The translations under genes and the position numbers were made by a program. A stretch of DNA of 64,000 nucleotides from Lentisphaera araneosa HTCC2155. GTDB lineage: Bacteria > Verrucomicrobiota > Lentisphaeria > Lentisphaerales > Lentisphaeraceae. The DNA lies in the NCBI RefSeq assembly GCF_000170755.1, contig NZ_ABCK01000026.1:1-64000 (forward strand), read 5' to 3'. Positions 1 to 64,000 of this stretch are shown piece after piece. How positions within the stretch are numbered: the first letter of the stretch is position 1; each line of letters starts with the position of its first letter. The notes beneath the pieces were generated by a model that was not told the origin of the DNA, made no database searches, and was given only the letters and a program-made list of their open reading frames with translations.

Positions 1-409
1 TTTGTGCGTACGATGAGTTTGTCGGGGATGGTTAAGTTTTCATGGTTTAAGATAGCAGTGATGTTGTGAGTTTTGTAATGCATTCACGATGTTTAAAGTC
101 AATAAGTGAGTCTTTGCTAAGTAGTAATCTGTGGTAGCCAGTACGCATAACCCGAGAATACGGGAGTTATGTGTAGTATGCATAAGTCGGGGGTTGTATT
201 ATGAAGAGCCAAAAAAGGGCTTAAAAGTAGTTGTATTTTATTGCATTATTGAGTATGAATAAACCGGAAATGCGGGGGTTATGTGTAGTATGCATAAGTC
301 GGGGAATGCGGCGGAGGCATATTTCATTTGATATCATATAAAAGCTAATAAATACTTGTGTTTAGTGAATTTTGGTTATTTAGTTCTTTAACGGAAAGAA
401 AGAGGATTA
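1..409. repeat. Region before intI-like gene with two ~52-bp hairpin repeats
   Basis: This stretch has no convincing gene. It holds two copies of a ~52-base direct repeat at about 141-192 and 254-305. In each copy an inverted repeat (CATAAC-CCG ... CGG-GTTATG type) is followed by the shared tail TGTAGTATGCATAAGTCGGG. A weaker third match (GTACGATGAGTTTGTCGGGG) lies at about 8-27. The GTTATGT and GCATAAC ends resemble the R' and R'' boxes of integron recombination sites, but the hairpin is shorter than usual attC sites and no L boxes were found. The location, upstream of an integron integrase that points away from them, makes an att role plausible but unproven. Confidence 0.5.
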
Positions 410-1687
410 ATGATGTCGAACATGAAAATATTTAAAGCTTTTTTATTGAAGCAAAAAGGTGTTTATGTAAAAACTGTGGATTACTATTTGCGGTGGGTCG
501 TTCAATATGCAGACTTTTCTAGAAAGTTAGGACGTTCGCCCTATGAGAAATCTTGCTTGGATCAATACATGAGGAGTTTGTTTGGCCGAGTCGAAGATTG
601 GCAAATTAAACAGGCAGAAGAGGCCGTGAAATATTATTGGTATTGGCGTGGTGGCGAAGAGTCGAATAATTCAGATTGGAAAAGTGAAGAAGATATAAAA
701 TCAGATCGTTTAGAGTCTCGTTTTAATGAAGAATTTGATGGCTTGTTAGTCGAGTTTGAGAAGGCGATGAGGCTCCAGCAAAAATCGTATAGGACAATTC
801 AGAGTTATGTTACATGGGTAGAGCGCTATTTAGCTCATGCGAAGACACATTACAAAGAGAGTGATTATGTGCGAGATTTTTTATCTCATTTAGTGATGAG
901 GTATAATGTTGCAGCATCGACTCAGAATCAAGCCTTGTGTGCCTTAGTCTTGTTTTTTAAATATATTTTGAAGTGCGACTTGGGTGATGTTAGTGGAAGT
1001 TTACGCTCTAAAAAAGATGTGCGACTCCCAGTGGTTCTAACGGTTGACGAGGTTAGAGAGATATTGAGTGCGAGTACTGGTAAAGAGCAATTGATGATGA
1101 AGCTCATTTACGGGGGTGGTTTACGAAAAAGTGAATGTTTACGGTTACGAATTAAAGATTTAGATTTTAGCCGAGGCTCATTAAATATACGAGATGGAAA
1201 GGGCAATAAAGATAGGCAAACTCTGTTATCGAGGGACTTAAAAGAGCAAATAGATTGTCATTTGAATGAAGTGCGTAAACTATTTGAAATAGATCGTGAA
1301 AGTGAAGTTGCTGGTGTATTTCTTCCAAATGCCTTAATTAAAAAGTACCCTAATGCGGGCAGAAAGTGGGCATGGTTTTGGTTGTTCCCATCGGAAAAAC
1401 TTAGTATTGATCCGATGACGAGTCAAAAAACTATTCGTCGACATCATAATTCGGGTCAAATGTTAAGTCGGTTTTTGAAAGCTACGTGTGAAGACTTAGG
1501 AATTAAGAAGCAATGTACGGTGCATACTTTGAGGCATAGTTTTGCGACGCATTTGTTGGAGCGTGGGACTGACTTGAGGACCATTCAGGAGTTGTTGGGG
1601 CATGAAGATATAAGTACGACGCAGATTTATACCCATGTGCTGAGTTTGAACCAATCGGGGACACGAAGCCCTTTGGATGATTTGTAG
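410..1687 (+). CDS. intI: Integron-type tyrosine recombinase (IntI-like)
   Basis: This is a 425-residue site-specific recombinase of the phage-integrase family. The catalytic set is visible as R239, H372, R375, H398 and Y407 in the motifs GGGLRKSECL, HTLRHSFATHLL and LLGHEDISTTQIYTH. The stretch at about 305-345, with KKYPNAGRKWAWFW and FPSEKLSIDP, matches the extra segment that distinguishes integron integrases from other tyrosine recombinases. A SAM-like core-binding domain sits at about 105-190. Known IntI proteins are about 320-340 residues, so roughly 90 N-terminal residues are extra and look like a second, divergent SAM-like unit. Two adjacent ATGs (410 and 413) follow an AGAGGA box; the second is better spaced. 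The gene points away from the hairpin repeats on its left, the usual arrangement of an integron platform. Confidence 0.87.
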   Translation: MMSNMKIFKAFLLKQKGVYVKTVDYYLRWVVQYADFSRKLGRSPYEKSCLDQYMRSLFGRVEDWQIKQAEEAVKYYWYWRGGEESNNSDWKSEEDIKSDRLESRFNEEFDGLLVEFEKAMRLQQKSYRTIQSYVTWVERYLAHAKTHYKESDYVRDFLSHLVMRYNVAASTQNQALCALVLFFKYILKCDLGDVSGSLRSKKDVRLPVVLTVDEVREILSASTGKEQLMMKLIYGGGLRKSECLRLRIKDLDFSRGSLNIRDGKGNKDRQTLLSRDLKEQIDCHLNEVRKLFEIDRESEVAGVFLPNALIKKYPNAGRKWAWFWLFPSEKLSIDPMTSQKTIRRHHNSGQMLSRFLKATCEDLGIKKQCTVHTLRHSFATHLLERGTDLRTIQELLGHEDISTTQIYTHVLSLNQSGTRSPLDDL

Positions 1688-2946
1688 TTGAGGGATCAGG
1701 AATTAAAAATTAAAAGACAGGCAGGCTCCGCATCAAAAGTGGCCAAAGCACTTTTGTGGAAAAGGCTAAAACTGTAATGTGTGAGTGACTCCTACCTCCA
1801 AGTAAATATCAATTACCTAATAGAATGGGACTTTGCGAACTTCGCAAAAGCAAAAGCGCACGAGGTGGGCAATTTTGAATGGTGAATTATAAATTTTGAA
1901 TGATAAAAGAGTTAAGAATATCAATTTTGAATTGTTTACCTCTGCGCCACAGCGTCTCTGCGTGATAATACAAAAGTGATTTTAAAGAATAATGGCTGAA
2001 CAAAAACTTAGTGTCTTGGGGCCTTCGCGAGAGACCTAAGGACAATTCCATGTGCTAGTCCGACTACAAAATAGATATAATATTTCACGCCAAGACGCTA
2101 AGTCGCCAAGAAAGACATAAAGAGTAATTATGAATTGTTAATTATAAATTTTGAATGATTTAGAACCCATTAATTTTAAAGACTAAAAGTTGTCTCTTCT
2201 CGGTGCTCTCAGCGCGCTCTGTGGTCAAGCTTTTTCTTAGAACTCTATAGAAAACCCTAAAACAAAAATACTGAATATAAACTTAGTGTCTTGGCGTCTT
2301 CGCGAGAGAACCATAAGAGCAAGTTCCATAAGATATACATACAGAGAAATTTATAATTTTGAATTGTTTGACTCTGCGTCCCAGTGCCTCTGCGTGATAA
2401 TACAAAAGAATAAGTACTGATCAAAAACTTTGTGTCTTGGCGCCTTCGCGAGAGAATCGAAAAACCATTGTCCTGTATCAATCTCGTTGGAATAAATAGA
2501 TGATTTCAGACCAAGACGCTAAGACGCTAAGACGCTAAGACGTCAAGGCGCCAAGAAAGACATAAAGAGCAGTTTTGAATTGATTGGTTCGCCATGAAAT
2601 GGGGTTGGTCAATTTATGAGAGCTCCGCTTAACAGCGGGTTGCGGCTGCCACTGCGGGCGGAAAAAGAGCGGGGAAGTTTTTCTGGAGTTGATGCCGAGC
2701 AGGAGCTCAGCGATCCCATGAAAGAATTGAGTCGGAAGTGTAGGGACGCTGTCCCCATCCCTGCGAGGCTTGCTAGCCATCGACGGGCAGTAAGGGAAAG
2801 ATAATTATGAATGGTGAATTATAAATTTTTAATGACTAAAAGTCGTCTCTTCTCGGTGAACTCCGAGTTCTCTGTGGTGAAATGTTTTCTAAGAATGATC
2901 AAAACTTTGTATCTTGGCGCCTTCGCGAGATTATTTCAAAGAGAAA
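1688..2946. repeat. Gene-poor mosaic of dispersed repeats
   Basis: No gene is supported here. The region is a patchwork of repeated phrases. AACTTAGTGTCTTGG...CTTCGCGAGAG occurs near 2005, 2281, 2425 and 2901. CGCCAAGACGCTAAG...AAGAAAGACATAAAGAG occurs near 2089 and 2515-2572. CTCTGCG...CTCTGCGTGATAATAC occurs near 1940 and 2370. CTAAAAGT-GTCTCTTCTCGGTG occurs near 2184 and 2834. TGAATTATAAATTTTGAATG recurs several times. Short open frames here are not like proteins. The region reads as repeat accumulation between the integrase and the intron. Confidence 0.7.
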
Positions 2947-4832
2947 GTGCGCCTGAGAGCGCACACAATCAGTGAGGTGAAAGTCCTCATCAACAAAGGC
3001 TGATTATGTTGTAGTCGAACCTAACTGCGTTGTCGTGAGGCGGGGTGGAGAGCAAGGCAAGGCGAAGCAGCAGTCCGTAGGATGACGAACTCGATTCGGC
3101 TTTATAGTACTGGCGAGCCTGCGATCGCGTGGCGAAGCTTGGAACGGAATGAAAATAATAATAATAAGGAGTAATTCTGAAGATCCTCTATGCTGAATAT
3201 CAGCGAGTAGCAAAGCAGTAGAGGAAGTCTATAGAGTGGTTGGAGACGGAATGCGGTGAAGGTTGTGTGACGTTAATTAGGGAGATCTGCATGTGCAGTG
3301 CAATAAGGCATGCAGAAGTCAGAGCTCTCATAGTAGCGAAGAAGGCGGTGAAAGCTGTTAGAGCGAAGGAGAGTAGGAAGATGAAACTGAGAAGAAAAGA
3401 ATGAAGGAGTGAAACAATTGTCAGAGATGACTAAACATACATGGGAGCACTTAGGGCGCACCGAAGAAATTCGTGCGTGGGCCTCGACTTCAGTCTGGAC
3501 AGATCAGATGCTGGGAACTCTTGAAACAAGAGTTGAAGGTAAGAAATGGTATAGCTTAATAGATAAAGTAGCGCGAGAAGTAAACCTTATAGAAGCTTGG
3601 GAATCTGTTCGTGCAAACGGCGGGAGTCACGGGGTGGATATGGTGAGCTTGGATCGTTACGAATCAGAGCTAGAGCACAATACAAAGCAATTGATGAAGC
3701 AACTGCAGGCAGGGACTTACCTACCACAATGCGTTCGCAGGGTAGAGATCCCAAAAGCAGATGGTAAAACGCGTGCTTTGGGAATACCGACCGTGCGCGA
3801 TAGAGTTGTTCAGACTGCGCTCAAGAATGTTATTGAACCGATATATGATGTGGATTTTTCTACACAAAGTTTTGGTTTTCGTCCGCAACGTGGATGTAAA
3901 GATGCGCTTCGGCGTGTTCATCATCTACTTACGCAGGGACAGCTCTACGTCATTGATGCGGATATTCAAAGTTACTTTGATATGATACCGCACGACAAAC
4001 TCATGGAACGAGTCAAAGAGAAAATAAGCGATGGCAAGACCCTAGATCTTATAGAAGCTTTCCTCAAAGCAGGAATATTTGATGGGATCAAGGAGTGGGA
4101 TCCCGAGAAAGGGACTCCGCAAGGAGGCGTAATTAGCCCACTACTTGCCAATATTTACCTCAATGAATTCGACCACAGGATGACAGCGGCTGGCTTTGAA
4201 ATCGTAAGGTATGCGGATGACTTTCTGGTGATGTGTAATAATGCGAAATCGGCTAAGCGGGGCTTGCGCAAAATCAAGCGTTGGATGAAGGCTCATGGTC
4301 TGAACCTCCATCCCGATAAAACCCGAATTGCCGACATGAATCAGCAGGATGAGTACTTTGAATTTCTAGGTTATCACTTTGAGCGCTCGAAAAGAACGGG
4401 CAGGATAAATAGGTGGCCAAGAAAACAGAGTATGGCTAAAATGAAAGACACTGTGCGAAAGCATACGAGGCGTTGTAACTGGCAATCGGTAGAAGAAATC
4501 ATTAAAGGTCTCAGGCCTAGTCTCAAAGGTTGGTATGAGTACTTCAAACACTCAAATCGTTGGGCTATGCTCGAAGTTGATGCTTTCTTTCGTCGAAGGT
4601 TACGAAGTATTATCGCTAAGTACAATCGTAAGAAAGGTTCACATCGCTTTATAGATAACAGGAAATATACCAAGAAATACTTTGCAGAGCTAGGGTTCTT
4701 TTCACTGGAAGAGGCTTGGCTATTGGAATCTCAGTCTCTTCGGAGTAAGCATTGACCGGAGAGCCGTATGCGGGAGATCCGCACGTACGGTTCGGAAGGA
4801 GGGGAGGCTCCGCAAGGAGCTTTCCCTACCCA
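2947..4832 (+). mobile_element. Group II intron with its own reverse transcriptase
   Basis: A GTGCG-type 5' end begins at about 2947, followed by a short hairpin and structured sequence that is not protein coding. The maturase gene follows. Downstream, a typical domain V hairpin lies at 4761-4793 (GAGCCGTATGCGGGAGATCC, then GCACGTACGGTTC). A domain VI-like hairpin follows, and the 3' end falls near CCCTACCCAT at about 4826-4833. The exact ends are estimates, good to a few bases at the 3' side. The intron is about 1.9 kb and looks full length. It lies in the repeat mosaic downstream of the integron integrase and interrupts no recognisable gene. Confidence 0.85.
3418..4755 (+). CDS. ltrA: Group II intron reverse transcriptase/maturase
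   Basis: The protein copies and helps splice the intron that encodes it. Reverse transcriptase motifs appear in order: GVDMVSLDRYE, PKADGKTRALGIPTVRDRVVQ, FGFRPQRGC, DADIQSYFDMIPH, TPQGGVISPLLANIYL and the catalytic RYADDF with the aspartate pair. A maturase (GIIM-like) region follows (LRPSLKGWYEYFK). No HNH endonuclease domain is present, so it is probably an endonuclease-minus type. The longest frame starts at a GTG at 3409 that overlaps its own AAGGAG box; the TTG at 3418 is spaced correctly from that box and is preferred, giving 445 residues. The reading frame is intact, so the intron may still be mobile. Confidence 0.9.
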   Translation: MSEMTKHTWEHLGRTEEIRAWASTSVWTDQMLGTLETRVEGKKWYSLIDKVAREVNLIEAWESVRANGGSHGVDMVSLDRYESELEHNTKQLMKQLQAGTYLPQCVRRVEIPKADGKTRALGIPTVRDRVVQTALKNVIEPIYDVDFSTQSFGFRPQRGCKDALRRVHHLLTQGQLYVIDADIQSYFDMIPHDKLMERVKEKISDGKTLDLIEAFLKAGIFDGIKEWDPEKGTPQGGVISPLLANIYLNEFDHRMTAAGFEIVRYADDFLVMCNNAKSAKRGLRKIKRWMKAHGLNLHPDKTRIADMNQQDEYFEFLGYHFERSKRTGRINRWPRKQSMAKMKDTVRKHTRRCNWQSVEEIIKGLRPSLKGWYEYFKHSNRWAMLEVDAFFRRRLRSIIAKYNRKKGSHRFIDNRKYTKKYFAELGFFSLEEAWLLESQSLRSKH

Positions 4833-4903
4833 TATCCACTTTCCTTGACCTGTGGCCGGTCGCCTGAAACCTGCTACTTGTCTTTAAGTCTGCTGAGAGC
4901 TTT

Positions 4904-5587
4904 TTAGTTCTGCTGTTTAATGATCATGATTTTTTGCCAGATTTTGCGGGACAGGCTATTACAGAGGTCTTCGACGTCGTTGACGGCAGAGAGCACTTCT
5001 GAGTCGGGCATATTCTGTGCGTAAAAGGCGGCCAGTTTACCGGTGAGGGAAAGCATTTCTGAGCAATAATCGAGGTAGCGACTGAGTTCGTGATTACTCA
5101 TGCCGCGAAGTGGTGATGAGGCGGTATTTTTACCTTGGTCTTCGTTATCTTTGGTGAGCTGGTGCATATCAATGACGTGGGCAAGGGCACGAAATTCATG
5201 TAAAGCTTTGAGGGCTTTGGCACGCTTGAGGCGAGTCTCTAGACTGACGAGAAAAAAGAGGGCTGCACCAAAAATAATAATTTCGTTGAGCACAGCATCA
5301 ATTAGGGGGAGTAATTCCTGGATGCTTACTTTTTGTAAGCTGAAGTCCATCATGCTGATGCTGACGCCAATGAGTATGAGTGCGGACGCAATTGTGAAGC
5401 CAATAATGGTGCGCAGTGTCATATTAGGCTCTGCAATCAGTTTAGCTTTCTCTTCTGTTTCAGCTGAGAGTACTTCTAATTCAGTACAGACTTTGAATAG
5501 GCTAGATTCAGGGAAACGTTCGGAAATGCGCTGCTTTAAACTTTGGAGGGTTAAGTGCGTTTTCTGAAAGTTAAGCTGACGATACAT
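4904..5587 (-). CDS. Uncharacterised two-helix membrane protein after parC
   Basis: This 227-residue protein was not recognised as a named family. It has two clear membrane segments at about residues 60-80 (IIGFTIASALILIGVSISMM) and 98-116 (IIIFGAALFFLVSLE). A charged N-terminal region lies before them, and a C-terminal region of about 105 residues, rich in helix-forming residues, lies after. Its ATG overlaps the parC stop codon (TAATG), so it is almost certainly translated from the parC message. That placement suggests co-expression with topoisomerase IV, but nothing in the sequence shows a functional link. No enzyme motif is visible. Confidence 0.75.
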   Translation of the reverse strand: MYRQLNFQKTHLTLQSLKQRISERFPESSLFKVCTELEVLSAETEEKAKLIAEPNMTLRTIIGFTIASALILIGVSISMMDFSLQKVSIQELLPLIDAVLNEIIIFGAALFFLVSLETRLKRAKALKALHEFRALAHVIDMHQLTKDNEDQGKNTASSPLRGMSNHELSRYLDYCSEMLSLTGKLAAFYAQNMPDSEVLSAVNDVEDLCNSLSRKIWQKIMIIKQQN

Positions 5588-8013
5588 TAAGGTTCCAGAG
5601 TGAAGGTTGAATCGGGGTCAATTTTACGCTTAAAAGGAGTCGGTGCATCGCCCATGACATCGGTGTTGGCTTTAGGTTCTTCTTCTACTGATTCGGTTTT
5701 CTGAGGAGTTTCTTCAGCTTCCGTTTCTTCCGGAGTTTCTGTTTCGACCTCTTCTGCAAGCTTTTCTTCAGTACTCTGTTCATCTATGGGCTCACTAGGT
5801 GCTTCGGTTTTTGCGGAGTTCGCAAACTTTGCGCTAGTCGCAAGGCGTTTCGCTTCCAGTTCTTCAAGTTCAGCCGCTTTAGCTTTTGCGTTTTCCGCAG
5901 CAGCGTCGTCAACTTCATCTTGAGTGAAATTAATTTTTGGAGCCTTCCAAGTATTCTTGTTTTTAGCTTCATCTTCAGCTTGTTCTTCTTCGTCTTGCTT
6001 TTGCTCTTCTTCGATTTGCGTCTTGCTTTCAGATCCACGTTTTTTCTTGAGGAATTTAGTGATGGGACGCGAGGCAGTTTTAAAGCCTTTTGCAGTGGCA
6101 GAACGGATCGGAACATCATCAAAAATGAGTTCTGCAGTAACCCCTTTGGAGCGTGACGTATCTTCTAAATGGCAGTCGAGTACAATGCCATAATTGGTGT
6201 CGATGAGTTCGAGTTTATTGCCTTTTGGGAAAAGTAAATATTCTTTATCGAGGATGAATTTCTTGATCATGCAACGCTTGTGGTAGGAGATGCCACTCTT
6301 CTTATCAGTATAAATAACTGAGTAGATCTGTTCCTTATCAACGACAAATATTTCGGTGAAGCGACCAACAAAGAGTTTATCAGAAATGTTGGTAACTTTG
6401 AATTTACCATCTTTCGTGAGAATGATGATGCGATCAAATTCAGTACATTTGATATGATTACCATTATTGATTTGAGTTCCGATGTAGCCACCGACTTTAT
6501 CATAGCCAAGTTTTACATTGGCAACTGCAATTTCTTTGGCATCAACTTTTTCGATACTCTTGATCTCTGTGAGGCGAGGGTATTGCTTACCGTATTTTGA
6601 GATTAAATTTTTGATAAAGTTGATGGTGTAATCCTTGAGGTGCTCAAGGTTGTAAGCCACTTCTTTGAGGGCCTTTAAGATTTCTTCGAGTTCTTTATTA
6701 TTTTTATTGATATCGAAAAGAGAAATACGGCGAATGGGGATTCGTAAGAGGCGTTCGATATCTTCGTCAGATACATCGCGGCGCAGTTGGTCAAGGAAGG
6801 GCTTTAAGCCACTTCGTACGGCTTCAAAAACCTCGGACTGGCTAGTACATTCTTCGATTTTTTTGTAGATGCGTTCTTCGATAAAAATACGCTCGAGTGT
6901 GCGGTCGTGATATTTTTCGTTGAGCTTGTTCTGTTCATTGAGCAACTCCCAACGCAGTATATTGACGAGAGTTTGGGTATTGTGATGTAAAACTTCACCA
7001 ACATGAATTTCTTTGGGGCGACCCCTTTGAATGACTGTGATATTAGGACTGAGGCTGACTTCGCATTGTGTGAAAGCGTAGAGGGCATTGAGAGCCCAGT
7101 CGGCTTGAACACCACGAGGGAGGTTGATCTCAATTTCAACGTGTTCTGCAGTGTAGTCCTGTATAGAAGCGATCTTGATCTTGCCATTTTTGGCGGCTTC
7201 TTCAATCGAGGACATCAGTGATTCAGTTGTGGTGCCTGGAGCAACTTGTTTGATCACTAAGGTTTTATTATTCAGAATGTCAATTTTGGCGCGAACAGTC
7301 ACTTTGCCACGACCAAAATCGTATTGCGAGATATCCATAATTCCGCCACAGAGAAAGTCGGGATAAATTTCGAAACGTTGTCCACGAAGGATCTTTATTT
7401 GCGCTTTGAGCAATTCGTTGAAATTGTGAGGAAGGATACGCGTCGCCATACCAACGGCAATACCCTCGGTACCCATCATCAGTAATGCAGGGACTTTTGC
7501 GGGGAGGCAGACCGGCTCTTTGTTCCTGCCGTCATAGCTATCGACAAATTCAGTCGTCTCGGTGTTAAAGAGGGTTTCTCTCGCGAGCGGAGAGAGTCGA
7601 CATTCGATATAACGTGCAGCGGATGCATTGTCACCTGTAAGAATATTACCGAAGTTACCTTGTTTCTCAATAAAATATTCTTTGTTAGCTACCGTGACTA
7701 GGGCGCCATATATAGAGCTGTCACCGTGGGGGTGATAAGCCATACAAGCACCAACGATATTGGCAACTTTGTGAAATTTACCATCATCGGCCTTAAAGAG
7801 AGTATGAAGGATACGGCGTTGCACGGGCTTGAGGCCGTCATCCACATCGGGGATGGCGCGATCTTTAATTACATAAGAAGCATAATCAATGAAGTTCCCG
7901 GTCATCATACGATTCAAATGAGTTGCAAAGGGACTGAAGCCAATTTTTGCCGCGAGGGGGTCGTATTGTTCCGGGTTTGGCTTGATGATGTCAGCTGTGT
8001 CGTCAGTATCCAT
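5587..8013 (-). CDS. parC: DNA topoisomerase IV subunit A (ParC/GyrA family)
   Basis: This is the breakage-reunion subunit of a type IIA topoisomerase, which cuts and rejoins DNA to decatenate or relax chromosomes. The start of the core reads YASYVIKDRAIPDVDDGLKP, followed by the winged-helix motif YHPHGDSSIYGAL. The catalytic tyrosine is Y135 in SAARYIECRLS. A short C-terminal DNA-binding region follows the core. The last ~160 residues are an unusual acidic, low-complexity tail rich in Glu, Lys and Ala that is absent from the core family. It lies just after a GyrB/ParE-like gene (2-base gap), which supports a subunit pair. Whether it works as Topo IV or as a second gyrase cannot be decided here; the short C-terminal part argues for Topo IV. 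Confidence 0.85.
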   Translation of the reverse strand: MDTDDTADIIKPNPEQYDPLAAKIGFSPFATHLNRMMTGNFIDYASYVIKDRAIPDVDDGLKPVQRRILHTLFKADDGKFHKVANIVGACMAYHPHGDSSIYGALVTVANKEYFIEKQGNFGNILTGDNASAARYIECRLSPLARETLFNTETTEFVDSYDGRNKEPVCLPAKVPALLMMGTEGIAVGMATRILPHNFNELLKAQIKILRGQRFEIYPDFLCGGIMDISQYDFGRGKVTVRAKIDILNNKTLVIKQVAPGTTTESLMSSIEEAAKNGKIKIASIQDYTAEHVEIEINLPRGVQADWALNALYAFTQCEVSLSPNITVIQRGRPKEIHVGEVLHHNTQTLVNILRWELLNEQNKLNEKYHDRTLERIFIEERIYKKIEECTSQSEVFEAVRSGLKPFLDQLRRDVSDEDIERLLRIPIRRISLFDINKNNKELEEILKALKEVAYNLEHLKDYTINFIKNLISKYGKQYPRLTEIKSIEKVDAKEIAVANVKLGYDKVGGYIGTQINNGNHIKCTEFDRIIILTKDGKFKVTNISDKLFVGRFTEIFVVDKEQIYSVIYTDKKSGISYHKRCMIKKFILDKEYLLFPKGNKLELIDTNYGIVLDCHLEDTSRSKGVTAELIFDDVPIRSATAKGFKTASRPITKFLKKKRGSESKTQIEEEQKQDEEEQAEDEAKNKNTWKAPKINFTQDEVDDAAAENAKAKAAELEELEAKRLATSAKFANSAKTEAPSEPIDEQSTEEKLAEEVETETPEETEAEETPQKTESVEEEPKANTDVMGDAPTPFKRKIDPDSTFTLEP

Positions 8014-8015
8014 GA

Positions 8016-9833
8016 TTAAGCCAAGTTATCCATAATAAATTGTTTGCGATCACCCGTATTACTGCCCATGAAGAAATCGAGGACATGGGGGATGTCGCTC
8101 ATTTTTTCAATATTGACCTGAATGATGCGCATGTCCTCACCAATGAATTGGCCGAATTCGTTTGGTGAAATTTCCCCGAGACCTTTGAATCGAGTGATCT
8201 CATGACCACGTCCCAGCTTGGCTACGGCTTCGTCTTTTTCTTCTTCGTCATAGCAATAAACCGTTTCTTTTTTATTTCGCACTCGGTAAATCGGCGTTTC
8301 GAGTATGTACAGGTGGCCGTTGGTGACGAGGCCTTCGAAGAAGGTGAGAAAATAAGTGAGCAGTAAATTACGAATGTGAAGACCATCTTGGTCGGCATCC
8401 GTTGCAATGATAACTTTGGCATAGCGTAAGTCGTCGAGGCTATCTTCAATATTGATCGCCTTCATCATGAAGTAGAGTTCTTCGTTTTTGTAAACGAATT
8501 CTCGCTTCATATTATGACTATTCTTCGGCTTACCTCGAAGTGGGAAAAGTGCTTGAGTTAAAACGTCGCGGCAAGAAATCATCGAGCCAGTTGCTGAATC
8601 ACCCTCAGTGATAAAAATCATTGACTCTTCACCAAGAGTCGACTTGTCGTTAAGGTGATGTTTGCAGTCACGCAATTTCGGTATTTTGAAAGAAACCTTT
8701 TTTTGCTTGTCTTTAGCGAGTTTCTTGAGATCAGTGATGTTTTTACGCATCTTCTCATTGAGAGTGACTTTCTCTAAGAGGCGATCGGCAACATTTTTAT
8801 TCTTGTGCAAGAAATCAGTGACAAAAGCTTTTACTTTGTTCACAACCTCACTACGGATCTCAGTGTTGCCTAATTTATTCTTGGTTTGTGATTCGAAAAT
8901 GGGTTCTTTTACTTTGACGGCAACGGCACCAAAGAGGCCATCCCGTACATCAGAGCCATCGAAATTTTTCCCAGCATAATCATTGACGCCTTTGAGGATG
9001 CCTTCACGGAAAGCTTGCTGGTGAGTGCCGCCATCATTCGTGTACTGGCCATTAACGTAGGAGTAATAATTTTCGCCGTAGTTGCCCGTGTGACAGAAAC
9101 CAAATTCTAAGCGGTCATCGCGATGATAAATAATATCGTAGAGCTTTTCATCATTGATTTCTTTTTCAATGAAATCGCGCAGGCCATTGCGCGAATAAAA
9201 TTTTTGGCCGTTGAGATAAAGGCTAAGCCCACGGTTGAGGTAAGCATAACCCCACATACGTCTATCGATAAAGCCGAGATCAATTTTGTACTTAGGGAAA
9301 ATTTCGCGTGAGGGAGAAAATTCGACTTCGGTACCGTTTTCTTCGTCAGTTTTACCATCGTTTTCACTTACGAGTACACCTTCTTCAAAACAAGCTTCTT
9401 TGAATTTGCCATCGCGGAAAGACTTGACTCGAAAATGAGCAGATAAGGCGTTGACGGCTTTTGTGCCGACACCATTTAGACCGACTGAGAATTCGAAGGC
9501 ATTGCCATCATATTTGCCGCCAGTATTCATTTTGGAGACACAATCAACGACAGCGCCGAGGGGGATACCTCGTCCATAGTCACGTGTATAAAAAGTTCCG
9601 GCCTCAGTATCAATCTTAAGGTCGATTTTGTTGCCATGGTTCATGATGAATTCGTCGATACAGTTATCGAGGACTTCTTTGAGAAGAACGTAAATGCCGT
9701 CGTTTTGGTTACTGCCGTTGCCGAGGCGCCCAATATACATACCCGGTCTTTTGCGGATGTGTTCTAAAGGGTCAAGCGTCTGAATTTGTTTTTCGTCGTA
9801 CTCGGCAGGAGCTTTCTTTTCGGCCATTGACAT
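8016..9833 (-). CDS. parE: DNA topoisomerase IV subunit B (ParE/GyrB family)
   Basis: This is the ATPase subunit partnering the downstream ParC-like protein. The GHKL ATP site is visible in EVLDNCIDEF (Glu and Asn), RDYGRGIPLG and GLNGVGTKAVNALS. The TOPRIM part shows ITEGDSATGS and IATDADQDGLHIRNLLL, and the C-terminus carries ITRFKGLGEISPNEF. The longest frame starts at 9854. The ATG at about 9833 (MAEKKAP) is better placed behind a GGGA box and gives a sensible N-terminus ahead of the conserved LDPLEHIRKRPGMYIG. The length (about 605 residues) suits the ParE class. It is first in a leftward operon parE-parC-membrane protein. Confidence 0.86.
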   Translation of the reverse strand: MSMAEKKAPAEYDEKQIQTLDPLEHIRKRPGMYIGRLGNGSNQNDGIYVLLKEVLDNCIDEFIMNHGNKIDLKIDTEAGTFYTRDYGRGIPLGAVVDCVSKMNTGGKYDGNAFEFSVGLNGVGTKAVNALSAHFRVKSFRDGKFKEACFEEGVLVSENDGKTDEENGTEVEFSPSREIFPKYKIDLGFIDRRMWGYAYLNRGLSLYLNGQKFYSRNGLRDFIEKEINDEKLYDIIYHRDDRLEFGFCHTGNYGENYYSYVNGQYTNDGGTHQQAFREGILKGVNDYAGKNFDGSDVRDGLFGAVAVKVKEPIFESQTKNKLGNTEIRSEVVNKVKAFVTDFLHKNKNVADRLLEKVTLNEKMRKNITDLKKLAKDKQKKVSFKIPKLRDCKHHLNDKSTLGEESMIFITEGDSATGSMISCRDVLTQALFPLRGKPKNSHNMKREFVYKNEELYFMMKAINIEDSLDDLRYAKVIIATDADQDGLHIRNLLLTYFLTFFEGLVTNGHLYILETPIYRVRNKKETVYCYDEEEKDEAVAKLGRGHEITRFKGLGEISPNEFGQFIGEDMRIIQVNIEKMSDIPHVLDFFMGSNTGDRKQFIMDNLA

Positions 9834-9984
9834 TCCCGTGTGTTTATGAATCAAGTAATAATAGGGAATATAGGCGGGTGCTTTTTCTTTGTCAATTTGA
9901 GCTCAGAAGCTTTTCTCTTTGAGTGTAAAAAATTAGAGAGGTTTATTGCTCTATACTTACGATTTTGTCTTGTGGAGTGTTTTT

Positions 9985-10332
9985 TTACTCCGAGAGGTTT
10001 TGTTGGCGGAAGTCTTCGGTAAGGGTGAGGAGCATATGCAAAGCGATCTTTTTTTGCTCTTGTTTGAGGCCTTTGAGGCATGTTCGGATCATGTCTTTGG
10101 GGTCGAGTTCTTCCCAATTATTGATTTCTACATAATTACTCAATTCAAGATTTGCCTGTTGGCTCAGCGCAAAGATTTTATCTTGTGCATACATTCCTGG
10201 CTTTCTCGAGCCATTCTTCCAGTTTGAGATGGTTTGTTGTGTCACCATACACTTTTCTGCCAGCTGAGATTGGGTCATGTGCAAATGCCCAATGATATCG
10301 CTTACTAATTCTGCCCAGTCATAATCTTTCAT
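9985..10332 (-). CDS. XRE-family helix-turn-helix regulator
   Basis: This 115-residue protein is probably a DNA-binding transcription regulator. The N-terminal half is a Cro/C1-type helix-turn-helix: MTQSQLAEKCMVTQQTISNW followed by KNGSRKPG, at about residues 19-47. The rest is helical, without a recognised ligand domain. It lies between the divergent leu operon and parE, reading toward parE with a 130-base gap, so it may control itself, leuC or neither. The sequence does not decide this. Confidence 0.8.
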   Translation of the reverse strand: MKDYDWAELVSDIIGHLHMTQSQLAEKCMVTQQTISNWKNGSRKPGMYAQDKIFALSQQANLELSNYVEINNWEELDPKDMIRTCLKGLKQEQKKIALHMLLTLTEDFRQQNLSE

Positions 10333-10645
10333 GTTGTCTCCTACTTACACATCCTTTGAGTTAATATTATGTGTCTAAAAGTTCAAAACCAAGAAAAACT
10401 AAGTGAGATAGTGAAAACAAATTAATATTTTTATGAAATATTTATTTAGGGAACAACTGGTTTGCGATTAGCGCATTGATTTAAAAGTCTTTAGAGAAGA
10501 ATTCAATATGGCTTTTACCCACGATATTCGAGTTGCTTTTTTATGTGCTTGTGCTAAAACTATGGGCTATTATTTATGTCAGTAAAAAATTAATAATTTT
10601 TTAGGCATGAGAGACTTTTATTAAAAAATAAGCGGAGACTTCCTC
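10333..10645. other. Intergenic region upstream of leuCDB
   Basis: This 313-base gap lies between the divergent XRE regulator and leuC and must hold both promoters, but no clear -35/-10 pair was found. A 25-codon open frame (10509-10586) is present, but it lacks a leucine run and a good ribosome site. An AT-rich inverted repeat (AAAAAATTAATAATTTTTTA) lies near 10587-10606. A GGAG box at 10634-10637 sits 8 bases before the leuC ATG and supports that start. Confidence 0.4.
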
Positions 10646-11947
10646 ATGGGAATGACCTTAACTGAAAAAATTATTGCCAATGCAGCAGGGCGCGACTCTG
10701 TGAAAGCAGGCGAGAATGTATGGGTAGACGTCAACGTCTTGATGACCCATGATGTTTGTGGACCGGGTACAATCGGTATCTTTAAAGATAAATTTGGTGC
10801 TGACGCCAAAGTCTTTGATAAAGAGAACGTCGTGATTATTCCTGATCACTACATTTTTACTGAAGACAAAAGAGCGCTTCGTAACATCGATATCCTCACA
10901 GACTTTGCTAAAGAGCAAGATATTCCTAATTATTACCAGCCAGGTACAGATAATTACATGGGTGTATGCCACGTGACTCTTCCTGAAAAAGGGCATGTTC
11001 GCCCAGGTGAAATTATTCTCGGAACGGACTCACACACTTGTACTCACGGTGCACTTGGTGCTTTCGCTACAGGTATTGGTAACACAGATGCTGCTTTCAC
11101 AATGGGAACTGGCCGTACTTGGTTAAAAATTCCTGAGACCATCAAATTTGTTCTCAATGGCAAGCTTCCAAAAACAATGATGGCAAAAGACCTCATCCTT
11201 CACATGATTGGTGAAATTGGTTTTTCTGGTGCGACTTACTGTGCTATGGAATTCGAAGGTCCAGTTATTGATGAACTCTCTATCGAAGAACGCATGACTA
11301 TCTGTAACATGGCGATTGAAGCTGGTGGTAAAAATGGCGTCATCGCTGCGGATGCAAAAGTAGAAGCTTATGTTAAAGAGCGTACTGATGTTCCTTATAC
11401 ACTTTTCAAAGCTGATGCGGATGCAGACTACAAAGACGTTTACGAAATCAATTGTTCAGAACTCGAGCCCACAGTAGCGATTCCTTCAGCTCCAGATAAA
11501 CGTAAAGGCGTTAGCGAGATCGCAGGTACGGATCTGACTCGTGCTTATATCGGTTCTTGTACGGGTGGTAAGACGGAAGACTTTGCAGCAGCTGCAGAAA
11601 TTATGTACGGTCAAAAAGTGGCCATGGATACTTTCGTCGTGCCTTCAACAACTTTCGTAGAAAAAGACCTTAATACACTCAAGTTTAAAGACAAAACCTA
11701 CATGGAAATTTTCCTTGAAGCGGGTTGTCGTATTGGACCTCCGGGTTGTGCAGCCTGTCTCGGTGGACCTGAAGATACTTTTGGGCGTACTCATGCAGAA
11801 GAAATCGTTGTTTCTACAACGAACCGTAACTTCCCTGGTCGTATGGGTTCTATGCAAGCAAAAGTTTATCTCGCATCTCCTTACGTTGCGGCAGCTAGTG
11901 CACTCACTGGCGTGATCACAAAACCTGATTCATATTTAGAGGATTAA
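10646..11947 (+). CDS. leuC: 3-isopropylmalate dehydratase large subunit
   Basis: Together with LeuD it isomerises 2-isopropylmalate to 3-isopropylmalate in leucine synthesis. The protein has 433 residues and is aconitase-like. Motifs seen are LMTHDVCGPG, TDSHTCTHGALGAFATGIGNTD and the iron-sulfur cysteines in SCTGGKTEDF and GPPGCAACLGGPEDTFG. Length and the separate small subunit fit the prokaryotic LeuC/HACN group of about 420 residues, which can also include homoaconitases. The leuD and leuB neighbours decide for leucine synthesis. Start chosen by the GGAG box 8 bases upstream. Confidence 0.92.
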   Translation: MGMTLTEKIIANAAGRDSVKAGENVWVDVNVLMTHDVCGPGTIGIFKDKFGADAKVFDKENVVIIPDHYIFTEDKRALRNIDILTDFAKEQDIPNYYQPGTDNYMGVCHVTLPEKGHVRPGEIILGTDSHTCTHGALGAFATGIGNTDAAFTMGTGRTWLKIPETIKFVLNGKLPKTMMAKDLILHMIGEIGFSGATYCAMEFEGPVIDELSIEERMTICNMAIEAGGKNGVIAADAKVEAYVKERTDVPYTLFKADADADYKDVYEINCSELEPTVAIPSAPDKRKGVSEIAGTDLTRAYIGSCTGGKTEDFAAAAEIMYGQKVAMDTFVVPSTTFVEKDLNTLKFKDKTYMEIFLEAGCRIGPPGCAACLGGPEDTFGRTHAEEIVVSTTNRNFPGRMGSMQAKVYLASPYVAAASALTGVITKPDSYLED

Positions 11948-11949
11948 TC

Positions 11950-12501
11950 GTGAATACAATTATTAAAGGTAAAGCATTTGTTCTCGGCGATAATATCGAC
12001 ACGGATCAAATCATTCCTGCAAAATATCTTTCTTATGACCCTTCAAATCCAGAAGAGAAAAAGTACTTCGGTAAATTTGCCCTTTTCGGTGTGCCAGAAG
12101 GTGAATCGGGTTACCCAGGTGGTGACATTCGCTACGTAAGTGAAGGTTTTGAATCTGACTACAATATCATTATCGCGGGTGAAAACTTCGGTTGTGGCTC
12201 TTCACGTGAGCACGCACCTTTCGCTCTTGCAGAAGCTGGTGCAGAAATCGTCGTCGCTCAATCTTTTGCGCGTATTTACTTCCGTAATAGCGTTAATGGT
12301 GGCTACCTCGTTCCTTCTGAGACACCGGTAAAAATCAACGAAGAAATCGCTACTGGCGAAGAAATCGAAATCAATCTTGATAATAATAAACTAAAGAATC
12401 TGACTTCAGGTAAAGAATACGATCTCAATCCACTTGGCGATATTAAAGCCATTATGGAAGCTGGCGACGTTTTCAAATACGCTAAGCAGATGGGAGAATA
12501 A
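11950..12501 (+). CDS. leuD: 3-isopropylmalate dehydratase small subunit
   Basis: This is the swivel-domain partner of LeuC in a cytoplasmic heterodimer. The 183-residue protein shows [14 protein letters not shown] near the N-terminus and the family motif [14 protein letters not shown], which helps position the substrate. It begins with GTG two bases after the leuC stop, so translation is probably coupled to leuC. The next gene, leuB, follows two bases after its stop. Confidence 0.92.
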
Positions 12502-12503
12502 AA

Positions 12504-13580
12504 ATGGATTTAAAAATCTGTGTATTGCCTGGCGATGGTATCGGCCCGGAAATTATTGAACAAGCCGTAGTCGTACTTGAAAAAGTATGTGAAAAGTTTG
12601 GTCACAATCTCACTACGGAAGAAGCAATTATTGGTGGCGTTTCTATCGACGCACACAATACGCCTCTCACACAAGATACAATTGATAAATGTTTAGCATC
12701 TGATGCGGTACTCATGGGCGCGATCGGCGGACCTAAATGGGACAAAATCGACAAGTCAATTCGTCCTGAGCGTGGTCTTCTTGGTATTCGTAAAGCTCTC
12801 GGTCTCTACGCTAACCTCCGTCCTGCAAAGCTTTGGGAAGAACTCAAAGATGCTTCTTTCCTCAAGGATTCTGTTATTGGTAACGGTCTCGATATCATGG
12901 TTGTTCGTGAACTTATCGGTGGTATCTACTTCGGTGAGCCACGCGGTGAAGGTGTTGACGAAAACGGCGAGCGTTATGCTTACAACACAATGGTTTACAA
13001 AGAGTCAGAAGTTAAGCGTATTGTAAAGCTTGCTTTCGAAATCGCTCGCAAGCGAGGCAGCAAGCTTCACTCAGTAGAAAAAGCTAACGTTCTCGACGTG
13101 TCTCAGCTTTGGAACGAAGTCGCTGAAGAAGTGTCAAAAGACTACACTGACGTGGACTACCACACAATGTATGTTGATAACGCAGCTATGCAGCTCGTTC
13201 GTAACCCAGGTCAGTTCGACACAATCGTGACGGGTAACCTTTTCGGTGACATCATTTCTGATGAAGCTTCAATGATCACGGGTTCAATCGGTATGCTTCC
13301 TTCAGCGTCAATTGGCGATGGTAAAGTAAGCCTTTACGAGCCAATTCACGGTTCGGCTCCAGATATCACAGGTACTGGCAAAGCTAACCCACTCGCAACT
13401 ATCCTTTCTGTTTCAATGATGCTCCGTTATAGCTTCGATCTCGATGCTGAAGCTAACCTCATTGAAGAAACAGTTGCAAAAGTTCTCGCTGAGGGCTACC
13501 GCACTGCAGATATCATGGAAGACGGTAAAGAATGTCTTTCTTGCTCTGAAATGGGTGCACTTGTAGCTTCCAAGCTCTAA
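12504..13580 (+). CDS. leuB: 3-isopropylmalate dehydrogenase
   Basis: It oxidises 3-isopropylmalate with NAD+, followed by decarboxylation, in the third step of the leucine branch. The 358-residue protein starts with [10 protein letters not shown]. It has the substrate arginines in [21 protein letters not shown], the metal and substrate region [12 protein letters not shown], and [20 protein letters not shown] and [12 protein letters not shown] toward the C-terminus. It is the last gene of leuCDB and is followed by a strong hairpin terminator. Isopropylmalate synthase (leuA) is not in the window. Confidence 0.94.
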
Positions 13581-13625
13581 TTCAATTCGATTGAATTGGC
13601 ACACGCGAAAGCGTGAGCTACCTAC

Positions 13626-13662
13626 TAAAAAACTCCGTGGCTTCGGCTTCGGAGTTTTTTTG
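13626..13662 (+). terminator. Rho-independent terminator after leuB
   Basis: A hairpin with arms AAAAAACTCCG and CGGAGTTTTTTT around a short TGGCTTCGGCTT loop lies 45 bases after the leuB stop. The run of T bases on the right arm gives a standard intrinsic terminator on the + strand. The matching A run on the left could also work in the other direction. Confidence 0.88.
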
Positions 13663-13781
13663 TTTAACGCTATATCTATGTGATGATAGTCTGTGCGACG
13701 CTGTCGATCCAGAGCTTGTAGATTTTATGACTTCAAGCATTTTGTTTAGCGTTGATTATTAAGTGTTAAACTGGGATGAGA

Positions 13782-14858
13782 ATGAAAAAGATATTGATAG
13801 TTTTGTTAGTAGGAAGTCTGCTTTTTGGCGCTTGCGTACGTCGCAAAAAAGAGGCGGCACATGGCGGGGTGAAAACACGACTGAAAATTGCCTCTTCATA
13901 TAATAGTGCTTTGCCCATTTTAGGGGATTCAGTCAAGATAATGGCGGATCGTTTGGAACTCTCGAGCGGAGGTGCAATCACGGTGCGACTGATGGAACCG
14001 CAGGATGTGGGTGGGTTACAGGCTATTTTGGAAGCGGTGAGTTCAGGTAAAGTTGATGCGGGTTATGGCTCGGCAGGTTTTTGGGCAGGAAAGATGCCAG
14101 CAGGCCCTTTGTTTTCTTCAGTGCCTTTCGGACCAGAAGCAGGACCTTATCTCGCTTGGATGAAACAAGGCAATGGCATGAAGCTCTATCAACAGATGTA
14201 TGATGATGCGGGCTATAATGTAAAAGTTCTTTTGTGTACGGTTTTACCTCCCGAGACTTCGGGTTGGTTCAGGAAAGAAATCAATAGTCAAGAAGATCTG
14301 AAGGGGCTCAAGATGCGCTTCTTTGGCTTAGGTGCCCGAGTTATGGAGAAAATGGATGTTTCCACCATGCTTTTGGGAGGCGGAGAAATTTATCCCGCCA
14401 TGGAAAAAGGCGTCATTGACGCAACTGAATTCTCGATGCCTTCGATCGACAAAAAAATTGGTCTCTATAAAATTGCTAAGTACAATTACTTCCCCGGTTG
14501 GCATCAGCAATCCACTTTGCTCGAGTTGATCGTAAACAAAGATAAATGGAACAAATTGCCCGAGTCGCAAAAAGCTCTAATCGAAATGGCCTGTAACGAG
14601 AGCCTGATGAATTCTTTGGCTCAAGGTGAAGGAACCCAGTTCCAGGTGATGAAAGACAACGTGGAAAAATATGATGTGCATATCAAACGTTGGAATGATC
14701 AAATGCTCAAGGCCTACGAGCAAGCTTGGAAAGAAGTGGTGAAGGAAGAATCAGCTAAAGATAAGTTTTTTGATGAAGTTTGGACTGACTTATCTCAATT
14801 TCGTAAAAACTATTCCCTCTGGGAAGATAACGCCTACCTTCCGCGACATCGAAAATGA
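13782..14858 (+). CDS. dctP: TRAP transporter solute-binding lipoprotein (DctP family)
   Basis: It captures an organic acid or similar solute outside the inner membrane and delivers it to the DctQM permease. The N-terminus is a lipoprotein signal (ILIVLLVGSLLFGAC, lipobox LFGAC). The DctP fold is shown by LKIASSYNS, SGKVDAGYGSAGFW, the conserved arginine in EDLKGLKMRFFG, and GEIYPAMEKGVIDATEFSMP. An ATG at 13776 is in frame, but the second ATG at 13782 gives a cleaner signal peptide. The gene ends with an ATGA overlap into dctQ. The substrate cannot be read from sequence. Confidence 0.88.
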   Translation: MKKILIVLLVGSLLFGACVRRKKEAAHGGVKTRLKIASSYNSALPILGDSVKIMADRLELSSGGAITVRLMEPQDVGGLQAILEAVSSGKVDAGYGSAGFWAGKMPAGPLFSSVPFGPEAGPYLAWMKQGNGMKLYQQMYDDAGYNVKVLLCTVLPPETSGWFRKEINSQEDLKGLKMRFFGLGARVMEKMDVSTMLLGGGEIYPAMEKGVIDATEFSMPSIDKKIGLYKIAKYNYFPGWHQQSTLLELIVNKDKWNKLPESQKALIEMACNESLMNSLAQGEGTQFQVMKDNVEKYDVHIKRWNDQMLKAYEQAWKEVVKEESAKDKFFDEVWTDLSQFRKNYSLWEDNAYLPRHRK

Positions 14859-15361
14859 CTCAGCTGGCCAAGTGGATTGAAGCGGCGCTTAAGAAGTTTT
14901 GTGAATTGTGTTTGTGGGCCAACTTCATTCTTATATTTCTTATTGTTTTTCAAGTGGTGGCGCGCTATGCCTTTAACTTCACTTGGGCCTCTTTAGAAGA
15001 GTTACAATGGCACCTTTTCGCTTTTGCGATGTTCACTGGCGTGGCTTACGCGATAGTAGAAAATAGTCATGTGCGAGCGGACCTGCTCTTTGCGAAGTTC
15101 GCAAAAAAATGGCAAGACCGCGTTGAGTTACTCACCATGGTGTTTTGTGTGATTCCTTTTTTCTCACTCATTCTTTTTTATAGCCTCAGTTTTGTGGAGC
15201 GTTCCTATGCGGTGGGTGAGATGTCTAGCGCGCCTGGTGGCTTGCCATACCGTTGGCTTATCAAAGCTTTGATCCCTTTGGCATGCCTACTGATTAATTT
15301 TGCGGCGCTCGCAAAAATCTTGCGCTTAATCGACGCCTTGCGAGGTAAAGATGTATCCTGA
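14855..15361 (+). CDS. dctQ: TRAP transporter small permease (DctQ family)
   Basis: This is the small membrane subunit of a tripartite ATP-independent periplasmic transporter. It has 168 residues and four predicted membrane segments. The family-typical ARYAFNFTWASLEELQWHLF region lies in the first half, and AYAIVENSHVRADLL follows. Its ATG overlaps the dctP stop by four bases, and its end overlaps the dctM start by 11 bases. The three genes therefore form one translationally coupled unit. Confidence 0.88.
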   Translation: MTQLAKWIEAALKKFCELCLWANFILIFLIVFQVVARYAFNFTWASLEELQWHLFAFAMFTGVAYAIVENSHVRADLLFAKFAKKWQDRVELLTMVFCVIPFFSLILFYSLSFVERSYAVGEMSSAPGGLPYRWLIKALIPLACLLINFAALAKILRLIDALRGKDVS

Positions 15362-16715
15362 AGAGTTGATGCTGATTGCCATGTTTGGCATTCTTTTACT
15401 ATTTATTTTTATTGGTGTGCGCATTGCTTTTGCGATTGCGGGAACTGGCATGTTGACCACAGTACTTTGCCTTATATGCAATAAGTATTTTGAAACCAAT
15501 TTCTTTGCCGACTTTAATAATTTGGGGCTCTTGGTGAATCGAGTTTATTCATTGATGTCGAGTAGTCTTCTCGTTGCTTTACCCATGTTTGTCTTTATGG
15601 GAATCATGTTGGAGAAGTCGGGCTTAGCAGAAAATTTGATGGAGTCTTTTCAAAAGATTTTCAGCTCAGTTCGTGGAGGTCTAGCACTCGCCGTAACTCT
15701 GATAGGCTTGCTCTTGGCCGCATCGACAGGCATCATTGGCGCCTCAGTCGTACTCTTGGCACTAATGTCGATCCCCACCATGCTGAAAAATGGCTATAGC
15801 AAGGAATTGGCCTGCGGCACGGTTTGTTCAGCAGGTTGCTTAGGGATTTTAATTCCCCCGAGTATCATGTTGATTTTATTGGCGGATCAAATGGGCGTTT
15901 CAGTGGGCGACCTCTTTCATGCCGCAGTGCTTCCAGGTTTATTACTGACGGCGTCTTATTGTGTCTACATATTTTTTAAAGCCCAAAAAGTCGACAAGAG
16001 CGAGGTCGTGCCATTGCAGAAGGGGGATTTAAAAAAGCTCTTCTTGGCAATCATTCCTCCCATGTTGCTGATGTTCTTGGTTCTCGGTTCGATTTTCTTT
16101 GGTATTGCGACGCCTACAGAAGCGAGTGGGCTTGGCGCCTTTGGCGCAATGATCTTAGCTTTTAGCAGTAAAAAACTCGACTACAAAACTCTTCGCCTCA
16201 GTGTGATGGAGACGGGGAAAACTACGAGCTTCATTATGGCTATTCTCATTGGCGCAGCTTGCTTTTCTTTAACACTTAAAGAATTGGAGGGGGATGAAAT
16301 TATTCGCGAAAATATCATGGCACTGCCTTTCGGCCATACGGGAATTATTTTAGCGATTCTCGCAATGATTTTTCTCTTGGGATTCTTTTTGGATTGGATC
16401 GAAATTACTTTGGTGATGATCCCCATTGTGGCGCCGATCATTTCGGCAATGGCTTTGGAAATGCCTGGGCAAGGTCTAGAGCAAGCGGAACTTATTTGGT
16501 TTGCCATCCTCGTTGCAGTCACACTGCAAACATCTTTCCTTACCCCACCAGTAGGTTTCGCTTTGTTTTACTTGAAGGGCGTCACACCGAAAGAAATCGA
16601 ACTCAAGCACATCTATAAGGGAGTGATCCCCTTTATTATTTTGCAGGTCTTGATTCTCATTCTGATTTTCCTCTTCCCTTCAGTGGTCTTGTGGCTGCCT
16701 TCTTTGGCAGCTTAA
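15351..16715 (+). CDS. dctM: TRAP transporter large permease (DctM family)
   Basis: This is the main transport channel of the TRAP system, driven by an ion gradient, with 454 residues and about a dozen membrane segments. Characteristic motifs are LVALPMFVFMGIMLEKSGLA, AASTGIIGASVVLLALMSIP, GCLGILIPPSIMLILLA and ATPTEASGLGAFGA. The C-terminal LGFFLDWIEITLVMIPIVAP and TSFLTPPVGFALFYLKG are also family hallmarks. It ends the dctPQM operon. Confidence 0.92.
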   Translation: MYPEELMLIAMFGILLLFIFIGVRIAFAIAGTGMLTTVLCLICNKYFETNFFADFNNLGLLVNRVYSLMSSSLLVALPMFVFMGIMLEKSGLAENLMESFQKIFSSVRGGLALAVTLIGLLLAASTGIIGASVVLLALMSIPTMLKNGYSKELACGTVCSAGCLGILIPPSIMLILLADQMGVSVGDLFHAAVLPGLLLTASYCVYIFFKAQKVDKSEVVPLQKGDLKKLFLAIIPPMLLMFLVLGSIFFGIATPTEASGLGAFGAMILAFSSKKLDYKTLRLSVMETGKTTSFIMAILIGAACFSLTLKELEGDEIIRENIMALPFGHTGIILAILAMIFLLGFFLDWIEITLVMIPIVAPIISAMALEMPGQGLEQAELIWFAILVAVTLQTSFLTPPVGFALFYLKGVTPKEIELKHIYKGVIPFIILQVLILILIFLFPSVVLWLPSLAA

Positions 16716-16732
16716 TAGTAAAATTGAACCAC

Positions 16733-16764
16733 AAAAAAGCCCCATGATCGCGATCATGGAGCTT
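16733..16764 (-). terminator. Palindromic terminator between convergent genes
   Basis: A near-perfect 28-base palindrome (arms AAGCCCCATGATCG and CGATCATGGAGCTT, one mismatch) lies between dctM and the convergent small secreted protein gene. Read leftward it ends in a run of six T bases, a good terminator for the minus-strand gene. It could also stop dctM transcripts less efficiently. Confidence 0.7.
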
Positions 16765-16788
16765 CTTGAAAATAGGTGAATAAAAAGC

Positions 16789-17109
16789 TTATTCTTTCTT
16801 TTTCTTTGGAGCTTTAGCTTTTTTGGCAAACTCTTTAATCATAGCGGCAGTGCCAGCATCTGTTTTGTCAGCTTTGACCATGGCCATTTCAAATTTTGCA
16901 TCAGCTGCGGCAACTTTCTTTCCCTCTTTGTCGATGATTTTTGTATCGGCAGTGATTTTGAATGCTTTCTCTTCTTTTTTGATTTTGATTGTAATAGAAT
17001 CGGCAGTCATACTGATGACGCTACCTTTTACGGGCTTGGCTTTTTTGTCTGCAGCCATAAGAGGAGAAGCAATAATTAGGATAAGCAAGAGACTGAGGAT
17101 TTTTTTCAT
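16789..17109 (-). CDS. Small lysine-rich secreted protein
   Basis: This 106-residue protein has a clear signal peptide (ILSLLLILIIASPLMAADKK), so it is exported. The mature part resembles a small beta-barrel of repeated strand patterns (GSVISMTADSITIKIKKEEK). That kind of pattern is seen in DUF5666-like and other OB-type periplasmic proteins, but the family is not certain. The C-terminus is a lysine-rich tail (KKAKAPKKKKE). It stands alone, convergent with the TRAP operon. Confidence 0.65.
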   Translation of the reverse strand: MKKILSLLLILIIASPLMAADKKAKPVKGSVISMTADSITIKIKKEEKAFKITADTKIIDKEGKKVAAADAKFEMAMVKADKTDAGTAAMIKEFAKKAKAPKKKKE

Positions 17110-17240
17110 ATATGACCTTAATGTTTTATTTTAAATTTATTCTTTAACGAATGCAGCGTAAATGTGTGTTACAAAAACAACTATACTTAAGTGAGTGACC
17201 TAGCTACTCACCGACAAATACGATTTTATGGGACATCATC

Positions 17241-17278
17241 AAAAACTTTTGTTTTTATTATGAAAAAGCAAAGTTTTT
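17241..17278 (-). terminator. Terminator after the SASA-type esterase gene
   Basis: The inverted repeat has arms AAAAACTTTTGTTTTT and AAAAAGCAAAGTTTTT around a five-base loop. It lies just beyond the stop codon of the leftward esterase gene at 17296. AT-rich arms and T runs on both sides suit an intrinsic terminator in either direction. Confidence 0.6.
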
Positions 17279-17295
17279 ATGACTAAGAAATCTTT

Positions 17296-18054
17296 TTATT
17301 GTTTTTTAAGCAATTCAATTGCGGCTTCCGCAAAACGCGTGCCGAGGATTTTGTAGCCTTCATTTGTCATGTGTAGATCATCGACGTACTTGCGGATTTC
17401 TTTCGTTTTCCAGTGGGGAGGTGAATCACCAGTGTTGAGATCGTGGGTCTCAATGATCTTGCAGTTGGGCGTGTCTTTGGCGACCTTTTTCTGAGCGGCA
17501 ATAATTTCCTCCCATTCGGGATAAAGGGCTTGCTTATTATCTTTGCCAAAATCACTGAGTTTACCGATGACAAAGACAATGGGAGTTTCGGGAAAATCAG
17601 CTTTGATTTGCGAAAAGAGCGCCTTGAGGCTGCGTTCATACACGGCGGAATGACGTTCACGGGAATCGCGCTCGCCTTGCATCCAGCAGAAGGCAATTGC
17701 TTTAGGTTTCTTACCTTGAGTCGCTTTTGTAATTTTCTTCATCATGCTTTTGTACATGACGCCATTTTCTTTTGGCTGCGGATTTTTCGTGTTGGGAATG
17801 TTGGGGTCAATTTTCCAATAGGGAGCGGCTTTCCAATCGTGAACCCACATGCGGATGGGGCGCCCACCAATGGCTTCTTTGACAATCAGTACATTTTCTT
17901 TGCCGAATTCTTGATTAACGCGAGGCTCAAAAGTGAACTTTTGATTCATTCCCTGCATATTGGATTGACCTGAGAGGATGAAGAGGTATTTGCCTTCTTC
18001 TGCATAAGTCGAGAAGAGCAAAAATAAACAGCTGAAAAGAGTCGTGATTTTCAT
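17296..18054 (-). CDS. Secreted SASA-type carbohydrate esterase
   Basis: This protein is likely to remove acetyl groups from sugars, as in the sialate O-acetylesterase (SASA, DUF303) group of SGNH hydrolases. It has 252 residues with a short signal peptide. The nucleophile block is LFILSGQSNMQG (Ser31), the GGRPIRMW block follows, then FCWMQGERDSR. The acid/base pair is in DDLHMTNEGY near the C-terminus. It follows the serine hydrolase gene by 12 bases and is probably co-transcribed. The sugar substrate cannot be read, but the sulfatase-rich context suggests marine polysaccharide. A paralogue with altered catalytic residues is at 50100-50810. Confidence 0.82.
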   Translation of the reverse strand: MKITTLFSCLFLLFSTYAEEGKYLFILSGQSNMQGMNQKFTFEPRVNQEFGKENVLIVKEAIGGRPIRMWVHDWKAAPYWKIDPNIPNTKNPQPKENGVMYKSMMKKITKATQGKKPKAIAFCWMQGERDSRERHSAVYERSLKALFSQIKADFPETPIVFVIGKLSDFGKDNKQALYPEWEEIIAAQKKVAKDTPNCKIIETHDLNTGDSPPHWKTKEIRKYVDDLHMTNEGYKILGTRFAEAAIELLKKQ

Positions 18055-18066
18055 AATTGTGAGGCC

Positions 18067-19215
18067 TTATTTGATTAAGAGTTTTATAAAGTGCTCTTCC
18101 AGAGCCTTCAGAGGGGCACCAATAGCTTTTTTATTGTGAGAAGTGGCGACAAGAACGATATTGTTGTGAGGCAATATACTCATGTATTGACCACCAGCAC
18201 CAATACCACTGATGAAATTGATTTTGTCGTCACTAAATTTTTTGCGATTGTGGAAGTAATAAAAATAACCATCACCTTTCTTGCTGTCAACGATGAGTTG
18301 AACATATTCTGGTGAAAGCCATGGCTTGCCATTGAGTTTGCCCCCATCAAGAATGGATTGCGCCACTTTGAGTAGAGTGCGTGAAGTAAAGTTACTACCT
18401 GCACCACAAGCAGGTAAAGCATTGCTTTTATCGTTCCAACAGTAAACAGTTCCCAGTTTATTGGTCACTTCAGCTTCAATCCATTTTTGTACTTGGCCGC
18501 CAGTTTTAATATCAATAATCATCATGATCATCGTTGCGTCTAAACCGGAATACTTATACTCTTTACTCGCTTGAGAAATGGGTGAGGTGGCCTCAAAAAC
18601 CTTTTGAAAGTAAGCTTGTTTTTGGTACTTTCTTTCTAAAGCGAGAACAGTGCTTTTTTGACTAAAGCGAAGACCAGATTTCATGAAAAGAGCATCGCGT
18701 AGAGTGATACTCTCGACGCCTGCCTGGATTTTTGAACGGTCAATTTCGGGCATGAAATCAATGACGGGCTTATCGAGATCACTGATTGAGAGTAAGCCCA
18801 GTTGAATCGCTCTAGCGAGGCAGACAGAAGTCATGGTTTTGGTGACTGACATGGTGTAATGCGGCCCATTCACTCGACCACGACGGTTGTACATCTCAAA
18901 AATGAGCTTGCCGTTTTTAGCAATAAGCAGGCTATCTAAATTTTGATATTTACTTTTCTTGTCTTCGGCGAGAAAAGCTTCAGCAGCCTCTTGGACTCCT
19001 GGATTATTCCATTGACCGACTGCGATGCCATCGTTCAAATCTTTAGGGCTCGTGCTGAGGTAGGGAGCTTTTAGGTATTTGATCTTTTTTTGTTCTTTAC
19101 TGGACTGATTCTTAGGATCGACCCCTTGATCCAAACTTGGAGGGTTTTGAGCTAATAGATTGACTGATATTATTAAAAAGTTTACTGCACTTAATAAAGT
19201 TTTATTCAATGTCAT
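18067..19215 (-). CDS. Beta-lactamase-family serine hydrolase
   Basis: This is a penicillin-binding-protein-like hydrolase (beta-lactamase class C fold, esterase/6-aminohexanoate hydrolase group). The nucleophile motif is SxxK in YTMSVTKTMTS. A Tyr-Ser-x motif is in KEYKYSGLDATM. It has a probable signal peptide (LLSAVNFLIISVNLLAQ). A longer frame begins with TTG at 19251, but the ATG at 19215 follows an AAGG box at the right distance. These proteins often act as esterases rather than antibiotic resistance enzymes. The next gene downstream is a SASA-type esterase, so a joint role in deacylating glycans is possible. Confidence 0.78.
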   Translation of the reverse strand: MTLNKTLLSAVNFLIISVNLLAQNPPSLDQGVDPKNQSSKEQKKIKYLKAPYLSTSPKDLNDGIAVGQWNNPGVQEAAEAFLAEDKKSKYQNLDSLLIAKNGKLIFEMYNRRGRVNGPHYTMSVTKTMTSVCLARAIQLGLLSISDLDKPVIDFMPEIDRSKIQAGVESITLRDALFMKSGLRFSQKSTVLALERKYQKQAYFQKVFEATSPISQASKEYKYSGLDATMIMMIIDIKTGGQVQKWIEAEVTNKLGTVYCWNDKSNALPACGAGSNFTSRTLLKVAQSILDGGKLNGKPWLSPEYVQLIVDSKKGDGYFYYFHNRKKFSDDKINFISGIGAGGQYMSILPHNNIVLVATSHNKKAIGAPLKALEEHFIKLLIK

Positions 19216-19368
19216 GTTGTGCCTTGGTTTGAGTTGATCAAGAGTTATCAATAATCACTACGTAAGCCAAAGAAGTTTTCTAACTTCTAATTAACACTTT
19301 GATTGAATATAATTAAAAAGCAAAAGACCGCATCTCAGCGGCCTCTCACTTCGGGACAGAACTACTTT

Positions 19369-19998
19369 TTATGGAGTCCAAAGTTGACTTGAGTTATTTG
19401 AGTTATTCCCAATGCTTAATGCTTGATTTCCATCAAGTGATTCTAAGTGACCATCAACGTAAGTAATATTGAGTTTACCGTCATGTCTGGCCATACGTTT
19501 TGTTGCAGTATCTTTTATAACTTTGTTTTCATCTTTTAAGTTTGCAGGCCAAATTACATTGCTTTTATTATAACCATCAATCATGAATAATGTTTTAGAA
19601 GAATGTGTAGATGCCAAACTTTTAGGTACATTAGAGCCTGAAGCAAGAGTTAAATTTTTATTCATAGAATAATTAGTTTCGTAGTTCCATTGGAATGTCA
19701 CACCACTTGGACAATGAAATGGGTGATTATCTGTTTTCAAACCACTCTTAGATAAATAACCAGACTCAAATAGTTGTTTATTCCATTTGATTGACCCGTT
19801 AGTAGACGGGAAAACATATTGATTATTATCATCTGCATACATGAAGTTGGCTAACGTAGCTTGCTTAAGTTTATTTTTACAGCTAGTTCTTATAGCAGAA
19901 TCACGAGCATTACCAAGTACGGGTAAGATTATGCTTGCAAGAATACCAATGATCGCAATGACGACTAACAGTTCAATTAGGCTGAATTTCTTTTTCAT
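19369..19998 (-). CDS. Pseudopilin-like secreted protein (prepilin N-terminus)
   Basis: It has 209 residues. The N-terminus is a type IV pilin/pseudopilin signal ([20 protein letters not shown]), cut by prepilin peptidase and then forming a long helix. The rest is variable, with a Lentisphaera-style C-terminal motif, [13 protein letters not shown], that recurs in all the pseudopilins of this window. It is probably a secretion-system or surface-fibre subunit. It has its own upstream region and no clear operon partner. Confidence 0.85.
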
Positions 19999-20157
19999 TT
20001 TTTTTGTCTCCGAATTTTAAGATAAAGAGATGTATGAAAAGTCCATGCCAAGGCCTATTTCCAAGTCATAAGTAGTTAATTTAAAATTATTTATAAATTT
20101 TATAAAATATACATGTGCGAAATTTCACATATATTTTCGTGCGTTTTATGTGAAGAT

Positions 20158-21093
20158 TTAGTTAAGGCTTTCAATAAGCCCCAAATCAAGAGGAGTATTT
20201 TTGATGTTTTCGGTATCGTAGTTGATACTGCCCTTGGGACTATTTTCAGTTGGAGTGCTATTGCCAGTGATTTCTAAAAGGCGATATTTCTTTTTTTCGC
20301 TGTGATCCACGTAGGTGGAATAAATCACAGAATCAAAACCAGCCTCTTTTATTTCCACAAAGAGGGCGTATTCATCACCATCAGTCTTGAGGTATTTCTC
20401 GAGAGAAAAACTATGATTCGACGTGGCTCCACTGGCGAGATCCAGTTCTCCATCGGGGTCAATTCCCGTGAGTAGGGTGTAGCGATGGCGCCAGATGGGC
20501 AGAAGTTTTTGGCGTTCAGTTTCCTTGCCATTCCATTTCACTTTTTCTGAATAAGCGAGTTCAGGACTGATGTAGAGCGTTTCGATTAGTGTGCCCGCTT
20601 TTGACTCGGCCCAGATCGCAAGTGCAGTAGTGGACTTGAGTTCGTGATTAAAGTTGAGATGAATGGCGAGGGCTTTTTGTTGATTCTTTTCTTTGAGTCG
20701 CGTCGTGTTGTGATTGTTTTTATCACTGAGAGATTGAATGAGTGGGTTGGGGCGAACAATTTCGTGAGCGCGTCGAGATTCGTAGCTCTGAGAGAGGATG
20801 ATTTTTGCGGGTTCCGCATTTTTAAGCGAAGCAAAAAGCAAGCCGAGCCAAGCAATAAAAATGAGTGCCAAATTCTTTTTGGGAACGGAGATTTTTGATT
20901 TTGAGGAGAAGATCGCTTTAAAATATTTTCCCTTGCCGATGAGGTGGAGGCCAATGAGGATGAGGGTGGCCAAACCGAAAACAATGTGAACCCGTGCGGT
21001 ATCGATATCGAAGGGCAGGGCATAAGACATGACGCCGCTAATTGCGAGGGTCGCAAAGCAAAGGAGGAGGGCAATGTTAACGAAGTGACGCAT
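20158..21093 (-). CDS. Membrane protein with b561/DUF4405-like N-terminus
   Basis: It has 311 residues with three membrane helices in the first ~90 (about 5-26, 32-53 and 71-90). HIVFGLATLILIGLHLIGK in helix two has histidines placed as in haem-binding DUF4405/cytochrome b561-like proteins. The large C-terminal part is probably outside the membrane. Its DGELDLASGATSNHSF stretch resembles the DUF2271-like proteins that often accompany FMN-binding or iron-uptake genes. The redox role is inferred and the exact family is uncertain. No partner gene is adjacent. Confidence 0.55.
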   Translation of the reverse strand: MRHFVNIALLLCFATLAISGVMSYALPFDIDTARVHIVFGLATLILIGLHLIGKGKYFKAIFSSKSKISVPKKNLALIFIAWLGLLFASLKNAEPAKIILSQSYESRRAHEIVRPNPLIQSLSDKNNHNTTRLKEKNQQKALAIHLNFNHELKSTTALAIWAESKAGTLIETLYISPELAYSEKVKWNGKETERQKLLPIWRHRYTLLTGIDPDGELDLASGATSNHSFSLEKYLKTDGDEYALFVEIKEAGFDSVIYSTYVDHSEKKKYRLLEITGNSTPTENSPKGSINYDTENIKNTPLDLGLIESLN

Positions 21094-21375
21094 GAAATGA
21101 TTCTTTGTTTATAATTTTCGCCGGGTCAAGGGCAGGCAAGTCCTTGCGGGGTGTATGAGGGGCGGAGCTCCCTCGTGATGTTTCTCGGGGCCAGCCCCGA
21201 ACCCCGTGAGATACTCGCCGTATGGGCAAATAACATATCCGCCTGTCTGGCAAGACCCTCAACGGGCGGATGGATGACTCTAGAAATATAATTTTTTCTC
21301 CGTAGTGAAATGCCAAGCTGGTGCTTGGCGTTCCCAAGTTTTATTTATGCCAAGCTGGAGCTTGGCGTTCCCAGC
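21094..21375. repeat. Intergenic REP-like hairpins
   Basis: This gap holds two families of repeats. An inverted copy of the CTCACGGGGTTCGGGGCTGG element lies at about 21184-21210; direct copies flank the RAYT gene near 32830 and 33730. Two copies of a CCAAGC-TGG-GCTTGG hairpin followed by GTTCCCA lie at about 21311-21334 and 21348-21373. Neither has an open frame of its own. Confidence 0.7.
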
Positions 21376-23172
21376 TTAGCTATAACCAATGAGTGAACGT
21401 AGTTCTTTGATATGGCTTTTACCAACTTCACGAGGCGTCGACTTGTGCTTTTTACAAAGAGCAGCGGCATAACCCGTCGCAATACCCATTTGCGCGCAAG
21501 TATTCATGACGCGAGGTCCAGTAAGGCCAATATGAGTGCAGCTAAAGCAACGCCCTGCCATCATCAGGTTCGAGATATCTTTGGAATAAAAACTACGGAA
21601 GGGGATGTAGTACATTTTTGTATGGTGAAAGAGTGCTTTTGAAAGGTAGTCAGCAGAATCACCCTTCTCTTTGCGTTGGAAGTGAGTGTCGAGCTCACGT
21701 TTTTCTTCCACTACGGTGTCGTCGAAATATTTACCACTGGTGGCATCGCTCATTTTGTAGATGTGATCACCCATGATACGACGGGATTCGCGGCGTCCGC
21801 CAATATGAGCGACAAATTTGAGCTCCTGAAGGGCGTGCTTGGGAGATTTTTTTGCATTGGAAAAATTGCCGTAGATAGCGCGGAACATATGATCGCGAAT
21901 CTGTTCGGCATCATCAATTTGATTGAGATCATTATTGGAGTATTCCCAAAACCATTCACCTTGTATTTTAGCTGAGTTTTTAGCGACTGGCTTGGCCCAT
22001 GGTAAAGAGGGGAAACGGCTCGGTTTTTTACCCTTGTGTGAATTCCACAGGACACTCGTTCCCATAACTTTATTATCCGCCACTTTCGGGCTCCAGAGAT
22101 CACCGTGTTTATCCCAAGCTTCATTAAATTCAGAAGCCGCTTCGCGACCATAGCGGAATTCGGCGCCTGACCAGAAGCCGAGCCAGCCATCACCCGTAGC
22201 ATCCACAAAAACGGGCGCATTAAAGCGCGTGATGATTCCCGTCTTGGTGTGGCGAACATCAACGGAATTAATGGCTTCACCAGTTTTACTGAGGCCAATA
22301 GCGATTTGATTGGGGAAGAGATCGACACCGCTATTCGCCATGTTTTTTTCACGTTTGGCTTGGTCTTTGATGGCGTCATGGTGACCATTGGGCCAGTGCT
22401 TGGTGTCAATGAGTTTAATCATCGGCTCATTTTTTCCTTTGATACCAAGTGTATGAACACGAACTTCAGAACTCGCATTGCCACCGAAGAGGGGGCGGTC
22501 CTGAATGAGAGCTACTTTGAGCCCAGCTTTTTTTGCAGCTAGTGCAGCTCCGCAACCGGACATGCCACCACCGACCACAACGAGGTCAAAATCTTTTTCT
22601 TCTACTTTGAGTTTGCTGCGACCCGAGGCTTCATCTTTCCACTCAATCACATCTTTAGCATCATTGGGAAGTTGAGGTTTTTCTTTCTTAGAAAAGTAAA
22701 TCGCATCAATACGACCTTCAAAACCCGTGAGGTCGTGGAGCTGAACTTTGTTGGCGCCCTTTTTGAGTTCTACTGAACCGCCTTTTTGCCAGGCCCAACC
22801 GGCTTCAGTACCAAAAGTTGGTGAGAGTTTTGCACCATTGATCGAGATCTTGAATTGGCCAGGAGCCTCCCAGTCGCCAGGGCACCAATCGCGTGTGCGA
22901 ACGTGCATGTAATATTGGCCTGAGTTCGGAATTTGAACGGAAGTAATCGCATCTTCTACGGGAATACCCATGCCATGGGCGAGCAATTGATGTCCACCCA
23001 TCTGTTGATAGAACTGCGTGTCGAGAACCCAGCCACCGGATTTTTGGAATTGACAGGCTTCGAGTAAAACACCTTCAGTTGAAAATTTTGATTGGCTAAA
23101 GCCATAAGCGGGTGCCGCTGCTGTTACAATTGAAGTTCCACCAATGATGCGAATAAATTGTCTTCTGTCCAT
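21376..23172 (-). CDS. Secreted FAD-dependent oxidoreductase
   Basis: This protein of about 598 residues begins with a Tat-like signal (DRRQFIRIIGGTSIVTAAAP). After a ~170-residue region likely to be a beta-sandwich of carbohydrate-binding type (residues ~35-160), the FAD-binding Rossmann motif DLVVVGGGMSGCGAALAAKK appears, with DRPLFGGNASSE. The C-terminal FAD contacts lie in MMAGRCFSCTHIGLTGPRVM. It belongs to the FAD_oxidored group common in Planctomycetes and Lentisphaerae, whose substrates are mostly unknown. The frame's TTG at 23178 is less likely than the ATG at 23172 after an AGGA box. It may act on sugars or their breakdown products. Confidence 0.8.
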   Translation of the reverse strand: MDRRQFIRIIGGTSIVTAAAPAYGFSQSKFSTEGVLLEACQFQKSGGWVLDTQFYQQMGGHQLLAHGMGIPVEDAITSVQIPNSGQYYMHVRTRDWCPGDWEAPGQFKISINGAKLSPTFGTEAGWAWQKGGSVELKKGANKVQLHDLTGFEGRIDAIYFSKKEKPQLPNDAKDVIEWKDEASGRSKLKVEEKDFDLVVVGGGMSGCGAALAAKKAGLKVALIQDRPLFGGNASSEVRVHTLGIKGKNEPMIKLIDTKHWPNGHHDAIKDQAKREKNMANSGVDLFPNQIAIGLSKTGEAINSVDVRHTKTGIITRFNAPVFVDATGDGWLGFWSGAEFRYGREAASEFNEAWDKHGDLWSPKVADNKVMGTSVLWNSHKGKKPSRFPSLPWAKPVAKNSAKIQGEWFWEYSNNDLNQIDDAEQIRDHMFRAIYGNFSNAKKSPKHALQELKFVAHIGGRRESRRIMGDHIYKMSDATSGKYFDDTVVEEKRELDTHFQRKEKGDSADYLSKALFHHTKMYYIPFRSFYSKDISNLMMAGRCFSCTHIGLTGPRVMNTCAQMGIATGYAAALCKKHKSTPREVGKSHIKELRSLIGYS

Positions 23173-23243
23173 GATCAATTCCTTTTTATTAAGTTATGCT
23201 TTGAGGGGAATTGTCATGAGCTTGTTCATTGACACATGAAGCT

Positions 23244-24656
23244 TTAAGAATTTATAATTTTTTTAATTACTTTTGCGGGCTCCACACCTGTAAGTCGCAT
23301 ATCCAGGCCACGGAAGGGAAAGGAGAGCTTATGATGATCAAGTCCCATGAGGTGGAGAATTGTGGCATTGAGGTCGCGGATGTGAACTGGCTTGTCGACG
23401 ATATTATAACTAAAGTCATCCGTTTCTCCGTAAACCAAACCTTTTTTAACGCCGGCACCGGCCATCCACATACTGAAACAGCGTGGATGATGATCTCGAC
23501 CATAATTAGATTGACTGAGTTTGCCCTGACTGAAAATGGTGCGGCCAAACTCTCCGCCCCAGACGACGAGGGTTTCATCCAGTAAACCACGCTGCTTGAG
23601 GTCCTGGATAAGGCCGTAGCAAGCGTGATCCACATCGCGACATTGTCCAGCCATATTTTTGGGGAGGTGACCATGATGATCCCAACCACGATGAAAGATC
23701 TGTACGGTACGCACATCAGCTTCAATCAGTTTTCTTGCTTGTAGAGCATTATAGGCAAAAGTCCCAGGGATATTGACTTCGGGGCCATAAAGCGCTTTTA
23801 CATGATCGGGCTCAGCGCTCATATTCGTGACCGCAGGGATTGATTTCTGCATGCGAAAGGCCATGTCCTGCTGAGCCATAGTGGTTTGTATTTCCGGGTC
23901 ACCAAATTTGTTAAAATGCTCCTGATTTAGTGAATCACTCAAATTGATCATGGCTTTGCGTTGATTCCGGGAAATGCCTTTTGGATTGCTGAGATAGAGG
24001 ATGGGGTCACCCATGGCCTGAAAATTTACGCCTTGATGATGTGATGGCAAAAAACCGGCTCCCCAGAGGCGGCTGTATAGTCCCTGGACATTAACTTTAC
24101 CCGACCATTTAGCGCAGTTGAGTACGGTGAAATTAGGAAGATTGGGGTTGATGCTTCCCAAGCCATAGCTGAGCCAGGCGCCGAGACTGGCCATGCCGGG
24201 CAGTTGGTTGCCGGTGCAAATAAGTGTTTTGGCGGGGTCGTGATTGATGGCGTCGGTATGCATGGATTTAATCAGGCATAGATCATCAATCATTGATGCT
24301 GTTTTGGGGAGCAACTCACTGACCCAGGTGCCGTTTTGCCCATGCTGTTTGAAATTATAGACTGATGGCGCGATGGGGAAGCGGCTTTGCCCTGCGGTCA
24401 TATTTGTGGTGCGTTGTCCTTGGCGAATGGAGTCCGGAAGGTCTTTGTCGAACATCTTTTTCATTTGCGGTTTATAGTCAAAAGTCTCCAGTTGACTTGG
24501 TCCCCCTGCCATGAAGAGGTAGATAATTTTTTTTGCTTTGGGAGCAAAATGAGGACCAGCCTTTTTTGCGCTGTCCGCAAAAAGCTGTGAGTTGATTAAA
24601 GGAGCGCCTGCAAGAGCAGACTGAATTATTTGGCGTCGATTTAGCATGTGAATCAC
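23244..24656 (-). CDS. DUF1501 family secreted protein
   Basis: This is a DUF1501 protein, a sulfatase-like fold found in Planctomycetes and relatives, with no assigned reaction. It has 470 residues with a signal of Tat type ([20 protein letters not shown]). Family motifs are [47 protein letters not shown] and [15 protein letters not shown]. Its start overlaps the end of the upstream DUF1549/DUF1553 gene by four bases, the usual pairing, so the two are co-translated and probably work together at the cell surface. A decayed copy of its C-terminus is at 31189-31312. Confidence 0.85.
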
Positions 24657-26887
24657 TCCTTCGTTTTAAATTTATCGAGCCCCATGAGGCTGTTGACTAA
24701 TAATGCCCGAGCAGCTTCTTCGGCAGTTAATTTGTGTTTGGCTAGTTGGGTGTGTGCTTGGAAGTCTTTTTTGAAATCAACTAGGGCTGCGCTAATGAGT
24801 TTGATCTGCGTTTTTGAGGGTAGTTCGGCAAACATTGTTTCGTATAGGAAATCAATCTGCTCTTCGGTTTTTGAAGAATGCTTTAAGCTTAGCTGGGCGA
24901 GCTTAATTGAAGCTTCGAGAAACTGTTCTTCATTCATGATGACTAAGGCCTGCATGGGTGTATTCGTTCTTTCGCGACGAGCAATACATGTCTCTCGTGA
25001 GGGGGCATTAAAGATGCTCATAACGGGGTTCGGCATGGAGCGTTTCACAAAAGTATACAGACTGCGGCGGTAGATTTTAGCTCCTTTATCAGCAGTGAAT
25101 TTACCCGTGTTAGAACCTGCAAAAGCTACGGATTTCCAGAGTCCATCAGGTTGCGGAGGCTTAACACTGGGACCATACATTTTCGAGTTGAGTTGACCGG
25201 ATATATATAAAGCTTGATCACGTAAAACTTCTGAATTTAACCTGAAACGAGGGCCGCGCTCAAGTCGGCGGTTATCGGGGTCGTTTTTGTACTTGCTAAC
25301 ACTGGACTGAGATGATTGCCGGTATGTGCGACTCATGACGATTTGTTTGATGAGTGCTTTGGTATTCCAGTTGTTCTTAACAAATGATTGTGCTAAGGAA
25401 TCCAGTAGTTTCGGGTGAGAGGGATAAGTTCCCTGAAAACCAAAGTCTTCGGAGGTTTTTACCAGGCCACGACCAAAAAACTGCTGCCAAAAGCGGTTGA
25501 CGGCAACGCGAGCTGTCAGAGGATGGTTTGGAGTAGTAAGCCATTGAGCAAGTCCAAGGCGATCCACGGGGAATGATTTGTCCATTGCAGGGAGGAATGA
25601 GGGAGTTTTGCGTTGAACGCGTTCGCCGGGATTATCGTATTCGCCACGATTTAAGATAAAGGCTGGGCGAAGCTCTTTACGTTCCTTCATTATGGGCGTG
25701 GATGGAATTTTTTTCTCCAAATTGATTCTGTCTTTGGCGTTCTTAGCTTTGCTTAATTGCATGGCTTCTTGTTTTGAAGGTAGGAGTAAACGGGGAGCAG
25801 GACTTTTGTGACGCTTGTTGTCGGGGGCACCATCTAGGTTATTAAAGAAGGCATAGAACTGATAATACTCTTTTTGAGTGAGAGGATCAAATTTGTGATC
25901 ATGGCAAGATGCGCAGCCGAGAGTTAGTCCTAAAAATACAGTGCCAAAGGCATCGGTGCGGTCTTTGACATTGTTGACAAAGAGCTCTTCCTTGAGTGCG
26001 GAGCCCGCAGAATTGGAGATATGCAGGCGGTTGAATCCGCTGGCAATGAGTTGATCATTTGTGGGCTTGGGGAGTAGGTCCCCCGCGAGCTGTTCGGTGA
26101 TAAACTGATCAAAGGGCATGTTGGCGTTAAAGGCCTTTATCACCCAGTCGCGGTAAGCATACATTTCTCGGTAATCATCGGAATGGAGTCCATGGGTATC
26201 ACCATAACGAACTAAATCGAGCCAGTAAACGGCCATATTTTCTCCATAAGTTGAGCGACTTAAATATTGATTAACTAGATTTTCGTATGCCTGTGGGGAC
26301 TTATCGTTAATAAAATTTTTCACTTCTCCAAGACTCGGTGGCAGTCCAGTGAGATCAAAACTTAACCTGCGAATAAGAGTGCGCTTATCAGCCTGCGGAT
26401 TGAATTGGAATTCGCTAATGTTTTCTTTCACAAGCTGATCGATACTTGATGGAGATTTGTGTGTAGCTAATTCTTTAAAGGCCCAGTGACTGTCGTATTT
26501 TGCACCTGATGCAATCCATTGCTTCAAAATATTTTTTTCATTTTTAGAGAGCGTTTTATGGCTTTTTGGTGGTGGCATGACTTCATCTGAATCATCGGAA
26601 ATAATACGTTCCCAGAATAAACTGTTTTCGGGATCTCCCGGAATGATGGCGGGATCTAATGTTCTCTGTTTTCCACTACGACTGGTGTAGTGCCTTTCTT
26701 TGGTGGCGAGATCAAAATCATGAAGTTGGAGCTTACCTTTTATGTCATGGGCATCGGGGCCATGGCAGGCGTAGCATTTATCCGAAAGTATGGGGCGCAC
26801 ATCTCTATTAAAATCGACTTTTTCATTAGCGACTAGATAAGTAGATAAAAAACAGATGAGTGAGCTTATGAGAGACTTTGAAAACAT
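24653..26887 (-). CDS. DUF1549/DUF1553 protein with Planctomycete-type cytochrome c domain
   Basis: It has 744 residues and a signal peptide. The PSCyt1 haem motif [11 protein letters not shown] is near residue 38, followed by the DUF1549 block ([24 protein letters not shown]) and a second CxxCH motif in [14 protein letters not shown]. The DUF1553 region follows ([20 protein letters not shown]). It is paired with the DUF1501 protein by a four-base overlap. This system is abundant in polysaccharide-degrading Planctomycetota and Lentisphaerota. Its function is not established, and a redox or hydrolytic role outside the cell is only inferred. Confidence 0.88.
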
Positions 26888-27060
26888 TAATTACAATTCC
26901 TTGCTTTGACAGGTATTGTTAGTTAGGTCCTCATGGACACATGAGTTTGAATGTTTTTTGCTAATTTTTTTAACTTAGCATAATTTAATAGGTGTATTTT
27001 TTACGCTTGCCCTCATTATGTACATCTACAGCATATATAACTTAATGGTGAAACTATTAA

Positions 27061-27222
27061 ACTTTAAATAGCTTAGGGAAAACCCCTAAGACATATGATG
27101 GGATAACTACCTGCCATGCCTGTAGGTATGAAACCTAATAGGCTATTTAAATAGTGTACCTAAAGGCACACAAATTTTTGGCCTTTTGCTAAATCCCACA
27201 TTATATGTGGGGCTATTTAAAG
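27061..27222 (+). ncRNA. Candidate structured RNA upstream of a secreted protein gene
   Basis: Several hairpins are nested in this intergenic region. TTTAAATAGC (27063-27072) pairs perfectly with GCTATTTAAA (27142-27151). It encloses a strong CTTAGGG-AAAAC-CCCTAAG hairpin (27072-27090) and a TACCT ... AGGTA hairpin (27108-27128). A second copy of GGCTATTTAAA (27211-27221) follows another strong hairpin, CCCACAT-TAT-ATGTGGG. The first arm could therefore pair with either copy, a riboswitch-like choice. The gene start is about 65 bases further on. No known RNA family was recognised. Confidence 0.4.
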
Positions 27223-27284
27223 TAAGATCGCTTTGCGATGTAAGTTTTCATTGTTAATCGTAAGAAAGATTGGGGATAGACAAA

Positions 27285-28103
27285 ATGAAGGTGTTGAAAC
27301 GATTGATAAGCTTTTCTACTTACTTACTGATTTGCTTAAGTTTGAATGCTGAAGAAACAACGACAAGCAAAGTCAATAAAATTTTGCAGACGATTCCCGT
27401 GAAAGCGAGTCAGGGCGTGGCAGTGGATGCCCATTATTTTTATGCAATCAGCAATACGAGTATCGAAAAGTATGAGAAAAAAAGTCTCAAAAAGCTAGCG
27501 ATTTGGAAGGCTTCGGGTGAAAAATTTAAGCATTTCAAACATATGAATAGTGGGACAGTAATAGATGGGGAACTCTATTGTGCCCACTCACGCTTTCCCA
27601 TAGATCGCAATGATTGTACAGTAGAAATTTGGAATGTGAGCGGTGAGCGACTTGATCATGAAAAGACGATTCCATTAGAGCGAAAGCATGGTTCGCTAAC
27701 TTGGATTGATAAGGGGCCTAAGGGATTCTGGTGGATGTGTTATGCGGTATACGGCAAAAACAATAAAAATACCAAGCTTGTTAAGTACGAATTCAAAGGG
27801 GATAAATTTCTGGAAATAGAAAATTGGGTTTTCCCAAGTGAAGTCATTTCAGCTTGGGGAAAAATGAGCTGCTCGGGAGGCTCGTGGGGCGCTGATGGGA
27901 AGCTCTACACCACTGGCCATGATCACGCTCAGGCTCATGTCCTGAAGCTTGATGAAAATAAAAACTTTCAGTTTGTTCGTACCGAAAAAAACCTTGGCTT
28001 TTATGGCCAAGCCATTGCTTGGGATCGATCTTCAAAAAAGCCCATTCTTTGGGGTATTGTAAAAAATAAATCTATTTCTCGAACCTGGCTGCCAGAGAAA
28101 TAG
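27285..28103 (+). CDS. Secreted protein with beta-propeller-like repeats, unrecognised family
   Basis: It has 272 residues and a clear signal peptide (LISFSTYLLICLSLNAEE). The mature part has repeated short strand patterns (GVAVDAHYFYAISNTSIEKY, GTVIDGELYCAHSRF, GADGKLYTTGHDHAQAHVL) typical of a beta-propeller. The family was not identified and no catalytic residues are evident. A TTG at 27270 is in frame, but the ATG at 27285 follows a GGGGA box and gives a proper signal peptide. A candidate structured RNA lies just upstream and could regulate it. Confidence 0.72.
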   Translation: MKVLKRLISFSTYLLICLSLNAEETTTSKVNKILQTIPVKASQGVAVDAHYFYAISNTSIEKYEKKSLKKLAIWKASGEKFKHFKHMNSGTVIDGELYCAHSRFPIDRNDCTVEIWNVSGERLDHEKTIPLERKHGSLTWIDKGPKGFWWMCYAVYGKNNKNTKLVKYEFKGDKFLEIENWVFPSEVISAWGKMSCSGGSWGADGKLYTTGHDHAQAHVLKLDENKNFQFVRTEKNLGFYGQAIAWDRSSKKPILWGIVKNKSISRTWLPEK

Positions 28104-28107
28104 TTGC

Positions 28108-28908
28108 TTATCTTGAGGCATCCCAGTATGTATCTGAGATATCACTATTGATAAATGCCAATGCACTAGTGCCGTCAGTTTTTATTAAGGTATTTAGGAA
28201 GTTGAACTTTTCTACATGGCCATCGGCCATGAGGTAGTTAGACTTAGAGTTGAGGTGGGGAAGCTTGCCATTGTTATATTTATTATAGTATGACTGGGCA
28301 TATTGAGTTGGTTGCCATCCATTTCCTAAAAGATTCTTTTTGTGTTGATTTTCAACTAAAGTTATTGTCCCAGAGGTATTGCCCATGGCACTGAGCTTTC
28401 TAGATTTTGGTGTGCCACCGTTGGTTTTACCACCGACACCTTGATATTTAAGGTATCCGCTTGTTTCCCCTATTGAACCGCCAATATACATATAAGTCAT
28501 CGAGTAACTACGAGTAGATGTATTTGTATTACCGTCACCATAGTATCTGATTCCAGGATCTGATGCACATGTGTAGGCTTGAGCATAATCATCTCCATAA
28601 ATAGTTTTTGGGAAAGTCGCACCATGTTTTGCTGCGCCTGAAAGTGATTCCCTACCATCATAGCCGGCTAGGTGATCATCCCATGTTACACGCCCTTCGT
28701 AACCATGGTTTGAGGTGGGCATATAAGAATCGTTGTCATCCGTAAACATGATAAAAGAGATGCCCAATTGTTTCATGGTATTTATGCAGGAGGCTGATTT
28801 TGCCGTTTCTCGTGCTTTGCTTAGAGCTGGAAGCAGTAGCGAAGCAAGAATTCCAATAATGGCCACGATTACGAGTAACTCTATGAGAGTAAATTTACTT
28901 TTTTTCAT
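28108..28908 (-). CDS. Pseudopilin-like secreted protein
   Basis: It has 266 residues. The prepilin signal [20 protein letters not shown] is followed by a variable region and the shared C-terminal motif NYLMADGHVEKFN. SYMPTSNHGYEG and WDDHLAGYDGRES resemble the pseudopilins at 30259-31017 and 36391-37173. An AGGA box precedes the start. A TGTATCAA motif lies 58-66 bases upstream, as in two other pseudopilin genes here. The protein is probably exported and assembled, or left in the envelope, by a type II secretion-like machinery not present in this window. Confidence 0.85.
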   Translation of the reverse strand: MKKSKFTLIELLVIVAIIGILASLLLPALSKARETAKSASCINTMKQLGISFIMFTDDNDSYMPTSNHGYEGRVTWDDHLAGYDGRESLSGAAKHGATFPKTIYGDDYAQAYTCASDPGIRYYGDGNTNTSTRSYSMTYMYIGGSIGETSGYLKYQGVGGKTNGGTPKSRKLSAMGNTSGTITLVENQHKKNLLGNGWQPTQYAQSYYNKYNNGKLPHLNSKSNYLMADGHVEKFNFLNTLIKTDGTSALAFINSDISDTYWDASR

Positions 28909-29031
28909 GTTTTTATCCTGTATCTTTCTTTATCTTCATAGATCATAAGCAAGATGTTTTCAATTTTGATACATCTTTTCAGAAAAAAGGTTCTAGAATT
29001 TGTTTGAGTCATATTCCGCGATGCTTAAATC

Positions 29032-29268
29032 TCAGCGTGAAGCATCCCATTTGGACCCACTAAGATCAGAACTTGTGGCCAAAGAGCCATCATCTCTACT
29101 TAAAGATTGGTAAGTGCCCATAGACTCTACATGACCATCGGCCATGAGGAAGTTCGCCTTGGCATCATGTGGTGTGTTAGCTAGATCATCTTGATATTAA
29201 AATTAGATAAGGCGTTTCTCATCTCGCCAACCACTACTTAAAATATTCTCAAGCAAATAATATTCAGT
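29032..29268 (-). pseudogene. Decayed pseudopilin remnant
   Basis: One continuous frame encodes the last third of a pseudopilin. It reads SSGWRDEKRLI, then two in-frame stops (TAA TTT TAA), then DLANTPHDAKANFLMADGHV and finally GSKWDASR and a stop. The closest pattern is the pseudopilin at 30259-31017 (GNGWNDNKRAQTY, NTPHDSRGNFLLTDGHVES). The start and signal are absent, and the fragment directly abuts the stop of the neighbouring pseudopilin. It is a truncated, stop-containing paralogue. Confidence 0.85.
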
Positions 29269-30047
29269 TATTTAAAACTGTCCCATTGAGTGTCAGTGAC
29301 ATCAGATGCGCCGCCAACCGAGCCATTGTTTTTGACTAAAGATTGTACCGGGCTCATGGACTCAACGGAACCATCGGCTTTAAGATAATTGGATTCATTA
29401 TTATGGAGAAGGATGGTTGAATTCATCATGTTTTCGGCAGTGACTCCTCCCCATTCGTATGAAGTTCCCATATTGAGTTTGGCAGGTAATTCAGCATAGA
29501 TAATAGTTTGAGACGTTTGACTGATGTCATCTATACGTTTTGACCAAAACACGGCAGTAACTCCATCCCAACTTTTGAGTCCAAATATACCATTATAGGC
29601 ATTACCTGCAGAAGACGAGTTGTTGTTTTGAGTTGGGTAGTAATTAAGAAGAATACCACCAGTATTTACAGTGGGATCAGATGGACAACGGTACATGGGG
29701 CCGTGATCTGCACCTTCAGGCATATCTTCAGCTCTCATTCCCCACCGTCCATTGACGCCATGGCCTGACTGCATTTGAGCGATACTTAGGTTACGGCTAT
29801 CATATAAGCTTAGGAGATCATCCCAGCTAATGCCAGAAACGCTTTCAATACCCGCAGAGAAGTGCCCATCATTATCATCTTGATAAGAAAAGCTGGCGAT
29901 AGCAAGTTGTTTCAGGTTATTTTTACAGACGGCTTGGTGTGATTTTTTTCTAGCTTTGCCGAGAACGGGAAGTAGCAGCGAGGCCAGTATGCCAATAATC
30001 GCGACGACCACGAGTAGCTCAATGAGGGTGAATTTACTTTTTTGCAT
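29268..30047 (-). CDS. Pseudopilin-like secreted protein
   Basis: It has 259 residues, with the prepilin signal [20 protein letters not shown] and the C-terminal motif [14 protein letters not shown], where the usual His of DGHVES is Ser. It carries [17 protein letters not shown]-like and [10 protein letters not shown] stretches found in the others. The shared upstream motif TGTATCAA, and TGATCTAT 20 bases after it, are present. A decayed paralogue follows directly downstream, so local duplication is evident. Confidence 0.84.
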
Positions 30048-30258
30048 GCTTTTTATCCTGCTAGTCTATTAATCATTATAGATCAGATGCAAAGCATTTT
30101 CTAGTTTGATACATTTTTTTTAGAAAAAATGTGTAATTTATTTTTTATAAATATATATAGATCAATAATTTATAATATTATAGTCAAAAAATATTGCGTT
30201 TTCAGCAAAAGGTCGAATGTGTATTTCAATACCCTTATTTGGTATGAGCTGGTGTGTT

Positions 30259-31017
30259 TTAATTTCTATTTGGGCTCGCATCCCACATTGTGTTTGAAAT
30301 ATTATTTACGGCTGCGACTGAACCATCAGATTTAATCAGTGTTTGATTAGCACTCAAGGATTCGACGTGGCCATCAGTTAAGAGGAAGTTGCCTCTGCTA
30401 TCATGAGGTGTGTTGCCCTGTTGGTCATTGGAGTTGTAAGTTTGAGCTCGTTTATTATCGTTCCAGCCATTACCCATAATGTTTCCACCGTTATGGAATT
30501 CCATGAGAATTATGGTGTTACTAGCTTTATTTAATTCACTAAAACTTCGAGTGATGTTGCCATGAGACATGCCAAGGAATCTTTTGTTATTATCATTAGT
30601 TCTCATTTCTGTTATGGCATAACTTCTTCCTAGTGCAGTGGTATTACCTCCATATTTCCAAGCGGAATCATCTGAGGCACAGCGATATATGTCAGTGGAC
30701 CCCTCGCCAAAGGTATTACTACTTAACATGGCGGCTGCATGTTGTGCTGTTGTTAGTTGCTCACGACCATCATATCCGGATAAAAAATCATCGTAGGTTT
30801 GTCTGCCACCCCATGCACGGCTAGTAAAAGGTGCTTTGTAATTATTGTCATCGGCATACATGAACATGGTGAGGCCAAGTTGTTTTAAATTACTTTTGCA
30901 CAGTGCTTTTTTACTCTGCTCACGAGCTTTACCTAAAGTTGGAAGTATGAGAGAAGCTAAAATTCCTATTATGGCTACGACCACTAAAAGTTCTATGAGT
31001 GAAAATTTCTTTTTCAT
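30259..31017 (-). CDS. Pseudopilin-like secreted protein
   Basis: It has 252 residues with the prepilin signal [20 protein letters not shown], a variable middle (DDFLSGYDGREQL) and the terminal motif NFLLTDGHVESLS. Length and pattern fit the neighbouring pseudopilins. No TGTATCAA motif was found upstream, unlike its neighbour at 30047. It is the closest visible relative of the decayed copy at 29032-29268. Confidence 0.85.
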   Translation of the reverse strand: MKKKFSLIELLVVVAIIGILASLILPTLGKAREQSKKALCKSNLKQLGLTMFMYADDNNYKAPFTSRAWGGRQTYDDFLSGYDGREQLTTAQHAAAMLSSNTFGEGSTDIYRCASDDSAWKYGGNTTALGRSYAITEMRTNDNNKRFLGMSHGNITRSFSELNKASNTIILMEFHNGGNIMGNGWNDNKRAQTYNSNDQQGNTPHDSRGNFLLTDGHVESLSANQTLIKSDGSVAAVNNISNTMWDASPNRN

Positions 31018-31408
31018 ATTATGTCCCTATGTTTTGTTGAATAGGTACATAAGAAAATTCCATTCAATAAAAATATATTAAGTCATAAGATACTTTATAA
31101 TAATGTCTTAAGTTTTTAATATTAGTGATAATATTCTGTTGAGTAATAATTTTGTGTGGGTTTTGGGACGAACTAAATGGTGACAAATTTAAGTCAATAA
31201 CCCCTTGATCACTTTAGTGGGTTTGGTAGCATTGAGTCGCATATCGATGCAATGGAAGGAGAAAAGAGAGCTTGTAATGAATGAGGCTCATGAGATGAGG
31301 AGTGGTGGCGTTTATATTTTAATAAAATGATTTATGTAAGTTCTTATTTCACTTGTCACAAGGCTTCGTTGAGCTAAAGTTATTAGCAAAAAATCAAGGG
31401 ATTAAAAG
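31018..31408. other. Intergenic region containing a DUF1501 remnant
   Basis: AT-rich DNA separates a leftward pseudopilin from a rightward dihydroorotase-like gene, so two promoters should lie here; none is obvious. The middle of the gap (31189-31312) contains the decayed end of a DUF1501 gene, described separately. Confidence 0.55.
31189..31312 (-). pseudogene. Decayed C-terminal fragment of a DUF1501 gene
   Basis: Translation in one frame gives NATTPHLMSLIHYKLSF, matching [17 protein letters not shown] in the intact DUF1501 gene at 23244-24656. After a frameshift the match continues as CIDMRLNATKPTKVIKGLL and a stop, against [16 protein letters not shown] in the intact gene. Only about 40 codons remain, and the rest of the gene is gone. 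The DNA is also visibly similar to the last ~110 bases of the intact gene. It is a relic of an older or relocated DUF1501 copy. Confidence 0.85.
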
Positions 31409-32791
31409 ATGATTATCGAAGGTAGATTTTGTAACCATGATGGCGAGTTTTGCGGTCAGGTAAAAGTGAATGAACAGGGACATATTGAGGCACTTGGCAA
31501 GGGTTTAGGTACGGCAGATCATAAGTTTGATGAAAGCCTAATGATTTTTCCGGGCATGGGAGATATTCACATTCACGCTCGCGAAGATGTTTCCGGTAAG
31601 CAGCTCTACAAAGAATCATTCAAGACGGCTTCTGCAGCAGCAGTGCACGGTGGTGTGGTTCACGTTGCGGATATGCCCAATAATCCCGAAGCTCCCGTAG
31701 ACGACGAAAAGTACGCAAGAAAATGCGAGCTCTGCAAAGACACAGATGTTCACTTCACGCTTTATGCGGGCATTGGTCCAGACACAAACCCCCTTTCGCA
31801 AAAAGTCCCTTACAAAGCCTTCATGGGCCCATCTATAGGTGACCTTTTCTTTAATTCTCAGCAAGAACTAGAAGAAACGATTAAGCGCTACAAGGGCTGC
31901 TACGTAAGTTTCCACTGCGAAGATCCTTATATTCTCGAGACTTCAAAAGAGAATGAAACTCATAGTGAGCGTCGCCCTCGCGGAGCTGCGAACACCGCAA
32001 CGGCTTTTGCACTCTACCTCATTGAGAAATATGAACTCAAGGGCAAGCTCTGCCACTTCTCCACTGGCGATGGGCTGGAGCTCGTTCGCGCGGCGAAAGA
32101 ACGCGGTGTGACTGTGACAGTGGAAACGACTCCCCAGCAACTCTATTGGGATACCTCATCTTTAGATAAAAATAATAAGCCTTGGTTGCAGATGAACCCT
32201 GCTTTCCGTGACGAAATTGACCGTAAAGGCCTACTCGCGGGCCTGCTCGATGGCACAGTAGATTTCATTGCCACAGATCATGCTCCCCATAGAATTTGTG
32301 AAAAACTCGGTCGTTATCAACCTATGGAAATTAGAAAAAAGATTGGCAACCTTGCGGCTTTAAGTTTAGAAGAAATCACTGAGCTCGATCGCATTTGCCT
32401 CGAGAATTTTGAAAAAATGAAAGACGAAGATAAAGAAGGCTTCGAAGCTTTAGCCGATGTCGACGGTGTCTCGGGAACTTCTCAGCTGGATACCTACGGT
32501 GCCTTTACAACTTGGCTCATGAAAGAGCAGGGCTTTACGTCTGCGGATGTCGCAAAAGTGACAGCGTGGAATCCCGGCAACTTCGTCAATCAATTCGATC
32601 AGTTCATTGATGCACCTTTCGGTAAAGTTGCCGAGGGTTATGTAGGTTCTTTCACAGTGATTGATCCTAACACACCTTGGACGGCCAAAAACGAAGAAGT
32701 CAAAAGTCGTTCAGCTTGGACGCCTTACCACGGCGAAACTTTTCCGGGTAGTGTTGCTGCAGTTTTCCACAAAGGAAAACAGCTGTCTTAA
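31409..32791 (+). CDS. pyrC: Dihydroorotase-like amidohydrolase
   Basis: It probably closes or opens the dihydroorotate ring in pyrimidine synthesis. It has 460 residues and is a class I (COG0044) amidohydrolase by its motifs. Metal ligands are in GMGDIHIHARED, the bridging lysine in YKAFMGPS, further histidines in VSFHCEDP and CHFSTGDG, and the last aspartate in FIATDHAPH. No other pyrimidine gene is adjacent, and the C-terminal third has an extra helical segment (EEITELDRICLENFEKMKDE). A hydantoinase-type or other related reaction cannot be excluded. Confidence 0.78.
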   Translation: MIIEGRFCNHDGEFCGQVKVNEQGHIEALGKGLGTADHKFDESLMIFPGMGDIHIHAREDVSGKQLYKESFKTASAAAVHGGVVHVADMPNNPEAPVDDEKYARKCELCKDTDVHFTLYAGIGPDTNPLSQKVPYKAFMGPSIGDLFFNSQQELEETIKRYKGCYVSFHCEDPYILETSKENETHSERRPRGAANTATAFALYLIEKYELKGKLCHFSTGDGLELVRAAKERGVTVTVETTPQQLYWDTSSLDKNNKPWLQMNPAFRDEIDRKGLLAGLLDGTVDFIATDHAPHRICEKLGRYQPMEIRKKIGNLAALSLEEITELDRICLENFEKMKDEDKEGFEALADVDGVSGTSQLDTYGAFTTWLMKEQGFTSADVAKVTAWNPGNFVNQFDQFIDAPFGKVAEGYVGSFTVIDPNTPWTAKNEEVKSRSAWTPYHGETFPGSVAAVFHKGKQLS

Positions 32792-32793
32792 AT

Positions 32794-32855
32794 TAATTGC
32801 TCTCGAATCGCCAGTTGAGGGTGGCAACCCTCACGGGGTTCGGGGCTGGCCCCGA
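32794..32855 (+). repeat. Left flanking copy of a ~62-bp direct repeat
   Basis: The stretch TTAATTGCTCTCGAATCGCC followed by AGTTGAGGGTGGCAACC and CTCACGGGGTTCGGGGCTGG recurs, with a few changes, at 33684-33747. The two copies bracket the RAYT transposase gene. A shorter inverted relative is at 21184-21210, so this is a family and not only a target duplication. Confidence 0.8.
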
Positions 32856-32867
32856 ATAGTATTATTT

Positions 32868-32950
32868 CAGCTGGGAGCTCCGCATTCCAATGCGGATGGA
32901 TAAAAATCTAAAAGTGTTCCAGCTGGGAGCTCCGCATTCCAATGCGGATG
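32868..32950 (+). repeat. Two REP hairpins beside the RAYT gene
   Basis: CAGCTGGGAGCTC followed by CGCATTCCAATGCGGATG occurs at 32868-32898 and again at 32920-32950. The core CCGCATTCCAATGCGG is a perfect hairpin. This is the form of REP elements bound by REP-associated tyrosine transposases, and the gene that could act on them begins just to the right. Confidence 0.85.
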
Positions 32951-32953
32951 TTT

Positions 32954-33622
32954 TTATAAAACAGCGCTCCAAGGCCAAGCTTCTATGGAATCAGCTAAAC
33001 CCGCTTTTATAGGATTTTTCATAATATAACGAATACTATTTTGGAAATGGTTTTCGTCTCTTATAAAACGATCCCAGTATTCTTGTTGCCAAAGGTAAAC
33101 TTTTGTACTGGGATCCTTGTGTTCCAATGTGGAATTTGCTTTAAATATTAAGTATGACTTAGAATATTCTCCCCATAATTCTTTATCTTTTTGGACATAA
33201 TAAGTTACATGCTTTTTCCATGAGGGCACTAGTTTGGAGATGGGCCATTCATTATACGTTTTGATCATTAAGTGAACATGATTCGGCATGACGACGTAGG
33301 CAATGAGCTCATAGCGTTCACGGTCAAAGTATGTCCAGGCTTCAATTTGCTGTTGAGCTACTTTTGGGTCTTGTAGGATGCATGAGCCATATGATTGATC
33401 GAGGAGGGATTCAGTAAGTTTTCTCTTTTGAGTAGATTCATCCGCATTGGAATGCGGGGCTCCCAGTCTTTTTAGCGGGGCTCCCGGCTGCTTAAGTACT
33501 TCATTGGGTAAACTATCGGCTAGTCGGTAGGTGATCATTTGGTACTTATCACAAGCGTCATAGTGAGAGATGAAACCTCTACTATGCCAATTGCGTGTAT
33601 CCTCAAACTCTTTTCTGTTCAT
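32954..33622 (-). CDS. REP-associated tyrosine transposase (RAYT)
   Basis: It has about 222 residues. It has the HUH-type motif VMPNHVHLMIK and the conserved C-terminal block FIRDENHFQNSIRYIMKNP, in which the tyrosine of RYIMKNP is the likely nucleophile. Such proteins cut and move single-stranded REP hairpins. The longest frame starts with TTG; the ATG at 33622 follows a GGAG box. Near residues 44-61 the coding sequence itself includes an inverted REP copy (33439-33467) and a partial one (33474-33490), translated as QPGAPLKRLGAPHSNADES. That segment is absent from the usual family and probably a loop insertion. Confidence 0.88.
   Translation of the reverse strand: MNRKEFEDTRNWHSRGFISHYDACDKYQMITYRLADSLPNEVLKQPGAPLKRLGAPHSNADESTQKRKLTESLLDQSYGSCILQDPKVAQQQIEAWTYFDRERYELIAYVVMPNHVHLMIKTYNEWPISKLVPSWKKHVTYYVQKDKELWGEYSKSYLIFKANSTLEHKDPSTKVYLWQQEYWDRFIRDENHFQNSIRYIMKNPIKAGLADSIEAWPWSAVL
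33439..33490 (-). repeat. REP copies inside the RAYT coding sequence
   Basis: A full inverted REP (CATCCGCATTGGAATGCGGG then GCTCCCAG) at 33439-33467 and a partial one (AGCGGGGCTCCCGGCTG) at 33474-33490 lie in frame inside the transposase gene. They add a proline- and glycine-containing loop and leave the reading frame open. Confidence 0.85.
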
Positions 33623-33683
33623 CCATAACTCCAAGTGTATTAAATTACATTGGAGTGATAGGAATCACAAATTTCGTTTCATA

Positions 33684-33747
33684 ATTGATTGCTCTCGAAC
33701 CGCCAGTTGAGGGTGGCAAGCCTCACGGGGTTCGGTGCTGGCTCCGA
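33684..33747 (+). repeat. Right flanking copy of the ~62-bp direct repeat
   Basis: This is the second copy of the element at 32794-32855 (ATTGCTCTCGAACCGCCAGT, GAGGGTGGCAAGCCTCACGG, GGTTCGGTGCTGGCTCCGA). It differs from the left copy at a handful of positions. It closes the interval that contains the RAYT gene and the two outer REP hairpins. Confidence 0.8.
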
Positions 33748-33828
33748 GTTGCTCTAGATGAGGGAAGAATCCCCCGCTTTATGGCTAATGATGATCAATT
33801 TAATTTTCCAAAAATATAAAACCCACTC

Positions 33829-33868
33829 TTGATACTTTGTGAGGCTAGGTATATAATTTAATACCTAG
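33829..33868 (+). promoter_or_regulatory. Promoter with palindromic PadR-type operator
   Basis: A -35 box TTGATA (33829-33834) and a perfect -10 box TATAAT (33852-33857) are 17 bases apart. Overlapping the -10 is the inverted repeat CTAGGTAT-ATAATTTA-ATACCTAG (33845-33868), with 8-base arms and an 8-base spacer. This is the placement expected of a repressor site, and the downstream gene is a PadR regulator, so autoregulation is likely. Confidence 0.82.
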
Positions 33869-33893
33869 ACAGGCAAAGTATAAGGAGTCTATT

Positions 33894-34235
33894 ATGTTCG
33901 AAGGTGATTTATTAAGAAGTATCGCAGTACCCGTAGTTTTGAAGTTGCTCAACGAAAGAGAGATGTACGGTTACGAAATTATAAAAGAAGTTCACGAGCG
34001 TACCAATGGTGAATTTCAGTGGAAAGAGGGCACGCTATATCCCTGTCTCCACCGCATGGAAGGTGAGGGTTTAATTAAAAGCGAATGGCAAAAACCGGAG
34101 GGTGAGCGACGTCGTAAGTATTATCATATTTCTGGCTTGGGAAAGCAACAACTGACTTCGCGAGTGAATGAATGGCAAAAGTTCTCGGAGTCAGTCAATA
34201 CACTTTTTTCTCCTTTAAATGAACCTTCAAACTGA
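33894..34235 (+). CDS. PadR-family transcriptional regulator
   Basis: It has 113 residues and is a winged-helix repressor. VVLKLLNEREMYGYEIIKEV is the typical opening and GTLYPCLHRMEGEGLIKSEW the recognition region. A short C-terminal helix may dimerise. An AAGGAG box at about 33882-33887 fits the ATG. It overlaps the following membrane protein gene by 17 bases, the common arrangement for PadR with an HAAS-type partner. The palindrome over its own promoter is the likely binding site. The signal it senses is unknown. Confidence 0.9.
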   Translation: MFEGDLLRSIAVPVVLKLLNEREMYGYEIIKEVHERTNGEFQWKEGTLYPCLHRMEGEGLIKSEWQKPEGERRRKYYHISGLGKQQLTSRVNEWQKFSESVNTLFSPLNEPSN

Positions 34236-36111
34236 TTTTACGGTGAGTTTTGAAAAAGAAATTAGGGGCAAAGTAGAGGAACTCAGTCGGGATCTCGAAG
34301 GTGATCTTGAGCTCCAGCTCGATGTGCAGTTTGAGTTGGAAAGTCACTTGTGGGAGAGTTACGATGCCAATATTGTGCGTGGCATGAGTGAAGAAGAAAG
34401 TTCCGAACAAGCCTTCAAAGATTTCGGTGCTTTGAGTGAAGTTAAAGAACGTTTACTCGCGGGGAATTTAAAGCGCTTAAATAAACGCGCACAAGTGAAG
34501 GCGATGCTCTGGTACGTATTTGTCCCTCTCTCAATTTTCACAGCCTTATTTTTTGGGGGTAGAGAATATTTTGAACTGAGTCGTGAGCTTCCGCAATCAG
34601 CTTTAGATCCCAAAATAGTGAAGTTAAGGCAATTGGAGAATGATTTTAGTGATGAACTTTATCAAGAACTCAGTCAGCAAATGCCCAATAATGCTTATTT
34701 AGATTCACTCTGGCTTGGGAAACATTTAGAAAAGAGTGTGAATCGAGAAATGGCCGAAGTGAGTTCGGAAGAAGAATTTGCTAAGCTCATGCAGAAAATG
34801 CAAGAAATGGTGAAGAAAACGGACTTTGATGCGCTTCGTTTGGAAGAGATGCAAGTTTACCAAAATTTTGGCAGAAAAAGTTTCATAAAGTCGATTAAGG
34901 ATGTGGGCCATGCCGCGGCTTTCATTTTGCCTGACTTGGGTTCCCTAAGAAATTTCGGTAAAGCCGTTGTTAAGAGGGGGAAAGTGAATGAAATCAGGCT
35001 TTTAGAGAAAATTTGTCGCCAACGTTTAGAGAATTCAGATACCCTAATTGAAGTTTTAGTTATTGGAGCGCTTGGGAGAATATATACGGAAAATAAAAGC
35101 TTGATGGAGAATCCTGAACTAGCGAAGTCAAGTGGTTTTTTTAGTCGTTGTTCTCAAGTGATTGCTGGATGGAAAGAAAAGAAAAAAGTCGGTGATAAAG
35201 AGTTCGAAAAAATCTTTATGGAAAAATCAAGCATGCTGGCTTCAATGGTAATCCCTGCGGTAGGAACAATAGAGGAAATGACGAAGCCAAAATTCTTCAA
35301 AGAGAGTCGAGAAATGGAGTACAATTTTTTTGAAAAGTATTACTTCTCACTACTGAATTCTATTGGCTTCATAATCATGTTAGGTCTCATTGCGTTTCTA
35401 GCTTGGCATAAATTGATTAAGGGTCAGAAGCAATCATTGCAGCTGTACTCGATGTGCGAATGGTTGCTTCATTGGGCCAAATTTATCTTAGTGCCTTTAG
35501 TGGCTTATCAAATTTATAAGTTCTTGCCTTTTGCGAGTATTAATTGGAGCATCAAAGAAACTTTAGTTCTCTACTCCATTGAGTTGTTGACTCTAACTTT
35601 TTTACTCTTTATCCTTTCTTCTTGGAGTTTGTTTTGCAAGTATAGCAAAAAATTGATCATCTTTGATTTAGCCGATAAAAAATCTTTACACAAATTTAAG
35701 GTGAGCCTATTAACTGTATGCCTCGTCTTGCCAATAAGTCTAGTGACTGTAGCTTTGTGTATCCAAGTCCTACAAGAGGCCGCCTTAAGCGAAATTGTTC
35801 AGATGGTTTTTAGCATTAATCCTGTCATTTTCAGTGGATGGTTTTATGTAATCTTTGCGTTCTTCGCATTATTAATCATGCTGCTGAAATGGCTTAAAGC
35901 TTCCAGTATCGCTCTTTGCAGCCTAGCGCAAGGACAATTAATCAACCTAGCCTTCTTAAGTTTGAGTTTGAGTATTTACTCCTTTATTTACCTTGGATAT
36001 TTAGAAAGTGAAAATGCTAAAAATGACCGCTTGATCATTAGCAAAAGTAGTTTCACCAGCGTTGAAGAAAAAGTCACAAAAAACTTAAAAAAGAGCATGC
36101 TTAATAAGTAA
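34219..36111 (+). CDS. HAAS-like membrane protein coupled to PadR
   Basis: It has 630 residues. The N-terminal ~85 residues resemble the HAAS/permease-prefix helical domain that often partners PadR regulators (HLWESYDANIVRGMSEEESS then EQAFKDFGAL). A first membrane helix follows at about 95-114, then a long soluble helical stretch of about 250 residues, then about six further helices (from ~375 onward). The family of the C-terminal part was not recognised. The overlap with padR shows shared control. It could relay envelope stress or act as a transporter component; neither is proven. Confidence 0.75.
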   Translation: MNLQTDFTVSFEKEIRGKVEELSRDLEGDLELQLDVQFELESHLWESYDANIVRGMSEEESSEQAFKDFGALSEVKERLLAGNLKRLNKRAQVKAMLWYVFVPLSIFTALFFGGREYFELSRELPQSALDPKIVKLRQLENDFSDELYQELSQQMPNNAYLDSLWLGKHLEKSVNREMAEVSSEEEFAKLMQKMQEMVKKTDFDALRLEEMQVYQNFGRKSFIKSIKDVGHAAAFILPDLGSLRNFGKAVVKRGKVNEIRLLEKICRQRLENSDTLIEVLVIGALGRIYTENKSLMENPELAKSSGFFSRCSQVIAGWKEKKKVGDKEFEKIFMEKSSMLASMVIPAVGTIEEMTKPKFFKESREMEYNFFEKYYFSLLNSIGFIIMLGLIAFLAWHKLIKGQKQSLQLYSMCEWLLHWAKFILVPLVAYQIYKFLPFASINWSIKETLVLYSIELLTLTFLLFILSSWSLFCKYSKKLIIFDLADKKSLHKFKVSLLTVCLVLPISLVTVALCIQVLQEAALSEIVQMVFSINPVIFSGWFYVIFAFFALLIMLLKWLKASSIALCSLAQGQLINLAFLSLSLSIYSFIYLGYLESENAKNDRLIISKSSFTSVEEKVTKNLKKSMLNK

Positions 36112-36390
36112 CTCAGTCCTTCTTAATCGAGTGGGTAAAGTCGAGAGCTTTTTGTTATTTTCATAAAGAACCTTGGTGTAGGCGCAGCACACTGTGCAAA
36201 ACTTTTTTATTCAGAGCAAGCAGGTAGCTGCTCAGTTAAATGTTTTTAAGTTATTGCAAGTAGAGCAATAAGGAATAAATAGAAAATATAATTATACAGT
36301 AAATTAAAAGTATTATACAGTAGCATCTCAGGTTTTAAGCGGGTTATTCACTTAAAGAAGAATACTAATTGCAGTAAGCCTGAGGATTTT
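36112..36390. promoter_or_regulatory. Upstream region of pseudopilin with ATTATACAGT motifs
   Basis: Two ATTATACAGTA motifs lie at about 36290-36300 and 36311-36321. The stretch CAGGTTTTAAGCGGG ... TAAGCCTGAGGAT precedes the start codon. The same arrangement recurs at about 50988-51078, ahead of the broken esterase fragment. This makes it a mobile or duplicated 5' region, probably promoter plus untranslated leader. Confidence 0.6.
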
Positions 36391-37173
36391 ATGAGAAAAA
36401 TAGAGTTTAGAAAGAAGAGCAATCGTAGATTGACTACGCGTTTCACGCTGATTGAAATTTTGGTGGTAGTGGCCATTATAGGAATTTTGGCCAGTTTCTT
36501 GCTGCCAACTTTAAGTAAGGCGCGGAAAAAAGCTAGGATTGCCGTATGCACCAGCAATCAAAAGCAAATAAATTCAGCCCTACTTATGTTTACGGATGAT
36601 AATGATGGCTATGTCCCGAAACCTTCTGGTAATCCTGATGTGAGCTGGGATGATCACCTTTCTGGTTATGATGGCCGTGAGACATTAACAGACGCGCAAA
36701 AAACTGCGCGCTCTCTCGCTAAAAGTACTTTTGGGGACGACTATGGTCAATTATACCGCTGCCCACTTTTTGAGGACACGACTACTGCTAATGTAGAAAT
36801 GTCCTATGCTACCTCACGGTTTACAGCGCCTGAGCCCAATACACAATGGTTCACTGGCCAAGGGGTCATGGGATTTGGTTATGCCGCAAATCTTAGCGAT
36901 GTAACGGTGCCTAATGAATCGATAATGCTTTTTGACTATAACCGTTCAAGTAACTTCACCCGAATGGGCAGAAATGTCGATAATGTAGTTAGAGCGACAG
37001 ATCTTCGAAATTTTGAAACACTACAAAGTGATGGCATGATGCACGACTTCTATGAGGTGAACTATCTTTTTGTCGACGGGCATGTTGAGAGCTTGGACTT
37101 TAACGCAACCTTAGCACCTTATGGTGCTAATTATTGGAGATCTAATGGCAGTATGTGGGATGCGTACAAATAA
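36391..37173 (+). CDS. Pseudopilin-like secreted protein
   Basis: It has 260 residues. A basic N-terminus precedes the prepilin signal [20 protein letters not shown]. The middle carries WDDHLSGYDGRETL and DDYGQLYRCP, shared with the pseudopilin at 28108, and the terminal motif is NYLFVDGHVESLD. The leader is longer than in its relatives (about 20 residues), and an ATG nearer the signal could be the true start. Its upstream leader has a second copy near 51000. Confidence 0.85.
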   Translation: MRKIEFRKKSNRRLTTRFTLIEILVVVAIIGILASFLLPTLSKARKKARIAVCTSNQKQINSALLMFTDDNDGYVPKPSGNPDVSWDDHLSGYDGRETLTDAQKTARSLAKSTFGDDYGQLYRCPLFEDTTTANVEMSYATSRFTAPEPNTQWFTGQGVMGFGYAANLSDVTVPNESIMLFDYNRSSNFTRMGRNVDNVVRATDLRNFETLQSDGMMHDFYEVNYLFVDGHVESLDFNATLAPYGANYWRSNGSMWDAYK

Positions 37174-38137
37174 GCTTTAAAAAGTTTATAGTGGTAAAAT
37201 AATAGCATTAGTAATCATCGCGTTTCTATTTTTTATGTGGTTCAAGCTTTAGCTTGCTTTAAACTCATGCCTCACATTATGTTCTTATTTCTTGGGTACG
37301 GGTGTCCGACGCACGTTACTACCTGAAATTTGTTGAGATTTCAGTCCTGAATCAGCTTATATTTATTTTTTCACAGCCTCTTCAGTGTGCATTAAAAATG
37401 CGGACAAAAAGATCTTTTGGGATCGCCAAGCACTTGCTTGGCAAACACGGGGCTAAAAAAGGCAGGTAGTTCAAGCTTCAGCTTGTTGAAAAATGCGTCC
37501 AAAACCTTCTCCTCATTACGGTACTCTGAAGAGTGAACTACGTAGATCCTGTCGCCGTTTTTTACTAGGGTTCACTTGTGAGCCCGCTAAAATGTAGCAT
37601 GATCCGTCAGGGGCATGGAAACGGTTTTTTCATTAATTTAGGGCCCAGGCTTGGGTCCGGAATAATATGCCGGACTCACAGGTGAGCCCTCCTTCGTTTA
37701 ATCACGTCAGATCGTGTGGCTCACGCCACACGCTACATTATGTCGGGCTTCTAGCCCTGAATCAGCTTATGTTTTTTCCACAGTCTCTTTGTTTTTCCTA
37801 AAATGCGGGCAAAAAGGTCTCTTGGGATCGCCAAGAACCAGCTTGGAAATCGCAGACTACGTGCCCCGTAGGTGTCGGACTTTCAGCCCTCCTTCGTTTA
37901 ATCACGTCAGTTCGTGTGGCTCACGCCACACGCTACATTATGTCGGGCTTCCAGCCCTGAATCAGCTTATATTTATTTTTTCATAGCCTCTTCAGTGTGC
38001 ATTAAAAATGTGGACAAAAAGGTCTTTTGGGATCGCCAAGCACTTGCTTGGCAAACAGGGGGCTAAAAAAGGCACGTAGTTCAAGCTTCAGCTTGCTTAA
38101 AAAAACATATAAAACCTTCTCCTCATAACAGATAAGT
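37174..38137. repeat. Long intergenic region of duplicated ~90-145-bp blocks
   Basis: No gene is supported here. One block recurs at 37345-37488 and 37955-38098 (CCTGAATCAGCTTATATTTA ... GATCGCCAAGCACTTGCTTG ... TTCAAGCTTCAGCTTG). A second recurs exactly 200 bases apart at 37685-37771 and 37885-37971 (AGCCCTCCTTCGTTTAATCA ... CGTGTGGCTCACGCCACACG). The latter holds a perfect 8-base hairpin. CCAAGC/GCTTGG and ACTCTGAAGAGTG hairpins also occur. The layout suggests repeated unequal crossing-over between REP-like elements. Confidence 0.8.
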
Positions 38138-41100
38138 TTACTTATATTCCACATTGAATTCTTGGAAAGCGCTATGCTCACCACCACCCTTGCTGCTAAT
38201 TGGAGATACTTTCCACATGAGCCAACGGAATTCTCCGAGTGATTCACCATCAGTGGCTTTTAGTGAGCTGGCATTGAAGTCACTTCCCTTGAAGGCACGG
38301 GTATCAATCGTTGCTAAAGGCATCCACTTGCTGCTATCCCAGCCTGGGTCTTGATTGGCTGAACTTGCATAGAGGGTGAAGTTTTGAGCCCCACGTCTGC
38401 CCAAGCCACAAGACCAAGTGCTAATGGCTGTTAGAGTTCTCACTTTGCCGAGATCCATTTTATAGGCGGTGTTTTTTGTACCATTGGCAAAAACGGGGCC
38501 ATAGCTGCGGAGAAGTTGACCATCACTTAAGCTTGTGAGGGGGGCGTTATTCGTTTTGATATTCGATGTGAGTGTGAAATGATGAGCCTTTGGGATTTGC
38601 TTAAAGCCTTCGGTGTTTTTGGAACTTTCTAAATCGATCCAAGTCTGCTTTTTGATGAGAGTTTCTTGAGCTTGTTGTTGACGTACAAATTTGATTTTGA
38701 GGGCTTTATTTCCTGCGCTCAGGTATGTTTGCAGCAGTGCTTTAATTGTGGGTGTTGCCTTGCCATTAATCTGCTGAATCACATCGCCTTCTTTGAAACC
38801 ATGACGAGCCGCCTCAGAATTTTTTGGTACCTCAACTAAGATCACGCCACCAACTTCTTTACTTACGCCATAGGCGGAGAACTCTTCGCCAGTTAAGTTT
38901 TGCAGGCTCGCGCCCAAGAATACGGCTAAGGAACTTTCCGTAGGAGAAACTATTTTCTGAGGCTTTTCTTTTGTGGTAACTGTTGGAGATGAAACCTTAG
39001 GCAGTTTTGGCGTGCGAGCGATTTTTTTGAGTGAAGGTTTTTTGACTCCGAATTGATCCATGGGAAAGTTCTTGAAACCAATAGAAAAAGCGGGTGAGTC
39101 TTCTTTGACACGGAAATCCCCCTTGCTTGGATCAATAAATTGTGGATCCCCGAAGAGCGAATTTTTGTCCCAACCTAATGTTTTTGAAGTCGCTTTAACT
39201 GGAGCTTCATTGGCAACATAAAAGAAGTTTTTATCAACTTGGGCAGCATCGGCGTTAGGTCGCTTCATACGTGCGGGACGATGTCGGCCCATGAGGATAT
39301 TGCCGTGAACTTCGTCCCCATTGCCTAGATACCAAACATGGGGGTGCAGACCATTATTTACCATGACATTATTCCATGCATGGCGACGGAAGCCCTCGCG
39401 TAATTTGAGACCTTTTGCAAGGAGCAAGTTATTGTAGATGTTGTAGTTGCTTGAACCATCATCGAGATCGACGTCCCAGCCGTGGTCACAGCGCCAACGG
39501 CTATTGCGAATCACAGAAGTTTTTACCGCATCGAGTAAGGCGAGTTCGGGGAGTTTTTCTGCAGGGGCATTTCTAAGGTGCCAGAAGCGATCGCGTCCCC
39601 AAGAATTGAATGAGCCATGATCATGAGTTTCTAAAACCGTGTCAAAAACGTCGCAGCCTTCGATGAGGTGTCCACCCCAGGTGCCTTCGCTTATATTTAT
39701 ACCTGATCGAGCGCAGTCGTAGATCGAGACATCGCGCACCGTAATGCCCTGTGCCATGGAAATTTGAACCCCAGCAGGTTGCTTTTCAACTGTTCCGATG
39801 CCATGAATGAGGCAATCTTCGACGATTGAGTCGGCGGGGTAGTTATCGGTTTTGGGGCCCGGAGTGAGATCAATTTTTGATAAGTCATTGACTTCTTTGT
39901 ACTCAAAAAGCGGGTTGCGAACTGCTTTGGGGTCGCCGACAAAGCACACTCCACTAGCACCGGCATCGTGAATGTGGCAGCCTTTAACGAGCGTGCGGCG
40001 ATTGTAGTTGTTAACAAAAATCGCATTGCCACCCACTTGATCGAATTCGCAATCAAGAATACTCACATCCTCGGTTCCCGTCAGTAGGAAGGCACCGCCG
40101 CGGTAGATGGCCCAATCCGAGCGCAGTAAGGGTTCTTTACAATCCATGAAAGTTCTTGCGGTGTGACGAAGCGTAAAGCCTTGGAGCTTGATATGCTTTA
40201 CAGGGGCTTTTTGGCTTCCTTGGAATTCGACGAGATGACGAAGGCGTACCACCTCGAGCTTCGCCTTTGCTAAGTCCACGCCGGGAGCAGGTTTGTAGTA
40301 GAGTGTGGAGGTCTTGGCATTGTGGAACCATTCGCCTGGCGCATCGAGTTCCTCGAAAATATTCTCAACCATGCGGTAGTTCTTGTGCATACCCATCTGA
40401 CGATTGTTCTGCCAGCCGCCTTCATAGGTCACTTCACCCTTAGCATCTTTGCCTGTGATACGGTAGTGATAACCGCCCCAGCGGTGAACGTGCATGGCGT
40501 GAATATAGCCACCTGCAGGATCGGCCCACTTGCTAGCACGCTCCTTTGAAAAGGCATCGGCACTATAGCCCTGGTAGGCATCCGTCTTCTTTTTGGCATC
40601 ATAGTTTGGGTAACGCGCCATGCGCTGAGCCTTGCCATTGATGAATACCTGATCAATGGCTAAACTCTCGGGAGTTTGAGCCTGAAAGATGCCGTCTTTA
40701 AAGGCCGTCCATTTGAGATCGAGTTTGACGCCGCCACTCAGGATCGCACCACCTTCATTTTCGGCGCGGTAAACAATGGGGAACTCGGCCGTTCCTGAAT
40801 CCTTGGAAAAAAAAACCAAAGTCTCGGGCAAGTAATAAATGCCGTCGGCAAGCTGTATGCTGACGGCTTGTTTCCCGGCATAGCTGCGAGCGAGGTCGCG
40901 AGCTTTGGCGAGTGATGCAAGGGCTTTGTCTTTGCTCGTGCCTTCGAAAGTGTCATTGCCTTGTGGACTGACAAATAATTCGATTTGATTGCTGCTTGCG
41001 CTCAGGTCTTGATCAAATTTCACTTGGTAAGTTTCGCCAAGTTTTGTCGTGAAGTTAATTTGGTCTTCACTCACTTTAGTAAGTGTCAACCGCTTGCCTT

Positions 41101-43402
41101 GACTATCAGAGATCATTGCATTGCCGATTCCAGGATAGGATAGGCTACATTGACCGCCACTTCTGGATTCAATTGAAAATTCACTTGCTCTGACCTTGTT
41201 CCATTTTGCGGAAATCGCAAAATTACCACGCGCCACTAAGCCATCAAAATGGCCATCTTCCCAAGCTTTTGGTAGGGCAGGGAGAATTTTTATCGTATCC
41301 TCATGGCTCTGCAGAAGCATTTCAGCGACGCCCGCCATAGTGCCGAGGCTACCATCGATTTGGAAAGGGGGATGAAGGGTCCAAAGATTTTGCACGGTGC
41401 GTTCTTTAATAAAGCGTTGGTAGACTTTGTGGGCTTTCTCGCCTTCACCGAGGCGAGCACGACTATTCATGCGATGTGCCAGTGCCCAGCCCGTAGTTTT
41501 ATCGCCACGTAGGTCCAAGGTTTTACTTGCTGCCTGCAACCAGTCTGATTTCTGACTGATGAGTGTGCCCGGGAAAAGGGGGCAAAGGTGCGAGATATGG
41601 CGGTGCTTTTTATCGCCAATATCACTGTAGTTATTTTCCTCGCGGTATTCTTTGATCTGGCCATCGGCACCAATGAGGATGGGGTCGAGCTTGGTAATTT
41701 GTTCGCGGATGGTATCGAGGAAGGGGTCTTCGCTACCTAGTGCGTCAGCGAGTGTGAGCGTGTCGGCAAAACTTTCCCAGACAAAGCCTTGATCGAAGGT
41801 ACAACCAGCGGTGACGTAATATTTTCCACCTTTGAGTTTGCCGGGCATATTTTTGACTTGTTCCGGCTTGGCAAGCTGTTCGGGTGAGGCGGAAGGCTCG
41901 ACGAGAAGTTTATCGCCATGGGGGATCAAAACTTTTGAGTAAAACTTACTCAAGGAGAGCATGGCTGGGTAGGCGACTTCTTCGAGGTATTGCTTATCCT
42001 GAGTAAAGAGATAATAATCCATCAAAAGTTTAGCGGTGAAGCCACCAGTGCCCGGACCGGAATGACCACCGGCACTAGGGATATAATAGGCATTGGCTCC
42101 CGTGCCAATAATCCAACCATTATCACCGCCTTTGGTCACTTGACTGGGGTTGTATTTTTGCACGTAGTCGGTGGCATGTTCTCGTGCGATGGGCAGGTAG
42201 GCCTTGTAAAAATTAGTGTACGATTGGAAGCACTCGGCGAGGTTGGTGCTCATCGACCCCCAGTAATTCATCTGCACATTGATGTTATGCCAAAAGCCTC
42301 CTGACCACGGCGTGTAATAATCCTGACTCCAAGCGCCTTGTAGGTTGGCGGGCAGACTCTTCTCGCGCGAACTGGAAATGAGTAGGTAACGGCCGTACTG
42401 AAACATCAGTTCTTCGAGCCAGTTATTCGTTTTACCCGCTTTATATTTTTCTAAGAGGATGTGTGTGGGGTCATTTGATGGTCTTGAATTAAGATTGACG
42501 GCAACGCGGCCAAATAAGTTCTGATAATCCTTGAGGTGTCTTTCTTTGAGCTGCTCATATCCTCTGTTTTGAGCTGCCTGAATGCGAGCCGAGACCTCAT
42601 TATGAGGAAATTCTTTAGGATTGAGTTTTTTGGCTGAGGTATTGCGGAAAGTATCTTCATGGAGACGGTAATTGGTGCCAGTGGCAATGAGAATAGTGAC
42701 GGCATCCGCCTTGCTGACTTCAATGCTTCCCTGTTTAGCATTAGCCTTGAGCGTGCCGCCCTCGTTTAAGACTTTGATCTGACCGTCAAAATTACAGCTG
42801 AATAAAGCAATGGAACCTTTCAGAGTGAGGAGGTCGTCTTTGGCGCTGATGGAACCGCTGCGTTCCTTGCGTTCGAGGTAGGGGATTTCGGGGCGAATCT
42901 CAAATGAAAGCGCGGCTTTCTTGTCAGCTGTAAGACGAATAACAATCACATTATCGGGGTAGGAGGCAAAATACTCACGCGTGTAGTTGACGCCACGGTA
43001 GTTATAAGCAACATGAGCAATGCCCTCGTTCAAGTTAAGTGAGCGACGGTATTTACTAAACTTATGATGTCTGAAATCAAGCTTGATTTCCGCAAAGCTA
43101 GTCAAACCACCCTTATTATATTTCCCCCTGTTATGGAGCGTCTTATCAGTAATTTGAATTCGTTCTGTATCGGTGCGCCCAAAAATATTGGCCCCAGTGT
43201 AGCCATTGCCAATAGGGTATGACCAACGCTCCCAATCTCGATCATAGGAATTGGGTCTTTTGCTGGATTTTGTTGATTCCCATTTGGTTCTGCCATTATT
43301 GGGCGGAGGATTTAATTCCCAAAGTTCGTAAGTTCTTGCTGTATTATCCCCCCAAGATGAGAAGACTAAACAGAAGCTTAGTAGCGCGATTATTTTATTC
43401 AT
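38138..43402 (-). CDS. GH95 fucosidase-like / beta-helix / PDZ / discoidin-like fusion
   Basis: This secreted 1754-residue protein begins with a signal peptide. Residues ~25-800 match glycoside hydrolase family 95 (1,2-alpha-L-fucosidase and related): WSYPIGNGYTGANIFG, the asparagine pair in FWHNINVQMNYWGS, VEPSASPEQ and KHRHISHLCPLFPG. Residues ~808-1465 form a right-handed beta-helix starting ELFVSPQGNDTFEGTSKDKA, of a type seen in GH141 and related enzymes. A PDZ-like domain follows at ~1487-1580 (VGGVILVEVPKNSEAARHGF and KEGDVIQQINGK). The last ~165 residues look like a discoidin/F5-8 sugar-binding module. Joining two glycan-active units suggests a processive or dual attack on fucose-rich glycan. 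No frameshift is seen. It ends a leftward cluster with sulfatases. Confidence 0.82.
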   Translation of the reverse strand: MNKIIALLSFCLVFSSWGDNTARTYELWELNPPPNNGRTKWESTKSSKRPNSYDRDWERWSYPIGNGYTGANIFGRTDTERIQITDKTLHNRGKYNKGGLTSFAEIKLDFRHHKFSKYRRSLNLNEGIAHVAYNYRGVNYTREYFASYPDNVIVIRLTADKKAALSFEIRPEIPYLERKERSGSISAKDDLLTLKGSIALFSCNFDGQIKVLNEGGTLKANAKQGSIEVSKADAVTILIATGTNYRLHEDTFRNTSAKKLNPKEFPHNEVSARIQAAQNRGYEQLKERHLKDYQNLFGRVAVNLNSRPSNDPTHILLEKYKAGKTNNWLEELMFQYGRYLLISSSREKSLPANLQGAWSQDYYTPWSGGFWHNINVQMNYWGSMSTNLAECFQSYTNFYKAYLPIAREHATDYVQKYNPSQVTKGGDNGWIIGTGANAYYIPSAGGHSGPGTGGFTAKLLMDYYLFTQDKQYLEEVAYPAMLSLSKFYSKVLIPHGDKLLVEPSASPEQLAKPEQVKNMPGKLKGGKYYVTAGCTFDQGFVWESFADTLTLADALGSEDPFLDTIREQITKLDPILIGADGQIKEYREENNYSDIGDKKHRHISHLCPLFPGTLISQKSDWLQAASKTLDLRGDKTTGWALAHRMNSRARLGEGEKAHKVYQRFIKERTVQNLWTLHPPFQIDGSLGTMAGVAEMLLQSHEDTIKILPALPKAWEDGHFDGLVARGNFAISAKWNKVRASEFSIESRSGGQCSLSYPGIGNAMISDSQGKRLTLTKVSEDQINFTTKLGETYQVKFDQDLSASSNQIELFVSPQGNDTFEGTSKDKALASLAKARDLARSYAGKQAVSIQLADGIYYLPETLVFFSKDSGTAEFPIVYRAENEGGAILSGGVKLDLKWTAFKDGIFQAQTPESLAIDQVFINGKAQRMARYPNYDAKKKTDAYQGYSADAFSKERASKWADPAGGYIHAMHVHRWGGYHYRITGKDAKGEVTYEGGWQNNRQMGMHKNYRMVENIFEELDAPGEWFHNAKTSTLYYKPAPGVDLAKAKLEVVRLRHLVEFQGSQKAPVKHIKLQGFTLRHTARTFMDCKEPLLRSDWAIYRGGAFLLTGTEDVSILDCEFDQVGGNAIFVNNYNRRTLVKGCHIHDAGASGVCFVGDPKAVRNPLFEYKEVNDLSKIDLTPGPKTDNYPADSIVEDCLIHGIGTVEKQPAGVQISMAQGITVRDVSIYDCARSGINISEGTWGGHLIEGCDVFDTVLETHDHGSFNSWGRDRFWHLRNAPAEKLPELALLDAVKTSVIRNSRWRCDHGWDVDLDDGSSNYNIYNNLLLAKGLKLREGFRRHAWNNVMVNNGLHPHVWYLGNGDEVHGNILMGRHRPARMKRPNADAAQVDKNFFYVANEAPVKATSKTLGWDKNSLFGDPQFIDPSKGDFRVKEDSPAFSIGFKNFPMDQFGVKKPSLKKIARTPKLPKVSSPTVTTKEKPQKIVSPTESSLAVFLGASLQNLTGEEFSAYGVSKEVGGVILVEVPKNSEAARHGFKEGDVIQQINGKATPTIKALLQTYLSAGNKALKIKFVRQQQAQETLIKKQTWIDLESSKNTEGFKQIPKAHHFTLTSNIKTNNAPLTSLSDGQLLRSYGPVFANGTKNTAYKMDLGKVRTLTAISTWSCGLGRRGAQNFTLYASSANQDPGWDSSKWMPLATIDTRAFKGSDFNASSLKATDGESLGEFRWLMWKVSPISSKGGGEHSAFQEFNVEYK

Positions 43403-43441
43403 TTTATTCCTTAGGTATTAGTTAATTACTTTTGAAATTGT

Positions 43442-44959
43442 TTAGCGAGTGGATTTTCCGTTTTGGATTTTCTTTAGACGGGATTCCATCTGCTGAATGC
43501 GTTCGGGAAATTTTTTATACAAATTGTTTCGCTGAGCTAGGTCAGTGGAGAGATCGAATAATAGGGCCGGACCATCAATTGAGTCGCCGTTCCAAATTTG
43601 TTTGAACCAATCGGGTTCGCTAGTAATACCCTTAGGATGGAGGTAGGCCCAATTCTCTTGGCGAAGTCCGAGTTTGCCATTGGAGGCATGGTAAACGAGT
43701 TCTTGGCGTACAGTTTGGTTTGAACGAAGTGTAGCTAGAATATCGAGGCTATCTTCTGCGATGCTGTCTTCGAGCTTGTAATCAATGATCCCCGCAATGG
43801 TGGCAAAGAGGTCAGTTTGAGAAAGTAGTGCATCAATTTCTTTTCCTCCCTTGATTTCACCTTTGGGCCAAGAGGCAATAAAGGGGACGCGGTGACCACC
43901 TTCAAGCAGGTCACGCTTTAGCCCTCGTAGAGGTCCAGAGGGATTGTGACCATGAGTTTGAATGCGTTCACGCATGAAGGGGGCAGGGCCATTATCACTA
44001 GAGATAATTAATAAGGTGTTTTCATAAACTCCAGAATTTTTGAGGGCTTTAACAACTTGTCCGATAGCCTCATCCGTTTGAATGATGAAGTCACCGTAGG
44101 GACCGGCTAAACTCTTTCCTTTATATTTGTCCAAGGGGACAATGGGAGAGTGGGGTGATGTGGGAGCGTACATGAGAAAGAAGGGCTTTTCTTTTTTACT
44201 TTCTTGATCAATAAAGTCAATAGCCTTAGCCGTGATCGTTGGCATGACTTTGTTCAATTGCCATCCTTTTTCACCTGGACCAATCCCGTGAATATAGCCA
44301 CCCCTCATTGTTTGTTGCTTCATGAGTTTTCGTCCGTCAATATTAACGGGCTCGCAAGTTAAACGATCGTTTTCGATGAAGGCATAGGGAGGCATATTGG
44401 GAGCATCATCGCCAAAGTAGTAATCAAATCCAGCTCCGAGAGGACCTCCTTTTATAGGCTTGCTCCAATCAAACATCTCACAGCTTGCCGTACTCGTTCC
44501 TTTGCCAATGATGGATTCTGACGGTTTTCCCCCACCCATCCATGGCCACTCGAAACCGAGATGCCATTTGCCGATGAGTGCAGTATGATAGCCCTTTTCT
44601 TTCAGTATTTTGGGTAGTGTGACGCGATCTTTTTCAATTGCCGATTCTTTCCATGGGTTCAAGCGGCCCGCACGTAGTGATCCTCTCCAGGCATAACGTC
44701 CTGTGAGTAAGGAATAGCGACTGGGGCTACAGACGGTGCTGGGCGCGTGGGCATCGCTCGCCCAGACGCCTTCTTTGGCGAGGGCATCCATGTGCGGAGT
44801 CCGCACTTTGGATTCGGGGTTCAAGAAAGAGACGTCGCCATAGCCTAAATCATCCGTCAGAATAATGACAATATTAGGCTTTTCAGACTGTGCGTTTAAC
44901 TTAGGAAGGAGGGTAAGCACGAAAGCCATACTCAAGATGATTTTTATAAATTTTTTCAT
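43442..44959 (-). CDS. Secreted arylsulfatase-family enzyme
   Basis: It is expected to remove sulfate esters from polysaccharide. It has 505 residues and a signal peptide. The formylglycine signature is CSPSR in STVCSPSRYSLLTGRYAWR, so the Cys-type needs a formylglycine-generating enzyme, which is not in the window. Metal and substrate residues appear in ILTDDLGYGDVSF, GKWHLGFEWPW and SDNGPAPFMRE. The gene lies 39 bases upstream of the GH95 fusion in the same direction, so both probably serve one sulfated, fucose-containing substrate. Confidence 0.9.
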   Translation of the reverse strand: MKKFIKIILSMAFVLTLLPKLNAQSEKPNIVIILTDDLGYGDVSFLNPESKVRTPHMDALAKEGVWASDAHAPSTVCSPSRYSLLTGRYAWRGSLRAGRLNPWKESAIEKDRVTLPKILKEKGYHTALIGKWHLGFEWPWMGGGKPSESIIGKGTSTASCEMFDWSKPIKGGPLGAGFDYYFGDDAPNMPPYAFIENDRLTCEPVNIDGRKLMKQQTMRGGYIHGIGPGEKGWQLNKVMPTITAKAIDFIDQESKKEKPFFLMYAPTSPHSPIVPLDKYKGKSLAGPYGDFIIQTDEAIGQVVKALKNSGVYENTLLIISSDNGPAPFMRERIQTHGHNPSGPLRGLKRDLLEGGHRVPFIASWPKGEIKGGKEIDALLSQTDLFATIAGIIDYKLEDSIAEDSLDILATLRSNQTVRQELVYHASNGKLGLRQENWAYLHPKGITSEPDWFKQIWNGDSIDGPALLFDLSTDLAQRNNLYKKFPERIQQMESRLKKIQNGKSTR

Positions 44960-45294
44960 ATTATCCTTCTTCTATTCCAGTCATTATCGAGCTTGTACTC
45001 TCTCGAACTGCTAAACCCGATTTTTTAAAGCGTGCTGATGTTTTTTGACAAAAAATACAATGAAATTTTGAGCATTGCAGAGCAGGGACTCGATTGGCCA
45101 TCTTCGACGACCGGATATGATTTATTATGGTCTCCATAACGCTATGTCGGCACTCTAAAGAGTGTACTACCTACCAAAAAAAGGAACGTAGTTTAAGCTT
45201 TTAGCCTGCGGAAAAATTTGTTATTTGGCACTCTAAAGAGTGAACTACAAACCTAAGGCACTTATCCGAGAAAGAAGTATTCTTAATACGCACT
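44960..45294. repeat. Intergenic region with two CACTCTAAAGAGTG hairpins
   Basis: Two copies of GGCACTCTAAAGAGTG followed by (A/T)ACTAC lie at 45149-45170 and 45227-45249. Related forms are seen near 37530 and 50880. The perfect CACTCT-AA-AGAGTG hairpin marks another REP-like family. A 33-codon open frame at 45038-45139 looks coding-like but has no support. No promoter for the sulfatase downstream was identified. Confidence 0.6.
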
Positions 45295-47169
45295 TCATTG
45301 TGATTTTGTTTTTTTCTTAGTCACTCGAAGTGCTTTGAGTGATGTAGGCTTATTGTTTGTTGGCTTATTGATCTCTGGGTAAGAGACGAGGAAATTATTT
45401 TCATCAATGAGGCTAATGACGTAATGACTTGTTCCTTTTGGAAGTGTGGCGCTTAACTTCGAGCCGGGGAGCAATTTGGCAGGCGTTCGAAACCATTCTT
45501 CTGCAGGCTCGCCACCATTAAGGGTATAGAGCAAATTGGCTCGCAGCACCCTAGCTCCATTTTCCTGATAAGTACATTCTACGATGGAGCCCTTCTGGCT
45601 ATGCGAGAGAACGGTGGGAACTTTTTCTTTGTCCGGCAGATCATTTTTGTAATGGGGATTATAATAGGGATAGCTGGCCTTCATCCCCTCTAGAGTTTTA
45701 GTAAGTTTCTGATTCATTGCTTGCGCTTTTTCCGGCATGATCTTTGCCAGGTTTTTCGATTCTTCAATATCACCGCGGACTTGCTTGCCCTCGCGGGTTT
45801 CGTAGAGTTGTTAGAGCTCTAGTTCGGGTGCGTGTTTATTGTTGATGTGGTCATAATTACGGATCAGTTTATAATCGCCGATACGGATTGTACTTTCGAG
45901 TGCAACGCTATTGGGGAAATGCCAAAGCATGGTATCGCGAACGGAGCCATCCTGCTCTTGGACTAGCAATGGGTCCGCAGGATTTTTTGCGAGTAGCGTG
46001 GAAATGTCGCAGCCATCGAAGATTTTATCCTTTGGTTTCTGAGTTCCCGTCAAGGAAAGAATGGTGGGGTAAAAATCGAGTCCGTTAATCATGACATCGG
46101 ATTGCTGTTTTGGAGTAATTCCAGGGCCGGTGATGATGAGTGGTACGCGGACCCCGCCCTCCATGGCCGAAATTTTGCCGCGATGCAGGGGGTAGTTATC
46201 GGTGATAATCTCGCCAGGGATTTTTTCCATGCCACCGTTATCGGAGGTAAAAATGATATAGGTGTTTTCGCTTAGCATGTGCCCCGGCCAACGCGGATCC
46301 TCGGTGGTGTCGAGATAATCGAAGAGCTTGCCGACGTAATAGTCCAGCTCCTCAACCATGGCACAGTAAAAGGGATTGGTCTGTCCCTCTCCCTTCCACT
46401 CTTTGGGATTTTCAGGTAATTCGACGCCCAGTTTATCACAATATTTTTTTAGGAGCCGTTCACTACGTGTTTGAACTGGGGTGTGAACGAGAAAAGTGGC
46501 GTAATAGAGAAAGAAGGCCTTTTCCTTGTTCTCCCGTACAAAAGTGAGGGCATCTTCGCTATTCTGGTGGGTGCAGAAGCCCTTTTCGTCAAGTCGATAG
46601 GGGTCGTCGGCTTGATTTGTGGCAAAGCCCGTTAAGCGATGAGGTTTCATGGCTTTAAGAATTCCATGGTTATTACGGCTCCAATCAAAACCGTGATCCT
46701 GTGGCTGTGGGTAGCCACCATAAACCTTAGACAAATGCCATTTGCCACTATGGCCGGTGGTGTAGCCATTGTCTCGCAGTGCTTGTGCAAGTGTGTAGGT
46801 TTCGATAGGCATACTTGATCTATACCAAGGAGGCATCATGCGATGCAGAGTCTTGTGGTAGGGAGCTGGAGGAGTTCCTCCGGAGACATGTGTTTGCTGA
46901 GCCCGCGCGGGATGGATTCCACTGAGGATCGCTGCTCGTGACGGGGCACAGCTCGGTGCGGGTGAATAGCCTTGCCAGAACTGGATACCCTTTTTTGCCA
47001 ATTTATCAATGTTGGGGGTCTCCATTGGCGAGGGCGCATCGATGTCGTAGCATTTAACATCTTGCCAGCCGAGGTCGTCGGTCAAGAGCAGGATGACATT
47101 CGGTTTTTCAGGGCGACTCGCAAAGCAGCAAGTCATGATCATTATGTTAATAAGTAATAGATTATTCAT
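45295..47169 (-). pseudogene. Sulfatase interrupted by an in-frame stop
   Basis: The gene encodes a sulfatase with signal peptide, ACAPSR-type formylglycine motif (SPAPSCAPSRAAILSG), LLTDDLGWQDVKC, GHSGKWHLSKVYGG and SDNGGMEKIPGE. A TAA at 45811-45813 stops it after ELEL. The frame continues without shift as QLYETREGKQVRGDIEESKN and on to a normal C-terminus ending at 45295. The stop arises in CTCTAACAACTCTAC, which looks like a 9-base duplication; without it the sequence would read ELELYETREG. About 452 of 624 codons precede the stop, so a truncated but possibly active enzyme cannot be excluded. It could also be a sequencing error. Confidence 0.85.
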
Positions 47170-47183
47170 ATATCTTTGAATTT

Positions 47184-48011
47184 TTATAAGGTCTTTTTAG
47201 TTTTGAGTTCGCGGGGGAAGATGATTTCTGCCCAGATGGGTTTGTGATCCGATAGGGGCTTTTTGAGTTCGATGATGCCGCCCGCTGTTACCTTGGCTCC
47301 AGCCGAGGTCTTGCAGAGGATGTGATCGATGACCCCGAGATTCTTTTTTGGGTCGAAGGCGTTGTAGGTGTATTCCTTGGAGACGTCAATCTTTAGGTCT
47401 TTCCACGTTGCTTTGAAACCCGCTTTCTTGAAGGTATTCATGGCCGCGTCGCCAATATTGTTGTTAAAATCGCCGACGACGATCACCCTCTCCGTCGTCT
47501 CTTTCCGTAAAACTTCGCCGACAAGTTTGTAGGCATGCCCAATCTTTTCACGGTCGCGCGTACTACAGATATGAAGTGAGTAAAAGGCGATGGCAACACC
47601 ATCAATCTTAGTCACCGCCCTCACTGCCGATGCAGGATTCCAGCAGCGTCTGCGGTCAACACTTAGATCATGCTCGACTTTTCTTTCTAATGGTGTCCGG
47701 CTGAGAATCGTCTTGTATTTATCCTTGTGATTGGCCGAAGATATTTTGCCCACAAAGCTGTACTTCATGCCCAGTACTTTGCCGACGCGAGCGGTCCAAT
47801 CACCATCGGGAGCTTCGTCAAAACCGATGATATCCAAATTGTAGGGCTTAAACATTTCGCCAATTTGTTCGGGAGTGGCGCTTTTGCCGAATTCCACGTT
47901 ATAAGAAGCAACGCGTACGGTAAGGGATTTGTCAGGCTCTGAAGCGGTGAGATTGCTTGTGAATATGCACAAGTAGGCAAAAGTAAGGGCTAATAATTTA
48001 ATGGAGTTCAT
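47184..48011 (-). CDS. Secreted endonuclease/exonuclease/phosphatase-family enzyme
   Basis: It is a phosphodiesterase-like enzyme of the EEP superfamily, with 275 residues and a signal peptide (LALTFAYLCIFTSNLTASEP). Catalytic motifs in order are ASYNVEFG, GFDEAPDGDW, AFYSLHICSTRD, VVGDFNNNIGD and LSDHKPIWAEI. All key Asn, Glu, Asp and His residues appear intact. It lies between a metallophosphoesterase and the broken sulfatase in one leftward run with 14-17-base gaps. The substrate could be DNA, a phospholipid or a phosphorylated glycan; the context favours the last but does not prove it. Confidence 0.85.
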   Translation of the reverse strand: MNSIKLLALTFAYLCIFTSNLTASEPDKSLTVRVASYNVEFGKSATPEQIGEMFKPYNLDIIGFDEAPDGDWTARVGKVLGMKYSFVGKISSANHKDKYKTILSRTPLERKVEHDLSVDRRRCWNPASAVRAVTKIDGVAIAFYSLHICSTRDREKIGHAYKLVGEVLRKETTERVIVVGDFNNNIGDAAMNTFKKAGFKATWKDLKIDVSKEYTYNAFDPKKNLGVIDHILCKTSAGAKVTAGGIIELKKPLSDHKPIWAEIIFPRELKTKKTL

Positions 48012-48028
48012 TCTAAGTTCCTTGGATT

Positions 48029-48976
48029 CTAGATGTTTTTTAAAATGAGCTGTCTTCGATCACCATGCTGCTTGTGTTTGGAGTTGATGCATTGTAACTC
48101 GAGATCAGCGGAAGTTTCTGTAAGTTTCATATCAACCCAAGCATTGGCGTGACCTTTGCCAAAGTAGTAGGCGACCGCGGGTAGATTGACGATATGGAGA
48201 TGATCCTGTTGATCGTGCTGCCACTCATGAGTATGTCCATTGATGTAGGCCCTTGCGTGCTTTCGCTTAGCCAGAAGTTTCAAGAGCGCTTTGCCATCAC
48301 GCAAGCCTGGGATAGGACGTACGCCACGGTTAGCATAGGGATTATAGTGACTGAAAATGAGGGCGGGCTTATCCGCACGTTGGTCGAGTTGTTGGCTGAG
48401 CCAAGCTAACTGATTTCCACCTAAGGAACGGGTTTTTGAATCCAAAAGTATGAGGTTGGCATGGGGCAGTTCAATTACATCAGCATGAATCCCCATTTGC
48501 TGCTTCTTGAGGAAGGGAAGCAATTTCCACAACTTCTCGCGATTGTCGTGATTACCAATGGTGACATGTACAGTGATGCCGGCCGCACGCAGTGGCTCAA
48601 TGAGCCTGAAGAGTTCTTTGTACTCGCCTTCTTTGCCATTGCTGAGAGCGCAATCACCATTGATGATGAGATGAGCTGGGCGAGGATTGAGAGCAATAAC
48701 GCTATTGGCTGCTTGAGTAAAAGCATCGGCCATGTTCACCCATTCATGATCGCCATCTTTGACTGGCGAACCCGGCCATTTGGTTCCTGGGTAGGATTGC
48801 TTGGGGTCGGCACTGATGTGAGTGTCTGAAAACAAAGCGACGCGGTTTGGGTCTAAGGGGATGCTTTCACTTTCTGCGGAGGCCAAGGCACTAGGCGCTA
48901 TAAAAGCGGTGCCACCCAGAGCGATTGAATTCTTGATGAATTGACGGCGACTAATCGGTGGAAGGGTAATGGGCAT
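48029..48976 (-). CDS. Secreted metallophosphoesterase
   Basis: It is a calcineurin-like phosphatase or phosphodiesterase with a Tat-type signal (SRRQFIKNSIALGGTAFIAP). The five metal motifs are complete: LFSDTHISADP, INGDCALSNG, TIGNHDNREKLW, FSHYNPYANRG and INGHTHEWQHD. It has 315 residues and sits first in the leftward cluster, 17 bases before the EEP gene. It could remove phosphate from substrates made available by the other enzymes, though this is inferred from position only. Confidence 0.88.
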   Translation of the reverse strand: MPITLPPISRRQFIKNSIALGGTAFIAPSALASAESESIPLDPNRVALFSDTHISADPKQSYPGTKWPGSPVKDGDHEWVNMADAFTQAANSVIALNPRPAHLIINGDCALSNGKEGEYKELFRLIEPLRAAGITVHVTIGNHDNREKLWKLLPFLKKQQMGIHADVIELPHANLILLDSKTRSLGGNQLAWLSQQLDQRADKPALIFSHYNPYANRGVRPIPGLRDGKALLKLLAKRKHARAYINGHTHEWQHDQQDHLHIVNLPAVAYYFGKGHANAWVDMKLTETSADLELQCINSKHKQHGDRRQLILKNI

Positions 48977-49079
48977 TTTGAATCTCCGTGGGCTTTGAAA
49001 TAGTTATATAAAGATCTTTGGAACTAATTAACCAGAGTTTGTGAAGCTTGATACTACTAAATGCAGTATGAAAGCATAA

Positions 49080-49190
49080 TTCCACCTTTTCTCCCGCAAA
49101 AGATAGGACTTGGGTAAGCCAAGCGAACCCAGGGTTTTGACGGGAGTGAGCAAATGCCAAGCAGGTGGAAAGTACCCAGGTTTTTTTTGC
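49080..49190. repeat. Degenerate REP-like element before a pseudopilin
   Basis: The stretch TTCCACCTTTTCTCCCGCAA then AAGATAGG recurs at about 57868-57897. Its companion GAACCCAGGGTTTTGACGGG then AGTGAGCAAATGCCAAGC also recurs at 57901-58000. Here the CCAAGC hairpin is broken by a deletion. Confidence 0.65.
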
Positions 49191-49304
49191 AGGATACTTT
49201 TTGAGATTTTTCCAAAAAAAAACAATTTTACTGTATCAAGCTCTTATGCTGCGGGTTCACTATCATAGGAACATAAGTTTTTGAAATTTAATATTGAGGT
49301 TTCT

Positions 49305-50024
49305 ATGAGAATTTTAGGTGGCAAAAATAATGAAAAGAAAAGAGTTATCTTAAATAAATCTTTTACTTTAATTGAATTACTCGTGGTGGTAGCGATTATC
49401 GGGATATTGGCCAGCTTACTCTTGCCCGTTTTAGGAAAAGCCCGCAAAAAAGCAAAGCAAACAGTATGCAAGAGCCAACTTAAGCAAATTCATTTGGCGA
49501 TGACTATGTACGAGCTCGACAATGATCAGTTCTTACCAGAGGTTCGTGGTAATACTCCTAATGCGCATTCACGACCATGGTATTGGACTTTAGCACCTTA
49601 TTTAAGCATAGACCGAGAGGAGACGGGCCCCATGCGCGAGGTTGAGGTAAGTATTGATAGCAATATCTTTAAATGTCCTAGTAATGATTCACTTAATGTC
49701 CCTGTGTATGGAACTAGTACAAATATTACTGGTTATGCAATGCCTCAATGGGCAGGTTGGGGAGGCCAAAGTGCCCTGTATTCTCCGATTAAAACCACTA
49801 ATGTTTCGGAGCCTTCACATGCAATGCTTCTTGGAGAAACAGACCTTAAGTATTATTTAAATGGAGGAGATGCTAATCTGACAAATAGTCTCTATCATGA
49901 TGGACTTAATAACCGTTTATTCATTGATGGGCATGTCGGGCAAGGTTTTCAAAATCAAGGTTTTATTGAAGTTCCAATAAGAACTCCATACTACTTTAGC
50001 TGGTCTAAAAATTCAGGATATTGA
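49305..50024 (+). CDS. Pseudopilin-like secreted protein
   Basis: It has about 239 residues from the preferred ATG at 49305, which follows a GAGG box; the frame opens earlier at a TTG (49281). The prepilin signal is [20 protein letters not shown]. The C-terminal motif is [13 protein letters not shown], a divergent form of the DGHVES motif. A TGTATCAA box lies 66 bases upstream at 49232-49239, as in two other pseudopilin genes. A SASA-type esterase gene follows in the same direction after 75 bases. Confidence 0.84.
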
Positions 50025-50099
50025 TCAACTTAAGTTTAAGTGATTCCGCATATAATCACATCACAATTTCAAATAAATAAAATATGAAAGGTATAAAAA

Positions 50100-50810
50100 A
50101 TGAAATCTCTCTATACAGCTATTTTCGTCGTACTAATTAGTCTATCCTCTGTTAATGCTGCCGACAAAGGTAAGCATCTTTTTATACTCTCGGGTCAGTC
50201 AAATATGAAATATATGGATCCTAATATTGCTTTTATACCAGCTGTAGAGAAAGCTTTTGGAAAAGAGAATGTTGTTGTTATTCATGATGCTCAAGGAGGG
50301 CAGCCCATACGTCGTTGGTATAAGGACTGGGAGCCTGCAAATGGAGAGAAACCCACATCAACTGGTATGCTTTATAAACGAATGATGAGGAAGATTTTAC
50401 CGATTGTGAAAAAGCATAAATTTAGTTCTGTGACCTTTGTTTGGATGCAGGGAGAGGCTGATGCTCAAGCGAAGCATGGAGACGTGTATAAGAAGAGTTT
50501 GATTGGTTTAATAGAGCAACTCAGCAATGATTTAGGTCGCAAAGATCTTAATGTAGTTATTGGACGATTAAGTGATTGTGATCTAACAAATAAACGCTTT
50601 CCTCATTGGACAATGATTCGTGATATTCAAATGGAAGTAGCCGAGTCTAACCCACGTAGTGCCTGGGTAAACACAGATGATTTAAATGATGGGAAAGGGG
50701 AAAATGGCCGAAAATTGAAAAATAATCTTCACTATTCCATAGAAGGTTACAAACAATTAGGCGAGCGTTTTGCTGAAAAATCTATTGAATTAATCAAAAA
50801 ACATGATTAA
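50100..50810 (+). CDS. SASA-type esterase paralogue with altered acid residue
   Basis: It is a 236-residue secreted SGNH-type protein, paralogous to the one at 17296-18054. The nucleophile block LFILSGQSNMKYMD (Ser34), GGQPIRRW and FVWMQGEADAQ are intact. The block that normally reads DxxH is NNLHYSIEGY: both positions that carry Asp in the paralogue (DDLH) are Asn. The enzyme may act as a Ser-His dyad, or be weak or inactive. It has a signal peptide and follows a pseudopilin gene. Confidence 0.8.
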   Translation: MKSLYTAIFVVLISLSSVNAADKGKHLFILSGQSNMKYMDPNIAFIPAVEKAFGKENVVVIHDAQGGQPIRRWYKDWEPANGEKPTSTGMLYKRMMRKILPIVKKHKFSSVTFVWMQGEADAQAKHGDVYKKSLIGLIEQLSNDLGRKDLNVVIGRLSDCDLTNKRFPHWTMIRDIQMEVAESNPRSAWVNTDDLNDGKGENGRKLKNNLHYSIEGYKQLGERFAEKSIELIKKHD

Positions 50811-51081
50811 TAAAATCCTGGATTTATTCATGCACTAGCAATGACGTAATTGTAGCCGCCCCGATGTTTTATTTTTTAATTCTAAAGAGTGAGCTACTTG
50901 CCTAGGTTGTTTTTAACTAGCGGCATTCTTGGCCTCAGCCATTTTTTCATTAGGGATCATTCTTGAGTTTTAATATAATTGTACATTAATTTCGAATTAT
51001 TATACAGTGTTGTTCGGGGCTTTAAGTGGGTTTAGCAATTAATGAAGAATATTAATTATAAGTAAGCCTGAGGATCACAAG

Positions 51082-51345
51082 ATGCTTTGCCGTGGCGGGA
51101 ACCTGAAAATGGGCGCGTTAAAGCCCTCAAAAAACTCAACCCACAAATTGTCGATAATAAAAATGGTGGCCAATCGCGATTTTAGCAAATTTCCCCTCGA
51201 TTCAAAAGGCTCTATCAATAAACCGTTTTATTCCCGTGATGACTTACATTTGAGTGCCGAAGGCTACCTGATTTGGGTTAAAAAACTTAAACCCATTCTT
51301 AGAGAATATGAACTTAATATTCCATATAGTGAGTTTTGGGGACAG
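51082..51345 (+). pseudogene. Broken C-terminal fragment of an SGNH/GDSL esterase
   Basis: The end of the fragment, LDSKGSINKPFYSRDDLHLS then AEGYLIWVKKLKPIL, is the block V of GDSL/SGNH esterases with the DxxH pair intact. In another frame just before it, PENGRVKALKKLNPQIVDN reads like the preceding part of the same family, so a frameshift separates them. The nucleophile half is missing. The 91-residue open frame is thus not an intact gene. Its upstream DNA copies the leader found ahead of the pseudopilin at 36391. Confidence 0.8.
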
Positions 51346-51550
51346 GTTACTTTTTAAAAAGGATGAGTGTTTTTGGCTTTCCCTTGGTGATCTTTGAGAT
51401 TTTGCGCGATTAGCTACAACATAAAAGCGATTTGATCAGGTATTTATCTCAGAGTTTTGGGGGCAGGGTACTAGCTAATAGTCAGTTTAACATAGTAATA
51501 TTAGGACCTAAGCATTAAAGTTATGAGTCAATAATCAATGCGGGAAGTAC
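51340..51550. repeat. GGGGACAGG repeat element before the sigma gene
   Basis: The element begins TTTTGGGGACAGGTTACTTT at about 51338 and continues with TTTAAAAAGGAT and GCGATTAG, then an AGAGTTTTGGGGGCAGG end near 51450. A similar ~120-base arrangement is at 56113-56235. It lies just before the sigma factor gene and contains no open frame. Confidence 0.65.
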
Positions 51551-52153
51551 ATGTCAAAAGAATACAACACGAGACAAACGCTGTTATGTAAACTCATTGA
51601 CAGCAATGATGAGAAGTCGTGGGATGATTTTGTTAAATATTATGAAGGCTACATCTATGTTGTCATCTGTAATTTCAATGTTGATGAGGATACTGCCGAA
51701 GATTTGTTGCAGGATGTGCTGTTAAAAATCTGGAAATCTTTGCCCAAATATGAGTATCGCAAAGGAGAATGTACTTTTAGAACTTGGTTATGCTTAGTGA
51801 TCAAAAGCATTGTCTTTAATCACTTTCGAAAAAGATCTACAAAAAACCAAAATCAAAATATTAGTCACGAGGAATTACTCAATAACTTGGAATCCATTAC
51901 TGAACCCGAAATTGACAAAATTGCCGAACTCGAATGGAAAAGCTATATCTCAAGTATGGCCTGGGAGAATATCAAAAGTGAATTTAATGCAAGTACAATT
52001 GAAGTTTTTGAACTTTCTTTAGAGCAAGATGATAATGCGCTCATCGCAAAAAAATTCGCTATTAGCGTGTCCTCCGTTCGCGTCTATAAATCTCGTGTTC
52101 GAAAAGTTTTATTAAGAGAAATGTCTCGCCTCAACGAAGAATTGGGTGGGTAA
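51551..52153 (+). CDS. ECF-type RNA polymerase sigma factor
   Basis: It has 200 residues. Region 2 is clear (NVDEDTAEDLLQDVLLKIWK then RTWLCLVIKSIVFNHFRKRS), and region 4 shows an HTH (AKKFAISVSSVRVYKSRVRK). There is no long N-terminal region 1, so it is an extracytoplasmic-function type. The kinase-like gene starts 9 bases after its stop. This pairing is common in Planctomycetes and Lentisphaerae, where the kinase-like partner is thought to control the sigma factor. Confidence 0.88.
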   Translation: MSKEYNTRQTLLCKLIDSNDEKSWDDFVKYYEGYIYVVICNFNVDEDTAEDLLQDVLLKIWKSLPKYEYRKGECTFRTWLCLVIKSIVFNHFRKRSTKNQNQNISHEELLNNLESITEPEIDKIAELEWKSYISSMAWENIKSEFNASTIEVFELSLEQDDNALIAKKFAISVSSVRVYKSRVRKVLLREMSRLNEELGG

Positions 52154-52162
52154 AATTTTCTT

Positions 52163-54250
52163 ATGAGCAAAAGGGTGAAGTCATTCGACAAAAAGCTCGT
52201 CGGTTTTTTTGATGATCTTAAAGACTTAGACCCAGTCCCTCTTTTAGATATGATTTCCACCATTGAAGATCGTTATTGTGATTTTGAATACATTGATGAA
52301 GGTGGCTTGAAACTCATCCAAACTTGCAGAGATCTTCAAACGGGTCGTACTGTCGCCATGGCCAGCCTCAAGAATAAAGCCCGTGACAATCAAAAAGAAG
52401 CTTTTTTGAAAGAAGCCAGGCTCACGGCGGCCTTACAGCACCCCAATATCATTCCACTCTACGATCTGGGCCTTAAAGATAAACAGCCATGGTTCACCAT
52501 GAAGCTTGTATCTGGAACCTCTTTAGAAAAGTTGATCTCGCAAGTCAAAGCAGGCGAATCTCAACAAGCCGAGGATCTCAATATCCGACTAGATATCTTT
52601 ATTAAAGTTTGCGATGCCGTAGCCTACGCTCATTCACGAGGTATCCTCCACCTCGACATAAAACCCGATAATATCCAAATCAGTGAATATGGCGACGTGC
52701 TTTTATGTGACTGGGGCTTAGCCAAAGTCATGGCCGCGGAATGTGATGAAGAACTTTTAGAGTGCTACTCCTTCAACCCAAAAGATATTGATTTAACCCT
52801 CGATGGCTTAGTTAAGGGAACGCCTTGCTATATGGCACCTGAACAAACATCCCTATCCAAGTCCAAAAAGGGCATTTATACCGATATCTTTTCTTTAGGC
52901 TGCGTCTTATACAAAATCCTTACTTTCGAGAAGCCCTTTGGTGGAAGTAATGTAGCTGAAATTATGCAAAATACAGTGAGTGGAAACTACCGCAAAGCTT
53001 CCGAAATCAATAGCGATATCCCCCCTTCCTTAGAGGCTGTTTGCATAAAAGCCATGGAAGTCGACCCCGAAAAACGCTATTTAAATGTAGCTAGCCTTCA
53101 AAAAGAAATTTTAAATTATCGCAATGGCTTTGCCACCAAAGCCGAAAATGCACCCTTAATTAAAATTATAAAGCTCTGGTTAATACGCCACAAAACTTTA
53201 AGCTTTGCGGCGATTATAATCCTCGCCATTAGTCTTTTCACTTCTTGGTTTGCAGTCAATAACCTCAAGCTCGAAAAAATCAATGCCCTGCAAAAAGCCG
53301 AAAAGTCAGAACTCGAAGCATCTAAACTAAAACTCGAAAATGAATTCCACAAAAAATTCAATAAAGAGTCTGCCCCACGATTTTTTAAAAGAGCTCAAAG
53401 TGCCTTCAGTTCTTATAACTTTGAGGATGCACTCAATTTTGTCGATAGTGCGGTTCAACTCGACCCCGCTTTGATAGATGCTTGGGAACTCAAGGGGCTT
53501 CTGCATATTATTCATGAGCAATTTGGCGCAGCTCTTAAATCCCTCGAGAAGAGTCAATCAAAAGAACTTTTATATCAATTAGCAAAGGATTACTATTTGA
53601 TAAAAAAGGATGATACCCAAGCTCTAAGTCTTCCGGATTTTCTGCAATTATACCAACGTTCCTTAGATCAAAAAATCTACTATTTAACTGGCGGTATTGC
53701 GCATCGCAAGTCAGAATCTAGTCTTCCTATTCAAGAGCGGATTGACTTATGTAAGCAAGTTATCCTACTGCACAATAAAAAAAATATTGACCGGCGTTTC
53801 AAGGGAAGTGTGAAAATGAACTTTCATTATGACTCCACGAGTAAACATTTAGACTTATCCAATAACCCTTGGATACGCACTGCGCTTATCCTCCAGCACT
53901 TCCCTGCCCATAGTGCCGATTTCTCTAATACAGGCATCAAAAATTTTAGTTGCTTTAAAAAACAGCCTCTACGCTCTTTAAACGTCAGTTTCAGTGCAAT
54001 TGTTGGACTTAATAGCTTACATAATCTCGGTCTAATTGAGCTTAATATTTCTCACACGGGCATTTCTAACTTACATAAATTAAGAGAGATGTCACTAGGT
54101 ATTTTAGACCTCAGTCATTCCGCGGTAAGAACTACTCATACTTTAAAGGAACTCACTACTCTGGAAAAAATCTTTATACATCAAGGACAATTTTCCGATA
54201 TCGAAGTTCAAGAACTGAAATCAAAGTTTGAAGTCATTATAAAACCCTAA
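52163..54250 (+). CDS. Membrane kinase-like protein with TPR and leucine-rich-like repeats
   Basis: It has 695 residues. A Hanks-type kinase domain spans ~37-300: the catalytic loop is HLDIKPDN, the metal motif is CDWGLAK, and the APE motif is MAPEQ. The N-lobe lysine position (normally VAxK) reads VAMASL, so the lysine is Ala, and the glycine loop is poor. It may be a pseudokinase or use another lysine nearby. One membrane helix follows at ~345-365, a TPR-like helical stretch (FEDALNFVDSAVQLDPALID) at ~405-470, and leucine-rich-like repeats in the last ~130 residues. It follows the sigma gene closely and is probably its sensor partner. Confidence 0.86.
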   Translation: MSKRVKSFDKKLVGFFDDLKDLDPVPLLDMISTIEDRYCDFEYIDEGGLKLIQTCRDLQTGRTVAMASLKNKARDNQKEAFLKEARLTAALQHPNIIPLYDLGLKDKQPWFTMKLVSGTSLEKLISQVKAGESQQAEDLNIRLDIFIKVCDAVAYAHSRGILHLDIKPDNIQISEYGDVLLCDWGLAKVMAAECDEELLECYSFNPKDIDLTLDGLVKGTPCYMAPEQTSLSKSKKGIYTDIFSLGCVLYKILTFEKPFGGSNVAEIMQNTVSGNYRKASEINSDIPPSLEAVCIKAMEVDPEKRYLNVASLQKEILNYRNGFATKAENAPLIKIIKLWLIRHKTLSFAAIIILAISLFTSWFAVNNLKLEKINALQKAEKSELEASKLKLENEFHKKFNKESAPRFFKRAQSAFSSYNFEDALNFVDSAVQLDPALIDAWELKGLLHIIHEQFGAALKSLEKSQSKELLYQLAKDYYLIKKDDTQALSLPDFLQLYQRSLDQKIYYLTGGIAHRKSESSLPIQERIDLCKQVILLHNKKNIDRRFKGSVKMNFHYDSTSKHLDLSNNPWIRTALILQHFPAHSADFSNTGIKNFSCFKKQPLRSLNVSFSAIVGLNSLHNLGLIELNISHTGISNLHKLREMSLGILDLSHSAVRTTHTLKELTTLEKIFIHQGQFSDIEVQELKSKFEVIIKP

Positions 54251-54469
54251 GAGTTTGGAGAGTTTTGGGTACAGGCTTTTAACCAGAGAGTTTTGGGGAC
54301 AGGCTACTCTTAACCAGGCTACTCTTAACCATGGGGACAGGCTACTCTTAACCAATGCCAAGCAGGAGCTTGGCGAACCCAGGTTTTTTGCAGTTTTTGC
54401 GGACAGGATACTTTTAAGCTGTCCCCATTTTCTTCAACAATTTATTTTTAATTTTTTTACAAACTAAGG
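54251..54469. repeat. GGGGACAGG repeats and a CCAAGC hairpin
   Basis: Three copies of TTTTGGG(G/T)ACAGGCT or CATGGGGACAGGCTACTC with ACTCTTAACCA tails lie at about 54262-54352. A CCAAGC-AGGA-GCTTGG hairpin (AATGCCAAGCAGGAGCTTGG) lies at about 54352-54372. A gene was not found. Confidence 0.7.
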
Positions 54470-56083
54470 TCACTCCTTAGGCGCGACCTTTAGGACCTCG
54501 CCTGCAGGAGTTGGTTCGGTTCGTCCTCTGTAGGCGGTGTTTGCCCCGGTTGAACGTTGCATGCTTTTCATGGATATTGCTTTGTCCCGTTTCGCAGATG
54601 TCTGCTTCTTGCTCTCGCCCGGGTTCACATACCACTCACTGTCGATATGGGCTTCGGTAAAGATCTGCCTGATTCTGTCGATGAGCTCCGGATTGCTTTT
54701 TGCTAGATCATTCTTGCACGCAAAGTCCTCAGTGATATCATATAGCTCTATCGGTTTGGAAGGGTGATCCCGGTATGCCCACCACTGATTCAAGCGAATA
54801 CTTTGAGCATGCCGTGACATGGTTCCATTCTCCCAATAGAGATATTGATGTGTCTCTTGTTCATCCGGTTTGCCGAGCAGTATCGGGGCGAAGCTGATCC
54901 CATCGTTTTTCGGGGGAGTGATACTTGCTAGGTCGGCTAGCGTTGCCAATACGTCATACAGGGCGCAGATGTGGTCATTTTCTCCTGCCTTAATCTTGTC
55001 CTTCCAATAGACGAAGAAAGGAACTCGCACGCCGCCTTCATGGGTGGAGGTGAATTTCCCTTTCGGCCATGGACCTTTGTTTTTGAACAGATAATCATCC
55101 TCATTTCGAGATCTACCGAAGTATCCCCACTGGCTGTATCCATTGTCACCGGCGAAGAAGATTATAGTGTTATCCAGGATCTCAAGCTGCTCCATAAGGT
55201 CAAGCATCCTTCCAACGCCGCGGTCGAGGTGGCCGAGCATGGCTGCCCATTCCTTGTGTTTCAGGTCCCAAGGCTTGTCTTTGTAGGCTCCAAGATCGGG
55301 TGTGATGCACGGGCCGTGGGGAAGTTGGGTTGCGTAATAGAGGAAGAAAGGTTTGTCCCGGTTCTTTTTAATAAAGGAAAGAGCCTCATCCTGAAATAGG
55401 TCTTCGGAATATTTTGCCGCAGCGGCGACCGGGACACCGTCGGGGACGAGGTTCCCGTTCTCGTCATATACGTTCTTCACGTCGTCGAGTCGATCTACCG
55501 GACGCCCATTGTAGGTGCTAACACGCTTCATGTTGAATCCGTAATTCTCAGGAATCGGCTCGGGCTTCCCGTTTCTCATCAGGTAGTGAGGGAAGAAGCC
55601 ATGAGCCCGTGCCTGATCGTAGTATCCGTACGAAAAGTCGAATCCCTGCTTGTCAGGAGCTCCCTCGGTGCCGGGCAAACCAATGCCCCACTTGCCGATA
55701 AAACCTGTGGTGTACCCGGCCCCTTTGAGCACCTCGGCCACCGTGATATCCTCACTCAAGAGGTGATCCTGTCCCCGGACTGAACTATTTGCTCTAATGC
55801 GGCAATGTCCCATGTGCATTCCGGTCATCAGGCTTCCCCGGGATGGCGCACATTCCGACGAACCGCTATATGCCTGAGTGAAGCGGATGCCGTTCATCGC
55901 CAGCTGGTCGAGATTGGGAGTCCGAAACTGCTCTTGTCCGTAGCTGCTCAAATCGCGGTATGACAGGTCGTCTGAGAAAATGAATAGGATGTTTGGCTTG
56001 GCCATGTGCCCTTGCCCGAACACTGCAGAGCCCGTCATGGCCGCGACGACAAATAAATACTTTAGAGATGATATTTTTTTCAT
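54470..56083 (-). CDS. GC-rich arylsulfatase-family enzyme
   Basis: It has 537 residues and a signal peptide. The formylglycine motif is CAPSR in SSECAPSRGSLMTGMHMG. Other family stretches are FSDDLSYRDLSSYG, GKWGIGLPGTEG and FAGDNGYSQWGYF. The gene is visibly richer in GC than its neighbours (a sampled 60-base line is 60 percent GC, against roughly 40 percent nearby) and has different codon choice, so recent transfer from another organism is likely. It stands alone between repeat elements, with no partner gene in its direction. Confidence 0.88.
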   Translation of the reverse strand: MKKISSLKYLFVVAAMTGSAVFGQGHMAKPNILFIFSDDLSYRDLSSYGQEQFRTPNLDQLAMNGIRFTQAYSGSSECAPSRGSLMTGMHMGHCRIRANSSVRGQDHLLSEDITVAEVLKGAGYTTGFIGKWGIGLPGTEGAPDKQGFDFSYGYYDQARAHGFFPHYLMRNGKPEPIPENYGFNMKRVSTYNGRPVDRLDDVKNVYDENGNLVPDGVPVAAAAKYSEDLFQDEALSFIKKNRDKPFFLYYATQLPHGPCITPDLGAYKDKPWDLKHKEWAAMLGHLDRGVGRMLDLMEQLEILDNTIIFFAGDNGYSQWGYFGRSRNEDDYLFKNKGPWPKGKFTSTHEGGVRVPFFVYWKDKIKAGENDHICALYDVLATLADLASITPPKNDGISFAPILLGKPDEQETHQYLYWENGTMSRHAQSIRLNQWWAYRDHPSKPIELYDITEDFACKNDLAKSNPELIDRIRQIFTEAHIDSEWYVNPGESKKQTSAKRDKAISMKSMQRSTGANTAYRGRTEPTPAGEVLKVAPKE

Positions 56084-56109
56084 AATTATTTACTTTTATT
56101 ATATATGGT

Positions 56110-56235
56110 TTTTGGGGACAGGGTGACCCTTTAAAAAGGATAGGTAGTTTTTGGGTTTCCTTTGGCGAGCTTTGGGGGCTTAAGCGATTAGAGACGAGGT
56201 AAAATCTACTGGAGCAGGTGTTTATCTCTTATAAT
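56110..56235. repeat. Second copy of the GGGGACAGG element
   Basis: TTTTTGGGGACAGGGTGACC followed by CTTTAAAAAGGATAGGTAG, GGCGAGCTTTGGGGG and GCGATTAG resembles the element at 51338-51465, including the order of the parts. It lies between a GC-rich sulfatase and a coiled-coil membrane protein gene. Confidence 0.65.
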
Positions 56236-56275
56236 CCAAAACATTTTAATAAAGATGGGGCATGATAAAATGAAT

Positions 56276-57784
56276 TTAGCGCCACTCGTGGTTGCCATGC
56301 GGGCTTTTATGGCAACTACCTTTGGCAGACCCTATCTCATTGACAAGACAGTAAATACATCTCATTTCGCGAGCCTTGGGAGATGCCTTCGCAGACGCCT
56401 CAGCTGCATTAGCTGCATTAGCCTGACGCCTAGCTGAATTTAATAATTCTTGAGCGACTAAGTCGTCATTTTTTTGCTTATTTTTCGCAGACGCCTCAGC
56501 TGCATTAGCCTGACGCCTAGCTGAATTTAATAATTCTTGAGCGACTAAGTCGTCATTTTTTTGTTTATTTTTTAGAGTCTTTATTTCCTCTACCGCTTTA
56601 ATCTCAGCCAATCTATCAACCTCATTTAGACCTTTCCATCGAGCATTTTCCATATCAATTTCATTTTGTAGTTTCTCGATCTTATTTTGAATCCTAGGTA
56701 TATCCCTGTGCTGACTTGATTCGATCAAAATCTTTGTATCCTCAATCTCAACATTCCACCAATTTATTTCTGCTGCCAGCGCATCGCGAATAAGCCCATA
56801 GATTTCATCTTCGGAACCGTATTGGGATTTAATCTTTATTGTACTTCGATTGGCGCGCCATATGCCGAACGGGGTGTCAGACGAAGATCCGCTACAATAA
56901 ATCAAAACGGCCACTAGGTATAAGCCAGCAATTAAGTAGTAAACTGCATTTACGCCAAAAGCTAAATAATGTAAGGCATGTAGTAAAAGCAATCCTAGCA
57001 GAGGTGCTAAAAATAAAAAAGCCAGCTTGCTACAGGCAAATTTAAAAAAACTAAATTGCCCCCAAAAGTATGGCAATAATAAGACGAGAAGACCATAAAA
57101 CATTGATTTAGAAGGTGCGAATGAAAGGGCCTGTAGAGCTGCCACGATGGATTCCGATGGCACAAGCCAGGATGGAAAGCATGCATAGATAAAATCCGCT
57201 ACTGAAAAAAGTAATATCGACAGCACCGTTAAGTAAACAACTGAGAACGGCCATGTCGGTAAATCGCGACTTGGAGTGCTCCATCCTGCCCAACAGTCTT
57301 TTTGTTCTAAAACCTTATTCCCCTTTGGAGCTATTAACTTGCTCAAGTCAGGATTAAGGCGTTTAATTATCGAAATATAAAGACTCTCCTTAGCGCATAC
57401 ATTTGTATTCACAATGGCTTTCTCATTCAAACTTTCGAAATACTTACACGCCTCATCATAGGCACGCTGCGTACCTTTGGTAAAAAGGTTAATGAAAGAA
57501 GCACCCAAACAGAAAGGCATCAAGAGATAAGAAAAAAGTACAGCTATCAAGCCGGGTGAAGTGCGGCTTTTTTCGAACTTCAATCGACACTGAACAAGTA
57601 CCCGAAAGTTATCCTCCATTTCGTCCGATTTATCCTGTAAATAAGTAGTCACTTGCTTACATTTATCAAGTTGCTCTTCTAAATCAGGGATGCAGTCTAT
57701 TTCCCGACGAAGTTCTCCCTGCCATTCATTCAGTTCTTTTTGCAGAGAAGATAATTTATTACTTGGGTTATCGTATGTACTCAT
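56276..57784 (-). CDS. Coiled-coil membrane protein with tandem repeat and Cys/His tail
   Basis: It has 502 residues and was not recognised as a named family. An N-terminal coiled coil (~5-65) precedes one to two membrane segments (~76-105), and a central block of about six further membrane helices lies at ~180-310. A second coiled coil follows (~330-400). Near the end a 29-residue unit (KNKQKNDDLVAQELLNSARR then QANAAEASA) is repeated, with 87-base DNA units. The last ~28 residues, MRCIYCLVNEIGSAK then GSCHKSPHGNHEWR, hold a Cys-x2-Cys ... Cys-His ... His pattern that looks like a small zinc site. The gene is alone and its function is unknown. Confidence 0.7.
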   Translation of the reverse strand: MSTYDNPSNKLSSLQKELNEWQGELRREIDCIPDLEEQLDKCKQVTTYLQDKSDEMEDNFRVLVQCRLKFEKSRTSPGLIAVLFSYLLMPFCLGASFINLFTKGTQRAYDEACKYFESLNEKAIVNTNVCAKESLYISIIKRLNPDLSKLIAPKGNKVLEQKDCWAGWSTPSRDLPTWPFSVVYLTVLSILLFSVADFIYACFPSWLVPSESIVAALQALSFAPSKSMFYGLLVLLLPYFWGQFSFFKFACSKLAFLFLAPLLGLLLLHALHYLAFGVNAVYYLIAGLYLVAVLIYCSGSSSDTPFGIWRANRSTIKIKSQYGSEDEIYGLIRDALAAEINWWNVEIEDTKILIESSQHRDIPRIQNKIEKLQNEIDMENARWKGLNEVDRLAEIKAVEEIKTLKNKQKNDDLVAQELLNSARRQANAAEASAKNKQKNDDLVAQELLNSARRQANAANAAEASAKASPKAREMRCIYCLVNEIGSAKGSCHKSPHGNHEWR

Positions 57785-57867
57785 AGTTTTTCTTATTATT
57801 CAAGGTATTAAAATATTAACAAGAGTTTTTTATGGTTGATACAACTAATTGACGCATAAAAGCTTAA

Positions 57868-58010
57868 TTCCACCCTTTCTCCCGCAAAAGATAGGGCGTG
57901 GCGAACCCAGAGTTTTGACGGGAGTAAGCAAATGCCAAGCAGGAGCTTGGCGAACCCAGGGTTTTGACGGGAGTGAGGAAATGCCAAGCAGGAGCTTGGC
58001 GAACCCAGAA
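57868..58010. repeat. CCAAGC/GCTTGG hairpin cluster
   Basis: Two complete AATGCCAAGCAGGAGCTTGG hairpins each followed by CGAACCCAG lie at about 57930-57959 and 57980-58009, with AGTTTTGACGGGAGT linkers between. A degraded relative is at 49080-49190 and a single copy at 54352. The regular spacing suggests local duplication. Confidence 0.78.
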
Positions 58011-58060
58011 AGCCTAAGTTTTTATTTAGAGCCACTACCTTGTGGAAGGAGATCTTTTCA

Positions 58061-59020
58061 TTATTTTACTTCCTTTAAGGCTGATGCTTTGTCTAACGTG
58101 AAAGTGGCGACCACGGCACGGTGGTCAGATGGGTAAGGAGTAACTACGATATCGGCATTCTCGCTGTTTTCGCCGATGATCTTGGCGTCGGTCACTTTAA
58201 GTCCTTTGCCTTTGAAGTAGACAAAATCAATGCGATCAAGGTGGGTGGTGGGGTCATCGGCTTTGTATTTAGGTGACCAAGTTAAACCTGGATTTTTCAT
58301 TTCGTCGGGATAAATAACGCGGTAAGAATCACTGAAGCCAGCTTTGACCATGGCTACGGAATTTGGATAGGCGACTTTGATGGGATGACGGCCGGCTTTG
58401 GCGGCCGCTTCGGTCCAATCCAGGTGTGAGGGTTCATTAAAATCACCGACTACAAAAACGGGAGCCTCTTTGTCGGGGAGAGAGCTAATGACTTTAAGGA
58501 GCTTTTTAATTTCAGCACCACGGGCCTTTTTTGCCCACTCAATAGCTTCTGCTTCAGTCTTGATAAATTCAATATTATTGGTGTTTTTATGCCATTTTGG
58601 ACGGATGCCTAGAAGTTGATAAGGTTGGTAAGGGTGAGAGGGCAAGTGCAGGCTAAATGCATAGACTTCCTGACCCGTAGGGAGCTTGATCTTGACTCCG
58701 CCGTCGAGGTTCTCGATAATTTCATAAGGCGTTAGGATGATGCCTTTTCTTATATTCGAAGAGTGATTCCAGTCAAGTAGTTTGGCCAGTTTCTGCGTCG
58801 TAAACCCCTTGGGGCTTCTTGGTTCCTGAATGCCAACAATATCAGCCTCGGCCTCTTGGATGACCTTGGCGGTTTGCGATAATTCTCGTCCAAACATTTC
58901 CCCGCCACGATAAATGTTGTAGGACATGACCCTGAGCTTAGCTTGTTTGCCTTGGGCGTATGCGGAACACGCAAATACTTGTATAAAAGTCAAAAATATG
59001 GCTAGCTTACTTACTTTCAT
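58061..59020 (-). CDS. Secreted endonuclease/exonuclease/phosphatase-family enzyme
   Basis: It is the second EEP-superfamily phosphodiesterase of the window, with 319 residues and a signal peptide (LAIFLTFIQVFACSAYAQGK). The motifs are intact: MSYNIYRGGEMFG, VGIQEPRSP, FSLHLPSHPY, VVGDFNEPSHLDW and YPSDHRAVVATF. It is the last gene of the leftward sulfatase operon, 26 bases after the heparan-type sulfatase. The recurrence of this enzyme type next to sulfatases suggests it acts on the same polymers. Confidence 0.85.
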   Translation of the reverse strand: MKVSKLAIFLTFIQVFACSAYAQGKQAKLRVMSYNIYRGGEMFGRELSQTAKVIQEAEADIVGIQEPRSPKGFTTQKLAKLLDWNHSSNIRKGIILTPYEIIENLDGGVKIKLPTGQEVYAFSLHLPSHPYQPYQLLGIRPKWHKNTNNIEFIKTEAEAIEWAKKARGAEIKKLLKVISSLPDKEAPVFVVGDFNEPSHLDWTEAAAKAGRHPIKVAYPNSVAMVKAGFSDSYRVIYPDEMKNPGLTWSPKYKADDPTTHLDRIDFVYFKGKGLKVTDAKIIGENSENADIVVTPYPSDHRAVVATFTLDKASALKEVK

Positions 59021-59046
59021 TTTCGGGTCCTATTTTTTTGATTGTC

Positions 59047-60525
59047 TTAGTTTGTCTTGGGGTAGGGGAATTGGTAATCATTGTATTTGATGACCTTCAT
59101 CCCCTCTGGATCTACATGGCCGTCATCCCCTTGATCTTTCATCCATTTCTTGATGTCTTTTTTGCATTTTGAAATCATGGCAGAATATTCGGAGTTTTCT
59201 GCAAGATTCTTAAGTTCATAGGGATCGTTTTGTAAATCATAGAGTTGATACTGTGGTCTGGACCGGATCCTATTGACCATTTTTCCCGCATGTTCATCCG
59301 TTTTCATGCGATCAATCATGGATGCATATATGCGGCCGTGATCTGTGGGGCGTACTCTCCCAGTTAAATCAGTGGAAGTGACATTGACCACGTAGAGGTT
59401 CTGTGGTGTTAGATTCCATATCAATTTATATTTGCCATTGGTCACGGATCGTATGCTGAAATGGGGGTCCCCTTTAGTTTGGTGGACGCGGTTATTAAAG
59501 AGGAAAAAGGCTTGTTTGCGATGAGTTTTTGTTTCTCCTTTTATGAGAGGAAGTAAACTTCTGCCATCTAGATCGGGGGAAGGAGTGCCACCAGCGGCAT
59601 CGATCAAAGTCGGTACGATATCACAGTATTGAGTAATGGCGTCAGTCGCAAAATTAGCTTTCCAGCTATCGGGACATTTAATGACACAGGCTGAGCGAAC
59701 TCCCCAGTCAAAGACCGTCCATTTACCTCCCACCATACCAGTGCCATTTTCATCCAGTACAATAATGATGGTATTATCCAATTTCTTATTGTCTTTAAGG
59801 ATTTTTAGGGTGTCGCCCACTTGACGGTCAAATTCTCTTACTTCGGCCAGGTAGTGCCAATAGGCGGATCTTGTCTGTGGCGTGTCCACTAAATTTGGAG
59901 GTAGGACGACTTCCTCTTTTTTCCAGTATTTGGTGTCCCCGACAGTCCAAGGTGAATGGGCATGAATGGAGCCAATAACGAGACAAAAGGGTTGATTGGG
60001 ATCGCGTTTGATAAAGCTTTGAACTCCGCGCCAGTCATCGGGTTTGGGCTTTGCTTCGGCTGCTTTGCCACAAATACCAGGAACAGTTTCAAATGGGTAT
60101 ACATTCTCGGGACCGATGTGTTTTTTTCCTGCCAGACCAACACGGTAGCCGAGATCGTTGAGGTAGTGCACCATACTTTTAACATCGGGGTTTGTGGCTT
60201 TATGATTGCGATAAGTCCCATTTCGCTGGGGCATTAGGCCAGTATATAGCTCGGCGCGAGCAGGGCCACACATGGCTTCGCTCACAAACATATTGGTAAA
60301 TTTAATGCCGTTTTGGGCAAGTTTGTCGATATGGGGTGTGGTATGGGGATTGGGAGAACCATAACAGCCGATGCTATCTGAGCTTACGTCATCCGCGAGT
60401 AAGATGACAAAGTTGGGCTTTTGCTTGATGTCTTTGGCGTGGAGTGAACTTGAGCTTAATAAGCTGATGACACCTATAAGTTGAGTTGTTTGTATGAGGC
60501 TAGATAAAAGAGATCTAAATTTCAT
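59047..60525 (-). CDS. Sulfatase, N-sulfoglucosamine sulfohydrolase-like
   Basis: It has 492 residues and a signal peptide. The formylglycine signature is CGPAR in SEAMCGPARAELYTGLMPQR, and LLADDVSSDSIGCYGSPNPH begins the metal site. The general shape resembles the heparan N-sulfatase (sulfamidase) group, but the assignment to that subfamily is only by pattern. Its start overlaps the preceding sulfatase by four bases, showing one operon. The C-terminal YDLQNDPYELKNLAENSEY motif is complete. Confidence 0.87.
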   Translation of the reverse strand: MKFRSLLSSLIQTTQLIGVISLLSSSSLHAKDIKQKPNFVILLADDVSSDSIGCYGSPNPHTTPHIDKLAQNGIKFTNMFVSEAMCGPARAELYTGLMPQRNGTYRNHKATNPDVKSMVHYLNDLGYRVGLAGKKHIGPENVYPFETVPGICGKAAEAKPKPDDWRGVQSFIKRDPNQPFCLVIGSIHAHSPWTVGDTKYWKKEEVVLPPNLVDTPQTRSAYWHYLAEVREFDRQVGDTLKILKDNKKLDNTIIIVLDENGTGMVGGKWTVFDWGVRSACVIKCPDSWKANFATDAITQYCDIVPTLIDAAGGTPSPDLDGRSLLPLIKGETKTHRKQAFFLFNNRVHQTKGDPHFSIRSVTNGKYKLIWNLTPQNLYVVNVTSTDLTGRVRPTDHGRIYASMIDRMKTDEHAGKMVNRIRSRPQYQLYDLQNDPYELKNLAENSEYSAMISKCKKDIKKWMKDQGDDGHVDPEGMKVIKYNDYQFPYPKTN

Positions 60526-61961
60526 TTAATTGCCTTAGGGGATTTTGTTGTTTTGAGCTTCATGTCCCAAGGGTTAGTCGCTCTGGGTGTGTAGGCCCGG
60601 TGGGCGTCCTTATCGGGAAGTGAGTCGACGATAGCCTGAAACTTTTTTAGGGCCAGTTTGTGCTCTGGGAGCTTGCTATTGAGGAAGTTTGTTTTTTCTC
60701 TGGGGTCTATCTTGAGATCGTGGAGGCGGTCGATCGTCTTTTTGTTCGATACCCAGACCTTGTATTGCTTGTCACGGATGACACGCTTGCCAAAGGCGTC
60801 TTTGTTGCGCACGCCGTCTTTGGTGATCTGACCGGCGCTTTCGCCGATGGACATGATCCACTCGCGTGGCACGTAGTTTTTGTCGCCTAGGATCAAGGGG
60901 GCAAATGATTTCCCATCGATGATGAGATCTTCTGGAATCTGGCCGCCGGCGAGTTCGATGAAGGTAGGAAGCAAGTCAGAGAAATCGGCGATAGCGTCGG
61001 TTTTGATTCCAGCGGGAACGAGTCCTGGACAGTTGACAATGAAGGGAGCGCAAACGCCGCGTTCCGACTTTCGTCCCTTTTCTCCTCTGACGGGGAGTCC
61101 GTTCACGGTGCCCGTGATGCCAGGGATGGTGCCATTATCTGTTGAAAAGATAATGATGGTTCGATCACGGATCTTTAGTTCTTCAAGGGTGTTAACTATC
61201 TGGCCGACAGTTTTGTCTATGTAGCGCACCAAGGCTCTATGCTTAGCGATGCGGGTCTTTACCTTAGGCTCATCAGGGGTTGCCATTAGCGGCGGATGCG
61301 GAAGTGGCATTGGGTAATAGAGACACATGGCTTTGTCTTTGTGCTGACGCATGTACTTAATCAGGTAGTCGGTGCAAACGTCAGCAATAAACTCATCTTT
61401 GTATACCTTGCTGCCTTCTGCAGGCGTGTTGATGTAAGGGCTATAATTACGGCTCGCACTCACTTTTTCGTTACCGGTCTCGCAGCCCGTCCACATGGCC
61501 CAGTCATCGAAGCCATGTTTCTTCAGGACATGAGGTTCGAGTCGAAAGTCATTGATCTGCCACTTGCCTACGGCGCAAGTGGAGTAACCATTATCTCTCA
61601 TGAGGCTCGCAAAGGTGGAGTTTTCCTTTAGCTTCCAATCAAAGTAGGCGACGCCCCAGCGTGGCACGTCCCAATGACTCGTCCAGCCGGTACGCCAGGG
61701 GTATTTACCAGTCAGGACGGTGGTGCGTGAAGGGGTACAGGAGGGCATGGAGTAGGCATTATTAAACATCATGCCACCGGCGGCAAGAGCATCAATATTT
61801 GGGGTCTTGATGTCTTCAGCGCCGTAGCAAGATATCCATTCTTTGCCGAGGTCATCGAGCATTATGAATAGGATATTGGGTTTCTCGACGGATGATTGAG
61901 GGGTCGTACTACAAAAGCTACTCAAAGAAAAGAGCAATCCTAAAATAATGGCTTTAGTCAT
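60522..61961 (-). CDS. Secreted sulfatase (paralogue A of a tandem pair)
   Basis: It has 479 residues and a signal peptide. The formylglycine motif is CTPSR in SMPSCTPSRTTVLTGKYPWR. IMLDDLGKEWISCYGAEDIK supplies the first metal residues, and FSTDNGTIPGITG the next. It is closely similar to the gene at 61975-63435, and the two share almost identical DNA near their N-termini. The two genes are 13 bases apart, so the pair looks like a tandem duplication inside the operon. Confidence 0.9.
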   Translation of the reverse strand: MTKAIILGLLFSLSSFCSTTPQSSVEKPNILFIMLDDLGKEWISCYGAEDIKTPNIDALAAGGMMFNNAYSMPSCTPSRTTVLTGKYPWRTGWTSHWDVPRWGVAYFDWKLKENSTFASLMRDNGYSTCAVGKWQINDFRLEPHVLKKHGFDDWAMWTGCETGNEKVSASRNYSPYINTPAEGSKVYKDEFIADVCTDYLIKYMRQHKDKAMCLYYPMPLPHPPLMATPDEPKVKTRIAKHRALVRYIDKTVGQIVNTLEELKIRDRTIIIFSTDNGTIPGITGTVNGLPVRGEKGRKSERGVCAPFIVNCPGLVPAGIKTDAIADFSDLLPTFIELAGGQIPEDLIIDGKSFAPLILGDKNYVPREWIMSIGESAGQITKDGVRNKDAFGKRVIRDKQYKVWVSNKKTIDRLHDLKIDPREKTNFLNSKLPEHKLALKKFQAIVDSLPDKDAHRAYTPRATNPWDMKLKTTKSPKAIK

Positions 61962-61974
61962 GATGTGCTTCCTC

Positions 61975-63435
61975 TTATCTATTTCTTTTCTTCATAATGT
62001 TACGGTCCCAGGGGTTGGCTGCTCGTGGTTCATACAAGGGGCGAGCATCCTTTTCTGGTAGAAAATCAAGTACGGCCTGAAATTTCCCGAGTGCCTGTTG
62101 AAGCTCTGGGCTCGTCTTGTCAATGAGGTTATTTTCTTCCCAGGGGTCTTCTTTGAGATTGTGTAAGCGAATGATTTTTCTCTCGTTGTTGATATAAACC
62201 TTGTGCTGCTTATCGCGAATAATGCGTGAGGAAAAATCATTGACGCCACGCACACCTTGCGCATCTAGTTTGGCACCACCATAGCCCATGGCCATGATCC
62301 AATCGCGGTCTGAGTCCTGCTGTTTACCCAAAATTAAGGGTGCGATAGAGCGGCCATCGACGATGAGATCTGAAGGAGGGGTGCCACCACCGAGTTCAAG
62401 GAAGGTGGGGAGCATGTCGGTGAAATCAGTGAGGGCGTCAGTTTCTACACCAGCAGGAACGAGGCCCGGGCCATTAACAATAAAGGGGGCGCAGATGCCT
62501 ACTTCGGTTTCTGTGGATTTTGCACCCACGATTTTTCTGCCATTGCGGGTGCCGATAACTCCGCGTGGAGGTGGAGCGGAACCATTGTCGGTGGTGAAAA
62601 TAATAATTGTACGTTCACGAATGCCAAGCTCATCAAGCTCATTTACGAGTTTGCCCACCATCTTATCGATGTAGCGTACCATGGCTTTGTGTTTGCCGAG
62701 GACACCTTTGGCTTTGGGCTCATCGGGAGTGGCGGCTACGGGTGTGTGAGGTAACACCATGGGGTAATAAATGCACATGGGCTTGTCTTTGTTTTTGCGC
62801 ATGAAATTGATCAGATGATCGGTATAGAGGTCGGGACCAAATTGGCCTTTGTAGGTCTTTGAGCCCTCTTTGGTGTTGATATGAGCATTCCAGTAGCGCT
62901 GAGTTGATTTTTTTTCATGTGTTTTGTCTTTTGAGGTTTCGCAACCCGTCCACATGGCCCAGTCATCAAAGCCGTGTTTCTGCATGGCGAGAGGCTCGAG
63001 GCGGAAGTCATTGAGTTGCCATTTACCCGTTGCAAATGTGCGGTAGCCAAGATCTTTCATTAGGCGGGCAAAAGTGGTGTTGGGCTTTTGCTTCCAGTCA
63101 AAGTAGCCGATGCCCCAGCGCGGAACGTCCCAATGATTGACATAGCCCGTACGGAAAGGGTATTTTCCCGTTAAAAGAGTGGTGCGTGAAGGAGTGCAGG
63201 AGGGCATGGAGTAGGCATTATTAAAGATCATGCCACCGGCGGCAAGAGCATCAATATTTGGGGTCTTGATGTCTTCAGCGCCGTAGCAAGATATCCATTC
63301 TTTGCCGAGGTCATCCACCATGATAAATAGGATATTGGGTTGAGTAGGTGTTTGTTCTGCTGCCATGCCAGTAAAGCAAAGAAAAGTGATAAGTCCAATG
63401 ATTATTGCACTAGAGAGGCTTGCTTTTTTTGTCAT
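61975..63435 (-). CDS. Secreted sulfatase (paralogue B of a tandem pair)
   Basis: It has 486 residues, with a signal peptide and CTPSR in SMPSCTPSRTTLLTGKYPFR. MVDDLGKEWISCYGAEDIKT and FTTDNGSAPPPRG complete the metal site. It differs from paralogue A mainly outside the first ~90 residues, including a longer middle insertion (ETSKDKTHEKKSTQ) and different C-terminus. It follows the partial alpha/beta hydrolase gene after 29 bases. Confidence 0.9.
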   Translation of the reverse strand: MTKKASLSSAIIIGLITFLCFTGMAAEQTPTQPNILFIMVDDLGKEWISCYGAEDIKTPNIDALAAGGMIFNNAYSMPSCTPSRTTLLTGKYPFRTGYVNHWDVPRWGIGYFDWKQKPNTTFARLMKDLGYRTFATGKWQLNDFRLEPLAMQKHGFDDWAMWTGCETSKDKTHEKKSTQRYWNAHINTKEGSKTYKGQFGPDLYTDHLINFMRKNKDKPMCIYYPMVLPHTPVAATPDEPKAKGVLGKHKAMVRYIDKMVGKLVNELDELGIRERTIIIFTTDNGSAPPPRGVIGTRNGRKIVGAKSTETEVGICAPFIVNGPGLVPAGVETDALTDFTDMLPTFLELGGGTPPSDLIVDGRSIAPLILGKQQDSDRDWIMAMGYGGAKLDAQGVRGVNDFSSRIIRDKQHKVYINNERKIIRLHNLKEDPWEENNLIDKTSPELQQALGKFQAVLDFLPEKDARPLYEPRAANPWDRNIMKKRNR

Positions 63436-63464
63436 GTTGATAGTTTCCTAAGAATCGAGGGTTT

Positions 63465-64000
63465 TTATTTAGAAGTTTTATTGAGTGCAGTCACTAGAAA
63501 ATCGATGGTGCGCTTGATGATCACTTCATGTGATGGTGCAATGGGTGTGGAACCATCGGATTTTCGCCAATTGTGACCGGCATTTTTGATGATCATGATT
63601 TCTACGGGGGCTTTAATGAGTTCGGCCTTTTTCTTCATATAATAAGCATGTTTGACGGGGATGGTCGTATCTCCGTCGCCCTGAATCATCAGTAATGGCG
63701 GACTGCTTTGCTTAAGGTAATTGACTGGGCTGACTTCGCGATACAAGCGCAGTTTATCCTCCGGTGGGGAATCAGATTTGAGGACACGCGGTCCAAAGCG
63801 ATCGCGGAATTTTGGGCGATCATCGTGATTGAAGAGCGCGGCTTTTTCGAAATCACAGGGACCGTACCAAGAGACACCGCCAAGCATGGTGTAATTTTGG
63901 CCACTTAGTTCGGCAGTACCGGGGAAGTCAGTTGCTTGGGTAAGTATTAGCATTTGAGCCAGGTGACCACCTGCAGAGTCGCCATAGGTGAATACTCGGT
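63465..64000 (-). CDS. Alpha/beta hydrolase (BD-FAE/esterase-like), cut by window edge
   Basis: Only the C-terminal ~178 residues are in the window; the start lies beyond 64000. The nucleophile motif GDSAGGHLA is visible near the edge ([17 protein letters not shown]). The acid lies in [15 protein letters not shown] and the histidine in [12 protein letters not shown]. This is the pattern of secreted esterases of the BD-FAE type. It is the upstream member of the sulfatase operon in this window, so it may remove acyl groups from the sulfated glycan before or along with desulfation. Confidence 0.85.

Follow-up and report, generated by a model that had tools for sequence, protein, structure and literature searches.

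A predicted secreted fusion of a GH95 domain and a GH141-type beta-helix, with PDZ and CBM32-like modules, in Lentisphaera araneosa

A gene of Lentisphaera araneosa encodes a 1754-residue protein that is read here, with a probability of roughly 70%, as a secreted exo/endo two-enzyme fusion for the breakdown of sulfated fucan. The slow breakdown of fucoidan matters for marine carbon storage and, to our knowledge, little is known about the joint use of endo- and exo-acting enzymes by bacteria that attack this polysaccharide. The open reading frame starts with ATG and occupies exactly positions 38138–43402 on the minus strand of the window, which is the whole 64,000-nucleotide stretch of DNA that was analysed; all features of the protein given below lie on this strand. 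In order, the product comprises a predicted signal peptide, a GH95 enzyme, a GH141-type beta-helix, a PDZ domain and a C-terminal (CT) CBM32-like domain. The initial annotation had described a multi-domain protein of this length with GH95, GH141-related beta-helix, PDZ-like and discoidin-like domains, and all four domain calls proved correct when compared with Pfam and DegP/HtrA profiles and an AlphaFold2 model. The model, which covers residues 796–1754 and was prepared with an input from 59 relatives, has a mean pLDDT of 89.1 and a pTM of 0.80. Based on inspection of the sequence, residues ~1–18 (43349–43402) form a predicted signal peptide, the hydrophobic core of which extends up to approximately SSWG, and the N-termini of the relatives at L038 and L039 are alike. 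The individual parts belong to known families. The combination, the overlooked PDZ domain, a Trp-bearing GH95 clade and a shared CT module are new.

The second half of the protein contains a right-handed beta-helix of the GH141 type (residues 805–1467, 39002–40990), which was assigned from sequence and structure matches and is orthologous to Wf141_3 of Wenyingzhuangia fucanilytica. The Pfam Beta_helix family matches the protein with an E-value of 1.6e-8, and in a sequence search of solved structures the first half matched GH95 enzymes and the second matched 9rx2 and the GH141 enzyme BT_1002. The modelled helix is matched to BT_1002 (PDB 5MQP) by Foldseek with an E-value of 2.8e-27, and the VIA comparison of these two structures gives a Z of 38.5 over 507 residues (rmsd of 2.9), relative to a next-best Z of 28.5. 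The GH141 beta-helix fold is thereby common to both over its whole length. In contrast, the sequence identity is ~19% and BT_1002, which acts on rhamnogalacturonan-II (PMC10154630), has no GH95, PDZ or CT domain. Two acidic motifs are invariant in 59 sequences: the first contains D1261 (39620–39622, in HDHGSFNSWGRDR), a candidate catalytic acid, and the second, DLDDG, contains D1314/D1315 (39458–39463), which by profile alignment is a candidate equivalent of D564 in BT_1002. In a profile comparison with helices of the Wf141_2/9rx2 type, only the second Asp motif was aligned, to within one residue, and when the C-terminal half of the helix was used for a profile search, no counterparts of BT_1002 D523/D564 could be mapped. 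The full-length alignment to a GH141 enzyme and the invariant acidic motifs speak against a helix that lacks any catalytic pocket. As a separate observation, 9rx2, titled only as a parallel beta-helix repeat protein, matches a Wf141_2-like neighbour in Mariniflexile (L108:12844-15006) with 1390 bits over 715 residues and is thereby a very close relative of it. The protein of 9rx2 is likely a fucan-active GH141 enzyme; a literature search found no paper that names 9RX2.

Four GH141 endo-fucanases, including Wf141_3, which was placed in this family by dbCAN/CUPP, are reported from the fucoidan cluster of W. fucanilytica (PMC12786026). The published Wf141_3 construct spans L23–K687, as encoded by primers for LDIYVSPNG (L23) and GVSEELKK (K687), and showed endo-fucanase activity in a preparation that was only partly purified; detailed characterisation is given only for Wf141_1 and Wf141_2 (PMC12786026). 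The native gene was recovered with the published forward primer, which has one exact match in 397 Flavobacteriaceae genomes. It encodes 790 residues (strain CZ1127, L142:6907-9279), with L23 and K687 as published and a PDZ domain at ~697–790. The neighbouring 726-residue gene (Wf141_2, L142:2214-4394) starts at Q29 with the Wf141_2 primer peptide, which confirms the W. fucanilytica locus, and the Wf141_3 primer motifs are found at identical residue numbers in helix-PDZ proteins of Formosa, Mariniflexile and others. From the positions of L23 and K687 and the 790-residue native length, the published construct corresponds to the helix alone, so that the study of this endo-fucanase did not include the PDZ domain of the native protein; the text of PMC12786026 makes no mention of a PDZ domain.

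The helix-PDZ part of the window protein shares 63% identity with Wf141_3 over 782 residues. Because of this identity, and because the helix part of Wf141_3 has been shown to be active, the helix is predicted to be an endo-acting alpha-L-fucanase of the Wf141_3 branch of GH141 that would cut within the sulfated fucan chain. The earlier suggestion of a fucoidan-degrading enzyme gains support from the same identity to a published endo-fucanase (PMC12786026), from which the activity of the window protein itself is inferred. Both proteins contain the HDHGSFNSWGRDR and DLDDG motifs and both have sulfatase and fucosidase neighbourhoods, whereas Wf141_3 has neither the GH95 half nor the C-terminal CBM32-like domain. 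In W. fucanilytica, the neighbours of Wf141_3 include two sulfatases, GH29, GH43 and GH95, the last of which is 41% identical to the GH95 half of the window protein. The natural substrate could be a sulfated fucose polymer other than brown-algal fucoidan, such as a diatom, invertebrate or bacterial exopolysaccharide; Lentisphaera are bacteria of the open ocean and, judged by record titles, the relatives are spread over Planctomycetota, Verrucomicrobiota and lake and sediment metagenomes without brown algae. This alternative is given somewhat less than even odds, as the closest characterised relative acts on brown-algal fucoidans (PMC12786026) and relatives are present in the known fucoidan degraders Formosa algae and Mariniflexile AS56.

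The first half of the protein (residues ~24–797) consists of a GH95 N-terminal domain (residues 102–246, 42665–43099; PF14498, E-value of 1.5e-37), a catalytic domain (residues 281–696, 41315–42562; PF22124, E-value of 1.4e-120), which also matches GH95 chains in the PDB, and a C-terminal domain (residues 698–794, 41021–41311; PF21307, E-value of 8.9e-28) that ends ~10 residues before the helix. The respective Pfam scores of 130.3, 403.4 and 97.1 bits compare with cut-offs near 27. In an alignment with AfcA (2EAD) and other GH95 structures, all four active-site residues are present and conserved: the catalytic Asn pair N373/N375 (42278–42286; AfcA N421/N423), the general acid E508 (41879–41881; AfcA E566) and the conserved Asp D683 (41354–41356; AfcA D766). 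This half would be of the inverting exo-alpha-L-fucosidase type and would take off fucose residues, modified or not, at the termini of side branches or at newly formed ends, a substrate assigned by inference. The GH95 gene of the W. fucanilytica cluster (L142:15783-18488) was seen to encode Asp at the position of AfcA N421, the first catalytic Asn, and may be a mechanistic variant.

The GH95 domains and catalytic residues are as in the alpha-1,2-fucosidases AfcA from Bifidobacterium bifidum and FucOB from Akkermansia. In contrast to these enzymes, the GH95 half of the window protein is fused to an endo-enzyme and has a Trp residue, W371 (42290–42292), in the −1 subsite at the position of AfcA His419. 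This His residue lies two residues before the first Asn, forms part of the wall of the pocket that receives the methyl group of fucose and is the proposed, not proven, specificity residue of AfcA-type GH95 fucosidases; in the GH95 L-galactosidase BACOVA_03438 the same position is held by Thr370 (PMC4491172). His is absent from this position in the window protein and its whole clade, and the resulting WHNIN pattern is found in all 17 GH95 sequences of the clade with a readable motif, down to ~43% identity. More distant GH95 genes of the same survey have His or Thr where this clade has Trp. The Trp residue marks a GH95 clade for which the exact sugar is uncertain, and its replacement of the fucosidase His counts against the proposed fucan-degrading fusion, since the sugar could differ. 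The conservation of Trp throughout the clade would agree with a GH95 half that is something other than a plain alpha-L-fucosidase and that acts on terminal sugars of another kind or on modified ones, such as fucose bearing sulfate or acetyl groups. This proposal is considered tentatively, as the catalytic residues are intact and a Trp residue could leave the pocket that His419 lines in AfcA (PMC4491172) hydrophobic.

The helix-PDZ-CT region was used as a query against 84,980 species genomes, which gave 535 confirmed relatives; 79 loci were kept from the best 80, and these belong to Verrucomicrobiota, Planctomycetota, Bacteroidota, one gammaproteobacterium and others. The orthologue from Lentisphaera marina (L039:9939-15200) has the same full fusion, with ~80% identity over residues 3–1753. 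The fused GH95-helix form is found in five cases: the window, L. marina, two Opitutia MAGs and one uncultured bacterium. An origin of the fusion in faulty annotation or assembly of two adjacent genes is extremely improbable: the two halves are separate in one congener (G001), but the GH95-helix junction is in frame and free of stops, and the occurrence of the same fusion in the independent genomes of L. marina (G002), the Opitutia MAGs and the uncultured bacterium rules out an assembly error. The G001 locus has the two halves as separate genes in a single run, ordered sulfatase, sulfatase, GH95, GDSL-type esterase, helix-PDZ. An interpretation of this locus as a fused gene carrying an insertion and an in-frame stop was rejected, as the open reading frames show separate genes with the esterase between them.

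All five fused copies fall in one eight-member clade (support of 98) of the helix tree, together with three unfused copies. In two of these three (L060, L038), a GH95 gene is adjacent or belongs to the same gene run, and the contig of the third ends too soon to show whether one is present. At least three changes are required on the tree, which makes repeated fusion indistinguishable from fusion followed by splitting. The loci of a further 12 relatives likewise contain genes of the GH95 family, some being only distantly related to the GH95 half described here. A natural endo/exo fusion in a clade that also has both enzymes as separate neighbouring genes points to functional coupling. With a spacing of ~10 residues between the catalytic domains, and with the two enzymes encoded together, either fused or side by side, the fusion probably links the trimming of a chain to the cutting of that same chain. 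A literature search for GH95 and GH141 as multimodular proteins returned no on-target title.

Following the helix and a linker of 20–30 residues that is modelled with low confidence, residues 1491–1580 (38663–38932) form an HtrA-type PDZ domain, assigned from sequence and from the model. The Pfam PDZ_2 score of 21.7 bits is below the cut-off of 27, while the DegP/HtrA model TIGR02037 matches residues 1495–1617 with an E-value of 2.2e-8 and the region after the helix in the structural model matches HtrA PDZ domains. In Wf141_3, the PDZ domain scores 36.4 bits for PDZ_6, above the cut-off of 27. The domain is similar to those of DegP/HtrA in sequence and fold; in contrast to DegP/HtrA, the protease is absent and the carrier is a polysaccharide-cutting enzyme. 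The initial annotation regarded a PDZ-like module between catalytic and binding parts as unusual. This view does not hold for the Wf141_3-type branch of GH141, of which the PDZ domain is a constant part and not an oddity of the fusion: it follows the helix in 79 of 79 close relatives (from the best 80 of 535 confirmed matches), at an offset that varies by less than 20 residues, although the query included the PDZ domain and so favoured full-length matches, which overstates the PDZ frequency among distant relatives. One distant example without the domain, judged by alignment range, is L033.

At the positions equivalent to the HtrA carboxylate loop, W (94%), L (70%), G (88%) and A (83%) are conserved, and the domain has an FSA[YF]G motif in which S, A and G are invariant. 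No member of this PDZ subfamily was found on proteins other than the helix among the loci of the relatives, and in a search of 60 relative genomes the remaining matches were 28–38% identical and lay in open reading frames of 281–526 residues. The PDZ domain would be a conserved non-catalytic module that is dispensable for the reported endo-fucanase activity of Wf141_3 and that most likely mediates a protein contact, for example with a partner enzyme or surface protein whose chain end it would bind. An alternative role, as a ligand-free structural cap or folding aid for the helix, would explain why the domain is always in one place with little variation in offset, and the lower identity of the PDZ domain than of the helix between species (60–67% relative to 87–88%) is in line with it. 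This role is nonetheless less likely than not, as Wf141_3 is active without the PDZ domain, the linker (AlphaFold2 model residues 679–695) is probably flexible, and both the carboxylate-loop positions and the FSA[YF]G motif are conserved. A protein contact could be taken further, to a docking module: secreted fucan-degrading enzymes of the branch would use PDZ-peptide contacts to bring in sulfatases, fucosidases or a surface protein and assemble a protein-scaffolded fucan-degrading complex, with the CT domain as the fucan-binding module shared by all members; this extension is speculative and rather improbable. Literature searches found no bacterial polysaccharide-degrading system that uses PDZ docking, no paper that joins GH141 with a PDZ domain and no on-target title for PDZ domains with glycoside hydrolases.

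The CT domain (residues 1587–1754, 38141–38644) has the CBM32/F5_8-type-C fold. When folded alone, it has a pLDDT of 89.9 and matches discoidin/CBM32 (F5_8-type-C) folds, and in the model of residues 796–1754 it also matches CBM32-type domains. Pfam F5_F8_type_C gives no match in the window protein, and the homologue in L046 scores 14.1 relative to a cut-off of 28.2. The domain is thus similar in fold to CBM32, F5_8-type-C and fucolectin-type domains but differs from them in being only ~10–16% identical, below Pfam thresholds and carried by fucan-associated enzymes. It is present in 47 of the 79 helix relatives (from the best 80 of 535 confirmed matches) and, without the helix, has homologues at 46–52% identity on GH29 fucosidases (L046, L056, L062) and S1 sulfatases (L067, L063). 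Because the domain is common to three enzyme classes (GH29, S1 sulfatases and GH141) with one substrate type, its distribution suggests a candidate fucan-binding module, which would hold the enzyme on the polysaccharide. Other fusions of the helix-PDZ-CT core were also observed, with C-terminal (L066, L068, L080) or N-terminal (L094, L124) extensions; these parts are esterase-like (in L080, a sialate-esterase-type domain) or are N-terminal regions of 400–590 residues without Pfam matches.

The fusion gene lies 39 bases downstream of an S1-type sulfatase on the same strand (43442–44959, minus strand), the orthologue of which adjoins the locus in both congeners (83% and 78%). The loci of 10 relatives yielded 65 neighbour proteins, which include 18 sulfatases, 10 GH29, 6 GH43 and 4 GH95 proteins. 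No transporter or fucose-catabolism genes were identified within the 64-kb window, which counts against the proposed fucan-degrading role. A further sulfatase gene (45295–47169, minus strand) contains a single in-frame stop after residue 452; its L. marina relative (L039:1-1038) is continuous there, and the stop may reflect either a recent loss or an error in sequencing. Six pseudopilin-like genes of the N-terminal methylation type (DUF1559-like) are located among the sulfatase genes of the window (19369–19998, 28108–28908, 29268–30047, 30259–31017, 36391–37173 and 49281–50024), and the helix loci of both congeners are likewise flanked by genes of this sort. Finally, a gene for a 200-residue protein precedes one for a Ser/Thr protein kinase with TPR-like repeats (51551–54250, plus strand), and this pair occurs twice in L040 beside a helix-PDZ-CT gene.
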